A stretch of DNA of 64,000 nucleotides, from NCBI RefSeq assembly GCF_001735715.1, contig NZ_CP017259.1, forward strand, positions 927,501 to 991,500, read 5' to 3'. Positions 1-64,000 of the stretch are shown here, one piece after another. The notes under the pieces are model-generated. The model ran no database searches. It saw nothing but the letters and a program-made list of their open reading frames with translations, and had not been told where the DNA came from. A program made the position numbers and the translations under genes. This DNA is from Formosa sp. Hel3_A1_48 (GTDB taxonomy: Bacteria; Bacteroidota; Bacteroidia; Flavobacteriales; Flavobacteriaceae). Positions within the stretch are counted from its first letter, which is position 1. Every line of letters begins with the position of its first letter.

Positions 1-33
1 GCACATCATATTGTTCCATAGGTCAAAAATAAT

Positions 34-67
34 AAAAAAAGCTTCTCAAAGATGAGAAGCTTTTTTT
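34..67. terminator. Bidirectional intrinsic terminator
   Basis: A GCTTCTC/GAGAAGC stem with a short AAAGAT loop is flanked by seven A residues on the left and seven T residues on the right, so it can work on either strand. It lies just downstream of the minus-strand tRNA-Leu and would end that transcript, or one entering from the left edge. Confidence 0.85.
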
Positions 68-71
68 GCTG

Positions 72-153
72 TGCGGGCGGGGAGACTCGAACTCCCACAC
101 CTTGCGGCACTAGATCCTAAGTCTAGCGTGTCTACCAATTCCACCACGCCCGC
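72..153 (-). tRNA. tRNA-Leu (anticodon UAG)
   Basis: On the minus strand the sequence folds as a class II tRNA. The acceptor stem is GCGGGCG paired with CGCCCGC, and the discriminator is A. The anticodon stem-loop has loop CTTAGGA, giving anticodon UAG (reads CUN leucine codons). A long variable arm and a GTTCGAG T-loop follow. The 3' CCA is not encoded. The gene stands alone between a terminator and the divergent M20 peptidase gene. Confidence 0.95.
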
Positions 154-227
154 TAAATCCTAATTTATAGGGACGCAAATATAAACAATAGTTTATAAAT
201 TCAAACTGAACAATAGAAAATTATTTA

Positions 228-1658
228 ATGGCATTTCGTAATTTTGAAAAAAACAAAAAACCCATGAAAGGACTTAAAACTTATGTTGAAACGCACAAAG
301 AACGATTTCTAAATGAACTCTTTGATTTACTTAAACTCCCCTCTGTAAGTGCCGATTCTGCTTATGAAAAAGACGTAATCGCAACAGCAAAATTTGTCGC
401 CAAGAGCTTAGAAAAAGCAGGGTGTACCCAAGTCGAACTGTGTGAAACAAAAGGATATCCAATCGTTTACGCTGAAAAACTGGTCGACCCAAAACTCCCC
501 ACCGTATTGGTCTATGGACATTACGACGTTCAACCGGCGGACCCTATAGAATTGTGGGACTCACCTCCTTTTGAACCTCTTATAAAAACCACAGAATTAC
601 ATCCTGAGGGTGCAATTTTTGCACGTGGTGCTTGCGACGACAAAGGCCAAATGTACATGCACATCAAAGCATTAGAGTTTATGACTTCCACAGACCAATT
701 GCCTTGTAATGTCAAATTTATGATTGAGGGTGAAGAAGAGGTTGGAAGCGAAAACCTGGGTGCTTTTGTTGCAGAACAGAGCGAAAAACTCAGCAATGAT
801 GTTATTCTTATTTCAGATACAGGCATGATTTCCAAAGATACTCCTTCCATCACCACAGGACTGCGCGGCCTTAGTTACGTAGAAGTTGAAGTTACAGGAC
901 CAAATCGAGATTTGCACTCTGGAATTTATGGTGGTGCTGTCGCAAACCCAATCAATATTTTATCAAAAATGATTGCTTCACTACACGATGCAAACAACCG
1001 TATTACCATTCCTGGATTTTATGATAAAGTAGAAGAACTATCAAAAGATGAACGTGCAGCTATGGCCGAAGCACCCTTTTCGCTAGAGGATTATAAAAAA
1101 GCACTAAATATCGAGGCTGTATATGGTGAAAATGGTTACAGTACTAATGAACGCAATTCTATCCGGCCTACGCTCGACGTGAATGGAATATGGGGTGGCT
1201 ACACAGGGGAAGGTGCTAAAACAGTCATTGCCAGTAAGGCTTACGCAAAAATTTCGATGCGCTTGGTTCCTAATCAAGACCACCACGAAATAACAGCACT
1301 TTTCAAAACGCATTTTGAATCTATCGCACCTGAGGGCGTTCGCGTAAAAGTCACACCACACCATGGTGGGCAAGGTTATGTAACTCCTATCGACAATATT
1401 GGCTATCAAGCTGCGTCAAAAGCATATTTTGATACTTTTGGTAAAAACCCCATTCCACAACGAGGTGGTGGAAGCATCCCTATTGTTGCTCTTTTTGAAG
1501 AACACCTAAAGAGCAAAACAATCCTCATGGGGTTTGGCCTCAATAGCGATGCCATTCATTCTCCAAACGAGCATTATGGTGTTTTTAATTACCTCAAAGG
1601 CATTGAGACCATTCCATTGTTTTACAAATATTTTGTGGATTTAAAAGAAAGTCGCTAA
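228..1658 (+). CDS. M20 family dipeptidase
   Basis: Cytosolic metallopeptidase of the M20 family (CNDP/CPG2-like), expected to hydrolyse dipeptides using two Zn or Mn ions. The metal-site motifs are visible: GHYD (H98, D100), RGACDDKG (D137/D138), EGEEEVG (E169-E171, containing the general base), a DTG aspartate and a C-terminal HSPNEHYG histidine. The middle part (about residues 220-380) matches the usual dimerisation domain insert. At about 476 residues it is full length. The longest frame starts at 228, but homologues usually begin near MKGLKTYV, so the ATG at 264 is a likely alternative start. It stands alone, divergent from tRNA-Leu and convergent with the MmcQ/YjbR gene. Confidence 0.93.
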   Translation: MAFRNFEKNKKPMKGLKTYVETHKERFLNELFDLLKLPSVSADSAYEKDVIATAKFVAKSLEKAGCTQVELCETKGYPIVYAEKLVDPKLPTVLVYGHYDVQPADPIELWDSPPFEPLIKTTELHPEGAIFARGACDDKGQMYMHIKALEFMTSTDQLPCNVKFMIEGEEEVGSENLGAFVAEQSEKLSNDVILISDTGMISKDTPSITTGLRGLSYVEVEVTGPNRDLHSGIYGGAVANPINILSKMIASLHDANNRITIPGFYDKVEELSKDERAAMAEAPFSLEDYKKALNIEAVYGENGYSTNERNSIRPTLDVNGIWGGYTGEGAKTVIASKAYAKISMRLVPNQDHHEITALFKTHFESIAPEGVRVKVTPHHGGQGYVTPIDNIGYQAASKAYFDTFGKNPIPQRGGGSIPIVALFEEHLKSKTILMGFGLNSDAIHSPNEHYGVFNYLKGIETIPLFYKYFVDLKESR

Positions 1659-1672
1659 TAGGCCCACAGACC

Positions 1673-2044
1673 TTATTGTTCGAAACCGAATTTTTTACGC
1701 TGTTTTTTACTCATATTGTTTACTACCATTTCGTAACTATGAGTAATAAGTTCTAAAATAAATTTTGGTGAGAGCTCATTCGTGTCTAATTGAATCGTAT
1801 TCCAATGTTTTTTATTGGCGTGAAAACCAGGGAGGATTGAGTCAAATTCACTCCTCAATTCCAAAGCGTATTCTGGATCACATTTCAAGGTGATGGATGC
1901 AGCACCTCGCTCCCAATGACTTAGAGGACAAAGAGCAAATATTTTGCCCAGTACTTTAAATACAAGAGTATCTTGATCGAAAGGAAATTCTTCTGTTGTT
2001 TTAGGTTTTTGCAAACAAAATAGACGAATGTCTTCAATAGTCAT
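1673..2044 (-). CDS. MmcQ/YjbR family protein
   Basis: A 123-residue protein of the MmcQ/YjbR family, which has a CyaY-like fold suggested to bind DNA and has no settled function. Family hallmarks seen are the N-terminal 'IEDIRLFCLQKP.TTEEFPF' type segment, the FKV.GKIFAL strand, the LKCDPE.ALELR segment, and a KHWNTI motif followed by an ELI.HSYE.V helix. It is the last gene of a minus-strand run, 11 bp after the cyclase-family gene. It converges with the M20 peptidase gene 14 bp away, with no clear terminator between them. Confidence 0.85.
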   Translation of the reverse strand: MTIEDIRLFCLQKPKTTEEFPFDQDTLVFKVLGKIFALCPLSHWERGAASITLKCDPEYALELRSEFDSILPGFHANKKHWNTIQLDTNELSPKFILELITHSYEMVVNNMSKKQRKKFGFEQ

Positions 2045-2055
2045 AAAGTCTTTTA

Positions 2056-2805
2056 TTAATCGTAAAGCATGTAAAGAACTGGCTTGCTCGGAGAAGCATC
2101 GTTTTGAAATGGTGCAATTAATAGATTCAAAATATATTTACCGTCTTTGACACGGTTAGGAACATAAATCAATTCAGTAATCGTGGCTTCCATGCGCACA
2201 TCGCCATCAACATCCCAAAAGGCTTTGTGGGCCAATAACTGACCATCGTCGTTTTCTTTATCTACACTAGGCATATCCACCAATAGGTGTTTCACCCCCT
2301 TAGTTCTTAAATACACTGCCGCAGCTTCAGACAGATAAGGCGGGTTAGAATTTGCATATTGTCGATTTAGCTTGTCTTTGGTATTGGGTAAGGTACGGAT
2401 TACTACAGCTTCGCGTTTTTTATTACCAATAGCATAGCGCAGTTGTTTTTCAGAGATGACCAAATCTTCTCCATTCTTTTCAGGGACAACCGTGATGACC
2501 TCAGCAACAAATAAAAACTGTTTTAGGCATGAATTGATACTGTGCACCTCTTCAGTAATATGACCTACACACTCGGTATGTGTCCCATGAGCATGCGGAT
2601 TAAATTCAATAGAATTAAAATTGACCGAGGCGCCACTTTTGACACTACCTGTCCAGTTTTTAATGACCGCTGGATAAATTTTAGGTGGGGGCAAATACCA
2701 TGCATTGACGTTGTCTTTAGCCGCCCTTAAGGGGATTGAAATATCAATAGGTTGATCTACAAAAATAGTGTACGTTCTGCTGTTGGCATGGATAATGGCT
2801 TTCAT
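2056..2805 (-). CDS. Cyclase family protein (kynurenine formamidase-like)
   Basis: A 249-residue metal-dependent hydrolase of the cyclase/KynB family. The signature is HAHGTHTE at residues 71-78 with a further histidine in CVGHI (residue 82); these side chains form the metal site in characterised formamidases. A second conserved block, VDMPSVDKENDDGQLLAHKAFW, comes near residue 175. The natural substrate cannot be told from sequence, since family members act on N-formylkynurenine, isatin or other cyclic amides. No kyn pathway genes lie nearby. It sits between hemW and the MmcQ/YjbR gene in a minus-strand run. Confidence 0.88.
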   Translation of the reverse strand: MKAIIHANSRTYTIFVDQPIDISIPLRAAKDNVNAWYLPPPKIYPAVIKNWTGSVKSGASVNFNSIEFNPHAHGTHTECVGHITEEVHSINSCLKQFLFVAEVITVVPEKNGEDLVISEKQLRYAIGNKKREAVVIRTLPNTKDKLNRQYANSNPPYLSEAAAVYLRTKGVKHLLVDMPSVDKENDDGQLLAHKAFWDVDGDVRMEATITELIYVPNRVKDGKYILNLLIAPFQNDASPSKPVLYMLYD

Positions 2806-2837
2806 AAAATGAAGATTTCACTAAATTTAATAAAAAT

Positions 2838-3962
2838 TTACAGCATAAATAAATCTGAGGCAATACCATCACACAAAAATTTTCCTTTTTGGGTAGTTTT
2901 TAAATGATTTTGGTCTAAAATCAGCGTTTTGGCATCAAAATGTTTTTGAGCATTTTTTAGAAGTTGTGTTTGAAAAGCAGTTCCATATTCTTTTTCGATA
3001 CGATCTAATGAAACGCCCCAAATGGTACGTAGTCCGGTCATCAAATATTCGTTAAAACAATTTTCTGGAGTTAGAATTTCTGATGTTAGTGGCAAATTAT
3101 CATTGGCCAAGGCATTGATGTATTTTTTATTGTTGGAAATGTTCCAAGATCGCTTTTTACCATCAAAAGAATGCGCCGATGGGCCAAGACCGAGATAAGG
3201 TTTACCTAACCAATAACTACTGTTGTGTTTGGAAAAATAGCCCGGTTTACCAAAACTACATACTTCATAATGAGTAAACCCCGCTTTGGCTGTTTCATCT
3301 ACTAAAATTTGAAAATGTGCGGCCGCCACAGCATCATCCATGGGGGGATGTTGGTCTGTTTTTATAAAATGTTCTAAAGCTGTTTTTGGCTCTACCGTAA
3401 GCGCATAACTCGACAAGTGGTTTAGCCCCAAATCAAAGGCAATTTGAAGGTTCTCTAGCCACCGCGTATTAGTCATTTGCGGCATCCCATACAGCAAATC
3501 TATAGTGATATTATCGAAGTATGGCGTTGCCAATTGAATACATTTATGGGCTTCCTTGGCGCTATGAGCACGATTCATTAGTTTCAAATCTTCATCAAAA
3601 AAAGATTGGATTCCGATGCTCAGCCTGTTTATTGGCGTTTCAGAAAGCATTATGAGTTTATCTTCTGTAAAATCATCTGGATTAGCTTCTAGCGTAATTT
3701 CAGCATTTGGCGATACTTGGCAGTAAGTTTCGATAGTTTGAAAAATAATGTTTAAATCATTTGTCGTTAGTAAAGACGGTGTTCCTCCACCAAAATAAAC
3801 AGATTCAAAAACTACTGGGCTCAACTCTTTTGCTCTAAGCTGAAGTTCTTTGCAAAGGGCCTCAATAAAATCTTGCTTATGCTTTTGGTTGGTAGAAAAA
3901 TGAAAATTACAATAATGACATGCTTTTTTACAAAAGGGAATATGTATGTAGAGTCCTGCCAA
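2838..3962 (-). CDS. hemW: Radical SAM heme chaperone HemW
   Basis: HemW-type radical SAM protein (formerly annotated as coproporphyrinogen III oxidase-like), a heme chaperone that delivers heme to apo-proteins such as respiratory enzymes. The 4Fe-4S motif CKKACHYC (C11, C15, C18) follows the typical YIHIPFC start. YFGGGTPS (SAM binding) and a C-terminal HemN-like region are present. Length (374 aa) is normal for HemW and shorter than true HemN. It lies 8 bp downstream of ruvC in the same direction, so the two are probably co-transcribed. Confidence 0.93.
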   Translation of the reverse strand: MAGLYIHIPFCKKACHYCNFHFSTNQKHKQDFIEALCKELQLRAKELSPVVFESVYFGGGTPSLLTTNDLNIIFQTIETYCQVSPNAEITLEANPDDFTEDKLIMLSETPINRLSIGIQSFFDEDLKLMNRAHSAKEAHKCIQLATPYFDNITIDLLYGMPQMTNTRWLENLQIAFDLGLNHLSSYALTVEPKTALEHFIKTDQHPPMDDAVAAAHFQILVDETAKAGFTHYEVCSFGKPGYFSKHNSSYWLGKPYLGLGPSAHSFDGKKRSWNISNNKKYINALANDNLPLTSEILTPENCFNEYLMTGLRTIWGVSLDRIEKEYGTAFQTQLLKNAQKHFDAKTLILDQNHLKTTQKGKFLCDGIASDLFML

Positions 3963-3970
3963 ATGAAAGT

Positions 3971-4537
3971 TTATTTATTTACTCTTTTTTCATTTTGCTT
4001 GACAAAAGCACTCCATCCGGTATAGCTTTTCCCAGCAGTCACTTTACCCGCATTATAAAAATGGCAAACTGCAGCGGCCAAGCCATCTGTAGAATCCAAG
4101 TTTTTAGGTAATTCTTTCAGTTGCAAAAGACTTTGCAGCATTTTGGCCACTTGTTCTTTACTGGCATTTCCATTGCCAGTAATCGCCATTTTAATTTTTT
4201 TTGGCGAATACTCCGTAATGGGAATTTCTCTAGACAGTCCAGCAGCCATAGCTACTCCTTGGGCACGCCCCAACTTGAGCATACTTTGTACATTTTTTCC
4301 AAAAAACGGAGCTTCAATCGCAATCTCATCCGGGTTGAAAGTATCAATAAGTTCTATGGTGCGTTCGAAAATGAGCTTTAACTTCAAATAATGATCGCTG
4401 TATTTTTTGAGTTGCAATTCATTTAATTGTAAAAATTCCATGGTTTTGCCTTTGACTTTAATCAAACCAAAACCCATTATTGTAGTTCCGGGATCGATCC
4501 CCAAAATAATTTTTTCGCTAGTATTTGATGTGGCCAT
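3971..4537 (-). CDS. ruvC: Holliday junction resolvase RuvC
   Basis: Crossover junction endodeoxyribonuclease that cuts Holliday junctions with RuvAB. Acidic catalytic residues are in place: D15 in ILGIDPG, E75 in IAIEAPFF, and D148/D151 in the LDSTDGLAAAVCHF motif. The 188-residue length is usual. The gene is 8 bp upstream of hemW and 26 bp downstream of a small lipoprotein gene. Confidence 0.96.
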   Translation of the reverse strand: MATSNTSEKIILGIDPGTTIMGFGLIKVKGKTMEFLQLNELQLKKYSDHYLKLKLIFERTIELIDTFNPDEIAIEAPFFGKNVQSMLKLGRAQGVAMAAGLSREIPITEYSPKKIKMAITGNGNASKEQVAKMLQSLLQLKELPKNLDSTDGLAAAVCHFYNAGKVTAGKSYTGWSAFVKQNEKRVNK

Positions 4538-4563
4538 AGTAATGTTGGATTATACCATAGTAG

Positions 4564-5040
4564 CTATTTGGCGTTTAAAATAATGGGTAATACAAACTCG
4601 ACTTGTACGTGTTGTCCTCGTTTAATGGCAGGGTAAAGGGTAGGTAAATCGTTTAGCGCAGATCTCAAAACTGTTTTTAAATCTGCTGTTGAGCGGTCTT
4701 TTGTAGTGTGAGTTGCTACTTCAGAAAGCCTAAGAACTCCTGTAGTAGAAACTAAAAACCGTACATCAATAGTATCTGTTACAAAGGGCAACACAACATT
4801 CTGATTTTGCTGTAAAACTTCAGAAACATAAGTCGACAGTGTGTTTTCAAAACAGATTTTATTTTCATTAAAATTGATGATGTCCTCACAGCTTTCAAAA
4901 CTTGGGAATTGATCTACTTCATTCCACGAAAATGTTTTTAATTCTTGTTCAAGAATTGATTGTGAATCCATTTTCTTTTTCTCAAAATAAGAACAAGAAC
5001 ACAGGAAAAACGATAAAAAAAGCAGTATTACTGAGCGCAT
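4564..5040 (-). CDS. Small lipoprotein with a TonB C-terminal-like domain
   Basis: A 158-residue protein with a lipoprotein-type signal peptide (hydrophobic run ending in LCSCS, lipidated cysteine at 14 or 16). The mature part carries the pattern seen in many Bacteroidota TonB-C-like proteins: FPSFESCED, then a K.CFENTLS.YV helix, a strand DVRFLVSTTGVLR, and a final VEFVLPIIL strand. There is no N-terminal transmembrane anchor or Pro-rich linker, so it is unlikely to be a classical energy transducer and may only share the fold. Function unknown. It lies between pckA and ruvC on the minus strand. Confidence 0.7.
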   Translation of the reverse strand: MRSVILLFLSFFLCSCSYFEKKKMDSQSILEQELKTFSWNEVDQFPSFESCEDIINFNENKICFENTLSTYVSEVLQQNQNVVLPFVTDTIDVRFLVSTTGVLRLSEVATHTTKDRSTADLKTVLRSALNDLPTLYPAIKRGQHVQVEFVLPIILNAK

Positions 5041-5118
5041 TGGTTTGTTGTAAACACTAAAATTACGCTTTTAATTTCAACTGTAAAAATCCAGATAAAA
5101 ACTAGAAGGACTAATATA

Positions 5119-6738
5119 TTATTTGTTGGCTCTTAAATTTGGCGCGCCAGCCATGATTTCGGCATTGGCATAAGCTTCATATTGCTTGAAATTATCGACA
5201 AAAGATTGAGAGAGTTGATAAGCAATTTTATAAAACCCATCGTCATTGTTCCATGTTTTTCTAGGGCTCAAAACTGCTGTTGCGACATTGGGGCAAACCC
5301 GTGGCTGTAGTACGCCAAAAACAGAGTGAATATGATAATTATCTTTGTTGGCGGCCTCCAAAGAACCATCCATTGCCGCCGCAATCATGGCGCGCGTATG
5401 CTTGAGTGCCATACGCGCTCCTATACCGTATGGCCCACCTGTCCAACCTGTATTGACCAACCAAACGGTAACGCCTGAAGATTTCATTTTGGCGCTCAAC
5501 ATTTCGGCATATTTAGTGGGATGAAGCGGCATAAATGGCGCCCCAAAACAGGCCGAAAAAATAGGTTTCGGCTCATTGATTCCCGCCTCTGTTCCAGCCA
5601 CTTTTGCAGTGTAACCAGAAATAAAATGATATGCCGCTTGACCGGGTGTAAGTTTCGAAATGGGGGGCAACACACCAAAAGCATCGGCCGTTAAGAAAAA
5701 AATATTTTTTGGATTCCCCCCTATAGAATTGGGTTGAATATTTTGGATGTGGTGGATGGGGTAACTCACCCGCGTGTTGGGGGTGATGCTTTTGTCTGTA
5801 AAATCGACATTGCCGTCTTTATCCATAACGACATTCTCCAAAATTGCCCCTTTTTTTATGGCGTTATAAATGTCTGGTTCTTTGGATTTTGACAAGTTGA
5901 TGACCTTGGCATAACACCCACCTTCAAAATTAAATATAGTATTTTCGGCCGTCCAGCCATGCTCATCATCGCCAATGAGTTGACGTTCTGGATCTGTAGA
6001 TAATGTGGTTTTTCCTGTACCAGAGAGTCCGAAAAATATGGCTGTACTTCCATCTTTTCCAACATTGGCACTGCAATGCATGGGCAAGGTATTTTTGTAT
6101 ACAGGAAGAATAAAATTAAGCGCAGAAAAAATCCCTTTTTTGATTTCTCCGGTATAGCCAGTACCCCCAATAAGGGCTATTTTTTTTGTAAAATTCAATA
6201 TCGCAAAGTTGTGCTGTCGTGTACCATCTTCTTTTGGAATGGCCATAAAACTAGGCGTATTGACAATCGTCCACTCGGGAATAAAATCTTCAAGTTCTGA
6301 AGCACTAGGACGCATAAACATATTATAAGCAAAAAAGTTGCTCCACGGATATTCATTAATGACCCGTATATTGACCCGATACTTGGGGTCGGCACAGACA
6401 TAACTGTCACGAACATACAATTCCTTATCATTGAGGTACGTAATTACTTTGGTGTAGAGCTTGTCAAAGGCGGTTGGCGAGAATGGAATATTGATATCCC
6501 CCCACCAGATTTTGTCTTTGGTAATGCTGTCTTTGACAATAAAACGGTCTTTGGGTGAACGCCCTGTAAATTCCCCAGTATTGATGGCGAGCGCACCAGA
6601 AGAGGCCTCAACACCTTGTTGGAGTGCTATGGTTTGCTCGTGCAAATGTGCTGGTGAAAGTTGATAGTAAACTGACGTTGAAGTTATTCCGAGTGCTTTT
6701 AACGAAATCGTTTTCGTAACTTGGCGTACGTTTTCCAT
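5119..6738 (-). CDS. pckA: Phosphoenolpyruvate carboxykinase (ATP)
   Basis: ATP-dependent PEP carboxykinase, converting oxaloacetate and ATP to phosphoenolpyruvate, ADP and CO2, the first committed gluconeogenic step. The kinase-1a P-loop GLSGTGKT is at residues 237-244, the metal-binding IGDDEHGW at about 255-262, and the GEFTGRSPKDRF substrate segment near residue 55. Length 539 aa is typical. A Bacteroidota -7 box TAACTTTG lies on the minus strand at 6763-6770, about 25 bp before the start, but no good -33 box was seen. Gluconeogenesis fits growth on peptides, in line with the peptidases in this window. Confidence 0.97.
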   Translation of the reverse strand: MENVRQVTKTISLKALGITSTSVYYQLSPAHLHEQTIALQQGVEASSGALAINTGEFTGRSPKDRFIVKDSITKDKIWWGDINIPFSPTAFDKLYTKVITYLNDKELYVRDSYVCADPKYRVNIRVINEYPWSNFFAYNMFMRPSASELEDFIPEWTIVNTPSFMAIPKEDGTRQHNFAILNFTKKIALIGGTGYTGEIKKGIFSALNFILPVYKNTLPMHCSANVGKDGSTAIFFGLSGTGKTTLSTDPERQLIGDDEHGWTAENTIFNFEGGCYAKVINLSKSKEPDIYNAIKKGAILENVVMDKDGNVDFTDKSITPNTRVSYPIHHIQNIQPNSIGGNPKNIFFLTADAFGVLPPISKLTPGQAAYHFISGYTAKVAGTEAGINEPKPIFSACFGAPFMPLHPTKYAEMLSAKMKSSGVTVWLVNTGWTGGPYGIGARMALKHTRAMIAAAMDGSLEAANKDNYHIHSVFGVLQPRVCPNVATAVLSPRKTWNNDDGFYKIAYQLSQSFVDNFKQYEAYANAEIMAGAPNLRANK

Positions 6739-6801
6739 AAAAAATGAATTACATTAAAGAAGCAAAGTTAAATATTCTTTTAAAAACAGCTTAGAAATTA
6801 A

Positions 6802-7188
6802 CTAAAATTTATTTTTTAATGTATGATAAAACAAAACTCCCCAAGCACTAATCAGGAATAACCCACCTATGGGTGTTATGGGGCCAAAAAACCCAAAATC
6901 TATGGGGGTTAGCGTGTTGGTAGACAACAAATAAATAGAGCCCGAAAACAGCACTACCCCAATAATAGTGAGCCAAAAAAGACGACTTTTTTGAGCCGGT
7001 GTCAGCTGTGGTAGAAGCCCAACCACAAAAAGAAAAAACGCATGGTACATTTGATAACGCACCCCCGTTTGAAAACTTTCTAAGCTCGATACGCTAAGCG
7101 CAGAACGCAGTCCGTGTGCGGCAAAAGCACCCAAAACTACAGCAATAAGCCCTAGCAGACTTGCCGAAATAAAGATTTTCTTTTCCAT
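6802..7188 (-). CDS. DUF423 family membrane protein
   Basis: Small integral membrane protein of the DUF423 family with four predicted membrane segments and the family pattern LGAFAAHGL followed by F.TGVRYQMYHAF. Function unknown. The frame is open to 7203, but MEKKIF at 7188 is the start favoured by homologues. It lies upstream of pckA on the same strand and divergent from the saccharopine dehydrogenase-like gene. Confidence 0.85.
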   Translation of the reverse strand: MEKKIFISASLLGLIAVVLGAFAAHGLRSALSVSSLESFQTGVRYQMYHAFFLFVVGLLPQLTPAQKSRLFWLTIIGVVLFSGSIYLLSTNTLTPIDFGFFGPITPIGGLFLISAWGVLFYHTLKNKF

Positions 7189-7249
7189 ATTTATGTTTAA
7201 CAATTCAAATGACTAACTTAGGGGCAAAAGTAACAATTGATACAGTAAT

Positions 7250-8614
7250 ATGCGAACAATTTTAATTATTGGGGCAGGCAAATCTACAGCATATCTCGTA
7301 AAATACTTGCTGGAGAAATCTGAAGCTGAGCAACTACAAGTTATTCTTGCTGATAAAAATATTGAATTCGCGGCAAAACTTATAAATCAACACCCCAATG
7401 GGAAAGCCATCACTTTTGATGTTTTTGATGCAAAGCAACGTGCAAAAGAAATACAAAAAGCAGATGTAGTGGTGTCTATGTTGCCTGCGCGATTTCATAT
7501 TGAAGTGGCCAAAGATTGTTTGAATTTTGAAAAAAATATGATCACCGCTTCTTATGTAAGTGACGAAATGCAAGCCCTAAATGATGCCGCCAAAGCAAAA
7601 GGCCTGTTGTTTCTAAATGAAATGGGCGTAGATCCGGGTATCGATCATATGAGTGCCATGCAAGTTATAGACCGCATCAAGGCCAAAGGTGGCGAGATGA
7701 TTCTTTTTGAATCGTTTACCGGTGGACTTGTAGCCCCCGAAAGTGATGATAATTTGTGGCATTATAAATTTACATGGAACCCCAGAAATGTAGTCACCGC
7801 TGGTCAAGGTGGTGCTGCAAAATTTTTACAAGAAGGTAAATTCAAATACATCCCATATCACCGCTTGTTCCGAAGAACAGAGTTTTTGGAAGTCGACGGC
7901 TATGGCCGTTTTGAAGCTTACGCCAACAGAGACTCCCTCAAATACCAAAGTGCCTATGGATTGGACCACATCCAAACGCTGTACCGAGGCACCATCAGAA
8001 GAGTTGGATTTGGAAAAGCATGGCAAAAATTTATCCTGTTGGGCATGACGGACGATAGCTATACCATTGAAGACAGCGAACACATGAGTTACCGCGATTT
8101 CATAAACTCCTTTTTGCCGTATAGCCATACCGATTCAGTAGAGCTCAAACTCAGACATCAATTAAAGATTGATCAAGATGATATCATTTGGGAAAAGCTG
8201 GAAGAATTGGATTTATTTAATCCAAACAAAAAAGTAGGACTCAAAAATGCGACGCCTGCCCAAATTTTGCAGAAAATTCTCATGGACAGTTGGACCCTCA
8301 AAGAAGAAGACAAAGACATGATTGTGATGTACCACAAATTTGGATATCAACTCAACGGAAAAAAACACCAAATTGATGCGACTATGGTATGTAAAGGCGA
8401 AAATCAAACCTACACCGCTATGGCAAAAACCGTTGGTTTACCTGTTGCTATAGCTACAATAAAAATGCTTAATAACGAATTTGAGCTAAAAGGTGTTGAA
8501 ATTCCAACAAAAAAGGCCATATATGAATCAATTTTGAAAGAATTAGAATATTTTGATATCATTTTCAAAGAAAAAGAAGTAAAATACTTAGGATATAATA
8601 TACTAAACACTTGA
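7250..8614 (+). CDS. Saccharopine dehydrogenase-like reductase (LYS9 type)
   Basis: NAD(P)-dependent enzyme with an N-terminal Rossmann fold starting ILIIGAGKSTAYLVKYLL, followed by the saccharopine dehydrogenase C-terminal domain (from about residue 125, NEMGVDPGIDHMSAM, with LFESFTGGLVAPES). The 454 residues match the glutamate-forming saccharopine reductase type. In Bacteroidota this enzyme is presumed to act in lysine breakdown, which is inference here because no lysine-ketoglutarate reductase is in the window. An Lrp/AsnC regulator follows 64 bp downstream on the same strand and may control it. Confidence 0.88.
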   Translation: MRTILIIGAGKSTAYLVKYLLEKSEAEQLQVILADKNIEFAAKLINQHPNGKAITFDVFDAKQRAKEIQKADVVVSMLPARFHIEVAKDCLNFEKNMITASYVSDEMQALNDAAKAKGLLFLNEMGVDPGIDHMSAMQVIDRIKAKGGEMILFESFTGGLVAPESDDNLWHYKFTWNPRNVVTAGQGGAAKFLQEGKFKYIPYHRLFRRTEFLEVDGYGRFEAYANRDSLKYQSAYGLDHIQTLYRGTIRRVGFGKAWQKFILLGMTDDSYTIEDSEHMSYRDFINSFLPYSHTDSVELKLRHQLKIDQDDIIWEKLEELDLFNPNKKVGLKNATPAQILQKILMDSWTLKEEDKDMIVMYHKFGYQLNGKKHQIDATMVCKGENQTYTAMAKTVGLPVAIATIKMLNNEFELKGVEIPTKKAIYESILKELEYFDIIFKEKEVKYLGYNILNT

Positions 8615-8678
8615 TTTAGTTATAAATTATAAAATTTTTACATACTTTTGCGTCATTGAACCAAATAAATAATAAAAA

Positions 8679-9137
8679 ATGGCCAAAGTTTCGATAGACG
8701 GTATTGATAAAACAATATTAAGAGCATTAATGAAAGATGCACGAACACCAGTTCTTGAAATTGCGCGAAGTATAGGGATTTCTGGTGCTGCAATCCATCA
8801 AAGGTTACGAAAATTAGAAAATTCTGGACTCATTGCAGGCTCTAAGTTTGTGATTAATCCCAAAGTATTGGGGTACAAAACAATGGCCTTTGTAGGGGTC
8901 TATTTAGAAAAAGCAAAAAACAATGCTGATGCTGTACGGCAACTCAAGCGTATTCCAGAAGTATTAGAATGCCACTATACGACTGGCGATTGGAGTATTC
9001 TTATTAAAATCCTTTGCAAGGACAACGAGCATTTAATGAACGTTCTCAATAAAAGTATTCAAGATATTTCTGGTGTTTCCAGAACAGAAACGTTTATTTC
9101 TTTAAACCAACAACTTGACAGGCAGATTAAAATTTAA
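8679..9137 (+). CDS. Lrp/AsnC family transcriptional regulator
   Basis: A 152-residue feast/famine regulator. The N-terminal winged helix-turn-helix (IDGIDKTILRALMKDARTPV, then SGAAIHQRLRKLENSGLI) is followed by a RAM ligand-binding domain (about residues 65-145) with the conserved CHYTTGDWSILIKI strand. Family members bind amino acids and oligomerise to regulate metabolism genes. A -7-like box TACTTTTG is at 8643-8650, suggesting its own promoter. Its stop codon overlaps the convergent Zn peptidase stop by a few bases. Confidence 0.93.
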   Translation: MAKVSIDGIDKTILRALMKDARTPVLEIARSIGISGAAIHQRLRKLENSGLIAGSKFVINPKVLGYKTMAFVGVYLEKAKNNADAVRQLKRIPEVLECHYTTGDWSILIKILCKDNEHLMNVLNKSIQDISGVSRTETFISLNQQLDRQIKI

Positions 9138-9826
9138 TCTCTACCAAAGATTTGAAGTCCCCAATATATCAAAGTCGCCAATGCACCTAATGCAGCCACT
9201 AAATAAGTGCGCGCCGCCCATCTCAGAGCATCTTGTGCGCCGTCGTATTCTTCGCGAGAGACCATATTTTTGTTCTTTAACCATGCTAATGCTCTGTTAC
9301 TGGCATCGTATTCAACAGGAAGGGTTACAAAACTGAAAGATGTGGCAACAGCCATCAACACAAAACCAAGTACAGCTACCCAATACCCAAGCCCTAGCCC
9401 TGCACCAAAGCCAAGCATCAGTCCAGCTAAAATCACCCACATGGAAAGCCGCGAAGAAATACTCACTATAGGCACCAAAGCAGAACGCATTTCCAGCCAA
9501 CTGTAGGCCTGAGCATGTTGTACCGCATGACCACATTCGTGTGCCGCAACAGCGGCGGCAGCAGCATTGCGTTCGTGATATACCGCTTCACTCAGATTTA
9601 CTGTGCGGTCTTTTGGATTGTAATGATCTGTTAAACGTCCTTTAACAGAGACCACACGTACATTATTTATCCCATGATCCGATAACATCTTTTCAGCAAT
9701 TTCTGCACCAGACATGCCGTTTCTTAAATATGTTTTGGAGTATTTGGCAAATTTACGTTTCAAAGTTGAACTCACCATCCAACTCACCAAAGCAATAATT
9801 CCAAGTAATAAATAATAAGTTCCCAT
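9134..9826 (-). CDS. Membrane zinc metallopeptidase (YugP family)
   Basis: A 230-residue membrane protease of the neutral zinc metallopeptidase 2/YugP family. The Zn motif HECGH is at residues 96-100. There is an N-terminal membrane segment (about 4-20) and three more hydrophobic segments after the catalytic region. The LSDHGI..VRV and DHYNPKDRTVNLSE segments before the active site are characteristic. Substrates are unknown. It is convergent with the Lrp gene, sharing 4 bp at the stops. Confidence 0.9.
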   Translation of the reverse strand: MGTYYLLLGIIALVSWMVSSTLKRKFAKYSKTYLRNGMSGAEIAEKMLSDHGINNVRVVSVKGRLTDHYNPKDRTVNLSEAVYHERNAAAAAVAAHECGHAVQHAQAYSWLEMRSALVPIVSISSRLSMWVILAGLMLGFGAGLGLGYWVAVLGFVLMAVATSFSFVTLPVEYDASNRALAWLKNKNMVSREEYDGAQDALRWAARTYLVAALGALATLIYWGLQIFGRD

Positions 9827-9895
9827 AGAATTAAATTTTTTAGAATTTATACATTAAAAATAACGCCAATCCTTGAAAAAGTGAAATTTTGGCAG

Positions 9896-10195
9896 TTAAG
9901 GTTTTCGGTATTTTATAATAAGAAGCAAAATCACAAATGACGATGCCATCGTTATGGAATTGGCTAAAATCATGGATAAACTTTCTTTATAAATTCCATA
10001 AATCAACCAACAGACAATCCCAATAAAAAACAAAGTAAACGTAGTCAGAGAAAATGCAGACACATCCTTGGTTTTCCATGTTTTGTAAACTTGCGGTAAA
10101 AACGAATACGTAGTAAGAGCAGCAGCAAGTAATCCTACACCTTCAATAAGATCTAAATCAGCCAACAATATTAACAATTTTTCCAGGTACAACAA
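9896..10195 (-). CDS. SemiSWEET-type small transporter
   Basis: A 99-residue protein with three membrane helices and the MtN3/SWEET signature: TTYSFLPQVYKTWKTKDVSAFSL (conserved PQ) and a later LANSITM segment with the pore-lining asparagine. SemiSWEETs work as homodimers moving sugars. The ATG at 10195 lies inside the 3' end of leuS (38-bp overlap). Homologues usually start near LIEGVG, so a later non-ATG start is possible. It is probably translated from the leuS transcript. Confidence 0.85.
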   Translation of the reverse strand: MLYLEKLLILLADLDLIEGVGLLAAALTTYSFLPQVYKTWKTKDVSAFSLTTFTLFFIGIVCWLIYGIYKESLSMILANSITMASSFVILLLIIKYRKP

Positions 10196-12974
10196 TCACT
10201 TTCTTAGGCACTCTTCCCTGCAGTTGTGCAATGGTTTTCTCGTGTGCCAAAACCGTTTGCTCAATTTCATCATTACTTAAATCCATTGAAAGCTCTAATG
10301 TAAAACGCATTTTACCATTAAATGAAATTGGATAATTTTTTGAACTTTCTACCAAATAACTGGGCTCGAAGACAGGGAACTTTGCACTTGAAATAGAATC
10401 CTGATGCCCTAATTTGGCCCACAACTCTTCAGCAATGTGTGGCGCATAGGGTGAAATCAGAATTAAAAGTGGTTCGAGAACCGAACGACTCGAACAACCC
10501 TGAGCAGTAAGCTCATTTACAGCAATCATAAAATTAGAAACCGATGTGTTAAACGAAAACTGTTCTATATCCTCCGTTACTTTCTTGATGGTTTTATGTA
10601 GTGTTTTTAGTGCATCCTTTGAGGGTGATTCATCAGTCGCTTTAATTCCTGAGTCGTTTACATACAGTTTCCATAGTTTTTTTAGAAAAGTACTTACCCC
10701 AGTTATTCCTGCGGTATTCCAAGGTTTATACTGCTCTAACGGCCCCAAAAACATTTCATACAAACGCAATGCATCAGCACCATAGGTTTCGCATATTTCA
10801 TCTGGATTGACGACGTTGTATTTTGATTTTGACATTTTCTCGACCTCACGCCTTACTTTAAAACTACCGTCATCAGACAAGTGGAACTCTGAAGTTGAAA
10901 ATTCTTTTCGCCACAATTTGAACGCTTCAATATCCAATTCATTAGAAGCATTTACAAAACTAACATCCGCATGAATGTATTGAACGTTTTCATTGGTAAT
11001 TTTGTCGTAAGACATAAAAGTGTTGCTGCCATTTACTCGGGCCACAAAAGCACTAGTGCCCAAAATCATCCCTTGGTTGATGAGTTTTTTCGCAAACTCA
11101 TCTACTGGAAGGTAGCCCAAATCAAATAAGAATTTTTGCCAAAAACGCGCATACAATAAATGACCAGTCGCATGTTCGCTTCCTCCGATATACAAATCAA
11201 CCTCTTGCCAATAATCTAGGGCTTCTTTACTTGCAAATTCATCGCTATTATGAGCATCCATATAGCGGTTGAAATACCATGAACTTCCTGCCCAACCCGG
11301 CATGGTGTTAAGCTCTAAGGGAAATATGGTTTTGTGGTCAATTGTGGTATTGCTTACCACTGTATTTTTTTGAGTGTCCCAAGCCCAAACCTCAGCGCGT
11401 CCTAAAGGTGGCTCTCCTTCTTTAGTTGGGAGATATTTTTCAACTTCAGGAAGTGTTATGGGTAAATGGCTTTGATCAATCATTTGTGGTAAGCCGTCTT
11501 CATAATATACTGGAAATGGCTCACCCCAATAGCGCTGTCGAGAAAATACAGCATCGCGTAGGCGGTAATTTATTTTTCTTTCCCCTTGACTGATATCTTC
11601 CAATGCTTCAATTACACGTTTTGTGGCAGACTTAAAATCTAATCCGTCCAAAAATTGACTGTTCCCAATCTTAGTTTTTGACTTATCCGTAAATGCTTCT
11701 TCTGAAATATCAACACCATCAAAAATATTAGGAATAGAAATATTGAAATGCTTGGCAAAATCATAATCTCTTTGATCGCCACAGGGGACTGCCATAACAG
11801 CACCTGTTCCATATCCTGCGAGCACATAATCACCAATCCAAATGGGGATGGATTCTTTGGTGAAAGGGTGCTCCGCATATGCCCCTGTAAACACCCCTGA
11901 GATGGATTTTACATCGGCCATGCGCTCGCGTTCACTCCGCTTGGAAGTGGCCAAAATATACTGCTCTACAGCCTCTTTCTGAGTTTCCGTAGTGATGGAT
12001 TTCACCAACTCATGTTCGGGTGCTAGGGTCATAAATGATACTCCAAAAATCGTATCGGGACGGGTGGTAAAGACTTCAATTTTAGTATCAAAACCAACTA
12101 CATTAAATCGAACAGAAGCTCCAACAGATTTTCCAATCCAATTGCGCTGACTTTCTTTTAAAGCATCTGTCCAATCTATTTTTTCTAAACCTGTCAAAAG
12201 GCGATCTGCATAAGCAGAAATACGCATACTCCATTGCGTCATTTTTTTTCTAACTACTGGATAACCTCCACGCTCAGAGACCCCATTGACAATCTCGTCA
12301 TTGGCCAAAACGGTTCCCAATTCTGGACACCAGTTTACCTCTGCTTCTGCTAAATACGTCAATCGGTATTGCAACAAGTGTTGTTGTTGCTGTTGCGCTG
12401 AAAAAGCATTCCATTCTTCAGCAGAAAATATGGCTGTGTTTTCATCACAGGCGGCACTAATGTGTTGACTCCCCTTTGATGAAAAGTGTGCAATTAGCTC
12501 TGTAATAGGTTTTGCTTTATCATCCGTTTTGTCATACCATGAGTTGAACAATTGAATAAAAATCCACTGTGTCCATTTGTAATAATCTGGTGAAGAGGTG
12601 CGTACTTCACGACTCCAATCAAATGAAAAACCAATTTGATCTAGCTGACGACGATATGTGTTAATATTTTTTTCTGTGGTGACAGCAGGGTGCTGACCCG
12701 TTTGTATGGCGTATTGCTCAGCAGGAAGTCCAAAGCTATCATAGCCTTGGGGATGCAACACATTAAAGCCCTTATGACGCTTGTAGCGCGCATAGATATC
12801 AGAGGCTATGTACCCCAGTGGATGCCCTACATGTAAACCGGCTCCACTTGGGTAAGGGAACATGTCTAAAACATAATATTTAGGCTTATTGGTGTTAGTC
12901 TCCGCCTTAAAGGTCTTGTTTTGCGCCCAGTAATTTTGCCACTTAGCTTCAATTTCCTTGAAATTGTACGTCAT
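10158..12974 (-). CDS. leuS: Leucyl-tRNA synthetase
   Basis: Class I aminoacyl-tRNA synthetase charging tRNA-Leu. The HIGH-type motif HVGH is at residues 48-51 in the FPYPSGAGLHVGHPLGY block, the CP1 editing domain (TRPDTIFGVSFMTLAPEH) is present, and KMSKS is near residue 712. The protein is about 938 aa. The frame is open upstream to 13064, but MTYNFKEIE at 12974 is the family start. A -7-like TAAATTTG lies on the minus strand at 12995-13002, about 20 bp upstream. It is divergent from ftsX. Confidence 0.97.
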   Translation of the reverse strand: MTYNFKEIEAKWQNYWAQNKTFKAETNTNKPKYYVLDMFPYPSGAGLHVGHPLGYIASDIYARYKRHKGFNVLHPQGYDSFGLPAEQYAIQTGQHPAVTTEKNINTYRRQLDQIGFSFDWSREVRTSSPDYYKWTQWIFIQLFNSWYDKTDDKAKPITELIAHFSSKGSQHISAACDENTAIFSAEEWNAFSAQQQQQHLLQYRLTYLAEAEVNWCPELGTVLANDEIVNGVSERGGYPVVRKKMTQWSMRISAYADRLLTGLEKIDWTDALKESQRNWIGKSVGASVRFNVVGFDTKIEVFTTRPDTIFGVSFMTLAPEHELVKSITTETQKEAVEQYILATSKRSERERMADVKSISGVFTGAYAEHPFTKESIPIWIGDYVLAGYGTGAVMAVPCGDQRDYDFAKHFNISIPNIFDGVDISEEAFTDKSKTKIGNSQFLDGLDFKSATKRVIEALEDISQGERKINYRLRDAVFSRQRYWGEPFPVYYEDGLPQMIDQSHLPITLPEVEKYLPTKEGEPPLGRAEVWAWDTQKNTVVSNTTIDHKTIFPLELNTMPGWAGSSWYFNRYMDAHNSDEFASKEALDYWQEVDLYIGGSEHATGHLLYARFWQKFLFDLGYLPVDEFAKKLINQGMILGTSAFVARVNGSNTFMSYDKITNENVQYIHADVSFVNASNELDIEAFKLWRKEFSTSEFHLSDDGSFKVRREVEKMSKSKYNVVNPDEICETYGADALRLYEMFLGPLEQYKPWNTAGITGVSTFLKKLWKLYVNDSGIKATDESPSKDALKTLHKTIKKVTEDIEQFSFNTSVSNFMIAVNELTAQGCSSRSVLEPLLILISPYAPHIAEELWAKLGHQDSISSAKFPVFEPSYLVESSKNYPISFNGKMRFTLELSMDLSNDEIEQTVLAHEKTIAQLQGRVPKKVIVVPGKIVNIVG

Positions 12975-13051
12975 AATTCCTACTTTATTGATTGCAAATT
13001 TACATTTTATTTGAGGAAGTTTTATATTTTTACAAAACCAAGACAACTGCA

Positions 13052-13930
13052 ATGGGCTCAACATTTGAAAAACATCAAAAAAGACGACTAATTTCCTCCT
13101 ATTTTTCGGTCGTAATCAGCATCAGCTTGGTGCTGTTTTTATTAGGCGTTTTAGGAATTTTACTGATTAATACAAAACATATTTCTGATGAATTTAAAGA
13201 AAAAGTCGTGCTTACGATTTATTTGGAGGATGAAACAAAACCCATTGAAATCAATCAACTAAAAAAAAGTTTAAGTTTAGCCAACTATGTAAAACAAACA
13301 CGATTTATCTCGAAAGATGAAGCCGCTGCGTTTATGACCGCGGAATACGGCAAAGACTTTCTAGACGATGTCGGCTATAATCCACTCAAAAATTCTCTAG
13401 AAGTCAATCTACTTGCCCCTTATGTTACTGCAAAAAGATTAGATAGTATTTCAGAAAAAGCGCTTCAGAAAAATTTTGTGGAAGATGTAAAATACGACAA
13501 GGATTTAGTTGCTCTAATGAACAATAATGTAAAACGGCTGGGAGGCTGGATCTTGGCCATCAGCGGCCTGTTTGCACTTATCGCCATGTTACTAATAAAC
13601 AGCTCGATACGACTGGCCGTGTATGCCAAACGTTTTTCGATTAAAACCATGCAAATGGTTGGTGCTACAAAACAGTTCATTAGAAAACCATTTATTTTGA
13701 GAAATATACGTCTAGGTATTCTAGGAGCACTCTTAGGCATAGGAGTAAATTGTCTTTTAATTTATTATTTAAATGCCTCATTCCCTGAACTTAAACTCAT
13801 CAATTATCCTCTTGAGTTAGGCGCTCTATTTCTAAGTATTCTTTTGATCGGTATCTTTATCACATGGATCAGCACACATTTGGCAACACAGCGTTTCTTA
13901 AATCTAAAAACCGATCAACTTTACTACTAA
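13052..13930 (+). CDS. ftsX: Cell division protein FtsX
   Basis: Membrane permease-like partner of the FtsE ATPase, which couples divisome activity to periplasmic peptidoglycan hydrolases. It has an N-terminal membrane helix (about 19-40), a periplasmic domain (about 45-165), and three further helices with the conserved cytoplasmic MQMVGAT segment. The ATG at 13052 (MGSTFEKHQKRRL) is favoured over the longer frame at 12992 because family proteins start just before the first helix. ftsE is not in the window. It leads the operon ftsX-DUF3098-uppP-truB. Confidence 0.95.
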   Translation: MGSTFEKHQKRRLISSYFSVVISISLVLFLLGVLGILLINTKHISDEFKEKVVLTIYLEDETKPIEINQLKKSLSLANYVKQTRFISKDEAAAFMTAEYGKDFLDDVGYNPLKNSLEVNLLAPYVTAKRLDSISEKALQKNFVEDVKYDKDLVALMNNNVKRLGGWILAISGLFALIAMLLINSSIRLAVYAKRFSIKTMQMVGATKQFIRKPFILRNIRLGILGALLGIGVNCLLIYYLNASFPELKLINYPLELGALFLSILLIGIFITWISTHLATQRFLNLKTDQLYY

Positions 13931-13942
13931 TATTAAAAAACC

Positions 13943-14194
13943 ATGGGAGAAAAAAAACGTAAAGAAGCAATAAAACAAAACTTTGTTTTTGAAAAAAGAA
14001 ATTATATCTGGATGTTTATCGGCTTAGCTTTCATAGCTCTTGGTTTTGTACTTATGTCTGGAGGCGGATCGAACGATCCAAATGTGTTTAGTGATGCAAT
14101 ATTTAACACCCAAAGAATTCGCATAGCGCCCACCCTTGTTCTTATTGGGTTCGGGATTCAAGTCTATGCAATACTTCTAAAGCCCAAAGCCTAG
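13943..14194 (+). CDS. DUF3098 small membrane protein
   Basis: An 83-residue protein with two membrane segments and the DUF3098 pattern: a basic N-terminus, FEKRNYIWMFIGLAFIALGFVLMSGG, then FNTQRIRIAPTLVLIGFGIQV. In Bacteroidota this family sits between ftsX and uppP, as here, suggesting a link with the cell envelope or division. No activity is known. It begins 12 bp after ftsX and its stop directly abuts the uppP start. Confidence 0.9.
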   Translation: MGEKKRKEAIKQNFVFEKRNYIWMFIGLAFIALGFVLMSGGGSNDPNVFSDAIFNTQRIRIAPTLVLIGFGIQVYAILLKPKA

Positions 14195-14992
14195 ATGGAT
14201 ATAATAGACAGTCTTCTTTTGGGAGTTATACAAGGGCTCACCGAATTTCTTCCCGTATCCTCAAGCGGGCATTTGGAGTTGGGAAAAGCATTGCTTGGCG
14301 ACACTTCTTTACCAAAAGAAAGTATGATTTTCACTGTTGTTCTTCATTTTGCAACAGCACTGAGCACCATTGTGGTTTTCCGAAAAGACCTCTTGGAAAT
14401 TATTATGGACCTGACAAAATTTGAATGGAATGTAAATACGCAATTTGTCTTTAAAATTGCTGTTTCAATGCTTCCAGCGGTACTTATTGGTCTTTTATTT
14501 GAATCTCAATTGGAATCTCTTTTTTCAAACAATATTTCTCTAGTTGGCGCCATGCTCATTGTTACGGGTTTACTGCTGCTTTTGGCTGATCGCGCACAAA
14601 ACACGACCAAAAATGTAAATTTCAAAAACGCTTTTACCGTTGGCCTCGCACAAGCTATAGCTATGCTTCCGGGCATCTCAAGATCTGGCGCAACTATCTC
14701 TACTGCTGTCCTTCTAGGTATAGATAAAACTAAAGCAGCACGTTTCTCATTCTTGATGGTTATACCCTTGATATTTGGTAAGATTTTTAAAGATTTATTA
14801 AGCGGAGAATTGACTTACGACAGCACTCAATTGACAACATTAAGCATTGGCTTTATATCCGCTTTCCTTTCGGGATTGGTAGCTTGCACATGGATGATTA
14901 AGCTTGTGAAAAACAGCAAACTAAAATACTTTGCACTCTACTGTGGCCTCATTGGAGTTCTTGCAGTATGCGCAACATTTTTCAACACATGA
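14195..14992 (+). CDS. uppP: Undecaprenyl-diphosphatase UppP (BacA)
   Basis: Integral membrane phosphatase that dephosphorylates undecaprenyl pyrophosphate to recycle the peptidoglycan lipid carrier. Both signature blocks are present: GVIQGLTEFLPVSSSGHLEL near the N-terminus and the PGISRSGATIST block in the middle. It is 265 aa with about eight hydrophobic segments. The start abuts the DUF3098 stop, and the stop overlaps the truB start (ATGA), implying translational coupling. Confidence 0.97.
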   Translation: MDIIDSLLLGVIQGLTEFLPVSSSGHLELGKALLGDTSLPKESMIFTVVLHFATALSTIVVFRKDLLEIIMDLTKFEWNVNTQFVFKIAVSMLPAVLIGLLFESQLESLFSNNISLVGAMLIVTGLLLLLADRAQNTTKNVNFKNAFTVGLAQAIAMLPGISRSGATISTAVLLGIDKTKAARFSFLMVIPLIFGKIFKDLLSGELTYDSTQLTTLSIGFISAFLSGLVACTWMIKLVKNSKLKYFALYCGLIGVLAVCATFFNT

Positions 14993-15684
14993 AGACTGTA
15001 GAGGATTTTAAAAATGGACAGCTTTTAGCCATCGACAAACCCTTGAAATGGACCTCCTTTCAAGTGGTGAATAAATTGAGATGGCATATTAAAAAAAAGT
15101 TCGAGCTCAAAAAAATTAAAGTAGGTCATGCAGGAACATTAGACCCTTTGGCAAGCGGGCTTCTGTTGATATGCACAGGAAAAATGACCAAGCAAATTCA
15201 GGACTTTCAAGCACAAGTAAAAACCTATACGGGAAGTTTTGTGCTGGGCAGTACAACTCCATCCTATGATTTGGAAACAGCGATTGATAAGTACTTCCCT
15301 ACAGAACATATTTCAGAAGAATTGATCTATCAAACCGCAAAAAAATTTGAAGGGAAAATCCAGCAACAACCCCCTATTTTTTCGGCACTAAAAAAAGACG
15401 GGAAACGCCTCTATGAATTTGCCAGAGCAGGAAAAGACGTGGTAATTCCAACAAGAGAAATTACTATCGATTATTTCAAAATCAAAAATATTAAAGATCA
15501 TAAAATTGACTTTGAAATCCAGTGTAGTAAAGGAACTTATATACGATCTTTAGCCCATGACTATGGAAGGGCACTTGATTCTGGGGCACACCTCTCAGCA
15601 TTGAGGCGTACAAAAATCGGTGAATTTTCTGTTGAAAATGCCATTTCCATTGAGGCGTTCGTAAATAATTTAAATTTGGATTGA
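14989..15684 (+). CDS. truB: tRNA pseudouridine(55) synthase TruB
   Basis: Makes pseudouridine 55 in the T-loop of tRNAs. The catalytic motif GHAGTLDPLASG carries D52. Other family blocks are IDKPLKWTS near the N-terminus, a KF.GKIQQ.PP.FSA.K.DGKR.YE.AR segment, and CSKGTYIRSLAHD. It is 231 aa from the ATG at 14989, which overlaps the uppP stop as ATGA; the longer in-frame start at 14968 is less likely. Confidence 0.97.
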   Translation: MKTVEDFKNGQLLAIDKPLKWTSFQVVNKLRWHIKKKFELKKIKVGHAGTLDPLASGLLLICTGKMTKQIQDFQAQVKTYTGSFVLGSTTPSYDLETAIDKYFPTEHISEELIYQTAKKFEGKIQQQPPIFSALKKDGKRLYEFARAGKDVVIPTREITIDYFKIKNIKDHKIDFEIQCSKGTYIRSLAHDYGRALDSGAHLSALRRTKIGEFSVENAISIEAFVNNLNLD

Positions 15685-15704
15685 TTCTTGAGGGAATACA
15701 AGGT

Positions 15705-16250
15705 ATGACATCACTAAAATACTTAATCACAGGCTCTCTTTTTTTTGTTTTACTTTCGTCTTACGCTCAAATCGACGATAGAGAACAAGGCTTGTTTTAT
15801 AAAATTGGGATTGCCACAACATTGGCTTTAAATGAGAATTACGAAGTTTTCAATAAAGATGATGATGACCTTTTATTGAAAATTAATGCTCTTTTCATAA
15901 ACAATACTTTAGGCTATAGATTTAGTACAAAAACATCGATTGGGTTAAATTTAGAAGCTAATTTTCACCCTGAACCGTTCAATCGATTTTATCCGGCATT
16001 TTTAGATTTTCGGTACAACATCATTGATAAGGACGACAATGGGTTTATACGTTTTGGCTATGGTGTTCTCATCCACAACAGCAAATTAAATAGAGGGACT
16101 TTGTATAAAATAGGCTTAGGCGGTGAGTATTTTCTTGAAAATTCTAACAAATCTATTTTGTTTGGCATAGATTTTATGAGAAAACGTTTTGGATATCGAC
16201 AAGAAAACAAATTGAGTAGTGTTGCTCTTTTTCTGGAACTTATTTTCTAG
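15705..16250 (+). CDS. Exported protein, probably a small outer membrane beta-barrel
   Basis: About 181 residues with a cleavable signal peptide (MTSLKYLITG start, hydrophobic core, likely cleavage after SYAQ). The mature part alternates polar and hydrophobic residues as in short beta-strands (for example GFIRFGYGVLIHN and YKIGLGGEYFL) and ends in a strand with a terminal Phe (VALFLELIF), which fits an outer membrane barrel. I do not recognise a named family. The frame opens at a TTG overlapping the truB stop, but the ATG at 15705 gives a proper signal peptide. It is probably the last gene of the ftsX operon. Confidence 0.7.
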   Translation: MTSLKYLITGSLFFVLLSSYAQIDDREQGLFYKIGIATTLALNENYEVFNKDDDDLLLKINALFINNTLGYRFSTKTSIGLNLEANFHPEPFNRFYPAFLDFRYNIIDKDDNGFIRFGYGVLIHNSKLNRGTLYKIGLGGEYFLENSNKSILFGIDFMRKRFGYRQENKLSSVALFLELIF

Positions 16251-16328
16251 CCTAAGACCAAAAAACAGTATTGCTGCAAACAAATTAAACATAGCTGCAC
16301 AATTCTAAAACAAATAAGGCCTGATCTT

Positions 16329-17117
16329 TTACTGTGAAGAAGCAGTATCGTCGTAAGGTACAAGATCCAAAAGTTTTTGAATCACTTCTACCCTAGCGCG
16401 CATTTTCTTGTTGGCCTTAATGACGATCCAAGGGGCAAACTTTGTGTCTGTTTTTTCAAACATTTTAGTTTTATACAAAGTATAATCGTCCCAACGCTCC
16501 AAAGCAGTTTGATCTACTGGGCTAAATTTCCATTTTTTGACTGGACTTGATTTTATATCATTAAAACGACGTTCTTGTTCATCTTTATTGATAGAAAAAT
16601 AAAACTTTACCAATCGGACTCCAGATTCAACAAGCATTTGTTCAAAACCATTGACTTGATTCATAAAAATCCTATACTCCTCTTCTGTACAAAACCCATT
16701 GACAGGTTCAACAACAGCACGGTTGTACCAACTGCGGTCAAAAAAAGTAATCTGTCCACTGCGTGGTAAATTTTTAATATAACGCTGAAAATACCACTGT
16801 TCCTTTTCCTCAGGAGTTGGTTTTGGCAGAGCCACAACATTAAATTCCCGAGGATTTAAATGCTGAGTAATTCTGCGAATAGCTCCCCCTTTTCCTGCCG
16901 CATCACGGCCTTCAAAAACAATAACTAATTTTTCGCCTTTCGCCTCAACCCATTGTTGAAGCTTAATTAACTCCTCTTGTAATTTTTTGAGCTTATCTTC
17001 ATAATTTAAAATACGAAGCGCCTTAGCTACAGTCATATCGTCTTCTTTAAAAAAGAGCTTCAACCCGCGCTTAGAGTTTAATTTTTTGATGTTTTTTGGC
17101 GTTAAATTACTCATCAT
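16329..17117 (-). CDS. ppk2: Polyphosphate kinase 2 family protein (second copy)
   Basis: PPK2 enzymes transfer phosphate from polyphosphate to nucleotides. The Walker A segment FEGRDAAGKGGAIRR and Walker B-type FFDRSWYNRA with VVEPVNGFC are intact, followed by FYFSI.KDEQ.RRF and KWKFSPVD blocks. At 262 aa it is a one-domain PPK2. It begins at the ATG at 17117, overlapping the last base of the upstream ppk2 stop; a TTG at 17120 and an ATG at 17114 are alternatives. It is clearly paralogous to its neighbour. Nucleotide preference (ADP, GDP or AMP) cannot be assigned by eye. Confidence 0.93.
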   Translation of the reverse strand: MMSNLTPKNIKKLNSKRGLKLFFKEDDMTVAKALRILNYEDKLKKLQEELIKLQQWVEAKGEKLVIVFEGRDAAGKGGAIRRITQHLNPREFNVVALPKPTPEEKEQWYFQRYIKNLPRSGQITFFDRSWYNRAVVEPVNGFCTEEEYRIFMNQVNGFEQMLVESGVRLVKFYFSINKDEQERRFNDIKSSPVKKWKFSPVDQTALERWDDYTLYKTKMFEKTDTKFAPWIVIKANKKMRARVEVIQKLLDLVPYDDTASSQ

Positions 17118-17971
17118 CAATCGATTTGGTTGATCATTCTGTGGTAGCGCTGAACTACGTTAGGATCGGGAAGAATTGTGGTATTCGATTCCCCTTTACG
17201 ATCGTATTCAAATTTAGAAAGCACATAGCGGATGCTCTCTAGGCGCGCTTCTTTTTTGTTGTTGGTTTTTATGATAATCCAAGGACTAAAAGACGTATGC
17301 GTTTTACTAAACATTTGTTCTTTATATGAGGTATATAAATCCCATCGCTTTTGCCCTTCTTTATCAACAGGACTAAACTTCCATTGTTTTAATGGGTTGG
17401 CCAATCGAGAATTGAATCGTCTTAATTGTTCGTCTTTCGAGATAGAGAACCAAAATTTTATAATGATCACGCCATCTTCAGAAAGCATGTGCTCAAACTC
17501 TGGAACTTGAACCATGTATTTTTTATATTGCTCGTCGTTGCAAAAGCCCATCACAGGTTCTACCACCGCACGATTGTACCAACTGCGGTCAAAAAATACC
17601 AATTCTCCAGGTTCAGGCAATTCCTTAATGTAGCGTCTAAAATACCATTGTCCACGCTCTACCTCTGTTGGTTTTGTAAGCGCAACCACACGCATAGAAC
17701 GCGGATTCAAATGCTCTGTAAAACGACGAATGGCGCCTCCTTTTCCGGCTGCATCACGGCCCTCAAAAACCACACAAACACGCTTTTTGTGCTTCGCTAC
17801 CCATTGCTGTAAATCTACAAGCTCTGCTTGAAGTTTCAACAACTCTGTTTCGTAATGTACCCCCTCAAGAATAGCCGCATACTTCTTTGGTTCTAATTTT
17901 GATTTTAGAACAGATTTAAAAGATGCTGCATCTGAAAGTGCTTCGAAATCTTTAGTTGTCAAGGACCCCAT
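17117..17971 (-). CDS. ppk2: Polyphosphate kinase 2 family protein (first copy)
   Basis: A 284-residue one-domain PPK2 with all motifs: FEGRDAAGKGGAIRR (Walker A), FFDRSWYNRA (Walker B-like), VVEPVMGFC, FWFSISKDEQLRRF, and QWKFSPVDKEG. It is first in a two-gene unit with a second ppk2, joined by a 1-base overlap, so the two are surely co-translated. The copies share the core motifs but differ clearly in the N-terminal 60 residues and the C-terminal tail. The pair may supply nucleotide phosphorylation from stored polyphosphate, possibly as two subunits or with two specificities. Confidence 0.94.
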   Translation of the reverse strand: MGSLTTKDFEALSDAASFKSVLKSKLEPKKYAAILEGVHYETELLKLQAELVDLQQWVAKHKKRVCVVFEGRDAAGKGGAIRRFTEHLNPRSMRVVALTKPTEVERGQWYFRRYIKELPEPGELVFFDRSWYNRAVVEPVMGFCNDEQYKKYMVQVPEFEHMLSEDGVIIIKFWFSISKDEQLRRFNSRLANPLKQWKFSPVDKEGQKRWDLYTSYKEQMFSKTHTSFSPWIIIKTNNKKEARLESIRYVLSKFEYDRKGESNTTILPDPNVVQRYHRMINQID

Positions 17972-18010
17972 AGATAAATTTACAAATTAGTTATTGCCAA
18001 CAATGGAGGA

Positions 18011-18388
18011 TTAAAACGGCAGATCGTCTGGTTCATTTTCTTTTAAGTCTGAAGCAGGCTCAAAAGCTTCCATTGGAGGTACAGGCGGTGCCGTAGCGGC
18101 AGCTTGATTTTGTTGTACGCTATCAATACGCCAGCCTTGAATGGAATTAAAATGCTTGGTTTCTCCCTGAGGACTTATCCACTCACGACCACGTAAATTG
18201 ATCCCTACTTTTACTTGCTGTCCCACTTGAAAGTTATTCAATAAATCCGTTTTATCTTGTACAAAATCGACCGATAGGTGTTGCGGGTATTGCTCTTCGG
18301 TTGTCACCACCAACTCACGCTTTCTAAAGCCATTAGACCCGACTGTTTGTGTTTCTCCTATTAATTTAATTTTTCCTTGTATTTCCAT
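18011..18388 (-). CDS. DUF3127 domain protein
   Basis: A 125-residue protein of the DUF3127 family, with an OB-fold-like pattern: MEIQGKIKLIGETQTVGSNGFRKRELVV, then VDFVQDKTDLLN and KVGINLRGREW. The acidic C-terminal tail (ENEPDDLPF) resembles that of single-stranded DNA-binding proteins, which suggests but does not prove a nucleic-acid role. The start is the ATG at 18388. It begins inside the last bases of the flavin reductase region, with 20 bp between the two frames. Confidence 0.8.
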   Translation of the reverse strand: MEIQGKIKLIGETQTVGSNGFRKRELVVTTEEQYPQHLSVDFVQDKTDLLNNFQVGQQVKVGINLRGREWISPQGETKHFNSIQGWRIDSVQQNQAAATAPPVPPMEAFEPASDLKENEPDDLPF

Positions 18389-18408
18389 GTTTAAATATGC
18401 GTTTATTT

Positions 18409-19266
18409 TTATTTTAATAATATACACCAGGCCTTTTGAACTTGGCCTTCGCGCAAATAATCTTGGGCCTTTTGGTGCAGTTCTTTTTTTGTTTTTAAAC
18501 TTTTGTGCTCCTGATTCTTACAGAAATCGTCGATTTCATTTTGGGTTGGCAATGCTTCTACATTACCTAAAAGTCCTAAATCATTACCAGTTAATATAGT
18601 GCTATTACGTAGCTCTTCTGGCAATGCATCAATACCGATACCCAATGTTCTGAGCGGCTTTGGGATTTCTAGAAACCCGTCTTTGGCTCGAATATAATAA
18701 CTTCCTCCTCCTCGTGCAACCAAATCTAGTTTTTCTTGATCAATTTCTCCTTTAATATTCAGCACTTCGTCTGAAACATGGAGTTTCAAAACTTTGCAGA
18801 TCACCAGATTTCCTGCGCCTTTGTCCTGACCTAAGGGCTTTATTTCAATGACTTTACACTCCATTTGAATGGGTGACTCTGCAACGCGAAAAGGCCGTAC
18901 CAATTCAGATTTTAGCATTGTTAAACCCGATTTGTCAAACTCATTAACGCCTTTGGCATATTCTGTACTGCTAAGCGACATTTGCTGAATCATTCCATAA
19001 TGCACTACATTTATCACCACCTCTGGAACATCTTGAACGTTTTGAAGTGTGTGTTTGGTTGTATTGTCACGAACGCGACGCGCTGGTGAAAAAATCAAAA
19101 TTGGTGGATTTGAACTGAAAATATTGTAAAAGCTAAAAGGAGATAGGTTAGGATTTCCTTCCGCATCAATTGTACTGGCAAAGGCAATAGGGCGTGGCGC
19201 CACAGCACTAGAAAGAAGTGCTTGCATTTGTTGAACAGTGCAGTCTTTTGGAACAAAGGAAGTCAT
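18409..19266 (-). CDS. Flavin reductase family protein
   Basis: A 285-residue FMN-binding split-barrel protein of the flavin reductase-like family. The segment LLSSAVAPRPIAFASTIDAEGNPNLSPFSFYN is a hallmark, followed by FSPARR.RDNTTKHT, E.VINVV and an EFDKSGLT segment. It may reduce flavin for a partner oxygenase or act alone, and no partner is nearby. Divergent from the histidine kinase gene. Confidence 0.88.
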   Translation of the reverse strand: MTSFVPKDCTVQQMQALLSSAVAPRPIAFASTIDAEGNPNLSPFSFYNIFSSNPPILIFSPARRVRDNTTKHTLQNVQDVPEVVINVVHYGMIQQMSLSSTEYAKGVNEFDKSGLTMLKSELVRPFRVAESPIQMECKVIEIKPLGQDKGAGNLVICKVLKLHVSDEVLNIKGEIDQEKLDLVARGGGSYYIRAKDGFLEIPKPLRTLGIGIDALPEELRNSTILTGNDLGLLGNVEALPTQNEIDDFCKNQEHKSLKTKKELHQKAQDYLREGQVQKAWCILLK

Positions 19267-19384
19267 AAGCTTAAATATATGACAAAATTAACAAATATGT
19301 CGTGAGATAAAAGAAGTTGATGGAAATTTAAAACAATAATATCAACATAATTACATTATATTTAGTGCTGAAAAAAAATATCCA

Positions 19385-20539
19385 ATGAAATTAAGTTCAA
19401 ATCGGTCAATAATCAATTGGGTTGTTATTCTGGTATCTTTTATTATAGTTTCCTTGATTTTGTGGAATACCTATCGCTTTTTTCAAAAGTTTAAAGATGA
19501 AGAACGCATCAAGATGGAGAATTTTTCTGAGGCGCAAAGAGAACTTGTGAAAACCCAAGATCTGGATGGTAACATAAGCGAATTGCCTTTAACAATTATT
19601 CAAAGCAACACAACAACACCCATGATCATTGAAGATTCAAAAGGGGTGTTTCAATCCAATAACGTCGAAATACGTACAGAAAACAATCAGCAGTACCTCA
19701 AAAAATTAAGTGAAAAATTTGCCAAAGAGAACACCCCAATTCAAGTTATATACAATGGCGAAGTACTATCAACATTTTATTATGGCAACTCGGATTTATT
19801 GAACAAATTAAAATATTACCCTTTGGCTCTGGTACTTATTATCGTTTTATTTTTGGGACTTATTTACTTTTTTTATCGAAGTTCACGGATTGCTACTCAA
19901 AACAAATTATGGACCGCTATGGCCAAAGAAACGGCACACCAAATTGGGACCCCCTTGTCCTCGCTCATTGGATGGGCTGAATTGCTCAAAAATGAAAACG
20001 TAAATTCTACATATATTGAGGAAATCAACAACGATATCAATAGACTTGAAACCATAACTGAACGCTTCAGTAAAATTGGCTCTATCCCTCAACTGACACC
20101 CACAGATATTGTCCAAGCAACAAGGAATTCCATTTTGTATTTGGAAGCACGAAGCAGTCAAATGATCACTTTTAATTCCAAATTGCTTGAAGGTGCTGTT
20201 TTAATTGACCTCAACGAGGCGCTCTACAGTTGGACTATTGAAAACTTGATAAAAAACAGCATTGATGCCATGAAAGGCAAAGGCGATTTAAATATTGTGA
20301 TGGAAGACAAACCAGAAGAGGTTTGTATACTGATTTCAGATACGGGCCAGGGGCTTTCCAAAAAACAATTCAACACTATTTTTGAAACGGGCTATACCAC
20401 CAAAAAAAGAGGTTGGGGACTTGGGCTTTCACTAGCCAAACGCATCATAGAACAGTATCATGATGGTAAAATTAAGGTGCTTTCTTCAGAACTGGGAAAA
20501 GGCACTACTTTTCAAATCACGCTCAAGAAGTCGATATAA
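19385..20539 (+). CDS. Orphan membrane sensor histidine kinase
   Basis: A 384-residue sensor kinase with two membrane helices (about 11-28 and 146-164) around a periplasmic sensor region of about 115 residues. The H-box KETAHQIGTPLSS has H185. The ATPase core follows: N-box NLIKNSIDAM, G1 DTGQGLSK, G2 GWGLGLSLAKRI. There is no HAMP or PAS domain and no response regulator gene nearby. In the H-box AHQIGTPLSS replaces the usual SHELRTPL, a variant common in Bacteroidota kinases. The signal sensed is unknown. Its 3' end overlaps the convergent HIT gene by 17 bp. Confidence 0.9.
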   Translation: MKLSSNRSIINWVVILVSFIIVSLILWNTYRFFQKFKDEERIKMENFSEAQRELVKTQDLDGNISELPLTIIQSNTTTPMIIEDSKGVFQSNNVEIRTENNQQYLKKLSEKFAKENTPIQVIYNGEVLSTFYYGNSDLLNKLKYYPLALVLIIVLFLGLIYFFYRSSRIATQNKLWTAMAKETAHQIGTPLSSLIGWAELLKNENVNSTYIEEINNDINRLETITERFSKIGSIPQLTPTDIVQATRNSILYLEARSSQMITFNSKLLEGAVLIDLNEALYSWTIENLIKNSIDAMKGKGDLNIVMEDKPEEVCILISDTGQGLSKKQFNTIFETGYTTKKRGWGLGLSLAKRIIEQYHDGKIKVLSSELGKGTTFQITLKKSI

Positions 20540-20921
20540 AACGAGCAATAGCCGTTGCTGTAGCTTGAAAATCTTCTGAAGTTGATTTTTCTTTTTTAAT
20601 GAATTGTGCATCTTCCATAGTATTCAATGGAATCAAATGTACGTGTACGTGCGGCACTTCTAGTCCGATGACTGTGAGTCCAATGCGTTTACAAGGAATT
20701 GCTTTTTTGATTGCTATGGCTACAGTTCGAGAAAAAGCCATCAATCCATTGTACGTAGTTTTGTCTAAATCAAAAAGTTGATCTACTTCTTTTTTGGGTA
20801 TGCAAAGCGTATGTCCTTTAGCATTAGGATTGATGTCCAAAAAGGCCAAAAAGTCATCAGTCTCTGCGACTTTGTGGCAAGGAATTTCTCCAGAAATTAT
20901 TTTTGAGAAAATTGAAGACAT
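20523..20921 (-). CDS. HIT family nucleotide hydrolase
   Basis: A 132-residue histidine triad protein of the Hint branch, hydrolysing nucleoside phosphoramidates or similar compounds. The triad HVHVHLIP (H91, H93, H95) is complete and the N-terminal CIFCKI-like segment appears as SIFSKIISGEIP. It lacks the zinc cysteines. It follows greA by 9 bp on the same strand, probably in one operon. Confidence 0.93.
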   Translation of the reverse strand: MSSIFSKIISGEIPCHKVAETDDFLAFLDINPNAKGHTLCIPKKEVDQLFDLDKTTYNGLMAFSRTVAIAIKKAIPCKRIGLTVIGLEVPHVHVHLIPLNTMEDAQFIKKEKSTSEDFQATATAIARFISTS

Positions 20922-20930
20922 CGTTGATTT

Positions 20931-21404
20931 TTATCGAGTGATTTCTAAAATTTCAAACTTGATAACACCATTGGGGACTTGAATTTCAGCAATATCTCCT
21001 ACGCTTTTTCCAAGCAGACCCTTTCCGATTGGTGAATTCACAGAAATTTTACCTGCTGCCAAATCAGCTTCGCCATCGGCAACCAACAGGTAAGTAAGCT
21101 CCATGCCATTGGCTTGATTTTTTATTTTCACATTAGACAAAACCAATGCTTTGGAGGTGTCCAATTGCGATTCATCTATCAGACGAGCCCCAGCTAGGGT
21201 GTCTTCAAGTTTAGAAATACGCATTTCGAGCATACCTTGTGCTTCTTTGGCAGCGTCGTATTCGGCGTTTTCACTCAAATCTCCTTTGTCTCGAGCTTCT
21301 GCAATTGCCTTAGAGGCTTTCACGCGTTCCACGTCTTTGAGTTGCTGCAACTCATCACGCAGTTTTTTTAGCCCTTCGGCTGTATAATATGAAACCTTAC
21401 TCAT
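20931..21404 (-). CDS. greA: Transcription elongation factor GreA
   Basis: A 157-residue cleavage factor that rescues backtracked RNA polymerase. The N-terminal coiled coil carries the conserved acidic tip ARDKGDLSENAEY, and the C-terminal FKBP-like domain includes ISVNSPIGKGLLGKSVGD. A hairpin with a U-rich flank lies in its leader at 21470-21489. A -7-like box TATATTTG lies on the minus strand at 21496-21503. It is followed by the HIT gene. Confidence 0.97.
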   Translation of the reverse strand: MSKVSYYTAEGLKKLRDELQQLKDVERVKASKAIAEARDKGDLSENAEYDAAKEAQGMLEMRISKLEDTLAGARLIDESQLDTSKALVLSNVKIKNQANGMELTYLLVADGEADLAAGKISVNSPIGKGLLGKSVGDIAEIQVPNGVIKFEILEITR

Positions 21405-21463
21405 TAGTTCAAGTTGTTGTTTTAATTTAGATTTAGGTTGTTTTTTTAGCTATTAGCTAAAAT

Positions 21464-21489
21464 AGAAAAAATCTCGCGTTTACGAGATT
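21464..21489 (-). promoter_or_regulatory. Terminator-like hairpin in the greA leader
   Basis: On the minus strand a perfect 7-bp stem AATCTCG/CGAGATT with loop TAAACG is followed by TTTTTTC, and then by a small AGCTAATAGCT inverted repeat. It lies about 60-85 bases upstream of the greA start and just after a -7-like box at 21496-21503. It is either a 5' stabilising stem or an attenuator. Confidence 0.45.
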
Positions 21490-21563
21490 AGAATACAAAT
21501 ATACAAAATATTTAACTTCTACTGTATTTTGTTGTATTTTGGCATAGCTTTTATAAATTCCAT

Positions 21564-22037
21564 ATGATAATGCTGCGCAAACCTCTGCTTTTTCTATATG
21601 ATTTGGGAACAAAATTCTTTTGTTATTCTTTGCTGTGTTTATTGCTCTTGAATTGCTCAGATGGGAGTAATTATGATGAAAATTGTGATTTTCTATTGAA
21701 CGTAGGTGTCAATGTAAGCTTAAACCTAAACCTATCACAATACAACCAATTGAGTTTTCCAAGCAATCCTGTATACATACCCAATGAAGGTAATGGCGGT
21801 ATTATTGTCAACAACACCGGTACAGGTTATGTTGCTTTTGATGCGGCAGACCCCAATACTCCACTCAGTAACAATTGCTTGATACAAATCATTGACGGGA
21901 TCGGTGTGAGTAGTTGTGATGAAACCCACAAATATGATTTGGTGCTTGGCCTCCCTTTTCAAAATACTAATTTGCGTTGTTCGCTCAAGCCCTATCGTGT
22001 AGAACGCAACGGCAATGAATTGTTTGTTTATAATTAA
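21564..22037 (+). CDS. Lipoprotein with a degenerate Rieske-like fold
   Basis: A 157-residue protein with a lipoprotein signal (LLCLLLLNCSD, lipid Cys31). The mature region has a pattern known from small Rieske-like proteins encoded next to greA in other Flavobacteriaceae: GGIIVNNTGTGYVAFDAADPN, a glycine-rich turn, a CDETHKYD segment and an L.PYRVE.NGN strand. Intact Rieske proteins have C-P-H and C-x-x-H pairs; here the first pair is changed to ADPN and the second is incomplete, so cluster binding is doubtful. The family link is from memory and moderate. Confidence 0.6.
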   Translation: MIMLRKPLLFLYDLGTKFFCYSLLCLLLLNCSDGSNYDENCDFLLNVGVNVSLNLNLSQYNQLSFPSNPVYIPNEGNGGIIVNNTGTGYVAFDAADPNTPLSNNCLIQIIDGIGVSSCDETHKYDLVLGLPFQNTNLRCSLKPYRVERNGNELFVYN

Positions 22038-22040
22038 ATA

Positions 22041-22069
22041 AAAACCCCACACCAATAGTGCAGGGTTTT
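22041..22069. terminator. Bidirectional terminator between convergent genes
   Basis: AAAACCC pairs with GGGTTTT, with an inner CAC/GTG pairing and a small bulge. It lies between the convergent lipoprotein and TonB receptor genes. Confidence 0.75.
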
Positions 22070-22089
22070 ATAATCAAATCATTTGTAAT

Positions 22090-24207
22090 TTAAAACATCA
22101 AGGTCATACCTAGCAAAAAGTTGCGCGTTGCTTGTGGGTAGTATCCTTGTATTTCGGTGGCTGTAGGGCCGCTCCAAGTATCCAGATAAGTGAAACCACG
22201 GTCCACATACTCTAAATCAAAAAGATTATTGACCATGCCCGTAAAGACAATAGAATCAAATACATTATTCACGGGAAGAGTGTACGTGAAATTAAAATCT
22301 GTTACAAAATAGCTGTCCAACTTAGAGGCCTCAGTATCGGTATTGCTCAAGTATTGCTCCCCAACATATTTGCCTATCAATGCGGCTCTGAACTTTGTAT
22401 TCGGCGCATATTCTAAAGCGTGTGTCGTAATCAAATCAGGTGAAAAAGCAATATTGGTATCGTTTAAATTTTGCACAGCACCATCACGATTGATGGTCAA
22501 ATCCTGGATTTTGTTTTTGCTTAACGCAAAATTTGAGACTAAAGACAATTGCTCTGTAAGTACAATACTAACGTCTAATTCTAGTCCTAAACGGTAGCTT
22601 TTATCCACATTTTCACGAAGGTACTCGCCGACGTTGTCCAATGCGCCGCTAAGCACGAGCTGGTTGTTGTATTGCATATAATATACATTGGCATTTAAGC
22701 GTAGGCGGTCACTTTCATGACGCCACCCTAATTCAAAATCATTCAACTCTTCGTGTTGTACATCTACAGCGTTACTTTCAAAATCGTTCCGATTGGGCTC
22801 TTTATTGGCGCGCGCATAGGAAACATAAAGACTGTTGCCTGGATTCAACGTATAAGTAAACCCTAACTTAGGATTGAAAAAATCAAAACGTTCATCTATA
22901 TCGATTGGCGCCCTGTCCGATGTTAGCCCTGTAGTTGTATAATTTACAAATCGCCCTTGGATATCCAAAAAGGCCTGCAGTTTTTCGGACATTCTAAAAG
23001 TGGCTTTAGAAAAAATACTAAAGTCAGACTTATCCGAAATACTCAAATAATAACGGTCTCTAATATTTGTTTCAGAGGCCAAATCACTACCCCAAATAAT
23101 TTCACCATAATGATCATTGGTATAGTCGCTATAAGAAATGCCTGTAATGAGTTCCAGACTATTCTTTTTGTAAGTCACATTGGCATTTGCTACATAAAAA
23201 TGATTGTCTAACCAACGGCGAACGACAACGTCGCTGTCTTCATTGATAAGATTGTTGTAATCCGCTGCACTGCGTCCGTCTTTGAATTGCTCAAAATACC
23301 CTTTACCCCTAGTGTAATTAAGACCAATATTAGTCGACCAATTGGCATTTAATGTTTCAATCCAATGCAACTGGTAGTGATCCTGCCAATAGTTATCTGT
23401 CTCATTGTCGTAGGTATAAGGATTCTGAGTACGGTCTTCCTCTAATTGATCTTTAGAAAGACCATACCATGCTTGGTAGGTTTTTTCTTTTCCTCCAAAA
23501 GCAATGGCTTTGACTATAGTGTTTTTATCAACATAATTTCCTTGTAAATAATAGGATTTCAAATCTGTAAAAGCACGGTCAACATAACCATCAGAATAAA
23601 TTTTGGAAAGTCTACCCGCAAACTCAAAGTGATCATTCAAAAGGCCAGTCGTAAATTTAATACTGTGCTTTCGAGTCCCAAAAGAACCAAATGAATTGGC
23701 AATTTCGCCGCCTGCGTTCTCTGAAATACCATCCGTCAAGATATTTAAGCTTGCCCCAAAAGCCCCCGAGCCATTGGTAGATGTACCAACTCCACGTTGC
23801 AATTGTAAACTTTCAACTGATGAAGCAAAGTCTCCAAGATTGACCCAAAAGGTACCCTGACTTTCAGCATCATTGTAAGGAATTCCATTAATGGTGACAT
23901 TGACTCGCGTAGCATCGCTTCCTCGTACTCTAAGATAAGTGTAGCCGATTCCTGTACCAGCATCAGAGGAAGAGACAACAGATGGAAGATAATTCAAAAG
24001 CACAGGGATGTCTTGTCCTAAATTACGCTTTCGAATATCCTTTTTAGTGAGATTAGAATGTGTGATTGGTGCATTGGGTTGTACACGAACTGCTTTAACC
24101 AAAACCTCATCGAGATTTTGTGTTTGGGTTGAATCCTGTGGTTGTGCTTCTTGTGCCCATAGTGGTACTACCAAAATGAATGCAAGATAAAGAATGTAAT
24201 TTTTCAT
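22090..24207 (-). CDS. TonB-dependent receptor, predicted for thiamin
   Basis: A 705-residue outer membrane receptor. It has a signal peptide (cleavage near WAQEAQ) and a TonB-box-like region LDEVLVKAVRV. The plug domain (about residues 50-165) contains YLRVRGSDATRVNVTINGIPYND and LQRGVGTSTNGSGAFG. A 22-strand type barrel ends in a C-terminal Phe (LLGMTLMF). There is no carboxypeptidase-like N-terminal domain and no SusD partner, which argues against glycan uptake. A TPP riboswitch sits directly upstream, so thiamin or a thiamin precursor is the most probable ligand, as proposed for TPP-regulated receptors in Bacteroidota. Confidence 0.9.
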   Translation of the reverse strand: MKNYILYLAFILVVPLWAQEAQPQDSTQTQNLDEVLVKAVRVQPNAPITHSNLTKKDIRKRNLGQDIPVLLNYLPSVVSSSDAGTGIGYTYLRVRGSDATRVNVTINGIPYNDAESQGTFWVNLGDFASSVESLQLQRGVGTSTNGSGAFGASLNILTDGISENAGGEIANSFGSFGTRKHSIKFTTGLLNDHFEFAGRLSKIYSDGYVDRAFTDLKSYYLQGNYVDKNTIVKAIAFGGKEKTYQAWYGLSKDQLEEDRTQNPYTYDNETDNYWQDHYQLHWIETLNANWSTNIGLNYTRGKGYFEQFKDGRSAADYNNLINEDSDVVVRRWLDNHFYVANANVTYKKNSLELITGISYSDYTNDHYGEIIWGSDLASETNIRDRYYLSISDKSDFSIFSKATFRMSEKLQAFLDIQGRFVNYTTTGLTSDRAPIDIDERFDFFNPKLGFTYTLNPGNSLYVSYARANKEPNRNDFESNAVDVQHEELNDFELGWRHESDRLRLNANVYYMQYNNQLVLSGALDNVGEYLRENVDKSYRLGLELDVSIVLTEQLSLVSNFALSKNKIQDLTINRDGAVQNLNDTNIAFSPDLITTHALEYAPNTKFRAALIGKYVGEQYLSNTDTEASKLDSYFVTDFNFTYTLPVNNVFDSIVFTGMVNNLFDLEYVDRGFTYLDTWSGPTATEIQGYYPQATRNFLLGMTLMF

Positions 24208-24275
24208 ACGATTGTTTTTAAATAATCGAATAAAAAGAGGTCATTATTCTTTGTTAATAATAAATAAAATATAAA

Positions 24276-24294
24276 CTGAAACGCTTTGTTTCAG
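24276..24294 (-). terminator. Probable expression platform terminator of the TPP riboswitch
   Basis: On the minus strand CTGAAAC-AAAGC-GTTTCAG forms a perfect 7-bp hairpin followed by a T-rich run (TTTATATTTTATTT). It starts 5 bases after the conserved GGGAA block of the aptamer and about 70 bases before the receptor start, the position expected of a ligand-controlled terminator. Confidence 0.6.
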
Positions 24295-24362
24295 ACGATT
24301 CCCTAAACAGCATTACCTGTTCTAGGTTCAATGGGTATGATCTCAGCCATGCGGCACCCCTT
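24295..24362 (-). promoter_or_regulatory. TPP riboswitch (thi box)
   Basis: On the minus strand the conserved thi-box blocks occur in order: GGGGTGCC (24353-24360), CTGAGA (24341-24346), ACCC (24333-24336), GAACCT (24324-24329), GTAATGC (24310-24316) and GGGAA (24299-24303). The P3 arm is reduced to a GCC/GGC stem. A -7-like box TAATTTTG is at 24377-24384, just upstream. It controls the TonB-dependent receptor gene. Confidence 0.93.
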
Positions 24363-24424
24363 TTTTGAGAACGACACAAAATTACATTAGAAAATATATT
24401 TATGCTAATTATTAAAAGACTTTT

Positions 24425-25978
24425 TTAATCCTCTAATTGATGTGGTGCTTTGAGTAAATCTGCTATTGATTTTACCGGAGTAAATGTAGTAAGGGGCACC
24501 TCTACAAAAATGGTATTCCAGCCAGCCATACCCCCATTCCAAAGGCCTGGGCGTTCAAGTGTTTTGAGTTTCTTTCCATATTTGTTTTTGACCGCCACAA
24601 AATGAGTGTTTAAATCAACAAACTGTTCTAAATCATACTTTTCTCCTTTATAATCTCTAATGCCACAAACAAGATCAACAGGATTAAAATGAGTTGAAGA
24701 TTTTGAAATCGCTTTCTGGTGTTTGGAATTAGTATTGATTTGATTCATTTCAACAATTTGAAGGCTTAATTCTCCATTTTCTTTTTTAACCCAAAATGGA
24801 CCACCACCAGGTTCGCCTTCATTTTTAACCATTCCACAAACGCGAATTGGACGATGAATACGCGATTTCAAATACTCTATCTTAAAATGATGCGCATATT
24901 TCTCAAATTCTTTGCTGATAAACACATTCATTTGATCAGATAGAAAATTAGCAATTTCATTAACTCTGTTTTCATTAATTGATGAATCATCTAACTCCAA
25001 AGCATAATCAAAAGCTTGCTTTTGAATTTTTAACAACAACCCTGCTAAAACATTCTTATAAAATACCATCAGATCCCCACGGTGCTGCATAAGCACATTA
25101 TCAATGTTTTTGATGAAAATCAAATCTGCATCAATCGCGTTTAAATTAGAAATTAAAGCCCCATGTCCAGAGGGTCTAAATAATAATTTGCCCTCTAATC
25201 TAAAGGGCGTGTTATCAAGGCCTACGGAAATTGTATCCGTTTTTGGGTCTTGAAAAGAGTAGTCAATTTCAAACTGTGTTTCTGTTTTGGACTCCACAAT
25301 GGTTTTGATGGTTTCAAAATGAGCCACAAACTGTTGGTGGTGATCTTTTGAGACTGTAAAGTGAAGTGAGGCCTTACCGCCAACAGAAGCGTACTTGCTA
25401 GCTTCAATCAAATGCTCCTCGAAAGCAGTCGATACATACGAGCGGTAATTATGAAAAGGCAATAATCCTTTAGGGTATTCGCCAAAGTTAAAATGTTCTT
25501 TTGCTAACATAATCTCTACAAACAATAACCGTCTTTGATCTAAAGTCATTTGTTTATATTCTGGATAATTCTTTTTCAATGCAGCAAAAACTTTGTCGTG
25601 AAATGGTAGCTTTTCAACGGTAACAAAAAACAAAAATAAATCTATACTTTTTGTTCTGTTAACATAGGAATTAATGGTTTCTTTATTGATGTTATAATTA
25701 TCCAAAAACAAATAAAGACTTTTAAACATTCTGGATGCTGCACCAGAAGCTGGAACAAATTTTATAATAGAAATATTCTCTTTTGAAGTCTTATAGAAAG
25801 AGGCGTAAAAGTCAACTTCTTTATTATTCATCTGAACAATACCATTACCCACGACAGCTGGGGCACACAAGTTTATGTTTGTGTTTTTATTGGTAAAACA
25901 TGAAAGTTGATTTTCGATCGTTTTAACGCCTAAGCCTCTTTCAGTAATTTGACTAATTTCTTTGGCTGTAAACTTCAA
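24425..25978 (-). CDS. DUF4301 family protein
   Basis: A 517-residue cytosolic protein of the DUF4301 family, which is largely limited to Bacteroidota and has no known function. Visible conserved stretches are KFVPASGAASRMFKSL (near residue 75), RPSGHGALI.NLN, a VCGMVKNEGEPGGGPFWV segment and WNGGMAGWNT near the C-terminus. The GEPGGGPFWV and RPSGHGAL blocks, rich in glycine, look like substrate- or nucleotide-binding loops and resemble nucleotidyltransferase-type enzymes, but this is inference. Its start overlaps the stop of the kinase gene (ATGA), tying it to the PnuC-kinase pair. Confidence 0.85.
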   Translation of the reverse strand: MKFTAKEISQITERGLGVKTIENQLSCFTNKNTNINLCAPAVVGNGIVQMNNKEVDFYASFYKTSKENISIIKFVPASGAASRMFKSLYLFLDNYNINKETINSYVNRTKSIDLFLFFVTVEKLPFHDKVFAALKKNYPEYKQMTLDQRRLLFVEIMLAKEHFNFGEYPKGLLPFHNYRSYVSTAFEEHLIEASKYASVGGKASLHFTVSKDHHQQFVAHFETIKTIVESKTETQFEIDYSFQDPKTDTISVGLDNTPFRLEGKLLFRPSGHGALISNLNAIDADLIFIKNIDNVLMQHRGDLMVFYKNVLAGLLLKIQKQAFDYALELDDSSINENRVNEIANFLSDQMNVFISKEFEKYAHHFKIEYLKSRIHRPIRVCGMVKNEGEPGGGPFWVKKENGELSLQIVEMNQINTNSKHQKAISKSSTHFNPVDLVCGIRDYKGEKYDLEQFVDLNTHFVAVKNKYGKKLKTLERPGLWNGGMAGWNTIFVEVPLTTFTPVKSIADLLKAPHQLED

Positions 25979-26544
25979 TTTCTTGTGCTTATTAGTTGAT
26001 CTATATGAGCTATAGCAGTATTAAATCGTTGCCTTTTAGTTCCTTCCAAAACAATGAAAGGTACATTTTGCGCCTTAAGCGCCCCCTCAAAGCATTCAAA
26101 CATATATTCACGCTCATTAGGCTTGTCACGTAAATCGTCTCCTACCCATGGAACGTCAATGCCGCATAAAAAGTATAAATCATATGAGTTTTTTTTGATA
26201 TTTAACACAATTTCAGGAGGGCAATAGCCATCATAGTAAATTTCTGAATAAACTTTAATTTGTAAAAGATTGGTGTCACAAAAAAGGATTTTATCGGCGA
26301 GCTTTGCTTTGTTGTTTTCCAATTGCATTTGCCCCTCAGCTATTGGGATTAGGTCTGATTTGGTACATACGGCGCGTTGATGATCCCATTTGTGTTGTAG
26401 ATATTGTCGCATATACTCAGGAACAAACATTGTTTTGTAATGTGTCGCTAATTCTTCTGCAAGAGTAGATTTCCCTGTGGATTCAGGTCCAAAAAGAACA
26501 ATCCTTACACAAGCTGAAGCTATTTTACTAATTGTTTTTTCCAT
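25975..26544 (-). CDS. NadR-like kinase (AAA family ATPase)
   Basis: A 189-residue P-loop kinase resembling the ribosylnicotinamide kinase domain of NadR. Walker A is GPESTGKST, followed by the VPEYMRQYL segment (a typical substrate-site Glu-Tyr). Walker B-like LFCDTN comes next, then a lid segment PWVGDDLRDKPNERE. The N-terminal adenylyltransferase domain of NadR is absent. It overlaps pnuC by 25 bp and DUF4301 by 4 bp. Beside a PnuC transporter the expected role is to phosphorylate the imported vitamin (nicotinamide riboside or, given the nearby TPP riboswitch, possibly thiamin), so trapping it. Confidence 0.85.
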   Translation of the reverse strand: MEKTISKIASACVRIVLFGPESTGKSTLAEELATHYKTMFVPEYMRQYLQHKWDHQRAVCTKSDLIPIAEGQMQLENNKAKLADKILFCDTNLLQIKVYSEIYYDGYCPPEIVLNIKKNSYDLYFLCGIDVPWVGDDLRDKPNEREYMFECFEGALKAQNVPFIVLEGTKRQRFNTAIAHIDQLISTRN

Positions 26545-27134
26545 TCAAAATATCCTTGAACCGCTAGAATTAAAAAAATAATAAATTGTAGTCCTGAAAA
26601 CCCAAGTCCTTTAATAAAGTATAAAGGGATAGAGATTAAATTACCAACAATCCAAAAAAGCCAATGTTCAATTTTTTTGTTGGCCATAAGCCACATTGCC
26701 GCAAAAAACACAGCTGTTGTAAACGTATCAAAATAATCGGTTAGTCGATCGAAACGATCAAAATAAAAATACACTAAAACAACAAACGTAGCCGTGCCTA
26801 CAAAAATAATCAATGCATTGGACATGTCTTTGATCGAAGCATATGAAACTTCAATAGTACTGCCTTTTATAAAACGGCGCCACATATACCAACCATATAA
26901 ACTCATCAGTGTGTAATAGCTATTGATGATCACATCCCCATAGAGAGAAAATTTAAAACAAATATATATGTATAAGGATGTGCTGATAATTCCTGTAGGA
27001 AATACGAGAATGTTTTCTTTTTTCGCATACCAAACACTAAAAATACCTAGTACAACTGCTGCTATTTCAAGAGCAATATCTAGTGCAGGTGCTGAAGTAT
27101 ATGGCGCTACAAAAAAATCAATCAATTCGTTCAT
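26520..27134 (-). CDS. pnuC: PnuC family vitamin transporter
   Basis: A 204-residue membrane protein with about seven hydrophobic helices. Typical PnuC blocks are the N-terminal EIAAVVLGIFSVWYAKKENILVFPTGI segment, then NSYY and YGWYMWRR (NxxY and WxxW motifs), and a C-terminal WIVGNLISIPLYF segment. PnuC proteins move vitamins (nicotinamide riboside, thiamin as PnuT, or riboflavin) by facilitated diffusion and rely on a kinase to trap them. The next gene is such a kinase. Substrate undecided: the kinase resembles NadR, but a TPP riboswitch controls the adjacent receptor. It overlaps the phosphopantetheinyl transferase gene by 4 bp. Confidence 0.9.
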   Translation of the reverse strand: MNELIDFFVAPYTSAPALDIALEIAAVVLGIFSVWYAKKENILVFPTGIISTSLYIYICFKFSLYGDVIINSYYTLMSLYGWYMWRRFIKGSTIEVSYASIKDMSNALIIFVGTATFVVLVYFYFDRFDRLTDYFDTFTTAVFFAAMWLMANKKIEHWLFWIVGNLISIPLYFIKGLGFSGLQFIIFLILAVQGYFEWKKQLVK

Positions 27135-27763
27135 TTGCTTGGTGTTGTTATGGCAAATCCAAATCCGTTAAATTCTAAAACTAATGCTTCAAATCGTTGC
27201 CGTTGATTCTTGTCCAAAATCCATGCCGTTGTTGATTCTTGATCAGCACCAATAGGCAAAACTAACATCTGTTCTTTAAAAGATACTCCTAGCTTGGCGT
27301 ATAACTTATACAATGATTCTTTAATGCACCATATCCAAGTTAATTGCTTAATATAATGCTCTGAGTAGATATTAAGGTAAGCAGCTTCATAGCCTATGAA
27401 CTTTGAAGCTATGGCTGTGATTTTTTGGCGTTGTTTTTCAATATCAATGCCAACAGCTGATGTGCTAATGACTACCGCTGCGTAAGTGTAGGAATGAGAA
27501 ATCGATATAAAGAGACCATTCTCAAGGTGAGGTTTGCCATATTCATCATAAATTAAATCAGAATCAGAGTACCCAAAGGCTTTTAAAAGCAGACGTACAC
27601 TCAAAAACGCACGCTGATGTAGTTCGCTTTTCATTTTTTGAACCCTTTGACGACTTTCCTCTTTTAAGTCGGTATTTGACATCAAAAAATCTAAAGACTC
27701 AACAATATGCCATATTTTAACATTAGTTTGTGAGTTAACCTGTATGGTTTTGTAAAGTGGCAT
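27131..27763 (-). CDS. 4'-phosphopantetheinyl transferase superfamily protein
   Basis: A 210-residue Sfp-type enzyme that adds the phosphopantetheine arm of CoA to carrier proteins. Motifs are SISHSYTYAAVVIS, GIDIEKQRQKI (Mg-binding D and E) and WIWCIKESLYKLY (WxxKEA-type catalytic motif). It is first in a coupled series with pnuC, the kinase and DUF4301 (4-bp overlap with pnuC). It is divergent from ahcY, 109 bp away. Confidence 0.9.
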   Translation of the reverse strand: MPLYKTIQVNSQTNVKIWHIVESLDFLMSNTDLKEESRQRVQKMKSELHQRAFLSVRLLLKAFGYSDSDLIYDEYGKPHLENGLFISISHSYTYAAVVISTSAVGIDIEKQRQKITAIASKFIGYEAAYLNIYSEHYIKQLTWIWCIKESLYKLYAKLGVSFKEQMLVLPIGADQESTTAWILDKNQRQRFEALVLEFNGFGFAITTPSK

Positions 27764-27872
27764 AAAAATTTAAAAAGTTAATAACTATATTTGCAAATAA
27801 TTAAATCCAAAACGAAAGTACACTATTTTGAGCGTTTTTTCTAAACACGTTCAAATTATAAAAACTAAACTT

Positions 27873-29189
27873 ATGAGCGTCAAAACCCTCCCTTATGTAC
27901 CCTATAAAGTAAAAGACATGTCTCTAGCGGAATGGGGGCGAAAAGAAATTGAACTTGCAGAAGCAGAAATGCCTGGGCTGATGAGTCTTCGTGAAGAATA
28001 CAAAGACAGTCAACCCCTAAAAGGGGCCCGAATTGCTGGATGTCTTCACATGACAATTCAAACAGCAGTACTTATTGAAACTCTTGTTGCCCTTGGTGCT
28101 GAGGTAACATGGAGTTCCTGTAATATTTTTTCAACACAAGACCAAGCAGCAGCAGCTATTGCTGCGGCAGGAATTCCTGTTTATGCCTGGAAAGGAATGA
28201 ACGAAGAAGAATTTGATTGGTGTATTGAGCAAACTTTATTTTTTGGCGATGATCGAAAGCCACTGAACATGATTTTGGATGATGGAGGAGATCTTACTAA
28301 TCTTGTTTTTGATCATTATCCAGAACTTACTGCTGGAATCAATGGGCTAAGTGAAGAAACAACAACTGGGGTTCACCGCTTGTACGAACGAATGAACAAC
28401 GGTACATTAGCCATGCCAGCAATAAATGTAAATGACTCCGTAACCAAAAGTAAATTTGATAATAAATACGGATGTAAAGAAAGTGCCGTTGATGCTGTAC
28501 GCAGAGCTACCGACACCATGCTAGCTGGAAAACGTGTTGTTGTATGTGGTTATGGTGATGTAGGGAAAGGCACTGCAGCCTCGTTTAGAGGTGCAGGAAG
28601 CATCGTGACCATTACAGAAATTGATCCAATATGTGCACTTCAAGCAGCTATGGATGGCTTCGAAGTTAAAAAATTAGAAACTGTTTTACCTGTAGCTGAT
28701 GTAGTTGTGACTGCTACTGGAAATAAAGACATCGTACAAAGTCAGCATTTTGAAGCCATGAAAGACAAAACCATTGTTTGCAACATTGGACACTTTGATA
28801 ATGAAATTGATATGGCTTGGCTCAATGAAAATTTTGGATATACCAAAGACGAAATCAAAGCACAAGTAGATAAGTATACGGTCAATGGTAATGACATTAT
28901 CGTATTGGCCGAAGGCCGACTGGTGAATCTTGGATGTGCGACAGGACACCCAAGCTTTGTAATGAGCAACTCCTTTACAAATCAAGTCTTAGCACAAATA
29001 GAATTGTGGAACAACAAAGATGCTTACGAAAACAAAGTATATATGTTGCCTAAACATTTGGATGAGAAAGTAGCCAAATTACATTTAGAAAAAATTGGCG
29101 TAGAGCTTACAGAGCTCCGAAAAGATCAAGCCAGCTATATTGGGGTAAAGCAAGAAGGTCCTTTTAAACCTGAGTATTACCGCTATTAA
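27873..29189 (+). CDS. ahcY: Adenosylhomocysteinase
   Basis: Hydrolyses S-adenosylhomocysteine to homocysteine and adenosine in the methylation cycle. It is 438 aa from the ATG at 27873; the longer frame opens with a TTG at 27828 and is not supported by homologues. Motifs are [28 protein letters not shown] (catalytic Lys/Asp), the NAD site [22 protein letters not shown], and the C-terminal FKPEYYRY. A -7-like TATATTTG lies at 27786-27793. A hairpin terminator follows. Confidence 0.97.
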
Positions 29190-29205
29190 GCTAAGCATTT
29201 ATCAT

Positions 29206-29237
29206 AAAGTCAAAGTTAATTCTTTGGCTTTTTTTTT
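29206..29237 (+). terminator. Terminator of ahcY
   Basis: AAAGTCAAAG pairs with CTTTGGCTTT (10 bp including a G-T wobble, TTAATT loop) and runs into a T tract, 17 bp after the ahcY stop. Confidence 0.7.
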
Positions 29238-29264
29238 GGATCAATTAATTATTAGCCATAAAAA

Positions 29265-29786
29265 ATGAACCTTTTACGAGCAAAAAAGAAAGATTTAAAA
29301 GGGATTATGGACATCATCAAAGATGCGCAGGAGCTGTTGGCAAACCAAAACATTGATCAATGGCAAAATGGATATCCGAATGAATCTATCATTAGCAATG
29401 ATATAGACAACAATGAAAGCTACCTACTGAAATCCCACGATCAATCGCCTATTGCAACCGCTATGTTTTCTACTAAAAATGAGCCGACTTATTCAAAAAT
29501 AGAAGGCAGCTGGTCAGATCCAGATCAAACAATATACGGTGTGATTCACCGAATGGCAGTTGCAAAAAACCACAGGGGAAAAGGATTCGCTAAGTTCATT
29601 TTTAAGAAATGTGAGCAGATGCTTTATGAACATAAAATTCCTTCCATGCGTATCGATACACACGAAGAGAATTTAGGAATGCAAGAACTACTCAAAACTA
29701 TGGGTTATGCGTACTGCGGAATTATTTATCTAGAAAATAGTGACAAGCGCTTGGCTTATGAAAAACTATTATATAAGGCACATTAG
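29265..29786 (+). CDS. GNAT family N-acetyltransferase
   Basis: A 173-residue GNAT acetyltransferase. The acetyl-CoA motif A is seen as VIHRMAVAKNHRGKGFAKFIFKKCEQM, followed by MRIDTHEENLGMQELLKTMGYAYCGIIYL, the usual C-terminal part. Substrate unknown. It stands alone between the ahcY terminator and its own terminator. Confidence 0.9.
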   Translation: MNLLRAKKKDLKGIMDIIKDAQELLANQNIDQWQNGYPNESIISNDIDNNESYLLKSHDQSPIATAMFSTKNEPTYSKIEGSWSDPDQTIYGVIHRMAVAKNHRGKGFAKFIFKKCEQMLYEHKIPSMRIDTHEENLGMQELLKTMGYAYCGIIYLENSDKRLAYEKLLYKAH

Positions 29787-29789
29787 ACC

Positions 29790-29822
29790 AAAAAAAAGCT
29801 CCGCAATGCGGAGCTTTTTATA
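29790..29822. terminator. Bidirectional terminator
   Basis: A run of eight A, then the stem AGCTCCGC/GCGGAGCT with an AAT loop, then TTTTATAT. It lies between the convergent acetyltransferase and rpmA genes and can serve both. Confidence 0.9.
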
Positions 29823-29838
29823 TAAGGTTTATTGAGAA

Positions 29839-30099
29839 CTATGCCTCAAAAGGAACAACAGAAACATAAGATTTGTTGTTCTTCTTTTTCTCAAACTTAA
29901 CAACGCCATCAATTTTAGCGTGTAAGGTGTGGTCTTTTCCAGCGTAAACATTTTCACCTGGGTTATGTGCAGTACCTCTTTGTCTAACAATGATGTTACC
30001 TGCAACAGCAGCTTGCCCACCAAAAATTTTGACGCCTAAGCGTTTCGATTCTGATTCTCTACCGTTTTTCGAACTTCCGACTCCTTTTTTATGTGCCAT
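29839..30099 (-). CDS. rpmA: 50S ribosomal protein L27
   Basis: An 86-residue large-subunit protein near the peptidyl transferase centre. The sequence [15 protein letters not shown] with FGGQ and [13 protein letters not shown] is diagnostic. The N-terminus begins directly with AHKK, so there is no cleavable N-terminal extension as in Firmicutes. It is 26 bp downstream of rplU in the usual L21-L27 operon. Confidence 0.98.
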
Positions 30100-30125
30100 T
30101 TTATTTCGATTTAAATGATTATAAT

Positions 30126-30656
30126 TTAGCTAAGGGCTGAGATTAAATCTGCTTTTTTCATGGCAGAAATTCCTGTTATACCTTTCGCTTTCGCTAGTTC
30201 CTTAAGTTGTGCAACTGTCATTTTGCTAAAGTCTTGCACTGGAGCTTCTGCTTTTGGAGCAGCTTTTTTGGCCTTAGGCGCTGGCGCTTCAACTTTGGCA
30301 GCTGGTTTTTGTACTTTTTTAGCAGGGGCAGCTTTTTTAGCGCCTGTTGCTGTAATATTATCAATTTGGATCTCTGTTAAAGCTTGGCGATGACCATTCT
30401 TCACTCTATATCCCTTGCGTCGTTTCTTTTTGAATACGACTACTTTATCACCTTTCAGGTGCTTTAAGACTTTTGCTCCTACTTGAGCACCGTCTATAGC
30501 GGGGGCGCCTACTGTGACCTTGTCGCCGTCAGCCAAGAGAAGTACATTGTCAAAAGCGACCTTTTTTCCTTCTTCTGTTTGCAAACGGTGGACAAAGACT
30601 TTTTGGTCTTTTTCAACTTTAAATTGTTGCCCTGCTATTTCTACAATTGCGTACAT
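30126..30656 (-). CDS. rplU: 50S ribosomal protein L21 with a C-terminal extension
   Basis: Residues 1 to about 105 are a normal L21 ([40 protein letters not shown]), which binds 23S rRNA. Unlike the roughly 103-residue standard form, this protein continues to 176 residues. An Ala/Lys/Pro-rich linker (about 108-142) is followed by a small helical module [31 protein letters not shown] that resembles HeH/SAP or Rho N-terminal modules. Similar tails occur in other Flavobacteriia. It has its own promoter upstream at 30720-30750. Confidence 0.96.
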
Positions 30657-30719
30657 AGCGTTACGTTTTTTTATTAATTAATTTAATACCTTCCTATTCT
30701 TATCCTAAAAAGGCGGGTG

Positions 30720-30750
30720 CAAATATAATTTTTAAAAATCAATTTACAAA
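30720..30750 (-). promoter_or_regulatory. Bacteroidota-type promoter of rplU-rpmA
   Basis: On the minus strand TTTG (30747-30750) is separated by 19 bases from TATATTTG (30720-30727), a full match to the TTTG/TAnnTTTG consensus. It predicts transcription starting around 30713 and a leader of roughly 57 bases before rplU. Confidence 0.7.
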
Positions 30751-30810
30751 CTATTTATCAGCTTACTTTTAACGCTTCAAAACATTTAAAAATTCATTAA
30801 ATTACATATA

Positions 30811-30841
30811 TTTGGAACCGCGCTGTAACAAAATAGCTTTA
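30811..30841 (+). promoter_or_regulatory. Probable promoter of the M16 peptidase operon
   Basis: TTTG (30811-30814), 19 bases, then TAGCTTTA (30834-30841), matching TAnnTTTG at all but the last base. It lies about 43 bases before the first M16 gene. Confidence 0.55.
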
Positions 30842-30883
30842 TGAGCGTCTTAATAACAATTAATTTTAAATAAAATCATTCAA

Positions 30884-32203
30884 ATGAAAACTTATCTATG
30901 TGTTTTTTCTTGTTTGCTGGGTTCGGTTTTTGCTGTTTCGGCTCAAGAAGTAAAGTTTGAGGAATACGATTTAGATAACGGCATGCACGTTATTCTTCAT
31001 CAAGACAATACTGCACCAGTAGTAACTACCTCGGTTATGTACCATGTTGGCGCCAAAGATGAAAACCCAGAGCGAACTGGATTTGCACACTTTTTCGAGC
31101 ATCTTCTTTTTGAAGGAACTGTAAACATCCCTAAAGGAGAATGGTTTACTATAGTAACTTCTAACGGTGGGAGTAATAATGCAAATACAACAGATGACCG
31201 GACTTACTACTATGAAGTTTTTCCTTCAAACAACGTAGAGTTGGGCATCTGGATGGAATCTGAGCGCCTACTACACCCTGTAATCAATCAAGAAGGTGTT
31301 GATACTCAAAATGAAGTAGTAAAGGAAGAAAAAAGATTGAGAGTTGATAACAGTCCTTACGGAAAATTTCTAGAAAATGTAAAATTACACATGTTCAAAA
31401 AGCACCCGTACAAAGGAACAACCATTGGGAAAATGGAGCACCTGGATGCGGCAACCCTAGAAGAATTCCAAGCATTCAATAAAAAATACTATGTCCCTAA
31501 TAATGCAACTTTAGTAATTGCTGGTGATATAGATGTACCTGCAGTTAAAAAAATGATTGAAGATTATTTTGGCCCAATTCCGCGCGGAGAAGATATTGTA
31601 AGAGATTTTCCAAAAGAAGATCCTATTACAGAACCAATCCGTGCAAAAGCTTATGATGCAAACATTCAAATACCAGCCATCATGGCCGCTTACAGAACCT
31701 CATCCTTTAAGGATAGAGACTCATACGTTTTAGATATGGTTTCAACTTACTTAAGTGACGGAAAGACCTCTAAGCTCTACAAAAAACTTGTGGACGATAA
31801 GAAAATTGCACTCCAAGCAGGAGCCATCAACTTGAGTCAGGAAGACTACGGAATGTACATCCTTTTTGGGTTACCACTAGGCGATACTTCTCTAGATACT
31901 TTGGTTGAAGAAATGGACGAAGAAATTGAAAAATTAAAATCTGAGCTCATTTCTGAAAGAGATTACCAAAAAATCCAAAATAAATTTGAAAATGACTTTG
32001 TAAGTTCAAACTCGAGTGTTGAGGGTATAGCCAATTCTTTAGCGCGTTACCACATGTTGTATGGAGACACCAACCTCATCAATAACCAAATTGATATATA
32101 CAGATCCATAACGCGCGAAGAAATAAAAGCAGTTGCTAATAAGTATTTAAACGCAGATCAACGTCTGCTTTTGGAGTATTTACCAGAGTCTGCACAAGAA
32201 TAA
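30884..32203 (+). CDS. M16 family zinc peptidase, catalytic subunit
   Basis: A 439-residue exported pitrilysin-like peptidase. A signal peptide is cleaved near VSAQ. The inverted Zn motif HFFEH is at residues 69-73 and the third ligand Glu lies in NEVVKEEKR (about E149). It has the normal two-lobe architecture. It is followed 19 bp later by a second M16 gene without the Zn motif, so the products probably form a heterodimer in the periplasm as in other bacterial M16B pairs. Confidence 0.94.
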   Translation: MKTYLCVFSCLLGSVFAVSAQEVKFEEYDLDNGMHVILHQDNTAPVVTTSVMYHVGAKDENPERTGFAHFFEHLLFEGTVNIPKGEWFTIVTSNGGSNNANTTDDRTYYYEVFPSNNVELGIWMESERLLHPVINQEGVDTQNEVVKEEKRLRVDNSPYGKFLENVKLHMFKKHPYKGTTIGKMEHLDAATLEEFQAFNKKYYVPNNATLVIAGDIDVPAVKKMIEDYFGPIPRGEDIVRDFPKEDPITEPIRAKAYDANIQIPAIMAAYRTSSFKDRDSYVLDMVSTYLSDGKTSKLYKKLVDDKKIALQAGAINLSQEDYGMYILFGLPLGDTSLDTLVEEMDEEIEKLKSELISERDYQKIQNKFENDFVSSNSSVEGIANSLARYHMLYGDTNLINNQIDIYRSITREEIKAVANKYLNADQRLLLEYLPESAQE

Positions 32204-32222
32204 TTCAAAAAAAGACATTCCT

Positions 32223-34295
32223 ATGAAAACTAAATTTTATACAATTCTGGCCTTTTTATTTGTGACAGTAAGTCTTACAGCACAAATAGATCGTAGTCAA
32301 CAACCTAAACCAGGTCCAGCACCAAAAATTTCGCTGGAAAAGCCAACGGAATATGAACTGAAAAACGGGCTAAAGATACTTATTGTTGAAAACCACAAGC
32401 TCCCACGTGTTTCTTACAATCTTACGATTGATAGAGATCCAATCATTGAAGGTGACAAAGCTGGTGTAACCTCTTTGTTGGGATCTATGCTAGGTAATGG
32501 AACCACAAACATTTCAAAAGACGACTTCAACGAAGAAGTTGATTTCTTAGGTGCTCGCTTAAGCTTTGGGTTCAGTGGTGGTTTCGCAAGTTCACTCACG
32601 AAATACAGTGATCGAATTTTACAATTATTAGCAGATGCTGCAATGAATCCGCTTTTGACAGAGGAAGAATTTGGCAAAGAAAAAGATAAACTCTTAGAAG
32701 GGTTGAAGTCTGAAGCAAAAAGTGTTGATGCCGTTGCAGGTCGTGTTGGAAGAGCACTATCTTATGGAGCTGAACACCCTTATGGTGAATTTGTTACAGA
32801 GGAGACCGTAAACGGTGTCAGTTTTGATGACGTCCAATCGTACTATAAGAAGTATTTTGGACCAAACGACGCCTACCTAGTTGTTATTGGCGATGTCAAT
32901 ACTAAAGAGGTGTACAAGCGCATCAAAAAATACTTTGGCAAATGGAAAAAAACAGCAGAAATCAATTCTAATGTCCCTGAAGCCAATGCCAATGTAGAGG
33001 CTTTGGAAATTAACTTCATAGATATGCCCAACGCAGTACAGTCGAACATCTCTATCACTAGCAATGTAAAACTTAAAATGAGTGATCCTGATTATCATGC
33101 AGTACTTATTGCCAACAAAATTTTTGGTGGGGGTTTTAACAGCTATTTAAATATGAATTTGCGCGAAGCAAACGGCTGGACTTATGGTGCGCGGTCGTCT
33201 GTTGGAACCGACAAGTATATTTCTAGATTTTCTGCTGGTGCCGCAGTTAGAAACGCCGTAACTGACAGTGCAATGGTCGAAACCATCAAAGAAATTAAAC
33301 GATTCCAATCAGAACCCGTTGAAGCTTCTGCATTAGCGAATGCAAAAGCAAAATATGTAGGTGATTTCGTGTTGGCTTTAGAACGCCCAAGCACTATTGC
33401 TCAATATGCCATTAGCACAAAAATCAATGAATTACCAGAAGACTTTTATGCGACTTACCTAGAGAAAATCAACGCTGTTTCTATTGAAGATGTACAGCGT
33501 GTGGCCAACAAATATTTTACGGTCGATAATGCCCGTTTTATTATTGTTGGTAAAGGAAGTGAAGTGGTTGCAAATCTTGAAAAGCTAAACATTCCTATCA
33601 ACTATTTTGATAAATATGCCAATCCAGTAGACAAGCCAGAGTTTTCGAAGCCAATTCCTGATGGTGTGACTGCTTTAACAGTCATGAGCAGCTATGTAGA
33701 GGCCGTTGGAGGAAAAGAAGCCATTGAAGCCGTTAGCACATTACTTTTCAATGCTGACGTCACCATTGAAGGTGCACCTTTCAAGCCCACTGCTGTTATT
33801 AAAAGCATGGCACCAAACAAATCTTCTATGGAAATGAGTATTGCTGGAATGGGCACCATCATGAAACAAAAATTTGATGGAACTACTGGTTATGCTGAAC
33901 AACAAGGCATGAAACAGCCGATGACTGAGGAGCAAATTGCAGATCAAGCCAGTCAAAAAGGATTATTCCCTGAGGCACACTATACTGCCGAAGACATTGA
34001 ATTGATAAGTTTAAGTGATTTGGACGGTACAGATGTATACAAAATCAAGGTGAACGGTGATAAAGAATCGTTCCGTTATTATGATGCAACATCTGGGCTA
34101 CTCATAAGAGAAGAAAAGACTGAAGAAGCACAAGGACAAACGATAACTTCCATCGAAGATATTTCGGATTATAGAGCAGTCAATGGGGTATTGATTCCTT
34201 TTGGACGAAAAATCTCTACAGGACCACAAGTCATCAGTATTAACGCTAGTGAAGTACAAGTGAATTCTGGTGTAACCGAAGAAGATTTTAAATAA
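32223..34295 (+). CDS. M16 family protein, non-catalytic subunit with a C-terminal extension
   Basis: A 690-residue exported protein (signal peptide to about SLTAQ). Residues about 35-460 form an M16 fold, but the HxxEH site is missing (GVTSLLGSMLGNGT at that place). The R/Y pair region characteristic of substrate-binding partners (NLREANGWTYGARS) is kept. From about residue 490 a further ~200 residues form an all-beta region (DVTIEGAPFKPTAVIKS, SFRYYDATSGLLIREE) resembling LolA/outer-membrane lipoprotein-sorting folds. It is translated just after the catalytic M16 gene and ends at a strong terminator. Confidence 0.9.
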   Translation: MKTKFYTILAFLFVTVSLTAQIDRSQQPKPGPAPKISLEKPTEYELKNGLKILIVENHKLPRVSYNLTIDRDPIIEGDKAGVTSLLGSMLGNGTTNISKDDFNEEVDFLGARLSFGFSGGFASSLTKYSDRILQLLADAAMNPLLTEEEFGKEKDKLLEGLKSEAKSVDAVAGRVGRALSYGAEHPYGEFVTEETVNGVSFDDVQSYYKKYFGPNDAYLVVIGDVNTKEVYKRIKKYFGKWKKTAEINSNVPEANANVEALEINFIDMPNAVQSNISITSNVKLKMSDPDYHAVLIANKIFGGGFNSYLNMNLREANGWTYGARSSVGTDKYISRFSAGAAVRNAVTDSAMVETIKEIKRFQSEPVEASALANAKAKYVGDFVLALERPSTIAQYAISTKINELPEDFYATYLEKINAVSIEDVQRVANKYFTVDNARFIIVGKGSEVVANLEKLNIPINYFDKYANPVDKPEFSKPIPDGVTALTVMSSYVEAVGGKEAIEAVSTLLFNADVTIEGAPFKPTAVIKSMAPNKSSMEMSIAGMGTIMKQKFDGTTGYAEQQGMKQPMTEEQIADQASQKGLFPEAHYTAEDIELISLSDLDGTDVYKIKVNGDKESFRYYDATSGLLIREEKTEEAQGQTITSIEDISDYRAVNGVLIPFGRKISTGPQVISINASEVQVNSGVTEEDFK

Positions 34296-34315
34296 AATAT
34301 TCTCTAATTCAGATT

Positions 34316-34347
34316 AAAAAAAGACCGCTATATGCGGTCTTTTTTTA
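34316..34347. terminator. Bidirectional terminator
   Basis: Seven A residues, then AGACCGC-TATAT-GCGGTCT, then T residues. It serves the M16 operon and, on the other strand, the EamA gene, whose stop codon (34328-34330) lies inside this hairpin. Confidence 0.9.
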
Positions 34348-35225
34348 TTGACTTTTTATTTGCCAAATAGACGCCAACCAAAATCAACAGCGCTGCAAAA
34401 CCTTGAAATAGATCAAAAACTTCGCCGTCTAATACACCCCAAAAAAGAGCGACAATAGGCATCAAATAAGTAACCGAAGAGGCAAAAACTGGGGTCGAAA
34501 TCTGAATTAATCTATTGAACATCACTTTGGCCATAGCAGTGCCAAAAAGAGACAGTAAAACCACGCAGCCAAGCGCAGGTAAAAAAGTGTCATTTCCCAA
34601 TGCTGTAGCGCTTAAGCCTTCGGAGAATAAAAGCACAAGGATTGCAGGAAAAAGAATAACAACAAAATTGGCTGTTGCTATGGACAGTGGGCGAACATTT
34701 TGTAAATGCTTTTTAATGATATTTACATTGGCGGCATACATTAGTGTTGCCAAAATAATTAAACCAGCAAACCAATAATTTTGTCGCGGATTGAGTTCGG
34801 CACCTTCAAGAATGAGTAAAACTGCACCTAAAAACCCTAGCAGAACTCCAAAGGTCTGTATGCGATTGGATTTAATATTAAAAATGACAAGTCCAATAAT
34901 AATCGTATTCAAAGGCACCAAAGAATTTAATATCGAAGCTATAGTACTGTCTACCTCTGTCTCAGCAAATGCAAATAAAAAAGACGGAAAAAAGGTGCCT
35001 AGGAATCCCGAAAGAGCAAGCCATTTCCACTCTTTTTTTTGTTATATTTTTCAAAGAATTATAACCAGGAATAAAAATGAACAAGGCAGAAATCACGATT
35101 CTAAAACCTCCCAATTGCAAAGGACTAAGTCCAACTAAACCCTTTTTGATGAGAATGAAGGAACTTCCCCAAATCAGCGATAAGACAATCAGAAGACTCC
35201 ATTTTTTTAGATTTTGATTGGGCAT
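34328..35225 (-). pseudogene. EamA/DMT family transporter, frameshifted
   Basis: Two adjoining frames on the minus strand together make a complete EamA (drug/metabolite transporter) permease of about 298 residues and ten helices. The N-terminal part runs from 35225 (MPNQNLKKWSLLIVLSLIWGSSF) to the run of eight A at 35033-35040. After it the zero frame decays into a short non-family tail ending at 34962. The +1 frame continues the family sequence at once with EWKWLALSGFLGTFFPSF and runs to the stop at 34328-34330, through the second EamA domain. One A fewer (A7) would restore a single frame. The cause could be mutation, phase-like variation, a homopolymer read error or slippage. Substrate unknown. 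Confidence 0.85.
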
Positions 35226-35314
35226 TAATCTTTTTTAAGGCCGCAAATTAGATTAATTTATATCAAAAAAGAGTTAAAAAAATAATAACTTTATGCCCTA
35301 TTAAAATTAAAATC

Positions 35315-35710
35315 ATGAAAACTCTAAACTCAATTTTGACACTATTGCTATTAATCTGTTTTGTGTATTCCTGTAAAAATAAAACTGAGGTTATTACAAA
35401 AACAGTAGAAAATGGCAAAACTGAAGCCGTGAGGGTTGACCAAAAGCAGATGAAAAATGCTAATGATTTAGAAAATTTTACCGCAGCAAAATTTACTATA
35501 AAGGGGATGACTTGTGAAATAGGTTGTGCGAAATCTATTGAAAAAAAATTAGCCAAAATGGATGGCATGTACAAGGCTAAAGTGGATTTTGAGATGGAAT
35601 TAGCCACTGTTGAGTTCGATACAAAAAAAATAAGCACCGAAGACCTAATTTCAACTGTCAAGTCGGTAAGTGATAGTTATTCTACACAAGACGTGATCAT
35701 TATAAAATAA
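35315..35710 (+). CDS. HMA-domain lipoprotein
   Basis: A 131-residue protein with a lipoprotein signal (lipid Cys20 in VYSCKN). After a charged linker comes a heavy-metal-associated domain (about residues 57-130) with the KFTIKGMTCEIGCAKSIEKKL start. The metal motif is C-x3-C (MTCEIGC) rather than the usual C-x2-C. The babbabb pattern, VEFDTKKISTEDLISTV, is intact. It may bind a transition metal such as copper in the periplasm or at the inner face of the outer membrane. No metal-efflux genes are next to it. Confidence 0.85.
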   Translation: MKTLNSILTLLLLICFVYSCKNKTEVITKTVENGKTEAVRVDQKQMKNANDLENFTAAKFTIKGMTCEIGCAKSIEKKLAKMDGMYKAKVDFEMELATVEFDTKKISTEDLISTVKSVSDSYSTQDVIIIK

Positions 35711-35741
35711 CTGTTTTTGGCGGTTAAAGTAAAGCCAGCAA

Positions 35742-37034
35742 TTAGGTATTCATTAGCGTTTCAATTTCTTCTATTTCAATCGGGATATTTTTCATTAGAT
35801 TGATTGGGGCACCCTTGGACTGAATTACCACATCGTCTTCTAATCTAATACCCATGCTTTCTTTCTGAATATATATGCCTGGCTCTACCGTGAATACCAT
35901 ATTGGGAACCATTGGTGTTTTTAGTGCACCAAAATCATGCGTATCCAAACCTAAATGATGCGAAGTGCCATGCATAAAATATTTTTTGTAGGCAGGCCAT
36001 TTTGGGTCTTCATTTTGAACATCAGATTTATCGATAAGCCCTAAACCCAAAAGCTCAGAGGTCATAATTTTACCAACTTCTCTATGGTATTCTTCCCATA
36101 TCGTCCCAGGTACAAGCATTTTTGTGGCTTCGTTTTTCACATTTAAAACTGCTTGATAAACCGCTTTTTGACGTGCCGTAAAATGACCACTAACCGGGAT
36201 AGTTCGCGTCATATCGCTGGAATAATTTGCATATTCTGCACCTACATCCATAAGCAACATATCCCCAGCCATACACTGCTGATTATTTTGAATGTAATGT
36301 AAAACACAAGCATTAAACCCTGACCCTATGATAGGAGTATACGCAAAGCCCTTAGATCTGTTTTTAAGAAATTCATGCGCATATTCGGCTTCAATTTCAA
36401 ACTCCATAACGCCGGGTTTGACAAACCCGAGCACCCTTCTAAAGCCCTTTTCAGTAATGTCACAGGCCTTTTGAATCAATTCAATTTCTTCAAATTCCTT
36501 TACCCCGCGAAGAGCCTCAATTATTGGAAAACTGAGGTCCACTTTGTGGTTTGGAAATTTTTCCTTTGCTCGCTTAATGAAGCGATCCTCTCGAGTCTCC
36601 ATTTCCACTGCTTGACGATAGTGGTTATTATTATTAAAATACAAAGTTTTAACCTCAGCCATAAGTTGTTCAAAAATACCCTCAAATTCATCCAACCAAT
36701 AAATCGATTGTACGCCAGAAGTCTGTGTAGCTTGTTTTTTGTTGAGCTTTGCACCCTCCCAAATGGCAATATGATCATTGGTTTCTTTTAAAAATAAAAT
36801 CTCCCGATGGGCTTTATTTGCTGCACTAGGACACAAAACAAGAATACTCTCCTCTTGATCGACTCCACTCAAATAAAAAATATTACGGTGTTGCTGAAAA
36901 GGAAGTGTACTGTCAGCCCCAGTTGAAAAAATATCGTTAGAATTAAAAACCGCTATGGAATTGGGGGCCATTTTAGCAGCAAATTTCTTCCTGTTCTTAA
37001 TGAATAATTGAGCGTCAATTTGCAGGTATTTCAT
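35742..37034 (-). CDS. Aminopeptidase P family protein (M24B)
   Basis: A 430-residue Xaa-Pro aminopeptidase type enzyme with an N-terminal creatinase-like domain (about 1-165) and a C-terminal pita-bread catalytic domain. The dinuclear metal ligands are visible: D in MLLMDVGAEY, D in SSDMTRT, H in HGTSHHLGLDTHD, E in TVEPGIY and E in GIRLEDDV. A TTG at 37040 precedes the more likely ATG at 37034 (MKYLQID). It is divergent from sdhC. Confidence 0.94.
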   Translation of the reverse strand: MKYLQIDAQLFIKNRKKFAAKMAPNSIAVFNSNDIFSTGADSTLPFQQHRNIFYLSGVDQEESILVLCPSAANKAHREILFLKETNDHIAIWEGAKLNKKQATQTSGVQSIYWLDEFEGIFEQLMAEVKTLYFNNNNHYRQAVEMETREDRFIKRAKEKFPNHKVDLSFPIIEALRGVKEFEEIELIQKACDITEKGFRRVLGFVKPGVMEFEIEAEYAHEFLKNRSKGFAYTPIIGSGFNACVLHYIQNNQQCMAGDMLLMDVGAEYANYSSDMTRTIPVSGHFTARQKAVYQAVLNVKNEATKMLVPGTIWEEYHREVGKIMTSELLGLGLIDKSDVQNEDPKWPAYKKYFMHGTSHHLGLDTHDFGALKTPMVPNMVFTVEPGIYIQKESMGIRLEDDVVIQSKGAPINLMKNIPIEIEEIETLMNT

Positions 37035-37161
37035 AGACAATTGTTTTTTTCAAATTTAAATATTTTCATATAAATCTACGAAGATTTTAAGCATTTAGAA
37101 AAAAAAGAAAATACAAGTCTATTTAAACCAATTCTTAATAAAAAAATTATAGCAAATCTTA

Positions 37162-37192
37162 TTGTCTAAAACCGCTTCGTGTAGTACCTTTG
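37162..37192 (+). promoter_or_regulatory. Bacteroidota-type promoter of sdhCAB
   Basis: TTG (37162-37164), 20 bases, then TACCTTTG (37185-37192), a complete match to the -7 consensus TAnnTTTG. The start of transcription would be near 37199 with a short leader before the sdhC ATG at 37217. Confidence 0.7.
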
Positions 37193-37216
37193 CTTAGTTA
37201 TAAAATTTTTAATCAG

Positions 37217-37900
37217 ATGAGTGGATTTTTAAAGTCTTCAATTGGGCGAAAAATAGCCATGGCGCTTTCAGCTTTTTTCCTTATGGTGTTTATTTTACAA
37301 CACTTCGCAATTAACATTTTATCTGTTTTTAACCCAGATCTCTTTAACGAAGCTTCACATTTTATGGGGAACAACCCTTTGGTGCAATTTGTATTACAGC
37401 CGGTCCTAATTTTCGGCGTTGTTTTTCATTTTGTGATGGGGTTTGTTTTAGAGTTTAAAAATAAAGCTTCGCGAAATGTTAGTTATGCCGTAAACAACGG
37501 GAATGCCAATTCAACTTGGATGAGCCGTAACATGATTTATAGCGGAGGGTTTATTCTAATTTTCCTCGTGATTCATTTTATAGATTTTTGGATTCCAGAA
37601 ATCAACACAAAATATGTGTTGGGAGATTCTTCTGGTCTTTTAGCCGATGGCAGCGACTACCGCTATTTTGAAGAACTACAACACAAGTTTATCCCTCTTT
37701 GGCGAGTGCTTTTATATTGTGCTGGTTTTGTGTTTTTATCGCTCCACCTTTTGCATGGGTTCAGTTCTGCCTTTCAATCTGTTGGGGCAAACAACAAATA
37801 TACTCAAGCACTGAAAGGATTCGGAAAAGCATATGCGGTACTCATTCCTCTTGGCTTTATAGTAATTGCTTTGTTCCACTTTTTTAATAATTCGCACTAA
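37217..37900 (+). CDS. sdhC: Succinate dehydrogenase cytochrome b subunit
   Basis: A 227-residue membrane anchor of the Bacteroidota/Bacillus (type B) class with five hydrophobic helices and heme-ligand histidines in helices (QHFAINIL, FHFVMGF, VIHFIDF, LHLLHGF). It starts at the ATG at 37217 (MSGFLKSSIGRKIAMALS); the frame also has a TTG at 37190 that overlaps the promoter. It passes electrons from SdhB to menaquinone. It is first of sdhCAB, 12 bp before sdhA. Confidence 0.95.
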   Translation: MSGFLKSSIGRKIAMALSAFFLMVFILQHFAINILSVFNPDLFNEASHFMGNNPLVQFVLQPVLIFGVVFHFVMGFVLEFKNKASRNVSYAVNNGNANSTWMSRNMIYSGGFILIFLVIHFIDFWIPEINTKYVLGDSSGLLADGSDYRYFEELQHKFIPLWRVLLYCAGFVFLSLHLLHGFSSAFQSVGANNKYTQALKGFGKAYAVLIPLGFIVIALFHFFNNSH

Positions 37901-37912
37901 AACTATACCCTT

Positions 37913-39910
37913 ATGGCTTTAGATTCTAAAATTCCACAAGGCCCATTGGCAGATAAGTGGACCAACCATAAAAATAAAATTGACCTTGTCAATCCAGCCA
38001 ACAAACGATCTATTGATGTTATTGTTGTTGGGACTGGTTTGGCAGGAGGTTCAGCCGCTGCTACATTGGCTGAATTGGGCTATAATGTTAAAGCCTTTTG
38101 CTTTCAAGATTCGCCAAGGCGTGCGCATTCCATAGCAGCGCAAGGAGGCATCAATGCTGCAAAAAATTATCAAGGAGATGGAGACTCAACATACCGCTTA
38201 TTTTACGATACAGTAAAAGGCGGCGATTATCGCTCGCGTGAAGCCAACGTTTACAGACTGGCCGAAGTATCCACAAATATCATCGACCAGTGTGTGGCTC
38301 AAGGAGTGCCTTTTGCCAGAGATTATGGAGGGCTTCTAGACAACCGCTCTTTTGGTGGAGTTCTTGTCTCGCGAACTTTTTACGCCAAAGGACAAACAGG
38401 GCAGCAGCTATTGCTGGGTGCCTATTCTGCGATGAACCGACAAATTGGACGAGGAAAAATAAAAATGTATAACCGCCACGAAATGCTGGATGTTGTAATT
38501 GTTGATGGGAAAGCGCGTGGAATCATCACTAGAAACCTTATTACTGGAGAAATAGAACGTCACTCCGCACATGCCGTAGTTCTTGGAAGTGGAGGGTATG
38601 GCAATGTCTTTTACCTTTCTACCAATGCGATGGGGAGTAATGTTACCGCTGCTTGGAAGGCACACAAAAGAGGTGCATACTTTGCAAATCCATGTTACAC
38701 TCAAATCCACCCAACTTGCATTCCTGTTTCTGGAGATCATCAATCCAAATTGACACTCATGTCCGAGTCACTACGGAATGACGGCCGTATTTGGGTCCCT
38801 AAAAAACTAGAAGACGCTAAGGCTGTACAAAACAAAACATTAAAACCCACAGCAATTGCAGAAGAGGATCGCGATTATTTCTTAGAACGCCGTTATCCTG
38901 CTTTTGGAAATTTGGTGCCAAGAGATGTTGCGTCCAGAGCAGCTAAAGAACGTTGCGATGCAGGCTTTGGCGTTAACGCTACAGGAGAGGCTGTTTTTCT
39001 TGATTTTGCATCGGCTATCATAAGGTATGGAAAAGAACAAGCCCATGTCAAAGGCCTAGACGAAAATGATGAAAATTTAGTCAATAAATTAGGTAAGGAA
39101 GTTGTAAAAAGTAAGTATGGTAACTTATTTCAGATGTACGAAAAAATTGTAGACGAAAATCCTTACGAAACGCCTATGATGATTTATCCAGCGGTGCATT
39201 ACACCATGGGAGGCATATGGGTAGATTATAACCTTCAAACCACAGTGCCAGGTCTTTATGCTGTTGGAGAAGCCAATTTCTCGGACCATGGTTCAAATAG
39301 ACTTGGGGCCTCTGCATTGATGCAAGGTCTTGCTGATGGTTATTTTGTGCTGCCCTACACCATTGGTGATTATTTGTCTGATGATATTAGAACAGGACCT
39401 ATAACTACAGACAGTAAAGAATTTGAAGAAGCTGAAGAAAATGTACGCAAACAAATTGACAGCTTTATCAATAACAAAGGCACAAAACCTGTAGATTATT
39501 TCCACAAACGCCTAGGAAAAATTATGTGGAATAAATGCGGAATGGCAAGAAATGAAAAAGAGCTTAAAGAAGCCATTGAAGAAATTTCTGAATTACGCGA
39601 GGAATTTTACAAAGAGGTACTTGTTCCAGGAGAGGCTAATGAATTCAATGAAGAATTAGCCAAAGCTGGACGCGTAGCTGATTTCCTAGAGCTCGGCGAA
39701 CTCTTCGCCAAAGATGCTTTAGTCAGAGAAGAATCGGCAGGGGGTCACTTTCGCGAGGAACACCAAACTAAAGATGGTGAAGCACAACGAAGAAAAGAAT
39801 TTCAATTTGTCTCTGCCTGGGAGTACAAAGGCGCACCAAAAGATGCGATACTCCATAAAGAAACATTAGAATACGAAAATATAGAAGTTAAAGAACGCTC
39901 ATACAAATAG
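37913..39910 (+). CDS. sdhA: Succinate dehydrogenase flavoprotein subunit
   Basis: A 665-residue FAD-containing catalytic subunit oxidising succinate to fumarate. It has a dinucleotide fold ([20 protein letters not shown]), the flavin-attachment motif [14 protein letters not shown], the active-site arginine region [11 protein letters not shown], and [11 protein letters not shown] and [22 protein letters not shown] near the C-terminal FAD site. The length and the sdhC type place it in the menaquinone-linked class. 8 bp separate it from sdhB. Confidence 0.97.
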
Positions 39911-39918
39911 AAGTTGCT

Positions 39919-40665
39919 ATGAATTTAACATTAAAAATATGGCGCCAAAAAAACGCCAATTCAAAAGGTGAAATTGTTGAATACCCAATAAGTGATATTT
40001 CGCCAGACATGTCTTTTTTAGAAATGCTCGATGTTCTAAATAGTCAACTTATCCCTGCTGGAGAGGAACCTGTAGCGTTCGATCACGACTGTCGTGAAGG
40101 GATTTGTGGGTCTTGTTCATTATACATCAATGGTGAGGCGCACGGCCCAGACCGCAGAGTAACGACTTGTCAGTTGCACATGCGTAAATTCAAAGACGGT
40201 GATACAATTTTCATTGAACCTTTTAGAGCAAATGCTTTTCCGGTTGTAAAAGATTTAGTAGTTGACCGTTCAGCTTTTGACCGCATTCAACACGCAGGAG
40301 GATTTATTTCAGTCAATACATCTGGAAATACTCAAGACGGTAATGCCATTCCAATTTCAAAACACGCAGCCGATGAAGCCATGGATGCAGCTACCTGCAT
40401 TGGGTGTGGTGCTTGTGTTGCTTCATGCAAAAACTCTTCAGCGATGCTGTTTGTTGGCGCAAAAGTTTCTCAATATGCTTTGCTTCCCCAAGGTCAAGTC
40501 GAGGCAGCCGATCGTGTCCAAAATATGGTAGCACAGATGGATTTGGAAGGCTTTGGAAATTGTACCAATACCGGTGCTTGCGAAGTGGAATGCCCTAAGG
40601 GAATATCGTTAGAAAATATTGCGCGCATGAATCGCGAATTGGTCAAAGCCAACTTGAAAGGTTAA
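39919..40665 (+). CDS. sdhB: Succinate dehydrogenase iron-sulfur subunit
   Basis: A 248-residue subunit with three Fe-S clusters. The 2Fe-2S ligands are in [15 protein letters not shown] and the following TTC. The 4Fe-4S motif is [11 protein letters not shown] and the 3Fe-4S motif is [14 protein letters not shown]. It links SdhA to the membrane subunit. Its stop overlaps by 4 bp the stop of the convergent Ig-like lipoprotein gene. Confidence 0.97.
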
Positions 40666-42266
40666 TCGTCCAAAACAAACTCAGCTACTTCATCCCAGTT
40701 TGCACGAACTTCCACAGGTTCTTCAGCATAGCTCACCCGCTCTGGTTGGATTTTTTTAAGAAAATTGCCTGAATCGTATTTACCATTTCCATTGGTGTCA
40801 AAAACGGCTCTTAGAAAATATATTCCAGGATCAATATTCTTAAAATCAATTGGGCCTGGACCTTTAACAATTTGCTCCTCCTCTACATCCCCATTGCTAG
40901 AAACAAATTGAACGATGATTGGGTACTTTGCATTGCGAAGATCAACTCGTATGTTGCCATAATCCGTCAAAAGCTTTGTTCTTGCATTCAAACGTAATGT
41001 GTCATTTTCAGCTCCGTAAAAATCCTTAAATGCACCAGGCAAAAATAATATCTCGTAATTATTTGCCTCTGTCACATCAAATTTTAAGTTCGCTATATTG
41101 GGCATATAATCATCCATAGACAACACACCCTTTATACCCAATGAGTCTTTGTCCATAATCGATGTTTTAGACTCATCCAACGCGCTCAAAGGAACAGTCG
41201 AGCGCAACTGCAGTGCAGTACCTGGCTTTAATGAAAGATTAACAGCTGTCAGCTCTAATGAATCTTTGTCCATTGATTTCATACGCACAGAAACTGTATC
41301 TTTTTGAGAAAGGTAAGACACTTGAAAAAGTAAAGAATCCGCCTCAAACTTTGGACGCATCCAATAATTTAAAGTATCTTTTTCAAAAGCTTTTGTTGTA
41401 ATAGAACTAAATTCTTCTGGAACTTCAGACAAAATCTTTACGCTTAGACTATCTGGGCTACCTTCATAAGCAAAGCCTATTCTATTCTCAGCCAATTGGC
41501 GAGCTCTAGAAAATTTAAATTCTGGATCTTGATTAAACAACCTTAGCACATAGGCTGTGTCAGAGGGTACAGTGATAAACTGACTCCTGAAGCCAAATTT
41601 ATCGTCTTTTGGCTGATAGATATAATTAGTGTTCTCTTCTTTTAATGCGGTCAACAAATAGGTCCCTTCTTTTATGTTTTCTATAGAAAATTGTGATAGA
41701 CTATCCGTAACCGAAATATATTTTGGTTTCTTCTTAAAGACTATGGAATCGGTATAGGTACTATCGACCTCGTGCAACAAAACCGATACAAGTTCTGGTG
41801 TCTCGTACTCAAAGGCTTCTGTAATTAGCCCTTTGACTAAGAGAGAATCTATAACTGGACCGGTAGAAAAAACATATCTGTAAAAAGGATATGGATTCCC
41901 TTCGTTATTGTCTTCAATACTTTGCCCGAAATTAAAAGCGTAGGTTGTATTGGGCTGTAAAGTATCCAAAATCTTGATGGAAATATATTTACTTGCTGTA
42001 CTGATAGGAGTCAGTACAGGCTCAGGATCCATTGGCGGAGACACAATGAGTTGTTTTTGAATATTTTTAAATTTAATGTATTCATCAAAATAAATTCTGA
42101 TTTCATCAGAATCAAAATTTATTGAAAAATTGGCAGGCTCCTCTTTTATTATAACAGGTGGCGTTTCGTCTCGCTCTCCTCCACTAGCAGTTCCTCGGTT
42201 GGCACAGCGAAAAAAAACCAAACTGATAGCAATAAAAAATAAAATATTTGAAAAGGCCTTTGACAT
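40662..42266 (-). CDS. Ig-like (Big_5) domain lipoprotein
   Basis: About 534 residues with a lipoprotein signal (VFFRCANRG, lipid Cys21). The mature N-terminus has [32 protein letters not shown], the typical start of a bacterial Ig-like (Big_5) domain, followed by [12 protein letters not shown] and further beta-rich repeats. The C-terminal [19 protein letters not shown] looks like a carboxypeptidase-regulatory type or Ca-binding (DTNGNGKYD) end. This family is widespread in Bacteroidota without a known function. The start at 42266 is preferred over 42296 because it places the signal peptide properly. Confidence 0.8.
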
Positions 42267-42308
42267 ATCTGTTTTTTGAGCAATACAAAGAAACAACTTA
42301 TTTTAATT

Positions 42309-43001
42309 TTAGCGAAACATAGAAGAGGCTATTGCGATAGTGGCTAAACTCAACTGTTTCGCCTCCGCATTCAGTAATACTACAGCACAAGCTTCTATAG
42401 TTGACCCAGTAGTAATTAAGTCATCAACAAGCAATACATGTTTTCCAATGACTAGTGTTTTATTATTAACCTCAAAAGAATATTTTACAGACTTCCAGCG
42501 CTCGGCCTTAGTTTGAAAAACTTGAGTTTTTACATGTTTAGTCTTAATCAATACAGAATCTTCAAAAGGAACATCAAAAACATTTGCAATTGCCTTAGCA
42601 AAAGGGGAAACTTGATTGTATCCTCTCTCTTTTAATCTTTTTTTATGTAGGGGAACAGAAACAACTAAGTCAATAGAATGAAATCGATTAGAATCCTTCA
42701 TTTCAAGAGCTAGCCAAGTGCCCAAAGTTATGCCTATAGATTTTTGACGTTTGTACTTGAGTTTATGAAGTAAGGATTGGACGCGACTATTTTTTTCAAA
42801 ATAAAACAAAGAAGTAGCCGCTTCAAAGTGAATACGTCCAAAAAAAAGACGGGCTAAAGGCTGATCTTTCTGAAAATGATAATTGGTAAGGGGTAGGTGA
42901 TGACGACAATCCACGCAAATTTCAAGTTCATGATCGCGCAAGACAGACGAACACGCTTGACATTGAGGCGGAAAAAACAAATCGACTATATAATTCATCA
43001 A
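42309..43001 (-). CDS. ComF family phosphoribosyltransferase-like protein
   Basis: A 230-residue ComF-type protein. An N-terminal zinc ribbon (CQACSSVLRDHELEICVDC) precedes a type I phosphoribosyltransferase domain with the PRPP-binding signature VLLVDDLITTGST and the KRLKERGYNQ loop. ComF is needed for DNA uptake in naturally competent bacteria, though in Bacteroidota the role is untested. It is divergent from the glycyl-tRNA synthetase gene. Confidence 0.92.
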   Translation of the reverse strand: MMNYIVDLFFPPQCQACSSVLRDHELEICVDCRHHLPLTNYHFQKDQPLARLFFGRIHFEAATSLFYFEKNSRVQSLLHKLKYKRQKSIGITLGTWLALEMKDSNRFHSIDLVVSVPLHKKRLKERGYNQVSPFAKAIANVFDVPFEDSVLIKTKHVKTQVFQTKAERWKSVKYSFEVNNKTLVIGKHVLLVDDLITTGSTIEACAVVLLNAEAKQLSLATIAIASSMFR

Positions 43002-43094
43002 ATCTATGGAGATAAGGGATTACAAATTTAACAATAAACTTATATTTTTTAATTTCTCGCTATTTAATTTGTGGGGGTTTTCTATTTTTGTGGC

Positions 43095-44636
43095 ATGAAT
43101 AACCAAGGAGATCATTTTAAAAACGTTATTTCTCATGCTAAAGAATACGGGTTTGTATTTCAAAGCAGCGAAATCTACGACGGGCTTAGCGCTGTGTACG
43201 ACTACGGCCAAAACGGTGCAGAATTAAAGAAAAATATACGCGAATACTGGTGGAAAGCCATGGTGCAAATGAATACTAATATTGTTGGCTTAGATGCTTC
43301 AATCTTTATGCACCCCACAACATGGAAAGCTTCGGGACACGTTGATGCGTTTAATGACCCCTTGATAGACAACAAAGATTCAAAAAAGCGATACAGAGCT
43401 GATGTTCTTGTTGAAGATTATTGTGCTAAGATTGAGCAAAAAATAGAAAAAGAAGTTAAAAAAGCTAAAAAACGTTTTGGTGATGCCTTTGATGAGAATG
43501 AATTCTTAAAGACCAATCAACGCGTACTAGCCTATCAAGACAAAATAGAAACCATCCTAAAGCGTATGGCTAGATCCCTTGAAAATGAAGACCTAGCAGA
43601 TGTCAAAGCTCTTATAGAAGAACTCGAAATTGCTGACCCTGTTAGCGGTAGCCGCAATTGGACAGACGTTAAGCAATTCAACCTCATGTTTGGTACAAAA
43701 CTGGGGGCCTCTGCTGAAAGTGCAATGGATTTGTATTTACGACCAGAAACCGCACAGGGAATTTTTGTCAACTTCTTAAATGTTCAAAAAACAGGCCGAA
43801 TGAAAATTCCTTTTGGTATAGCGCAGACGGGGAAAGCATTCAGAAACGAAATTGTAGCACGCCAATTTATCTTCAGAATGCGTGAGTTTGAACAAATGGA
43901 AATGCAATTTTTCATCAAACCAGGAACACAAGGAGAGTGGTACAAACATTGGAAAGAAAAACGCCTAAATTGGCATCTTTCTTTGGGTATGGGTGAAGAA
44001 AATTACCGTTTTCATGACCATGAAAAATTGGCTCATTATGCCGATGCTGCAGCCGATATCGAGTTTAGATTCCCTTTTGGCTTTAAAGAACTTGAAGGTA
44101 TTCATTCCAGAACAGATTTTGACCTCAGCCAACATGAAAAACACGCTGGCAAAAAACTTCAATTTTTTGATCCTGAAGAAAATAAAAACTATGTTCCTTA
44201 TGTCTTAGAAACCTCTATTGGTTTGGACCGTATGTTTTTAGCCGTATTTTCCAACAGCCTAAAAAATGAAGAATTAGAAAACAACTCCACACGCACAGTG
44301 CTAAAACTTCCTGCGGTCTTGGCTCCAACAAAAGCGGCGATTTTACCCCTTGTAAAAAAAGATGGGCTTCCAGAAATAGCCAAAGAGATTTTACAAGAAC
44401 TACAATGGGACTTCAATGTTGCCTATGACGAAAAAGACGCAGTGGGTCGGCGCTACCGCAGACAAGATGCCATTGGAACTCCTTTTTGCATTACCATAGA
44501 CCATCAAACTATTGAAGACAATACCGTAACAGTTCGCTACAGAGACAGCATGAAACAAGAACGTGTAGCTGTGAAAAATTTAAAAACTCTAATTGAAGAT
44601 CATGTTTCTATGAAAAATTGGCTGAAAAATTGTTAA
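43095..44636 (+). CDS. glyS: Glycyl-tRNA synthetase (single-chain, class II)
   Basis: A 513-residue dimeric eukaryote-like/archaeal-type glycyl-tRNA synthetase that charges tRNA-Gly. It has class II motif 1 near LYLRPETAQGIFVNF, motif 2 in GKAFRNEIVARQFIFRMREFEQMEMQFF, motif 3 in YVLETSIGLDRMFLAVF, and a C-terminal anticodon-binding domain. The true start is the ATG at 43095 (MNNQGDHFKN). The -7 box TATTTTTG at 43083-43090 lies only 5 bases upstream, which points to a leaderless or almost leaderless mRNA. Confidence 0.97.
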   Translation: MNNQGDHFKNVISHAKEYGFVFQSSEIYDGLSAVYDYGQNGAELKKNIREYWWKAMVQMNTNIVGLDASIFMHPTTWKASGHVDAFNDPLIDNKDSKKRYRADVLVEDYCAKIEQKIEKEVKKAKKRFGDAFDENEFLKTNQRVLAYQDKIETILKRMARSLENEDLADVKALIEELEIADPVSGSRNWTDVKQFNLMFGTKLGASAESAMDLYLRPETAQGIFVNFLNVQKTGRMKIPFGIAQTGKAFRNEIVARQFIFRMREFEQMEMQFFIKPGTQGEWYKHWKEKRLNWHLSLGMGEENYRFHDHEKLAHYADAAADIEFRFPFGFKELEGIHSRTDFDLSQHEKHAGKKLQFFDPEENKNYVPYVLETSIGLDRMFLAVFSNSLKNEELENNSTRTVLKLPAVLAPTKAAILPLVKKDGLPEIAKEILQELQWDFNVAYDEKDAVGRRYRRQDAIGTPFCITIDHQTIEDNTVTVRYRDSMKQERVAVKNLKTLIEDHVSMKNWLKNC

Positions 44637-44806
44637 CTCGATAGCAATTTTACTGCATAATTTAATTAAAAAACTTCCGCTTGGTTTATTTTAAGTAGTG
44701 TATAGTAATTGTATTGTTTTTTTTGAATACAGAATCGTTTGCATGTTATAACTTAGGGTCAAAATAATTTAAGCTAAATTTACAATCAATTTATAACAAC
44801 TTTTCT

Positions 44807-47650
44807 TTGAAAAATATTCCTCAAAATTGGTTCCCCGTTATCTTACTTTTGTTTTTGACAACAAAGGGGTATACTCAACTTAATGCTGTAATTCTTGGAA
44901 ATGCTTCTTCAAATGGGAATAATTGTTACACAATTACAGAAGATTTGACAACACAATTAGGAGGAGTGTGGTATAATAATCCTATTGATTTCGATGAAGA
45001 TTTTACCATTTATTATAAAAATAATTTTGGTTCAAAAGATTTTTATGGAGCCGATGGGATGGCATTGGTCTTCAAGAGAACATCTGCTTTTACAATAAAT
45101 TCAGCACTAGGGAATTCTGGCGGGGGTGTTGGATATGGTGGAATTGGGGATCTTATTGTAGAATTTGATACTTATAGAAACATTGGCGGAAGTACAGGAG
45201 TTGAAGATTACGGAGATCCCGTATATGATCACATTTCAATTATGACCAATGGTAATCCGAATCATAACTCTGCAACAGATAATTTAGCTGGCCCCGTACA
45301 ACCAACAAGTACAACCACTAATATGGAAGATGGTGTGGATCATAATATTAAAATTGTGTGGACTGCTTCAACACAGACTTTTGAAGTGTTTTTTGATTGT
45401 GAGTTACGATTATCGTTAAATAGAGATATAAGAGGAACTATTTTTGGAGGAGACAGCACGGTGTTTTTTGGGTTTGTAGGTTCCACTGGGGGGCTTTCAA
45501 ATCTTCACCAGGTGTGTTTTAATAGCATCTCTTTTGTAGATAATCTATTGCTGCAACCACAAACTATTTGCAACGGTGAGTCAGCACAAGTTGATGCTGA
45601 AATTCCCAGTGGAAACACTTATACTTGGAGTCCTAGTACAGGAGTAAGTGATGTAAATATTCCAAACCCAACTCTTTCGCCTAACACTACAACTACATAC
45701 ACGGTAACAATAGAAGACGAATGTGGCGAAGCTACTATAGAAAGTGTTGAAATAACAGTTACACCACAAAACACAACAACTTTTGACCCAATTGACCCTA
45801 TTTGTGAGGGCGATTCAAATCCCTTGCCTGCAACAGACATCAATGGCATAACAGGAAGCTGGGCTCCAGACTTCGATGCAACCACGACTACAGATTATAG
45901 CTTTACCCCTGATCCTGGACAATGCGCCACAACGCCTGCGCCTGTTCAAGTCGTGGTAAACCCTATTATCACAACAACTTTTGACCCAATTGACCCTATT
46001 TGTGAGGGCGATTCAAATCCCTTGCCTGCAACAGACATCAATGGCATAACAGGAAGCTGGGCTCCAGACTTCGATGCAACCACGACTACAGATTATAGCT
46101 TTACCCCTGATCCTGGACAATGCGCCACAACGCCTGCGCCTGTTCAAGTCGTGGTAAACCCTATTATCACAACAACTTTTGACCCAATTGACCCTATTTG
46201 TGAGGGCGATTCAAATCCCTTGCCTGCAACAGACATCAATGGCATAACAGGAAGCTGGGCTCCAGACTTCGATGCAACCACGACTACAGATTATAGCTTT
46301 ACCCCTGATCCTGGACAATGCGCCACAACGCCTGCGCCTGTTCAAGTCGTGGTAAACCCTATTATCACAACAACTTTTGACCCAATTGATCCTATTTGTG
46401 AGGGCGATTCAAATCCCTTGCCTGCAACAGACATCAATGGCATAACAGGAAGCTGGGCTCCAGACTTCGATGCAACCACGACTACAGATTATAGCTTTAC
46501 CCCTGATCCTGGACAATGCGCCACAACGCCTGCGCCTGTTCAAGTCGTGGTAAACCCTATTATCACAACAACTTTTGACCCAATTGACCCTATTTGTGAG
46601 GGCGATTCAAATCCCTTGCCTGCAACAGACATCAATGGCATAACAGGAAGCTGGGCTCCAGACTTCGATGCAACCACGACTACAGATTATAGCTTTACCC
46701 CTGATCCTGGACAATGCGCCACAACGCCTGCGCCTGTTCAAGTCGTGGTGAATCCGATTGTTACTCCAACATTCGATTCAATTGATCCAATTTGTGCTGG
46801 CGATAGTATTGCGCCATTACCAACAACTTCCAACAACGGAATTACAGGAACATGGAACCCAGCAACCATTGACAATACAACAACTGACGTATATACCTTT
46901 ACGCCTGATGCTGGTGTTTGTGTAATTCCTACAACGATTGAAATTACAGTTTTACAACAAATAACGCCTACTTTCCTGATAGATGATATTTGTATTGGAG
47001 AAAGTACTGCACAGCTTCCTGTTGTTTCAGAAGAAAATATTTCGGGAAGTTGGTCTCCATCAACGGTGAATAATTTGATAACAACAACATACACATTTAC
47101 TCCAGACCCTGGACAGTGTGCAAATACAACCACTGAAACCATTAATGTCAATCCAATAAATACGCTTTCAATAGCTACAGAAAACACTTCTGCCCCGTTC
47201 GATAGCAATCAAATAATTGAAGTTACAGTAACTGGTGGAAGCGGAAACTACGAATACCAATTGGATGGTGGAATTTGGCAAAACAGTCCAGTGTTTCAAA
47301 ATGTAATTGGATGTCAAGAGCACATTGTAAAAGTCAGAGACGAGGAGGGCTGTAGTAACGAACCTGAGTCCGTAGTCACTATATTGTCCTATCCGAAATT
47401 TTTCACCCCAAATGGTGATGGATATAACGATTTTTGGAACATCGAATGTCTTAAAAACCGTACTGGACTTATTTCAATTTTTGATCGTTTTGGCAAGCTC
47501 CTCAAACAATTTAAAACAACAAGCTCAGGATGGAATGGAAGCTACAATAACACTTTAATGCCGACCAGTGATTATTGGTTTATGGTACGTTATTTTGATG
47601 AAAATGGGCTTGAAAAGGAATTTAGATCGCATTTTACATTGAGGCGCTAA
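44807..47650 (+). CDS. T9SS type B surface protein with L-type lectin-like domain and tandem repeats
   Basis: A 947-residue exported protein. It begins at a TTG codon with a good signal peptide (MKNIPQNWFPVILLLFL, cleavage near GYTQ), and no ATG is close by. Residues about 22-245 form an L-type lectin-like domain (ADGMALVF, LIVEFDTYRN, DHISIMTNG). A PKD/Ig-like region (about 246-325) leads to five identical 66-residue units (residues about 326-655), each with two cysteines and FDPIDPICEGDS / DYSFTPDPGQC motifs. Two diverged units follow, and then a C-terminal gliding-motility/T9SS type B sorting domain (FFTPNGDGYNDFWNI, ISIFDRFGKLLKQ). It is probably displayed on or released from the cell surface as an adhesin or binding protein. 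Confidence 0.9.
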   Translation: MKNIPQNWFPVILLLFLTTKGYTQLNAVILGNASSNGNNCYTITEDLTTQLGGVWYNNPIDFDEDFTIYYKNNFGSKDFYGADGMALVFKRTSAFTINSALGNSGGGVGYGGIGDLIVEFDTYRNIGGSTGVEDYGDPVYDHISIMTNGNPNHNSATDNLAGPVQPTSTTTNMEDGVDHNIKIVWTASTQTFEVFFDCELRLSLNRDIRGTIFGGDSTVFFGFVGSTGGLSNLHQVCFNSISFVDNLLLQPQTICNGESAQVDAEIPSGNTYTWSPSTGVSDVNIPNPTLSPNTTTTYTVTIEDECGEATIESVEITVTPQNTTTFDPIDPICEGDSNPLPATDINGITGSWAPDFDATTTTDYSFTPDPGQCATTPAPVQVVVNPIITTTFDPIDPICEGDSNPLPATDINGITGSWAPDFDATTTTDYSFTPDPGQCATTPAPVQVVVNPIITTTFDPIDPICEGDSNPLPATDINGITGSWAPDFDATTTTDYSFTPDPGQCATTPAPVQVVVNPIITTTFDPIDPICEGDSNPLPATDINGITGSWAPDFDATTTTDYSFTPDPGQCATTPAPVQVVVNPIITTTFDPIDPICEGDSNPLPATDINGITGSWAPDFDATTTTDYSFTPDPGQCATTPAPVQVVVNPIVTPTFDSIDPICAGDSIAPLPTTSNNGITGTWNPATIDNTTTDVYTFTPDAGVCVIPTTIEITVLQQITPTFLIDDICIGESTAQLPVVSEENISGSWSPSTVNNLITTTYTFTPDPGQCANTTTETINVNPINTLSIATENTSAPFDSNQIIEVTVTGGSGNYEYQLDGGIWQNSPVFQNVIGCQEHIVKVRDEEGCSNEPESVVTILSYPKFFTPNGDGYNDFWNIECLKNRTGLISIFDRFGKLLKQFKTTSSGWNGSYNNTLMPTSDYWFMVRYFDENGLEKEFRSHFTLRR
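45781..46770 (+). repeat. Five tandem 198-bp coding repeats
   Basis: The TTTTGACCCA start of the unit recurs at 45781, 45979, 46177, 46375 and 46573, exactly 198 bp (66 codons) apart. The units look identical except for a synonymous C-to-T in the fourth (GACCCT to GATCCT near 46388-46393) and a small change at the end of the fifth. Two more diverged units follow at about 46771 and 46966. Confidence 0.97.
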
Positions 47651-47662
47651 AGCTATAATATA

Positions 47663-50600
47663 TTAAAAATAAGCTTTCAACTGAACTGTTCCTGAATGAA
47701 TTGTACGGCTTGTTTCACTTTTTCTGCCAAAGTAACTTAGATTTAAATCTAAAAATTTAGTCAATTTTTTTTGAGCAATTAAATTCCAAGTGAAGTTGAT
47801 TCCTGGTTGAAGCCCCTCCATCATTTGATAAGCTACAGGGGTGTTAGCATCTCCTTGAAAGAGATTTGAAAAATAATTGAATTCCGCTGTTACAGACGCC
47901 TTTTGATTTTTAGTCATCACAGCAGAAAGGCCTAATTTGTGCTGCGTTAATTGTTCTTTTGCGCGAATTAAATTGTCCTTAGTTTGAAATTGATAAAAAA
48001 TATCAAAACGCTTGTTGTCGTCTAGTAAATAAGAAATTTTTGGATTCAATAAAAACTGATCTAAATCAAAATTCTTTGAAGAATAATTTTCACTCTCAGA
48101 CTTGTTGTTTTCAAGATTAGTTTGAATATTTAACAACCACTGCTGTCGGATTTTATGGGTGAAATTTACTTGATGCGCAAATCTCTTTTGTGCAATAGTG
48201 CCAAATGAGAGTACATTGTTTAGCTCTGATCCAGAAAAACTATAAGAAAAAGTGAAGTGTTGTTTCCCCCTGTTAAAAAATAATTGATTTCGAAAATTGG
48301 ACTGCAAAGCCAATTGATTGTCTAAATCGGTTTGAAGTGGGTTTAGATTTATACTTTCACCGTCGTTCCGCTGTTTACGATCGATCAAAAATGTAGTTTG
48401 ATTGTAAAAATGAGCCCAAAAACTTTTAGTTTTGTTCTTAGAACCGCTCCATTGTATAGGGTCAAATGTTAGGGTCTGACTCAAGCGATTTTGATGGGTT
48501 CGAATATACAGCTGATTTGGTAAAAGTACGCGGATATAAGTGGCTTGGTCCTGAAACTGAGCTACTTCAAACTCTTCCAATTCTTGAATACCATTGTTGT
48601 TGTAATCGAACCATACATAGCTTCCTTGTCCTGGTTCAACCGCTACATAAGTAAAGTCTTGCTGCGGGAGGCGGCCCGAGCTCGTTTCATAAACAGTTTG
48701 CCATTGGACTAAATTTTGTGCGAACTTTTGATCATAAGATAATCTAGAATTGAGGGTTTTTTGTTGAGCTCTTTGCTGGTCCTTAGGATGCAATATCCTA
48801 TAATTCAAATAGGTCCTTAAGTTGGAATTTTGATTTTGAACAATTTGCGCGTTTAAGTAATAAGTATCAGAAGAATTTATGCGTTTGAGGGTGTTGTTTT
48901 GAACACTATCATTTAAACGTTTTATGTAGCCTGCTTTTACAAAAACTTTTGTTGAATCACCAACGCCGACAAAAGCTTCATAAGCAGTGAACCGCTGACT
49001 TTTCAAATCTAATATATTTGATGGAAGTTGAGTGATTTCGTTTTGCTCAGTAGAAAACTTTACTCCAGGCCAAATCATTTTTGCATCATATTTAAGTTCA
49101 GAAAGCGAACGAAAAAAGGTTGATTTAGACTGAGCTCCATCTGTATTCAACAGACTTGTATTTGTTCTAAATTTAAAAGAGTTAAATTCGAGATTAGCAT
49201 CCAAAATATGGCGATTCCCATTAAACCTTTCAGAAAAATTAAGATGTTGAAATTGGTAGCTAATGTGGTTCATCTGTTCATTGCTGTAGGATGCTCCAGC
49301 GGTTACAAAAAGCTGATCTCCTAAATCTGCTATGACCTGATTGCTGGTGGGCAGTTCTAAATTCCAATCTCGATTAAATTCTGGACTATACAGCCCTTCA
49401 AGATTTCTAAAGTCTTTTTGTATATAGTCAAGTTCAGAGTCCACACGTATTTGCCATCCCTTCGTGGTTTTAAAAAGTTGTTGCTCCAAGGCATAGCGTG
49501 CAGCGATGCCATCATTATCTTCATCTGAAATTCCTGAAAACATGTTCAAGTCATTTTTACTCGCTGCTAATTCAAAATTCAAAGTTGTTTTTTCGCTGGG
49601 CTCATAAGTTCCATTGAGCACAGCAAGCTGCAATTGTACTGGCGCAACCAATTGGATAATAGGGGCATAACTCCCTTGTTTTTCTCCTGAGATAGGGGGA
49701 ACATAGGAATAAATATTAGAAATTGCTGCTGAATTGGATACTATGTAATCTCCTTGTTGTGCTCCAACAAATAAAAAATTGACTTGATATAAATTGTCCT
49801 CTGGATTGTTTGAAAATACAAAAACTTCCGTACCCTCTATAATTTCTTTCTTGTATAAAATCCTATTTTCACTAAATTCAGCAGGACTAGCGGATGGGGC
49901 AATCATAAGTGAATTGTCATCCCCAGCATTGGCAAGAATACTCACCTGATCTGAATTTAAATTTTGTTGGAGAGGCTGATTCTTTAAATCATTCTCATTA
50001 TAAAAAGATAAACCAAATTTTAATTTATCGGCATCATACTCAGCACCAGCATAACCTACAAATCGGGTGTAATTGCGTTCGCTATATTGGTAATCAACAG
50101 TAATCCGCATTTCTGAAGTAATAGGATAAGTCGGATTGAAAACAAGCTCACCCGCATTGTAATCAATTAAATAATCCTTTGTTGCGCCACGCTCTAGTGG
50201 AACGCCATTGACATAAACTGTCTCACTTCCGGAAACTACTAAAACAAATAACTCATTGTTAGGTCCTTTGAGCTTATAAGGGCCCTGATTACCTTCTTGA
50301 GCATTAAACTGACTAGTCACAAACTGCCCACGAACTAGCGCTCCAGAAGCATACGCCTTAATCTTGGCTTCTTGATAACTAAATGTGGACGAAACTGAAA
50401 GGCCTTGAACTCGCTTAGAAAATGCCCCAAAATAAGAACTATTGTTTTCTAAATCTATATCCCCTGCACGCAATGCCCATTGATCAGTAAAAGCTTCAAT
50501 AAAAACTTGATCAAACTCATCTAAACGCTGCGAATATCCACTTTGTTGAAGCGGTATATTTGCATCCTGAATAGAAGCTCTTAAAGTTACTTTTTCGCTT

Positions 50601-51100
50601 ATTTTACCACTAATCTGTAAATCCAATTCACTGTTTAAAACTGAGTTTTGGTTGTTGCCAATAGTCACACCCCGCGCGATACTTCCTGAAGTCGAGAGGC
50701 CATCAAATGGCGCCACACTTGTCGTATTGTTTGGCGTAGATAATTGATATAAATTTTGCAATACCCCAGTAGAGTTAACAATAACAGATTGATCAATTTG
50801 CTTGTAGGTTTTAGTCAAAAAACTGGGGTAATTTAAATAAGAAACTTGTATGGAATCTGTCAGCTTGGGCAGTATATTAAATTTCAGCTGAGCTTTGTTA
50901 AAGTCAACTGTATACAATGTAGAATCTATTATTTTGCCATTTTTATCTGCAACATTAAAGTAGGAGGGATTAATACTTAGGCTGTCTAAAACAACAACAT
51001 TGCTTAGAGCAAATTTTTTAGTTTGAAACAAGCTATTTGCTTCCTGCGCCACAGCAAAAGAAGATGAAAATAGGAGTACAAAAATGAAGAACCTATGCAT
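47663..51100 (-). CDS. Large outer membrane beta-barrel protein with a SprA-like segment
   Basis: A 1145-residue protein with a signal peptide (MHRFFIFVLLFSSSFAVAQ). It is rich in alternating beta-strand patterns to the end and closes with a terminal Phe (VQLKAYF), as outer membrane barrels do. Residues about 135-215 contain GSIARGVTIGNNQNSVLNSEL, LQISGKISEKVTLRASIQDANIPLQQSGYSQRLDEFDQVFIE. This arrangement recalls the GNNQ...DENIPIQPEG...DFDKVFI segment of the gliding/T9SS translocon protein SprA, which is about twice as long. Exact function is not known. It is convergent with the T9SS-B protein gene (12 bp apart). Confidence 0.75.
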   Translation of the reverse strand: MHRFFIFVLLFSSSFAVAQEANSLFQTKKFALSNVVVLDSLSINPSYFNVADKNGKIIDSTLYTVDFNKAQLKFNILPKLTDSIQVSYLNYPSFLTKTYKQIDQSVIVNSTGVLQNLYQLSTPNNTTSVAPFDGLSTSGSIARGVTIGNNQNSVLNSELDLQISGKISEKVTLRASIQDANIPLQQSGYSQRLDEFDQVFIEAFTDQWALRAGDIDLENNSSYFGAFSKRVQGLSVSSTFSYQEAKIKAYASGALVRGQFVTSQFNAQEGNQGPYKLKGPNNELFVLVVSGSETVYVNGVPLERGATKDYLIDYNAGELVFNPTYPITSEMRITVDYQYSERNYTRFVGYAGAEYDADKLKFGLSFYNENDLKNQPLQQNLNSDQVSILANAGDDNSLMIAPSASPAEFSENRILYKKEIIEGTEVFVFSNNPEDNLYQVNFLFVGAQQGDYIVSNSAAISNIYSYVPPISGEKQGSYAPIIQLVAPVQLQLAVLNGTYEPSEKTTLNFELAASKNDLNMFSGISDEDNDGIAARYALEQQLFKTTKGWQIRVDSELDYIQKDFRNLEGLYSPEFNRDWNLELPTSNQVIADLGDQLFVTAGASYSNEQMNHISYQFQHLNFSERFNGNRHILDANLEFNSFKFRTNTSLLNTDGAQSKSTFFRSLSELKYDAKMIWPGVKFSTEQNEITQLPSNILDLKSQRFTAYEAFVGVGDSTKVFVKAGYIKRLNDSVQNNTLKRINSSDTYYLNAQIVQNQNSNLRTYLNYRILHPKDQQRAQQKTLNSRLSYDQKFAQNLVQWQTVYETSSGRLPQQDFTYVAVEPGQGSYVWFDYNNNGIQELEEFEVAQFQDQATYIRVLLPNQLYIRTHQNRLSQTLTFDPIQWSGSKNKTKSFWAHFYNQTTFLIDRKQRNDGESINLNPLQTDLDNQLALQSNFRNQLFFNRGKQHFTFSYSFSGSELNNVLSFGTIAQKRFAHQVNFTHKIRQQWLLNIQTNLENNKSESENYSSKNFDLDQFLLNPKISYLLDDNKRFDIFYQFQTKDNLIRAKEQLTQHKLGLSAVMTKNQKASVTAEFNYFSNLFQGDANTPVAYQMMEGLQPGINFTWNLIAQKKLTKFLDLNLSYFGRKSETSRTIHSGTVQLKAYF

Positions 51101-51221
51101 GTTTAGCTTAAACTAAAAAAAAAGAAAAATATTTTGTTGATACTTTTCTATAAATCTGTAAAAATTATTTAGTGTAAAAGTAAGGCTTTAATTATTTTAG
51201 CTGAAATAATCAATTCTATCT

Positions 51222-51986
51222 ATGAAAATTGTTTCTTATAATGTCAATGGGATTAGAGCCGCACTAAAAAAAGGCTTTTTGGAATGGCTGGTGGCAACCG
51301 ACCCTGATGTGATTTGTTTACAAGAAATAAAAGCCCAAGAAGAACAGTTAGATCTTGGGGTTTTTGAATCTGCTGGATATCCCTATAATTACTGGTTTAG
51401 TGCTCAAAAAAAAGGATATAGTGGTGTTGCTATTTTATCCAAAATAAAACCAAAAAACATAGTTTATGGCACTGGAATTGAATCCATGGATTTTGAAGGT
51501 CGTAATATTCGCGCTGATTTTTCTGATATTTCTGTCATGAGCATGTACTTGCCTTCAGGAACTAATATTCAGCGCTTAGAACATAAATTTGAATATATGG
51601 ATCTACTCCAAAATTATGTTGACGAATTAAAAAAAGAATTGCCAAATCTTGTGATATGCGGCGATTACAATATATGCCACGAAGCGATTGATATTCACGA
51701 TCCCGTTCGCAATAAAAATGTATCTGGATTTTTACCTGAAGAACGAGCATGGATGACAAATTTTTTAAAAAGTGGTTTTATTGATGCGTTTAGAGCCTTG
51801 AACAATGCACCCCATCAATACAGTTGGTGGAGCTATAGAGCCAATGCACGTGCCAATAACAAAGGATGGCGCCTGGACTATACATTAGTTTCGACACCTT
51901 TAAAAGAAAACATAAAAAGAGCCGTTATACTAACTGAGGCAGTCCACAGTGACCACTGCCCTGTATTATTAGAATTGAATCTATAA
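51222..51986 (+). CDS. xth: Exodeoxyribonuclease III
   Basis: A 254-residue AP endonuclease/3'-exonuclease of the XthA/ExoA family acting in base excision repair. Motifs are SYNVNGIRAALKKGF, DVICLQEIKAQ (catalytic Glu), CGDYNICHEAIDIHDP (Asp/Asn), WRLDYTLVS and a final SDHCPVLLEL (catalytic Asp-His). 10 bp upstream of an OmpA-type lipoprotein gene in the same direction. Confidence 0.96.
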   Translation: MKIVSYNVNGIRAALKKGFLEWLVATDPDVICLQEIKAQEEQLDLGVFESAGYPYNYWFSAQKKGYSGVAILSKIKPKNIVYGTGIESMDFEGRNIRADFSDISVMSMYLPSGTNIQRLEHKFEYMDLLQNYVDELKKELPNLVICGDYNICHEAIDIHDPVRNKNVSGFLPEERAWMTNFLKSGFIDAFRALNNAPHQYSWWSYRANARANNKGWRLDYTLVSTPLKENIKRAVILTEAVHSDHCPVLLELNL

Positions 51987-51996
51987 AATTAAAATT

Positions 51997-52956
51997 ATGC
52001 TTAAAAACCTCATTTTGTTATCCGTATTTGCACTATTAAGTACATCCTGTGTGTCCTCTAAACTATACAAAGAATTAGAAGGCAAATACAGTAATCTTAA
52101 ATCAGATTATGATGAATTGTCTAGTAGTAATGACCAAGAAATTCTTCAAAAAAAAGAATTAGAACAACAACTCAGCATGCTTCAAGCATCGTTCGAGGAC
52201 GTACAATCGGAACGCGATCTACTGCTGCAAGAGTTAGCGGCACTTCAAAAAAAATATGACAATTTAGATGCTGCTTACACAGCTTTAGAACAAAACAGTT
52301 CAAAGTCAATAGAAGAAAATGCACAAAAAAATAGAGAACTTCTTGCGCAACTTGAGGCCAAAGAACAAGCCCTTGCCGCGGAGAACGAACGCTTAATGCG
52401 CTTGGAGGCCGATATGCAAGAACGTGCCCAACGCATCGCAGAACTTGAAGCGTTAATTTCAGCTAAAGACCAAGCCATGACAGCCTTGAAAAATGCCATA
52501 TCAAATGCTTTAACAGCATTTGAGGGCAAGGGTTTAACAATAGAACAACGTGACGGGAAAGTATACGTATCTATGGAAAACAAACTCCTCTTCAAGTCTG
52601 GATCCTGGGCTGTAGGTACTGAGGGTAAAAAAGCAATTCAACAGCTAGGAAAAGTCCTTGGTGAAAACCCAGATATAGCCGTTTTGATTGAAGGACACAC
52701 AGACAACGTTCCTTATTCATCAGGTGGGCAGGTAGCAAATAATTGGGATTTATCGACCAAAAGAGCCACTTCAATAATTGCTATTCTGAGCCAAAACGAA
52801 AATATCAAACTTGAAAATCTGACTGCTGCAGGACGAAGCGAATTTGCACCAATTGCAACCAATGAAACAAAAGAAGGAAAGTCTAAAAATAGACGCATCG
52901 AGGTTGTCTTGACTCCAAAACTTGATGAAATTTCAAAATTATTGAATACTAACTAA
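51997..52956 (+). CDS. OmpA family lipoprotein with a long coiled coil
   Basis: A 319-residue protein with a lipoprotein signal (LLSTSCVSS, lipid Cys18), a predicted coiled coil over about residues 25-170 rich in E, Q, L and A, and a C-terminal OmpA peptidoglycan-binding domain. That domain contains IEGHTDNVPYSSGG, WDLSTKRATSI, AAGRSEFAP and NRRIEVVLTP; its D and R residues bind diaminopimelate. It would tether the outer membrane to peptidoglycan across an extended spacer. Its stop overlaps the first base of the next start (TAATG). Confidence 0.93.
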   Translation: MLKNLILLSVFALLSTSCVSSKLYKELEGKYSNLKSDYDELSSSNDQEILQKKELEQQLSMLQASFEDVQSERDLLLQELAALQKKYDNLDAAYTALEQNSSKSIEENAQKNRELLAQLEAKEQALAAENERLMRLEADMQERAQRIAELEALISAKDQAMTALKNAISNALTAFEGKGLTIEQRDGKVYVSMENKLLFKSGSWAVGTEGKKAIQQLGKVLGENPDIAVLIEGHTDNVPYSSGGQVANNWDLSTKRATSIIAILSQNENIKLENLTAAGRSEFAPIATNETKEGKSKNRRIEVVLTPKLDEISKLLNTN

Positions 52957-53993
52957 TGGAGTACACCAAATTACCAAATACCAATATTAAAGTCAGTAAA
53001 ATTTGTCTTGGGACCATGACTTGGGGCAATCAAAATACTGAAGATGAGGGTTTTTCTCAAATGGATTATGCTGTCGAGCATGGGGTTAATTTTATTGATA
53101 CTGCTGAACTATATCCAGTACCCGCTTCCAAAGAAACGCAAGGACGTACAAGCGAAATTATTGGAAATTGGTTGAGCGCACGAAACAACAGAGATCAGGT
53201 CATTATTGCAAGTAAGGTAGCTGGCCCTGGAGATTATACAGCTCATATAAGAACAACAGGCTTCAAGGGTAGTTCCATTGAAGATGCTGTAAATCTAGAA
53301 CTCAAGCGGCTACAAACCGATTACATCGATTTATACCAATTGCACTGGCCAGAGCGTCAAACCAACACGTTCGGAATTCGGGACTTTACTCCAAACCCAA
53401 ATGATCCTTGGATAGACAACTTTAATGAAGTCCTCCACAAATTAACTAAATTGGTAAACGCAGGGAAGATAAGAGCTTATGGGCTCTCTAACGAAAAAGG
53501 TTGGGGAAGTATGCGCTACCTAGAAGAAGTTAGGAAAGATAATTTACCAAAAATAAGTACTATTCAAAATGCCTATTCATTGCTTAATAGGGTTTTTGAG
53601 GGTGACTTGGCAGAAATATCAATCCGTGAAAATATGGGGCTTCTTGCCTATTCCCCTCTAGCATTTGGGGTTCTATCCGGAAAATACATTTTAGGCACAG
53701 CAGCAGACAATGCGCGCCTCAAGCTGTTTCCGCGCTTTGCACGTTACAGCAGCGTAGAATCTACAGAGGCCACAAAAGAATATCTAGCTTTAGCTAATGA
53801 TTTGGGTATTTCACTCACCTCCCTTGCTCTAGCCTTTGTAAACCAACGACCATTTGTCACGAGCAATATTATTGGTGCAACTACATTGAAACAACTCGAA
53901 GAAAATATAAACAGTATTGAAATAAAGTTGAGTGAGGAGACTTTAGCAAGGATCAATGAAATTCACTCAAGGATCCCAAACCCTGCCCCTTAG
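52956..53993 (+). CDS. Aldo/keto reductase (Tas-like)
   Basis: A 345-residue NADPH-dependent aldo/keto reductase resembling E. coli Tas. The TIM-barrel catalytic tetrad is visible: D and Y in NFIDTAELYP, K in IIASKVAG and H in YQLHWPERQ. The insertion FTPNPNDPW typical of Tas-like members is present, as is the NADP site IIGATTLKQLEENI. Substrate unknown. Start and stop overlap with the OmpA-type gene suggests translational coupling. Confidence 0.92.
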   Translation: MEYTKLPNTNIKVSKICLGTMTWGNQNTEDEGFSQMDYAVEHGVNFIDTAELYPVPASKETQGRTSEIIGNWLSARNNRDQVIIASKVAGPGDYTAHIRTTGFKGSSIEDAVNLELKRLQTDYIDLYQLHWPERQTNTFGIRDFTPNPNDPWIDNFNEVLHKLTKLVNAGKIRAYGLSNEKGWGSMRYLEEVRKDNLPKISTIQNAYSLLNRVFEGDLAEISIRENMGLLAYSPLAFGVLSGKYILGTAADNARLKLFPRFARYSSVESTEATKEYLALANDLGISLTSLALAFVNQRPFVTSNIIGATTLKQLEENINSIEIKLSEETLARINEIHSRIPNPAP

Positions 53994-54007
53994 AAGGGCT
54001 GATAAAA

Positions 54008-55048
54008 CTAAGCCTTATTTGCCAACTGGCCACAAGCAGCATCAATATCTTTTCCTCTAGATCGACGCACAGTAACTGTAATATTTTTGGCTTCTAACAT
54101 ACTTACGTACTGCTCAATAACTGAAGTTTTGGCTTGCTGAAAAACACCATCATCGATAGGATTATACTCTATTAGATTCACTTTACTTGGGGCAAATTTA
54201 CAGAAATCTATTAAGGCTAAAATATCTTTAGTAGTATCATTAATACCGTCCCAAACCACATACTCATAAGTAATTCTACGCTTGGTCTTAGCGTACCAAA
54301 ACTGAAGTGCTGCGCGTAAATCCTCAAGTGGAAATGTTTCGTTAAAAGGCATGATTTTGGTGCGGACCTCATCAATTGCGGAATGTAAAGAAACTGCTAA
54401 ATTAAATTTAACTTGATCTTCGGCCATCTTTTTTATCATTTTTGGGATTCCAGAAGTAGATACAACAATACGTTTTGGTGACATACCAAGTCCCTCACTT
54501 GAAGTGATTTTTTCTATTGCTTTCAGCACATTATTATAGTTCATGAGGGGTTCACCCATACCCATAAAAACAATATTGGTAAGTTTTTTGTTGTGATAAA
54601 GGCGGCTTTGCTTATCAATAGCAACCACTTGATCGTAAATTTCATCCGGATTTAAATTACGCATGCGCTTTAGCCTAGAAGTGGCGCAAAACTTACAATC
54701 CAAGCTACAGCCCACCTGAGACGAAACACAGGCGGTAGTTCGTTTTGCGGTTGGAATCAAAACAGATTCAACAATAAGTCCATCGTGAAGGCGAACAGCA
54801 TTTTTCAAGGTTCCGTCCTTACTGCGTTGCATGGTGTCTACCTCAACATGATTGATGCTAAACGACTGCTCCAATAATTGTCGTGTATGTTTAGAAAGGT
54901 TGGTCATATCTTCAAATTTATGCACTCCTTTTTTCCAAAGCCATTCGTACACTTGCTTGCCGCGAAACGCCTGATCCCCATTCTCAGAGAAAAAAGACAT
55001 GAGTTGATCTTTGGACAAAGCGCGAATATCTTTTTTTAAGGTGCTCAA
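54008..55048 (-). CDS. rlmN: Dual-specificity 23S rRNA/tRNA adenine C2-methyltransferase RlmN
   Basis: A 346-residue radical SAM enzyme methylating A2503 of 23S rRNA and A37 of some tRNAs. The 4Fe-4S motif is CSLDCKFC in SQVGCSLDCKFCATS. The catalytic cysteines are the C in TACVSSQ-type and the C-terminal DIDAACGQL (methyl-bearing cysteine). NIVFMGMGEPLMNY is a family hallmark. It follows queA but behind a terminator, so it may have its own promoter. Confidence 0.97.
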   Translation of the reverse strand: MSTLKKDIRALSKDQLMSFFSENGDQAFRGKQVYEWLWKKGVHKFEDMTNLSKHTRQLLEQSFSINHVEVDTMQRSKDGTLKNAVRLHDGLIVESVLIPTAKRTTACVSSQVGCSLDCKFCATSRLKRMRNLNPDEIYDQVVAIDKQSRLYHNKKLTNIVFMGMGEPLMNYNNVLKAIEKITSSEGLGMSPKRIVVSTSGIPKMIKKMAEDQVKFNLAVSLHSAIDEVRTKIMPFNETFPLEDLRAALQFWYAKTKRRITYEYVVWDGINDTTKDILALIDFCKFAPSKVNLIEYNPIDDGVFQQAKTSVIEQYVSMLEAKNITVTVRRSRGKDIDAACGQLANKA

Positions 55049-55066
55049 TTGAAGAGTTCTTAGGTT

Positions 55067-55092
55067 AAAAAAAGCCTCAACTGAGGCTTTTT
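55067..55092. terminator. Terminator between queA and rlmN
   Basis: Seven A, then AGCCTC-AACT-GAGGCT, then T residues. It follows the queA stop by a few bases on the minus strand and precedes rlmN. Confidence 0.85.
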
Positions 55093-55096
55093 TATA

Positions 55097-56146
55097 TTAT
55101 AAAATTAGCATGGCATCACCGTAGCTATAAAATTTGTATTGTTCTTTTACCGCTTCCTCGTATGCCTTTTTTACAAAGTCATAACCTCCAAAAGCAGAAG
55201 TCATCATCAGTAAGGTAGACTTTGGAGTATGAAAGTTTGTAATCATGCAATTAGCAATTGAAAAATCGTAAGGAGGAAAGATAAACTTATTGGTCCAACC
55301 AGAAAATTCATTTAATGTACCACTAGAAGATACCGAGCTTTCAATGGAGCGCATCACTGTAGTTCCAACCGCACATATTCGGCGTTTTTCTTTCAACGCT
55401 GTATTAATAGTTTGAGTAGCAGGTCCATCGATTATAATTTCTTCACTATCCATTTTGTGTTTTGAAAGGTCTTCAACTTCTACAGGATTGAAAGTCCCCA
55501 AACCAACATGAAGGGTAACTTCGGCAAAGTTAATCCCTTTAATTTCCAAACGTTTTAAAAGATGTTTTGAAAAATGAAGTCCAGCGGTTGGCGCGGCTAC
55601 AGCACCTTCATTTTTGGCATAAATTGTTTGGTAACGCTCCTCGTCTTCGGGCTCAACATCTCGCCCAATGTATTTTGGAAGTGGTGTTTGCCCAAGGTCA
55701 TTCAATTTTGATCTGAATTCTTCGTAAGACCCATCGAATAAAAAGCGAAGGGTTCTCCCTCTTGAGGTTGTATTGTCGATAACTTCAGCAACCAAACTCT
55801 CATCGTCGCCAAAATAAAGTTTGTTCCCAATCCTAATTTTTCGCGCCGGATCTACCAATACATCCCAAAGGCGCTGCTCGGCATTAAGCTCTCTGAGCAA
55901 AAAGACTTCGATACGGGCTCCGGTTTTTTCCTTATTCCCAAAAAGACGAGCTGGGAATACTTTAGTGTTGTTTAGAATCATCACATCTTCTTCGTCAAAA
56001 TAATCAATAAGATCCTTGAAGTATTTGTGTTCAATAGTTTGTTTTTCTCGATTCAACACCATCAATCGGGCTTCGTCTCTGTTTTCAGAAGGGTATTTAG
56101 CCAAAAGACTGTCAGGCAGTTCAAAGTTAAAATGTGATAATTTCAT
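55097..56146 (-). CDS. queA: tRNA preQ1(34) S-adenosylmethionine ribosyltransferase-isomerase QueA
   Basis: A 349-residue enzyme that transfers and isomerises the ribosyl part of SAM to preQ1-modified tRNA in queuosine synthesis. Family blocks seen are [55 protein letters not shown] and [14 protein letters not shown]. The start is the ATG at 56146 rather than the longer frame to 56185. It is 79 bp downstream of aroA. Confidence 0.97.
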
Positions 56147-56225
56147 TAATTTTTTATTTTTTACAAGTTGCAAATATACAACCACAGAATAGGCGTTGTC
56201 AAGTAATTAGAGGTTTATTTTCTAT

Positions 56226-57446
56226 TTAATTAAGTTCAAAACCAAGCGCTGAGAGGTCAGACCAAAAATCTGGATAAGACTTAGAAACCACTTCGGCATC
56301 GTCAATAAAAAGCTGAGTTTTGAGTCCAAGGGGAGCAAATGCCATCGCCATGCGGTGGTCATTATAGGTCGCAATATGTATACTGGAGTTTAATTTATTT
56401 GGAGATTTTAGGTGTAAACTATTGTCTGTAATTTCAATTGAAGTCCCTAACTTTTTTATTTCGTTTTGTAGAGCGACTAGACGATCTGTTTCCTTGATTT
56501 TTAGCGTATGCAGCCCCGTCAAATTACACCCTATCTCTAGTCCCAAGCAAGTTACAGCGATAGTTTGTGCTATATCTGGTGCATTGGCCAAATCTAAAGT
56601 CAATAGTTTTGACTGTGGTTCAGCTAATTTTTTTAAGGACAAGGTAGTTTCATTAAACGAACTTTCTACACCAAGTTCCTTATAAATATTTTTCAACACA
56701 GCATCCCCCTGTAAGCTATTAGATTTATAGGCTGAGAGATCAATTTGCGTTCCAATTGGACTTAAGGCAACAATACTGTAAAAATAAGATGCTGAGGACC
56801 AATCGGACTCAACTGTAAAGGTCTTATTGATGTTTTCAGCAAATGGAAGAACAGAAATCATTTGTCCATCGAAAGCAGTTTGCACGCCTAATTCTTTAAG
56901 TAATGAAAGTGTCATTTTTATGTACGGTACAGATGTTATATTACCTTCTAAATGCAGAGACAACCCTTTTGACAAGGTGGGTGCAATAAGCAACAATGCT
57001 GAGATGTACTGACTGCTGACATTAGCCTTTAAATACACCTTGTTGTCCGTGAGGCTTTTACCTTCTATTAGAAGTGGCGGATAACCTTCATTTTTTGTGT
57101 AAGTAATAGATGCACCTAAAGAATTAAGGGCCTCAACAAGAATTTTAATCGGCCGCTCTTGCATTCTGCTCGAGCCTGTCAAAGTTGTAGTAGTTCCAGA
57201 TCGAGTTGCGAAATAAGCAGTAAGAAAACGCATTGCTGTTCCCGCATGGTGGATATCCACAGTTGAACTATCGGAAGCAAGTGCAGCTTGCATTAATTGG
57301 CTGTCGTCAGAATTTGATAAATTATTGATTTTGAGACCTTTGTATAGGGCCTGCAACAGCAAAACTCTGTTAGATTCACTTTTTGACCCCGTAATTTTAA
57401 GCGAAGAAAAGGGTTTAATTTCTGACTTGTTTATTGAGATTTGCAC
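56226..57446 (-). CDS. aroA: 3-phosphoshikimate 1-carboxyvinyltransferase (EPSP synthase)
   Basis: A 406-residue enzyme forming EPSP from shikimate 3-phosphate and PEP. It has a short N-terminus with KITGSKSESNRVLLLQAL, the HAGTAMRFLTAYFA segment (PEP/S3P site; HAGTAMR replaces the usual GNSGTTMR/NAGTAMR), then SGSSRMQERPI, and a later DLANAPDIAQTIAVTCLGLE and TYNDHRMAM block. Its start is only 2 bp after the MazG-like gene. It completes the aromatic group together with the genes at 59-63 kb. Confidence 0.95.
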   Translation of the reverse strand: MQISINKSEIKPFSSLKITGSKSESNRVLLLQALYKGLKINNLSNSDDSQLMQAALASDSSTVDIHHAGTAMRFLTAYFATRSGTTTTLTGSSRMQERPIKILVEALNSLGASITYTKNEGYPPLLIEGKSLTDNKVYLKANVSSQYISALLLIAPTLSKGLSLHLEGNITSVPYIKMTLSLLKELGVQTAFDGQMISVLPFAENINKTFTVESDWSSASYFYSIVALSPIGTQIDLSAYKSNSLQGDAVLKNIYKELGVESSFNETTLSLKKLAEPQSKLLTLDLANAPDIAQTIAVTCLGLEIGCNLTGLHTLKIKETDRLVALQNEIKKLGTSIEITDNSLHLKSPNKLNSSIHIATYNDHRMAMAFAPLGLKTQLFIDDAEVVSKSYPDFWSDLSALGFELN

Positions 57447-57448
57447 TT

Positions 57449-57775
57449 TTATTTCAGTTTTTTATTAGCGTGATGACGATCGTGATCTCGCTTAGTTTTT
57501 AGCGCTAATTTATGGTCAAAAGCAGCTTGTAAATTTACGCCTGTCTGATTGGCTAGACAAAACACCACAAACATGACATCCGCCAATTCTTCACCCAAAT
57601 CTTTATTTTTGTCGCTTTCTTTTTCACTTTGCTCGCCGTATCGCCGGGCAATTATTCGTGCGACCTCACCTACTTCTTCAGAGAGCTGTGCCATATTGGT
57701 CAATTCATTGAAATAGCGTACGCCATGCGTTTTGATCCATTGATCGACAGTTTCTTGTGCATTTTGGATGTTCAT
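57449..57775 (-). CDS. MazG-like nucleotide pyrophosphohydrolase
   Basis: A 108-residue all-alpha pyrophosphatase of the MazG superfamily. The metal sites are LSEEVGEVARIIARR (ExxE) and LGEELADVMFVVFCL (ExxD), the arrangement of NTP-PPase proteins that remove unusual nucleoside triphosphates. It sits directly upstream of aroA (2-bp gap) and 69 bp downstream of dtd. Confidence 0.92.
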   Translation of the reverse strand: MNIQNAQETVDQWIKTHGVRYFNELTNMAQLSEEVGEVARIIARRYGEQSEKESDKNKDLGEELADVMFVVFCLANQTGVNLQAAFDHKLALKTKRDHDRHHANKKLK

Positions 57776-57844
57776 AATAAGATTTTTTTAAGCTATACTA
57801 AAGTACTTAATGTCCATTTTGAAATCAAATAATTTCATATAAAT

Positions 57845-58297
57845 TTATTCACGGTTTTTGGTGTCTATGATAAGAGTTACAGGGCCATCATTTAAAAGCG
57901 AAACCTTCATGTCTGCTCCAAAAATACCAGCTTGAATGTCTTGTTCTAAATCGTCTTTTAGTTGATTTAAAAATTGTTCGTAAATCGGCACTGCACGTTC
58001 TGGTCGCGCTGCTTTTACATAGCTTGGGCGATTGCCTTTTTTAGTTTTGGCATGAAGTGTAAATTGACTAATGACTAATATCTCGCCTTTTATGTCTTTT
58101 AAAGATAAATTCATGACACCTTCATCATCATTAAATACTCTAAGTTGTACAATTTTATTACTCAGCCATTGAATATCTTCCAAGGTGTCTTCACTGACAA
58201 TACCTAAAAAGACCAATAGCCCTGAAGAAATTTTTCCTTTGATGGTTCCGTCAATCGAGACGTTTGCCTGAGTCACTCTTTGAATTACTGCTTTCAT
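57845..58297 (-). CDS. dtd: D-aminoacyl-tRNA deacylase
   Basis: A 150-residue DTD enzyme that removes D-amino acids from mischarged tRNAs. Conserved motifs are MKAVIQRVTQANVSIDG, SQFTLHAKTKKGNRPSY (the SQFTL catalytic region) and a C-terminal GADMKVSLLNDGPVTLIIDT (the cross-subunit GP motif appears as NDGPVT). Its start overlaps the rsgA stop as ATGA, so it is translationally coupled. Confidence 0.97.
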   Translation of the reverse strand: MKAVIQRVTQANVSIDGTIKGKISSGLLVFLGIVSEDTLEDIQWLSNKIVQLRVFNDDEGVMNLSLKDIKGEILVISQFTLHAKTKKGNRPSYVKAARPERAVPIYEQFLNQLKDDLEQDIQAGIFGADMKVSLLNDGPVTLIIDTKNRE

Positions 58298-59244
58298 ATG
58301 GGGTCGTGTACATCAGTTCTATAATTTGCGTCCTCTCCATCCAAAATTTGAATGTACGATTTGTAGCGCGAAGCGGCAATTTCATCAGCCTCAACTGCTT
58401 GTTTAACGGCACATTTTGGCTCATGAACATGTTGGCAATTATGAAATTTGCAATTGGATTTTAATTTAAAAAATTCAGGGAAATATTGATCCAGTTCTGC
58501 GGCTTCAATGTCAACAACACCAAAGCCTTTGATTCCTGGTGTATCGATAATGCGCGCATCAAAACTTAAATCAAACATCTCTGCAAATGTAGTGGTGTGC
58601 TGCCCTTGTTGATGAAGTTCTGATATGGCTTTTGTCTTCAAATTTAATGAAGGTTCAATAGCGTTTACCAGAGTCGATTTACCTATGCCTGAGTGCCCAG
58701 AAAACATACTTGTTTTGTTCTTCATTTTTATTTTTATTGGTCCTAGATTATCTGCTTTTTTAGCCGATATTTTTAAACATTCGTAACCAACATTTGAATA
58801 AATATGAATCAAATCCTCAACAATATTTTTTGTCTTTTCATCATAAAGGTCCATTTTATTGAACAACAAAATACAGCTTATGCCATAGGCCTCAGCACTT
58901 ACTAAAAAACGGTCAATAAAACTTGTAAACGTAGGTGGATTATCTATAGTAATGAGTAAAAATACTTGGTCAATATTACTGGCAATAATGTGTGTTTGCT
59001 TAGATAAGTTGACTGATTTTCGAACAATATAGTTTTTTCGTGTTTGAATAGTTTTTATCACTCCAGTTTCTTTATTGTTACTGGTTTCTAAGTCAAAATC
59101 TACAACATCACCAACCGCAATTGGATTTGTGCTTTTGATTCCTTGCATACGAAATTTGCCCTTGATACGACACTCGTAAAAAGAACCCTCTAAGGATTTG
59201 ACCGTATACCAACTGCCTGTAGATTTATAAACTGTTCCTGTCAT
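58294..59244 (-). CDS. rsgA: Ribosome small-subunit GTPase RsgA
   Basis: A 316-residue circularly permuted GTPase assisting late 30S maturation. It has an N-terminal OB-fold (GTVYKSTGSWYTVKS), G4 LFNKMDL, G1 GHSGIGKSTLVNAI and G3 DTPGIKGFG in permuted order, and a C-terminal zinc site CKFHNCQHVHEPKCAV. The true start is probably the ATG at 59244; the frame is open to 59277. It lies after the DAHPS-CM terminator. Confidence 0.96.
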   Translation of the reverse strand: MTGTVYKSTGSWYTVKSLEGSFYECRIKGKFRMQGIKSTNPIAVGDVVDFDLETSNNKETGVIKTIQTRKNYIVRKSVNLSKQTHIIASNIDQVFLLITIDNPPTFTSFIDRFLVSAEAYGISCILLFNKMDLYDEKTKNIVEDLIHIYSNVGYECLKISAKKADNLGPIKIKMKNKTSMFSGHSGIGKSTLVNAIEPSLNLKTKAISELHQQGQHTTTFAEMFDLSFDARIIDTPGIKGFGVVDIEAAELDQYFPEFFKLKSNCKFHNCQHVHEPKCAVKQAVEADEIAASRYKSYIQILDGEDANYRTDVHDPI

Positions 59245-59317
59245 ACTATAACCTTCGTTATCAACACAAAGAAACAAATTTCTTTTTATTATGTGTTATA
59301 GGATATTTAAGTGTATT

Positions 59318-59347
59318 AAAAAAGGGTGACTCAACACCCTTTTTTTT
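59318..59347. terminator. Terminator after the aromatic operon
   Basis: Six A, then GGGTG-ACTCAA-CACCC, then eight T. On the minus strand it begins at the DAHPS-CM stop codon and separates the pheA-led operon from rsgA. Confidence 0.85.
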
Positions 59348-60428
59348 ATGATTTCAAAATTTGTTTTTGATGATTAATTGATTCTTGATGAATTGCCTTA
59401 AATAGTTTTAAAATAAACTCTTCGCTTAAATTGTGTTGTTCGCCCTCTAGAACCATTTTACCTAAGATTTCGTTCCAACGTTTACTTTGCAGCACGGCAA
59501 CATTTTTTTCTTTTTTCAAGGCGCCAATTGCCTCAGCCACTTTCATTCGTTTTCCTAAAGTATCTAACAATTGGTTGTCAGCTACATCAATTTGCGCTCT
59601 AAGATTTTGAAGTTCAGAAGTGTAATCAGCTTCAGTTGTGCTTTCCTTTCTGATTTTCAGGTCTTTGGTGTATTGTATAAGCGTTTTTGGAGTAATCTGT
59701 TGAGCAGCATCACTCCATGCATTATCAGGGTCATAATGAGTTTCAATCATTAATCCATCAAAATTCAAGTCCAATGCTGTTTGGCATACATCAAATACCA
59801 TGTCACGCCTTCCAGTAATATGGGAGGGATCATTTATAAGCGGTAAGTCAGGGAATCTAGTTTGCAGCTCAATTGCCAATTGCCATTCTGGATTATTTCT
59901 ATATTTCGATTTTTCATATGTCGAAAAACCTCGGTGAATCACCCCTAAATTTTTGATATTAGCAGAAGACAAACGCTCTACTGCACCAAGCCATAAGGCT
60001 AGGTCTGGATTTACTGGATTTTTGATCAAAACAACCTTATCTGTTCCTTCCAATGCATCAGCGATTTCCTGAACAATAAAAGGGCTCACTGTAGACCGTG
60101 CTCCTATCCACAGTAAATCGATATCGTGTTCTAGTGCTAGCTCAACGTGTGCTCTGTTTGCCACCTCTGTTGCTGTTTTCAAACCAGTTTCAGCCTTAAC
60201 TTTCTGGAGCCACTTTAAGCCTAAAGCACCTACCCCTTCAAAGTTTCCGGGTCGGGTCCGTGGTTTCCATATGCCCGCACGAAAATAACTGACATCAGAA
60301 TCCTTTAGTTCGTGTGCTATTTTTAATACTTGTTCTTCAGTTTCTGCACTACATGGCCCAGCAATAACTAGAGGGTGTTCAAGTTTCAAATCATCTAACC
60401 ATGTGCTTAATTCTTTGCTATTTTCCAT
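59346..60428 (-). CDS. Bifunctional DAHP synthase / chorismate mutase
   Basis: A 360-residue fusion. Residues 1 to about 260 form a KDPG aldolase-related DAHP synthase (VIAGPCSAETEEQV, FRAGIWKPRTRPGNFEGVG, LIKNPVNPDLALWLGAVERL, INDPSHITGRRD), which condenses PEP and erythrose 4-phosphate. Residues about 265-355 form an AroQ-class chorismate mutase (LRAQIDVADNQLLDTLGKRMKVAEAIGALKKEK), converting chorismate to prephenate. The fusion lets the mutase part also regulate entry into the pathway in some bacteria. Last in the pheA-led operon, 10 bp after tyrA. Confidence 0.95.
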   Translation of the reverse strand: MENSKELSTWLDDLKLEHPLVIAGPCSAETEEQVLKIAHELKDSDVSYFRAGIWKPRTRPGNFEGVGALGLKWLQKVKAETGLKTATEVANRAHVELALEHDIDLLWIGARSTVSPFIVQEIADALEGTDKVVLIKNPVNPDLALWLGAVERLSSANIKNLGVIHRGFSTYEKSKYRNNPEWQLAIELQTRFPDLPLINDPSHITGRRDMVFDVCQTALDLNFDGLMIETHYDPDNAWSDAAQQITPKTLIQYTKDLKIRKESTTEADYTSELQNLRAQIDVADNQLLDTLGKRMKVAEAIGALKKEKNVAVLQSKRWNEILGKMVLEGEQHNLSEEFILKLFKAIHQESINHQKQILKS

Positions 60429-60438
60429 AGTATTGGTT

Positions 60439-61290
60439 TTAAGAAATTCCTTTTAAAATTGTTTTTATATGATTAATACTTCTCATTTCGTTACGGACGG
60501 ATTCAAAATCATCAGATTCCATTAACGCTTTAAAATGGTTTAAGTTTTGAATGTATTCATTGAGTGTTTCAATGACATTCTCTTTGTTTTGTTCAAAAAT
60601 AGGAGCCCACATATCAGGAGAACTTTTTGCTAAGCGTACGGTCGACTCGAATCCACTGCCTGCCATATCAAAAATATTAAGTTCATTTTTTTCTTTATCG
60701 ATTACTGTTTTGCCTAGCATAAATGAACTGATGTGGGATAAATGAGACACATAAGCAATATGCTTGTCGTGTTCGACTGCATCCATATAACGAATACTCA
60801 TGCCCATAGCTTTGAAAATCTCGATCATCTCTTTAGATCGCTTTGGTTCAGTCTTGTCTAGATCGCAAATAATATTGGTTTTGTTTTTAAACAAACCAAC
60901 AAAAGCAGCTTTCGGACCAGAAAATTCAGTACCTGCTATTGGGTGATTTGCTAAAAACTGAGCGCGTTTCGGATGTGCATCCGCAACTTGACAAATTGAG
61001 GCTTTTGTGGAGCCCATATCGACAACTAGCCCTTGAGGTGGCAATAAATCTAATATTCTTGGCAGTAAATTAAGTGTTGCATTAACAGGGATTGATAAGA
61101 GTACTAAATCGGCGTGCTCAATGTCCTCAACTACTGCCTTTTTATGTATTAACCCTAAGTTTAAAGCTTCCGTAAGATGGGCTTCATTGTGATCAATACC
61201 ATGAATTACAGCTTTGGGTTTAACGGCCTTCAAATTTAAAGCAAGGCTACCTCCGATCAGTCCAGTCCCTATGATGTAAATATTCTTCAT
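60439..61290 (-). CDS. tyrA: Prephenate dehydrogenase
   Basis: A 283-residue NAD(P)-dependent TyrA-type enzyme making 4-hydroxyphenylpyruvate for tyrosine. It has the Rossmann motif IYIIGTGLIGGSLALNLK and VLLSIPVNATL, the GSTK segment VDMGSTKASI, and the active-site HPIAGTEFSGP with AYVSHLSH. There is no C-terminal ACT domain, so allosteric control may be limited. Start and stop overlap the aminotransferase gene by 4 bp. Confidence 0.95.
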   Translation of the reverse strand: MKNIYIIGTGLIGGSLALNLKAVKPKAVIHGIDHNEAHLTEALNLGLIHKKAVVEDIEHADLVLLSIPVNATLNLLPRILDLLPPQGLVVDMGSTKASICQVADAHPKRAQFLANHPIAGTEFSGPKAAFVGLFKNKTNIICDLDKTEPKRSKEMIEIFKAMGMSIRYMDAVEHDKHIAYVSHLSHISSFMLGKTVIDKEKNELNIFDMAGSGFESTVRLAKSSPDMWAPIFEQNKENVIETLNEYIQNLNHFKALMESDDFESVRNEMRSINHIKTILKGIS

Positions 61291-62432
61291 GCTGTACGCT
61301 TTAGGGCTTCATTAATGTCTTCTATCGGGGCGCAGAGCGAAAAACGTATGTAACCTTCCCCATTTGATCCAAAAATGGTTCCAGGAGCTACAAAAATATT
61401 TTTTTCAATAAGTAATGTGTCTATAAACTGTTCTGCATCGATCCCTTGCGAAAGTTTTGCCCAAACAAACATTCCTGCCGTGTCTGGCTCAAATGTACAG
61501 CCAAGTTGAGTTGCTAATTCCCAAACTAAAGCGCGGCGCTTTTTGTATACCTCGTTAAGACTAGTAAACCAATCATTAGAAGATTTCAGAGCAGCGATAG
61601 CACCTTTTTGAACACCATAGAACATACCTGAATCCATATTGCTTTTAACTTTTATCACATTGTTGATGTGTTGTTCAGCACCTAAAAGCATACCAACACG
61701 CCAGCCAGCCATATTAAAACTTTTACTTAACGAATTTAGCTCCAAGCACACCTCTTTTGCTCCCTTAATATTAAAAATACTATTTGGGTTATCGTTCAAG
61801 ATAAAACTATAAGGGTTATCATTGACAAGCAGAATATTGTGTTTTTTTGCGAATTGAATTAAAGCCGTTAAATGCTGTTCTGAGCCAAGTGTACCTGTAG
61901 GCATGTGTGGGTAATTGATCCACATGATTTTCACTCTTGAAAGATCCAATCGTTCTAGTGCTGATATCTGCGGCTGCCAATGATTTTCCGCAGTTAAATC
62001 GTAAAAAATAGGGGTTGCACCTACTAACTTTGTAACCGAGCTGTAGGTAGGGTATCCTGGATTTGGGATCAATACAGCATCACCCTCATTGAGATAGGCC
62101 ATGGAGATATGCATAATACCCTCCTTACTACCCATAAGAGGAAGGATTTCATTTTCAGCATTGATTAGAACATTGTAATTTTTTTCATAAAAACTAGAAA
62201 TCGCATGTCTAAGTTCAGGTAATCCTTGATAACTTTGGTACTTATGGGCTTGGGGTTCAGACAGGCTATTTTCAAGTGCTGTTAGCACTGAAGGATGTGG
62301 CGGTAAATCTGGGCTTCCGATGCCTAGGTTAATTACAGCTGCCCCATTGGAAACGAGTGTACGTACTTCTTTCAGTTTTTTTGAAAAGTAGTATTCTTCA
62401 ACAGTATCTAAACGACGGGCTACTAGACTCAT
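61287..62432 (-). CDS. Class I aminotransferase, probably aromatic
   Basis: A 381-residue PLP enzyme. Features are NLGIGSPDLPPHP near residue 35, the PNPGYPTY and NYPHMPTG blocks, VNDNPYSF, and SLSKSFNMAGWRVG with the PLP lysine at about K237. The operon context between pheA and tyrA suggests it makes phenylalanine and tyrosine from their keto acids (or arogenate from prephenate). Specificity is inference. It overlaps both neighbours by 4 bp. Confidence 0.92.
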   Translation of the reverse strand: MSLVARRLDTVEEYYFSKKLKEVRTLVSNGAAVINLGIGSPDLPPHPSVLTALENSLSEPQAHKYQSYQGLPELRHAISSFYEKNYNVLINAENEILPLMGSKEGIMHISMAYLNEGDAVLIPNPGYPTYSSVTKLVGATPIFYDLTAENHWQPQISALERLDLSRVKIMWINYPHMPTGTLGSEQHLTALIQFAKKHNILLVNDNPYSFILNDNPNSIFNIKGAKEVCLELNSLSKSFNMAGWRVGMLLGAEQHINNVIKVKSNMDSGMFYGVQKGAIAALKSSNDWFTSLNEVYKKRRALVWELATQLGCTFEPDTAGMFVWAKLSQGIDAEQFIDTLLIEKNIFVAPGTIFGSNGEGYIRFSLCAPIEDINEALKRTA

Positions 62433-63250
62433 TGTTTTGCATTTTTATAAGTACCAAGTACTTTAAATTCTTCAGCCATTATTTTCATCACAGCAGTTGC
62501 CTTTTCATAATCCTCATAATCATCAAATGTGACATCCACAAAAAATGCATACTTCCAAGGAGTATCAATTTTAGGTAAAGATTGAATTTTAGTCAAGTTA
62601 AGTTTGCAATCGCTCATAACATTGAGCATGGCGGCTAAACTCCCACGTTTATGATTCAGCATAAATTTTAATGAGGCTTTATTTATAGTTGAGGAAGGGT
62701 TTTCGTTCCGTTCAACGATTACAAAACGAGTTTCATTATGCTTAATGGTTTGAATGCTCTCAGCTAAAATATTCAATTTATATATCTCTGCAGCACTAGA
62801 ACTGGCAATGGCTGCAACTCCCTTTAATTGTTTCTTGTGAATTCTTTGTGCAACCTCAGCAGTATCACAATCCTCAACTAATTTTATATGTGGATACTTG
62901 TCGAAAAAAGATTGACACTGCAACAATGCCATGGGGTGTGAGTAAACCTCTTTAATCTCAAAAATATCCTGACCAGACAGCGCCATTAAATTATGTTGAA
63001 TATCTAAATAATACTCTCCTGTTATATGTAAATTATTGGCATCGATTAAAGCATAATTGGGAATTATAGAGCCCGCAATTGAATTCTCCAATGCCATTAC
63101 AGCGGTATCAACTTTTTCTTTAATCAAGCTATCCACTACTTCATTGAATGTCAAGAGGGGTTCGATTTCTACTGGATTTACAAAATAATTTTGTGTAACC
63201 AAATGATGAAATGATCCTTTTATCCCTTGTATAGCGACTTTATTTATCAT
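62429..63250 (-). CDS. pheA: Prephenate dehydratase
   Basis: A 273-residue enzyme converting prephenate to phenylpyruvate. The periplasmic-binding-protein-like catalytic domain has VAIQGIKGSFHH, MALENSIAGSI and the catalytic NETRFVIV (TRF) motif. The C-terminal ACT domain (about residues 195-270) carries HKRGSLAAML and KIQSLPKIDTPWKYAFFVD where E. coli has GALV and ESRP. There is no fused chorismate mutase, which instead sits on the DAHP synthase. First gene of the operon. Its ATG directly abuts the U-run of an attenuator hairpin. Confidence 0.96.
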   Translation of the reverse strand: MINKVAIQGIKGSFHHLVTQNYFVNPVEIEPLLTFNEVVDSLIKEKVDTAVMALENSIAGSIIPNYALIDANNLHITGEYYLDIQHNLMALSGQDIFEIKEVYSHPMALLQCQSFFDKYPHIKLVEDCDTAEVAQRIHKKQLKGVAAIASSSAAEIYKLNILAESIQTIKHNETRFVIVERNENPSSTINKASLKFMLNHKRGSLAAMLNVMSDCKLNLTKIQSLPKIDTPWKYAFFVDVTFDDYEDYEKATAVMKIMAEEFKVLGTYKNAKQ

Positions 63251-63279
63251 AAAAAAAAATCTCGATATTTACATCGAGA
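63251..63279 (-). terminator. Attenuator terminator in the pheA leader
   Basis: On the minus strand TCTCGAT (63273-63279), loop GTAAAT, then ATCGAGA (63260-63266) and nine T (63251-63259), ending right at the pheA ATG. A perfect 7-bp stem plus U-tract is a standard intrinsic terminator. Placed before the first structural gene it can only be regulatory. Confidence 0.85.
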
Positions 63280-63305
63280 CTCAAATTGAAAGTTATAATA
63301 TTAAA

Positions 63306-63383
63306 TTACACATACAAGACCTCGACTCTTTTTTCAAAAAAGAAATAATACCAGTTGTAGAATGTATAATATATATTGTGCAT
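63306..63383 (-). CDS. Aromatic-rich leader peptide of the pheA operon
   Basis: A 25-codon ATG frame ending in TAA with Tyr at positions 5, 6, 9, 12, 13 and 24, Phe at 8, 14, 15 and 16, and Trp at 11. The central run Tyr-Tyr-Phe-Phe-Phe (codons 12-16) is the presumed ribosome stall site. The frame ends 27 bases before the terminator stem. Its last codons contain GTCGAGGTC (63318-63326), which can pair with GTCTCGAT (63273-63280), the 5' half of the terminator (8 bp, three wobbles), forming an antiterminator. It is too short for standard gene calling. Confidence 0.8.
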   Translation of the reverse strand: MHNIYYTFYNWYYFFFEKRVEVLYV

Positions 63384-63400
63384 TGTTACTTATTACAGCG

Positions 63401-63430
63401 CTAAAGTAAATATTTTTTATTCAAAACAAA
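63401..63430 (-). promoter_or_regulatory. Probable promoter of the pheA leader and operon
   Basis: On the minus strand TTTG (63427-63430), 18 bases, then TACTTTAG (63401-63408), one base off TAnnTTTG. Transcription would start around 63395, giving a short leader of about 12 bases before the leader peptide ATG at 63383. Confidence 0.55.
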
Positions 63431-63542
63431 ATTCAATTTTATGTTTTTTGAAATTAGCCCTCAATTTTGATTAATTCTAAAAAAAATAGCGAATTAATTA
63501 AACATTAACTAAAATATCGAGCTTTTACTGAATTGAATTCAA

Positions 63543-64000
63543 TTAATCCAAGAAAATAAGTGTTCCCGTGTAAAGTTGGGTGACATCTACCTCTGCTGGG
63601 GTATGTACAGAGATCAAGTTCCCAGTACCGCGTAATTCTCCTTTGAGAGATTGTAAGGGATGTACAACAATATCATGGCTACTGCGGTGTAAAATTATCA
63701 CATTCTGCGCTAAAAGGTTTGCTCCAAAAAAAGCTGTTGTACCCGAATAGAATCCAACAGAAAGATTATCTACAGCGCCAGATACAATAAATTGCGATAG
63801 ATTATTTGAAATTACATTTAAGCTTTCAGCTTGTATTATCAAATCAAAGTCACCCAAACTTAATTGATCTTCACGAAAATTTTCAGAGATTAAATTCAAA
63901 TCTTGAAATGTTAATACCCCTAAAGATTTTATTGTATACTGAGAATTACTTCGGATTTCTGTAAGATTTGGGGTAGTCACTGTGATTTTAGTAGGTCTAT
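63543..64000 (-). CDS. GIN domain (DUF2807) protein, 5' end outside the window
   Basis: The 3' part of a gene whose frame stays open to the window edge. A GTG at 63980 is not the true start. The visible ~150 residues show the right-handed beta-helix-like pattern of the head GIN domain: VTTPNLTEI, FDLIIQAESLNVISNNLSQFIVSGAVDNLSVGF, LLAQNVIILHRSSHDIVVHPLQSLKGELRGTGNL. These proteins are exported and of unknown, perhaps adhesin-like, function. No clear terminator follows it. Confidence 0.8.
   Translation of the reverse strand, partial: RPTKITVTTPNLTEIRSNSQYTIKSLGVLTFQDLNLISENFREDQLSLGDFDLIIQAESLNVISNNLSQFIVSGAVDNLSVGFYSGTTAFFGANLLAQNVIILHRSSHDIVVHPLQSLKGELRGTGNLISVHTPAEVDVTQLYTGTLIFLD

Follow-up and report, generated by a model that had tools for sequence, protein, structure and literature searches.

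Results

Adhesin gene and its neighbourhood

In the 64-kb stretch of DNA analysed here (the window), taken from the single contig of 2,016,454 bases that makes up the genome of Formosa sp. Hel3_A1_48, the gene at 44807-47650 encodes a product that, as predicted from its sequence, is a fibrillar adhesin by its anatomy (Table 1). A probable signal peptide is followed by an L-type lectin head, a linker, a stalk of repeated units and a C-terminal sorting domain. The head, which the earlier note had called lectin-like, is assigned to PF18483 and also resembles the solved 'legume lectin' 7elv_E (E 9.7e-28). Its ligand may be marine or algal glycans, but this is a guess. No Pfam match was found in the linker. 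Attachment to the cell surface would occur at the C-terminal end and is deduced by prediction only, from the type B sorting domain of the type IX secretion system (T9SS). The convergent ORF behind the gene gave weak matches to phage tail families, which were below the cut-off and are probably due to chance.

Table 1. Features of the adhesin locus in Formosa sp. Hel3_A1_48 (positions in the window)
Feature	Position	Strand	Basis
Upstream neighbour marking the locus, presumably glyS	43095..44636	+	likeness to glycine-tRNA ligase; beside the head end in 9/9 relatives having the adhesin gene
Adhesin gene (947 aa; listed with a TTG start)	44807..47650	+	ORF, frame without stops
Probable signal peptide, aa 1-24	44807..44878	+	hydrophobic N-terminus judged by eye
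L-type lectin domain PF18483, aa 29-240	44891..45526	+	Pfam E 2.4e-39, 135.8 bits (cut-off 78.3)
Linker domain joining lectin and stalk, Ig-like in appearance	45542..45775	+	inferred from sequence
Tract of exact 198-bp periodicity	45772..46749	+	self-match at lag 198; TRF
Middle units m1-m5	45782-45979, 45980-46177, 46178-46375, 46376-46573, 46574-46771	+	lag-198 self-match, homologue comparison
Stalk unit A	46772..46969	+	58.5% nucleotide identity to m1; tree grouping
Stalk unit B	46970..47167	+	52.8% nucleotide identity to m1; tree grouping
SprB-repeat-like stretch, aa 804-822	47216..47272	+	PF13573, 21.6 bits, below cut-off 28
T9SS type B sorting domain, aa 861-947	47387..47647	+	TIGR04131 E 1.9e-31, 108.1 bits (cut-off 35); CHU_C PF13585
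Convergent 1145-aa ORF, downstream neighbour	47663..51100	-	found in 7/9 relatives

Array of near-identical units

The middle of the stalk consists of five tandem units of 198 bp (66 codons), in frame from 45782 to 46771. Units 1-3 are identical to each other at the nucleotide level, unit 4 has a single change (46390 C>T), which is silent, and unit 5 is identical over 177 nt, its 7 differences being confined to the last 21 nt. The gene therefore matches itself at a lag of 198 over 978 bp with position 46390 as the sole exception. TRF reported 5.2 copies over 45772-46804 and no other tandem array within the window. As proteins, the five units (aa 326-655) are 66 aa long and 97-100% identical. 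Two cysteines are present in every one of the 50 units that were aligned across ten genomes of the genus, and a disulfide between them is plausible from this conservation. Thus, the five almost identical repeats and the two cysteines per unit described in the earlier note were both borne out, except that its coordinates, 45781-46770, were one base off the reading frame. Five other stretches of the Hel3_A1_48 genome that encode T9SS-type C-termini (L088-L092) contained no array with a period of at least 30.

A triplet of units was modelled by AlphaFold2 with a mean pLDDT of 93.1 and a pTM of 0.68. The nearest solved structures were Listeria InlK (Foldseek E 1.7e-4) and the Ig-like domains of Aureispira GhpA (VIA Z at most 6.9); since Z is below 8, we claim only a shared arrangement. 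The pTM and the matches below Z 8 count against asserting that the stalk forms a straight rod. A full-length structure from a four-row alignment was set aside because of its mean pLDDT of 31.6. In profile searches, the unit of the window gave no Pfam match above cut-off, either alone or as a triplet, and the triplet profile gave no match among solved structures. The single-unit profile matched a lysozyme entry (E 1.7e-4), but this value is summed over individually insignificant stretches and was taken as chance. The Pfam scan covered 36 of 37 triplets, one identical triplet being omitted. Scattered families appeared in the triplets from outside the window, most commonly Polyketide_cyc2 (22/36, best E 9.5e-6); we distrust them because their folds and functions disagree. 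Positions occupied by C, G, W, P, Y and F were invariant across units from several genera.

Locus in the genus

Ten further genomes of the genus (G001-G010; Hel3_A1_48 is G000) were searched. The tail of the adhesin was present in nine of them and was not found in G004, which is 73% complete. Since the presumed glyS lies beside the head in all nine and the 1145-aa ORF lies behind the tail in seven, these genes occupy the same locus. As for the other two, the contig of G001 ends just behind the adhesin, before the place of the ORF, and the ORF was not found in the ~2.4 kb behind the tail in G006.

The gene lies on one contig in four of the nine relatives, G003, G001, G009 and G006, with 1, 2, 5 and 6 middle units, respectively. 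Counting G000 as well, five complete genes are available for the genus, and they contain 1, 2, 5, 5 and 6 middle units (one genome per species). In the other five relatives (G002, G005, G007, G008 and G010), both contigs break off within the stalk. Near-identical units were found at the break in G010 (99.0-99.5% inside the array) and in G007 (99.0% for one pair, with one unit on each contig), and a fragment at the break in G002 was identical in 75/75 bases. Only partial units are present at the break in G005, and no near-identical units were found there in G008. In the G001 gene (L101:2747-5209), undetermined codons (X) are concentrated in the stalk units, perhaps because of mixed strains in the assembly.

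Concerted evolution of the units

A tree was made with FastTree from 50 units of ten genomes. Left out of the alignment were the units from the head-bearing contig of G002 and, apart from one 48-aa unit of G010, the incomplete units found where contigs of G002, G005, G007, G008 and G010 end. The middle units formed one clade per genome in G000 (support 0.987), G007 (0.973) and G010 (0.958). The B units of all ten genomes formed a single clade (0.998). The A units of the six genomes with an L-type head (G000 and five others) also formed a clade (0.851), and those of all ten genomes did not. The period is 198 bp in G000, 195 in G006 and G010, and 192 in G007. On these sequences, the middle units of G007 and G010 are shown to have been homogenised separately, with a period other than that of G000. 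The edges of the array differ from its interior in G000 and G010, as unequal exchange within an array would leave them. Homogenisation is partial in G006, where m2-m4 are 90-94% identical, and the five middle units of G009 are diverged (50-64%).

The earlier note had contrasted the five units with two strongly diverged ones next to them. Units A and B are indeed diverged, but judged from the tree they are more convincingly explained as a basal part of the stalk that holds its place across the relatives than as array copies that have decayed. This reading is clear for B; for A it applies within the six genomes with the same head and not to all ten.

Age of the array

In the comparison of G000 with its nearest species, G005, two genes downstream gave dS values of 0.118 and 0.127, the tail of the adhesin 0.175 and glyS 0.358. 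Between the units of the array, 0-1 change was found per ~41 silent sites. An array older than the split from G005 would predict 12 to 37 silent changes (58 codons per unit), and one was seen (Poisson P 7e-5 to 3e-15, the units being treated as independent branches). Because the changes are far fewer than expected, the amplification or homogenisation is younger than the G000/G005 split. The suggestion of recent amplification or gene conversion, made from the sequence of the window alone in the earlier note, is strongly supported by the near-unchanged silent sites and by the per-genome clades of middle units in the homologue comparison. The silent-site age alone does not separate amplification from gene conversion; the differing unit numbers between species indicate that the number does change.

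Arrays outside the genus

At E 1e-40, the lectin head was found in 16 of 299 family genomes, three of which are from this genus, and at E 1e-6 the stalk unit occurred in 9 of 100. Beyond the genus, six orthologues (head E <1e-100) have 2 to 6 recognised units, neighbours being 56-70% identical; the finder requires a W-P motif, and some units were missed. In six further arrays of the unit, the top neighbour identity was 96.0% (G058). Over 27 ORF rows from 25 loci, neighbour identity ranged from ~53% to 100% with the G000 array at the top; the comparison script handles truncated last units badly, as for the value of 64.1 in the head contig of G007 (G007h). Identity of at least 99% was seen among these rows only in G000 and G010, and broken short-read assemblies hide such arrays. 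The protein can do without a homogeneous array, since the middle units are diverged in G009 and partly homogenised in G006, and neighbouring units are only 56-70% identical in the six outside orthologues. In Flavobacterium sp. UBA5153 (L025:6569-8695), a 201-bp array contains ~10.6 copies of the adhesin stalk unit with 88% matches.

Lectin tip

G000 and G005 differ in several segments of the lectin core at a dS of 1-3, far above the flanks. We compared the head (44891-45526) with those of G005 (L095) and G007 (L096). In columns 21-180 of the alignment, 82 sites pair G005 with G007 and 29 pair it with G000, whereas in columns 1-20 and 201-340 the numbers are 14 and 71. Fisher P is 4e-16 without columns 181-200 (2 and 3 sites) and 9e-16 with them, values that are optimistic because the split was chosen after the pattern was seen. 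The pattern suggests that the lectin core is probably a recombinant mosaic, exchanged by recombination in the lineage of G000 or G005.

At the same locus, G001, G002, G003 and G008 (L101, L107, L103 and L105) have another head followed by Ig_7, with related stalk and tail. This head gave a Lectin_C match below the cut-off in G002 and G008; in G001 and G003 Lectin_C is not among the listed matches, but the sequences look like those of G002 and G008. To judge from these sequences, the other head looks C-type-lectin-like in all four genomes. Genome G132 (2,735,158 bp) has both types in tandem, so that differential loss is an alternative to replacement of the head. The stretch concerned (L130:163-7501) carries the gene with the C-type-like head, the gene with the L-type head and a further related gene in tandem.

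Discussion

We consider it probable that the array forms the variable central part of the stalk in a T9SS-exported, lectin-tipped fibrillar adhesin, and that the number of units varies and sets the reach of the protein. Identical 198-bp units would allow unequal recombination or replication slippage, by which modules of 66 aa would be gained or lost in frame. The number of units would then vary within a species and would determine, as has been suggested for Periscope Proteins, how far from the outer membrane the lectin is held. Stalk length probably changes easily and the protein is likely to be a length-variable fibrillar adhesin of the Periscope type; the effect of unit number on reach we infer.

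An unlikely explanation is that gene conversion keeps the units similar while their number stays the same, so that length would neither vary within a species nor have a role of its own. Conversion would equally produce the grouping of middle units by genome, and G000 and G009 do both have five of them. However, complete genes with other numbers of middle units, together with the differing periods, indicate that both number and length change between species.

The published assembly of Hel3_A1_48 is built on 454 sequencing, with a mean read length of ~636 bp, and its gaps were filled using PCR and Sanger sequencing. Such reads are shorter than the 978-bp tract, so the count of five units is provisional, and the stalk is also where the assemblies of five of nine relatives are interrupted. 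The true array might thus be longer, shorter or less uniform than the assembled one, although we regard this as distinctly improbable. The frame is open throughout, units 4 and 5 are marked by a silent change and a right edge of their own, respectively, and near-identical units were seen independently in G010 and G007. These observations imply that an array exists whatever its exact number of units, and we reject an artefact as the whole explanation of the array while keeping it in mind for the exact count.

Selection on the protein, for instance for repeated binding sites, might keep five modules identical without recent exchange and would agree with the residues invariant across several genera, but it is very improbable and we rejected it as the cause of the identity, because silent sites are identical too and the units in relatives differ freely.

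A length-variable stalk, the reading we prefer, places the adhesin beside the Periscope Proteins, to which SasG, Rib, Sgo_0707 and CdrA belong according to PMC8201768. That paper defines them by tandem repeats of >50 residues with >80% identity and bases its survey on a type-culture collection. The units of the Hel3_A1_48 adhesin, 66 aa long and nearly identical, fall within this definition. As in Periscope Proteins, a domain of ligand-binding type lies at the N-terminus (PF18483) and a surface anchor at the other end (predicted). Periscope repeats also build an extended, rod-like stalk; for the adhesin, the confident triplet model (pLDDT 93.1) comes with a pTM of 0.68. Unlike Periscope Proteins, the adhesin is a predicted T9SS type B protein of a marine member of the Bacteroidota, and its unit number is known to vary between species. 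The terms 'Bacteroid', 'Flavobacter' and 'T9SS' do not occur in the text of PMC8201768 or of the review PMC9704523, and among the papers listed by literature searches we recognised no Periscope-like case from the Bacteroidota by title or abstract. Three Periscope features are thus found in the adhesin, one by prediction only, and the decisive feature is a number of repeats that varies between close strains.

SasG and SraP, which are anchored by sortase in Gram-positive bacteria, have stalk domains other than those of the Hel3_A1_48 adhesin. Like it, these staphylococcal proteins carry a lectin of the PF18483 family on a stalk, as given in passages of PMC9210967 and PMC8286594. The passages of the latter list 134 fibrillar adhesin-like proteins with CHU_C anchors, all in Bacteroidetes, and describe no near-identical, length-variable stalks among them (PMC8286594). 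The adhesin shares with these proteins an adhesive domain, a stalk and a CHU_C anchor, its stalk unit being without a Pfam match above cut-off. SprB is a gliding adhesin; it and PG1035 have a type B sorting domain like that of the present protein, which has no SprB repeat array but only the sub-threshold stretch. Both are type B cargo, exposed on the surface and anchored through PorP-like proteins, according to PMC9143113. With VIA, the triplet matched best to 9flw_A (Z 6.9, with 23% identity and an rmsd of 5.9 over 189 residues), a structure of the grappling hook protein GhpA from Aureispira sp. CCB-QB1; with Z below 8, the likeness may go no further than a shared Ig-like arrangement. GhpA was not matched by the sequence profile of the unit or the triplet.

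A wider reading is that the locus evolves at three speeds, with a conserved base and anchor, a stalk whose number of units turns over within the species and a lectin tip that is recombined or replaced. It would then be a T9SS-based Periscope system of Bacteroidota outside pathogens, in which reach and sugar specificity are adjusted so as to favour algal cells or to avoid phages and grazers. We offer this possibility tentatively.

In conclusion, the adhesin belongs to a known kind of surface protein, here in a bacterial group that has been little studied. The failure of short-read assemblies at near-identical arrays suggests that counts from metagenome-derived genomes are too low for such arrays. 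In a marine bacterium associated with blooms, a single locus that combines a fixed base with a fast stalk and a recombining tip would allow the idea of length variation to be tested without host immunity as the driver.
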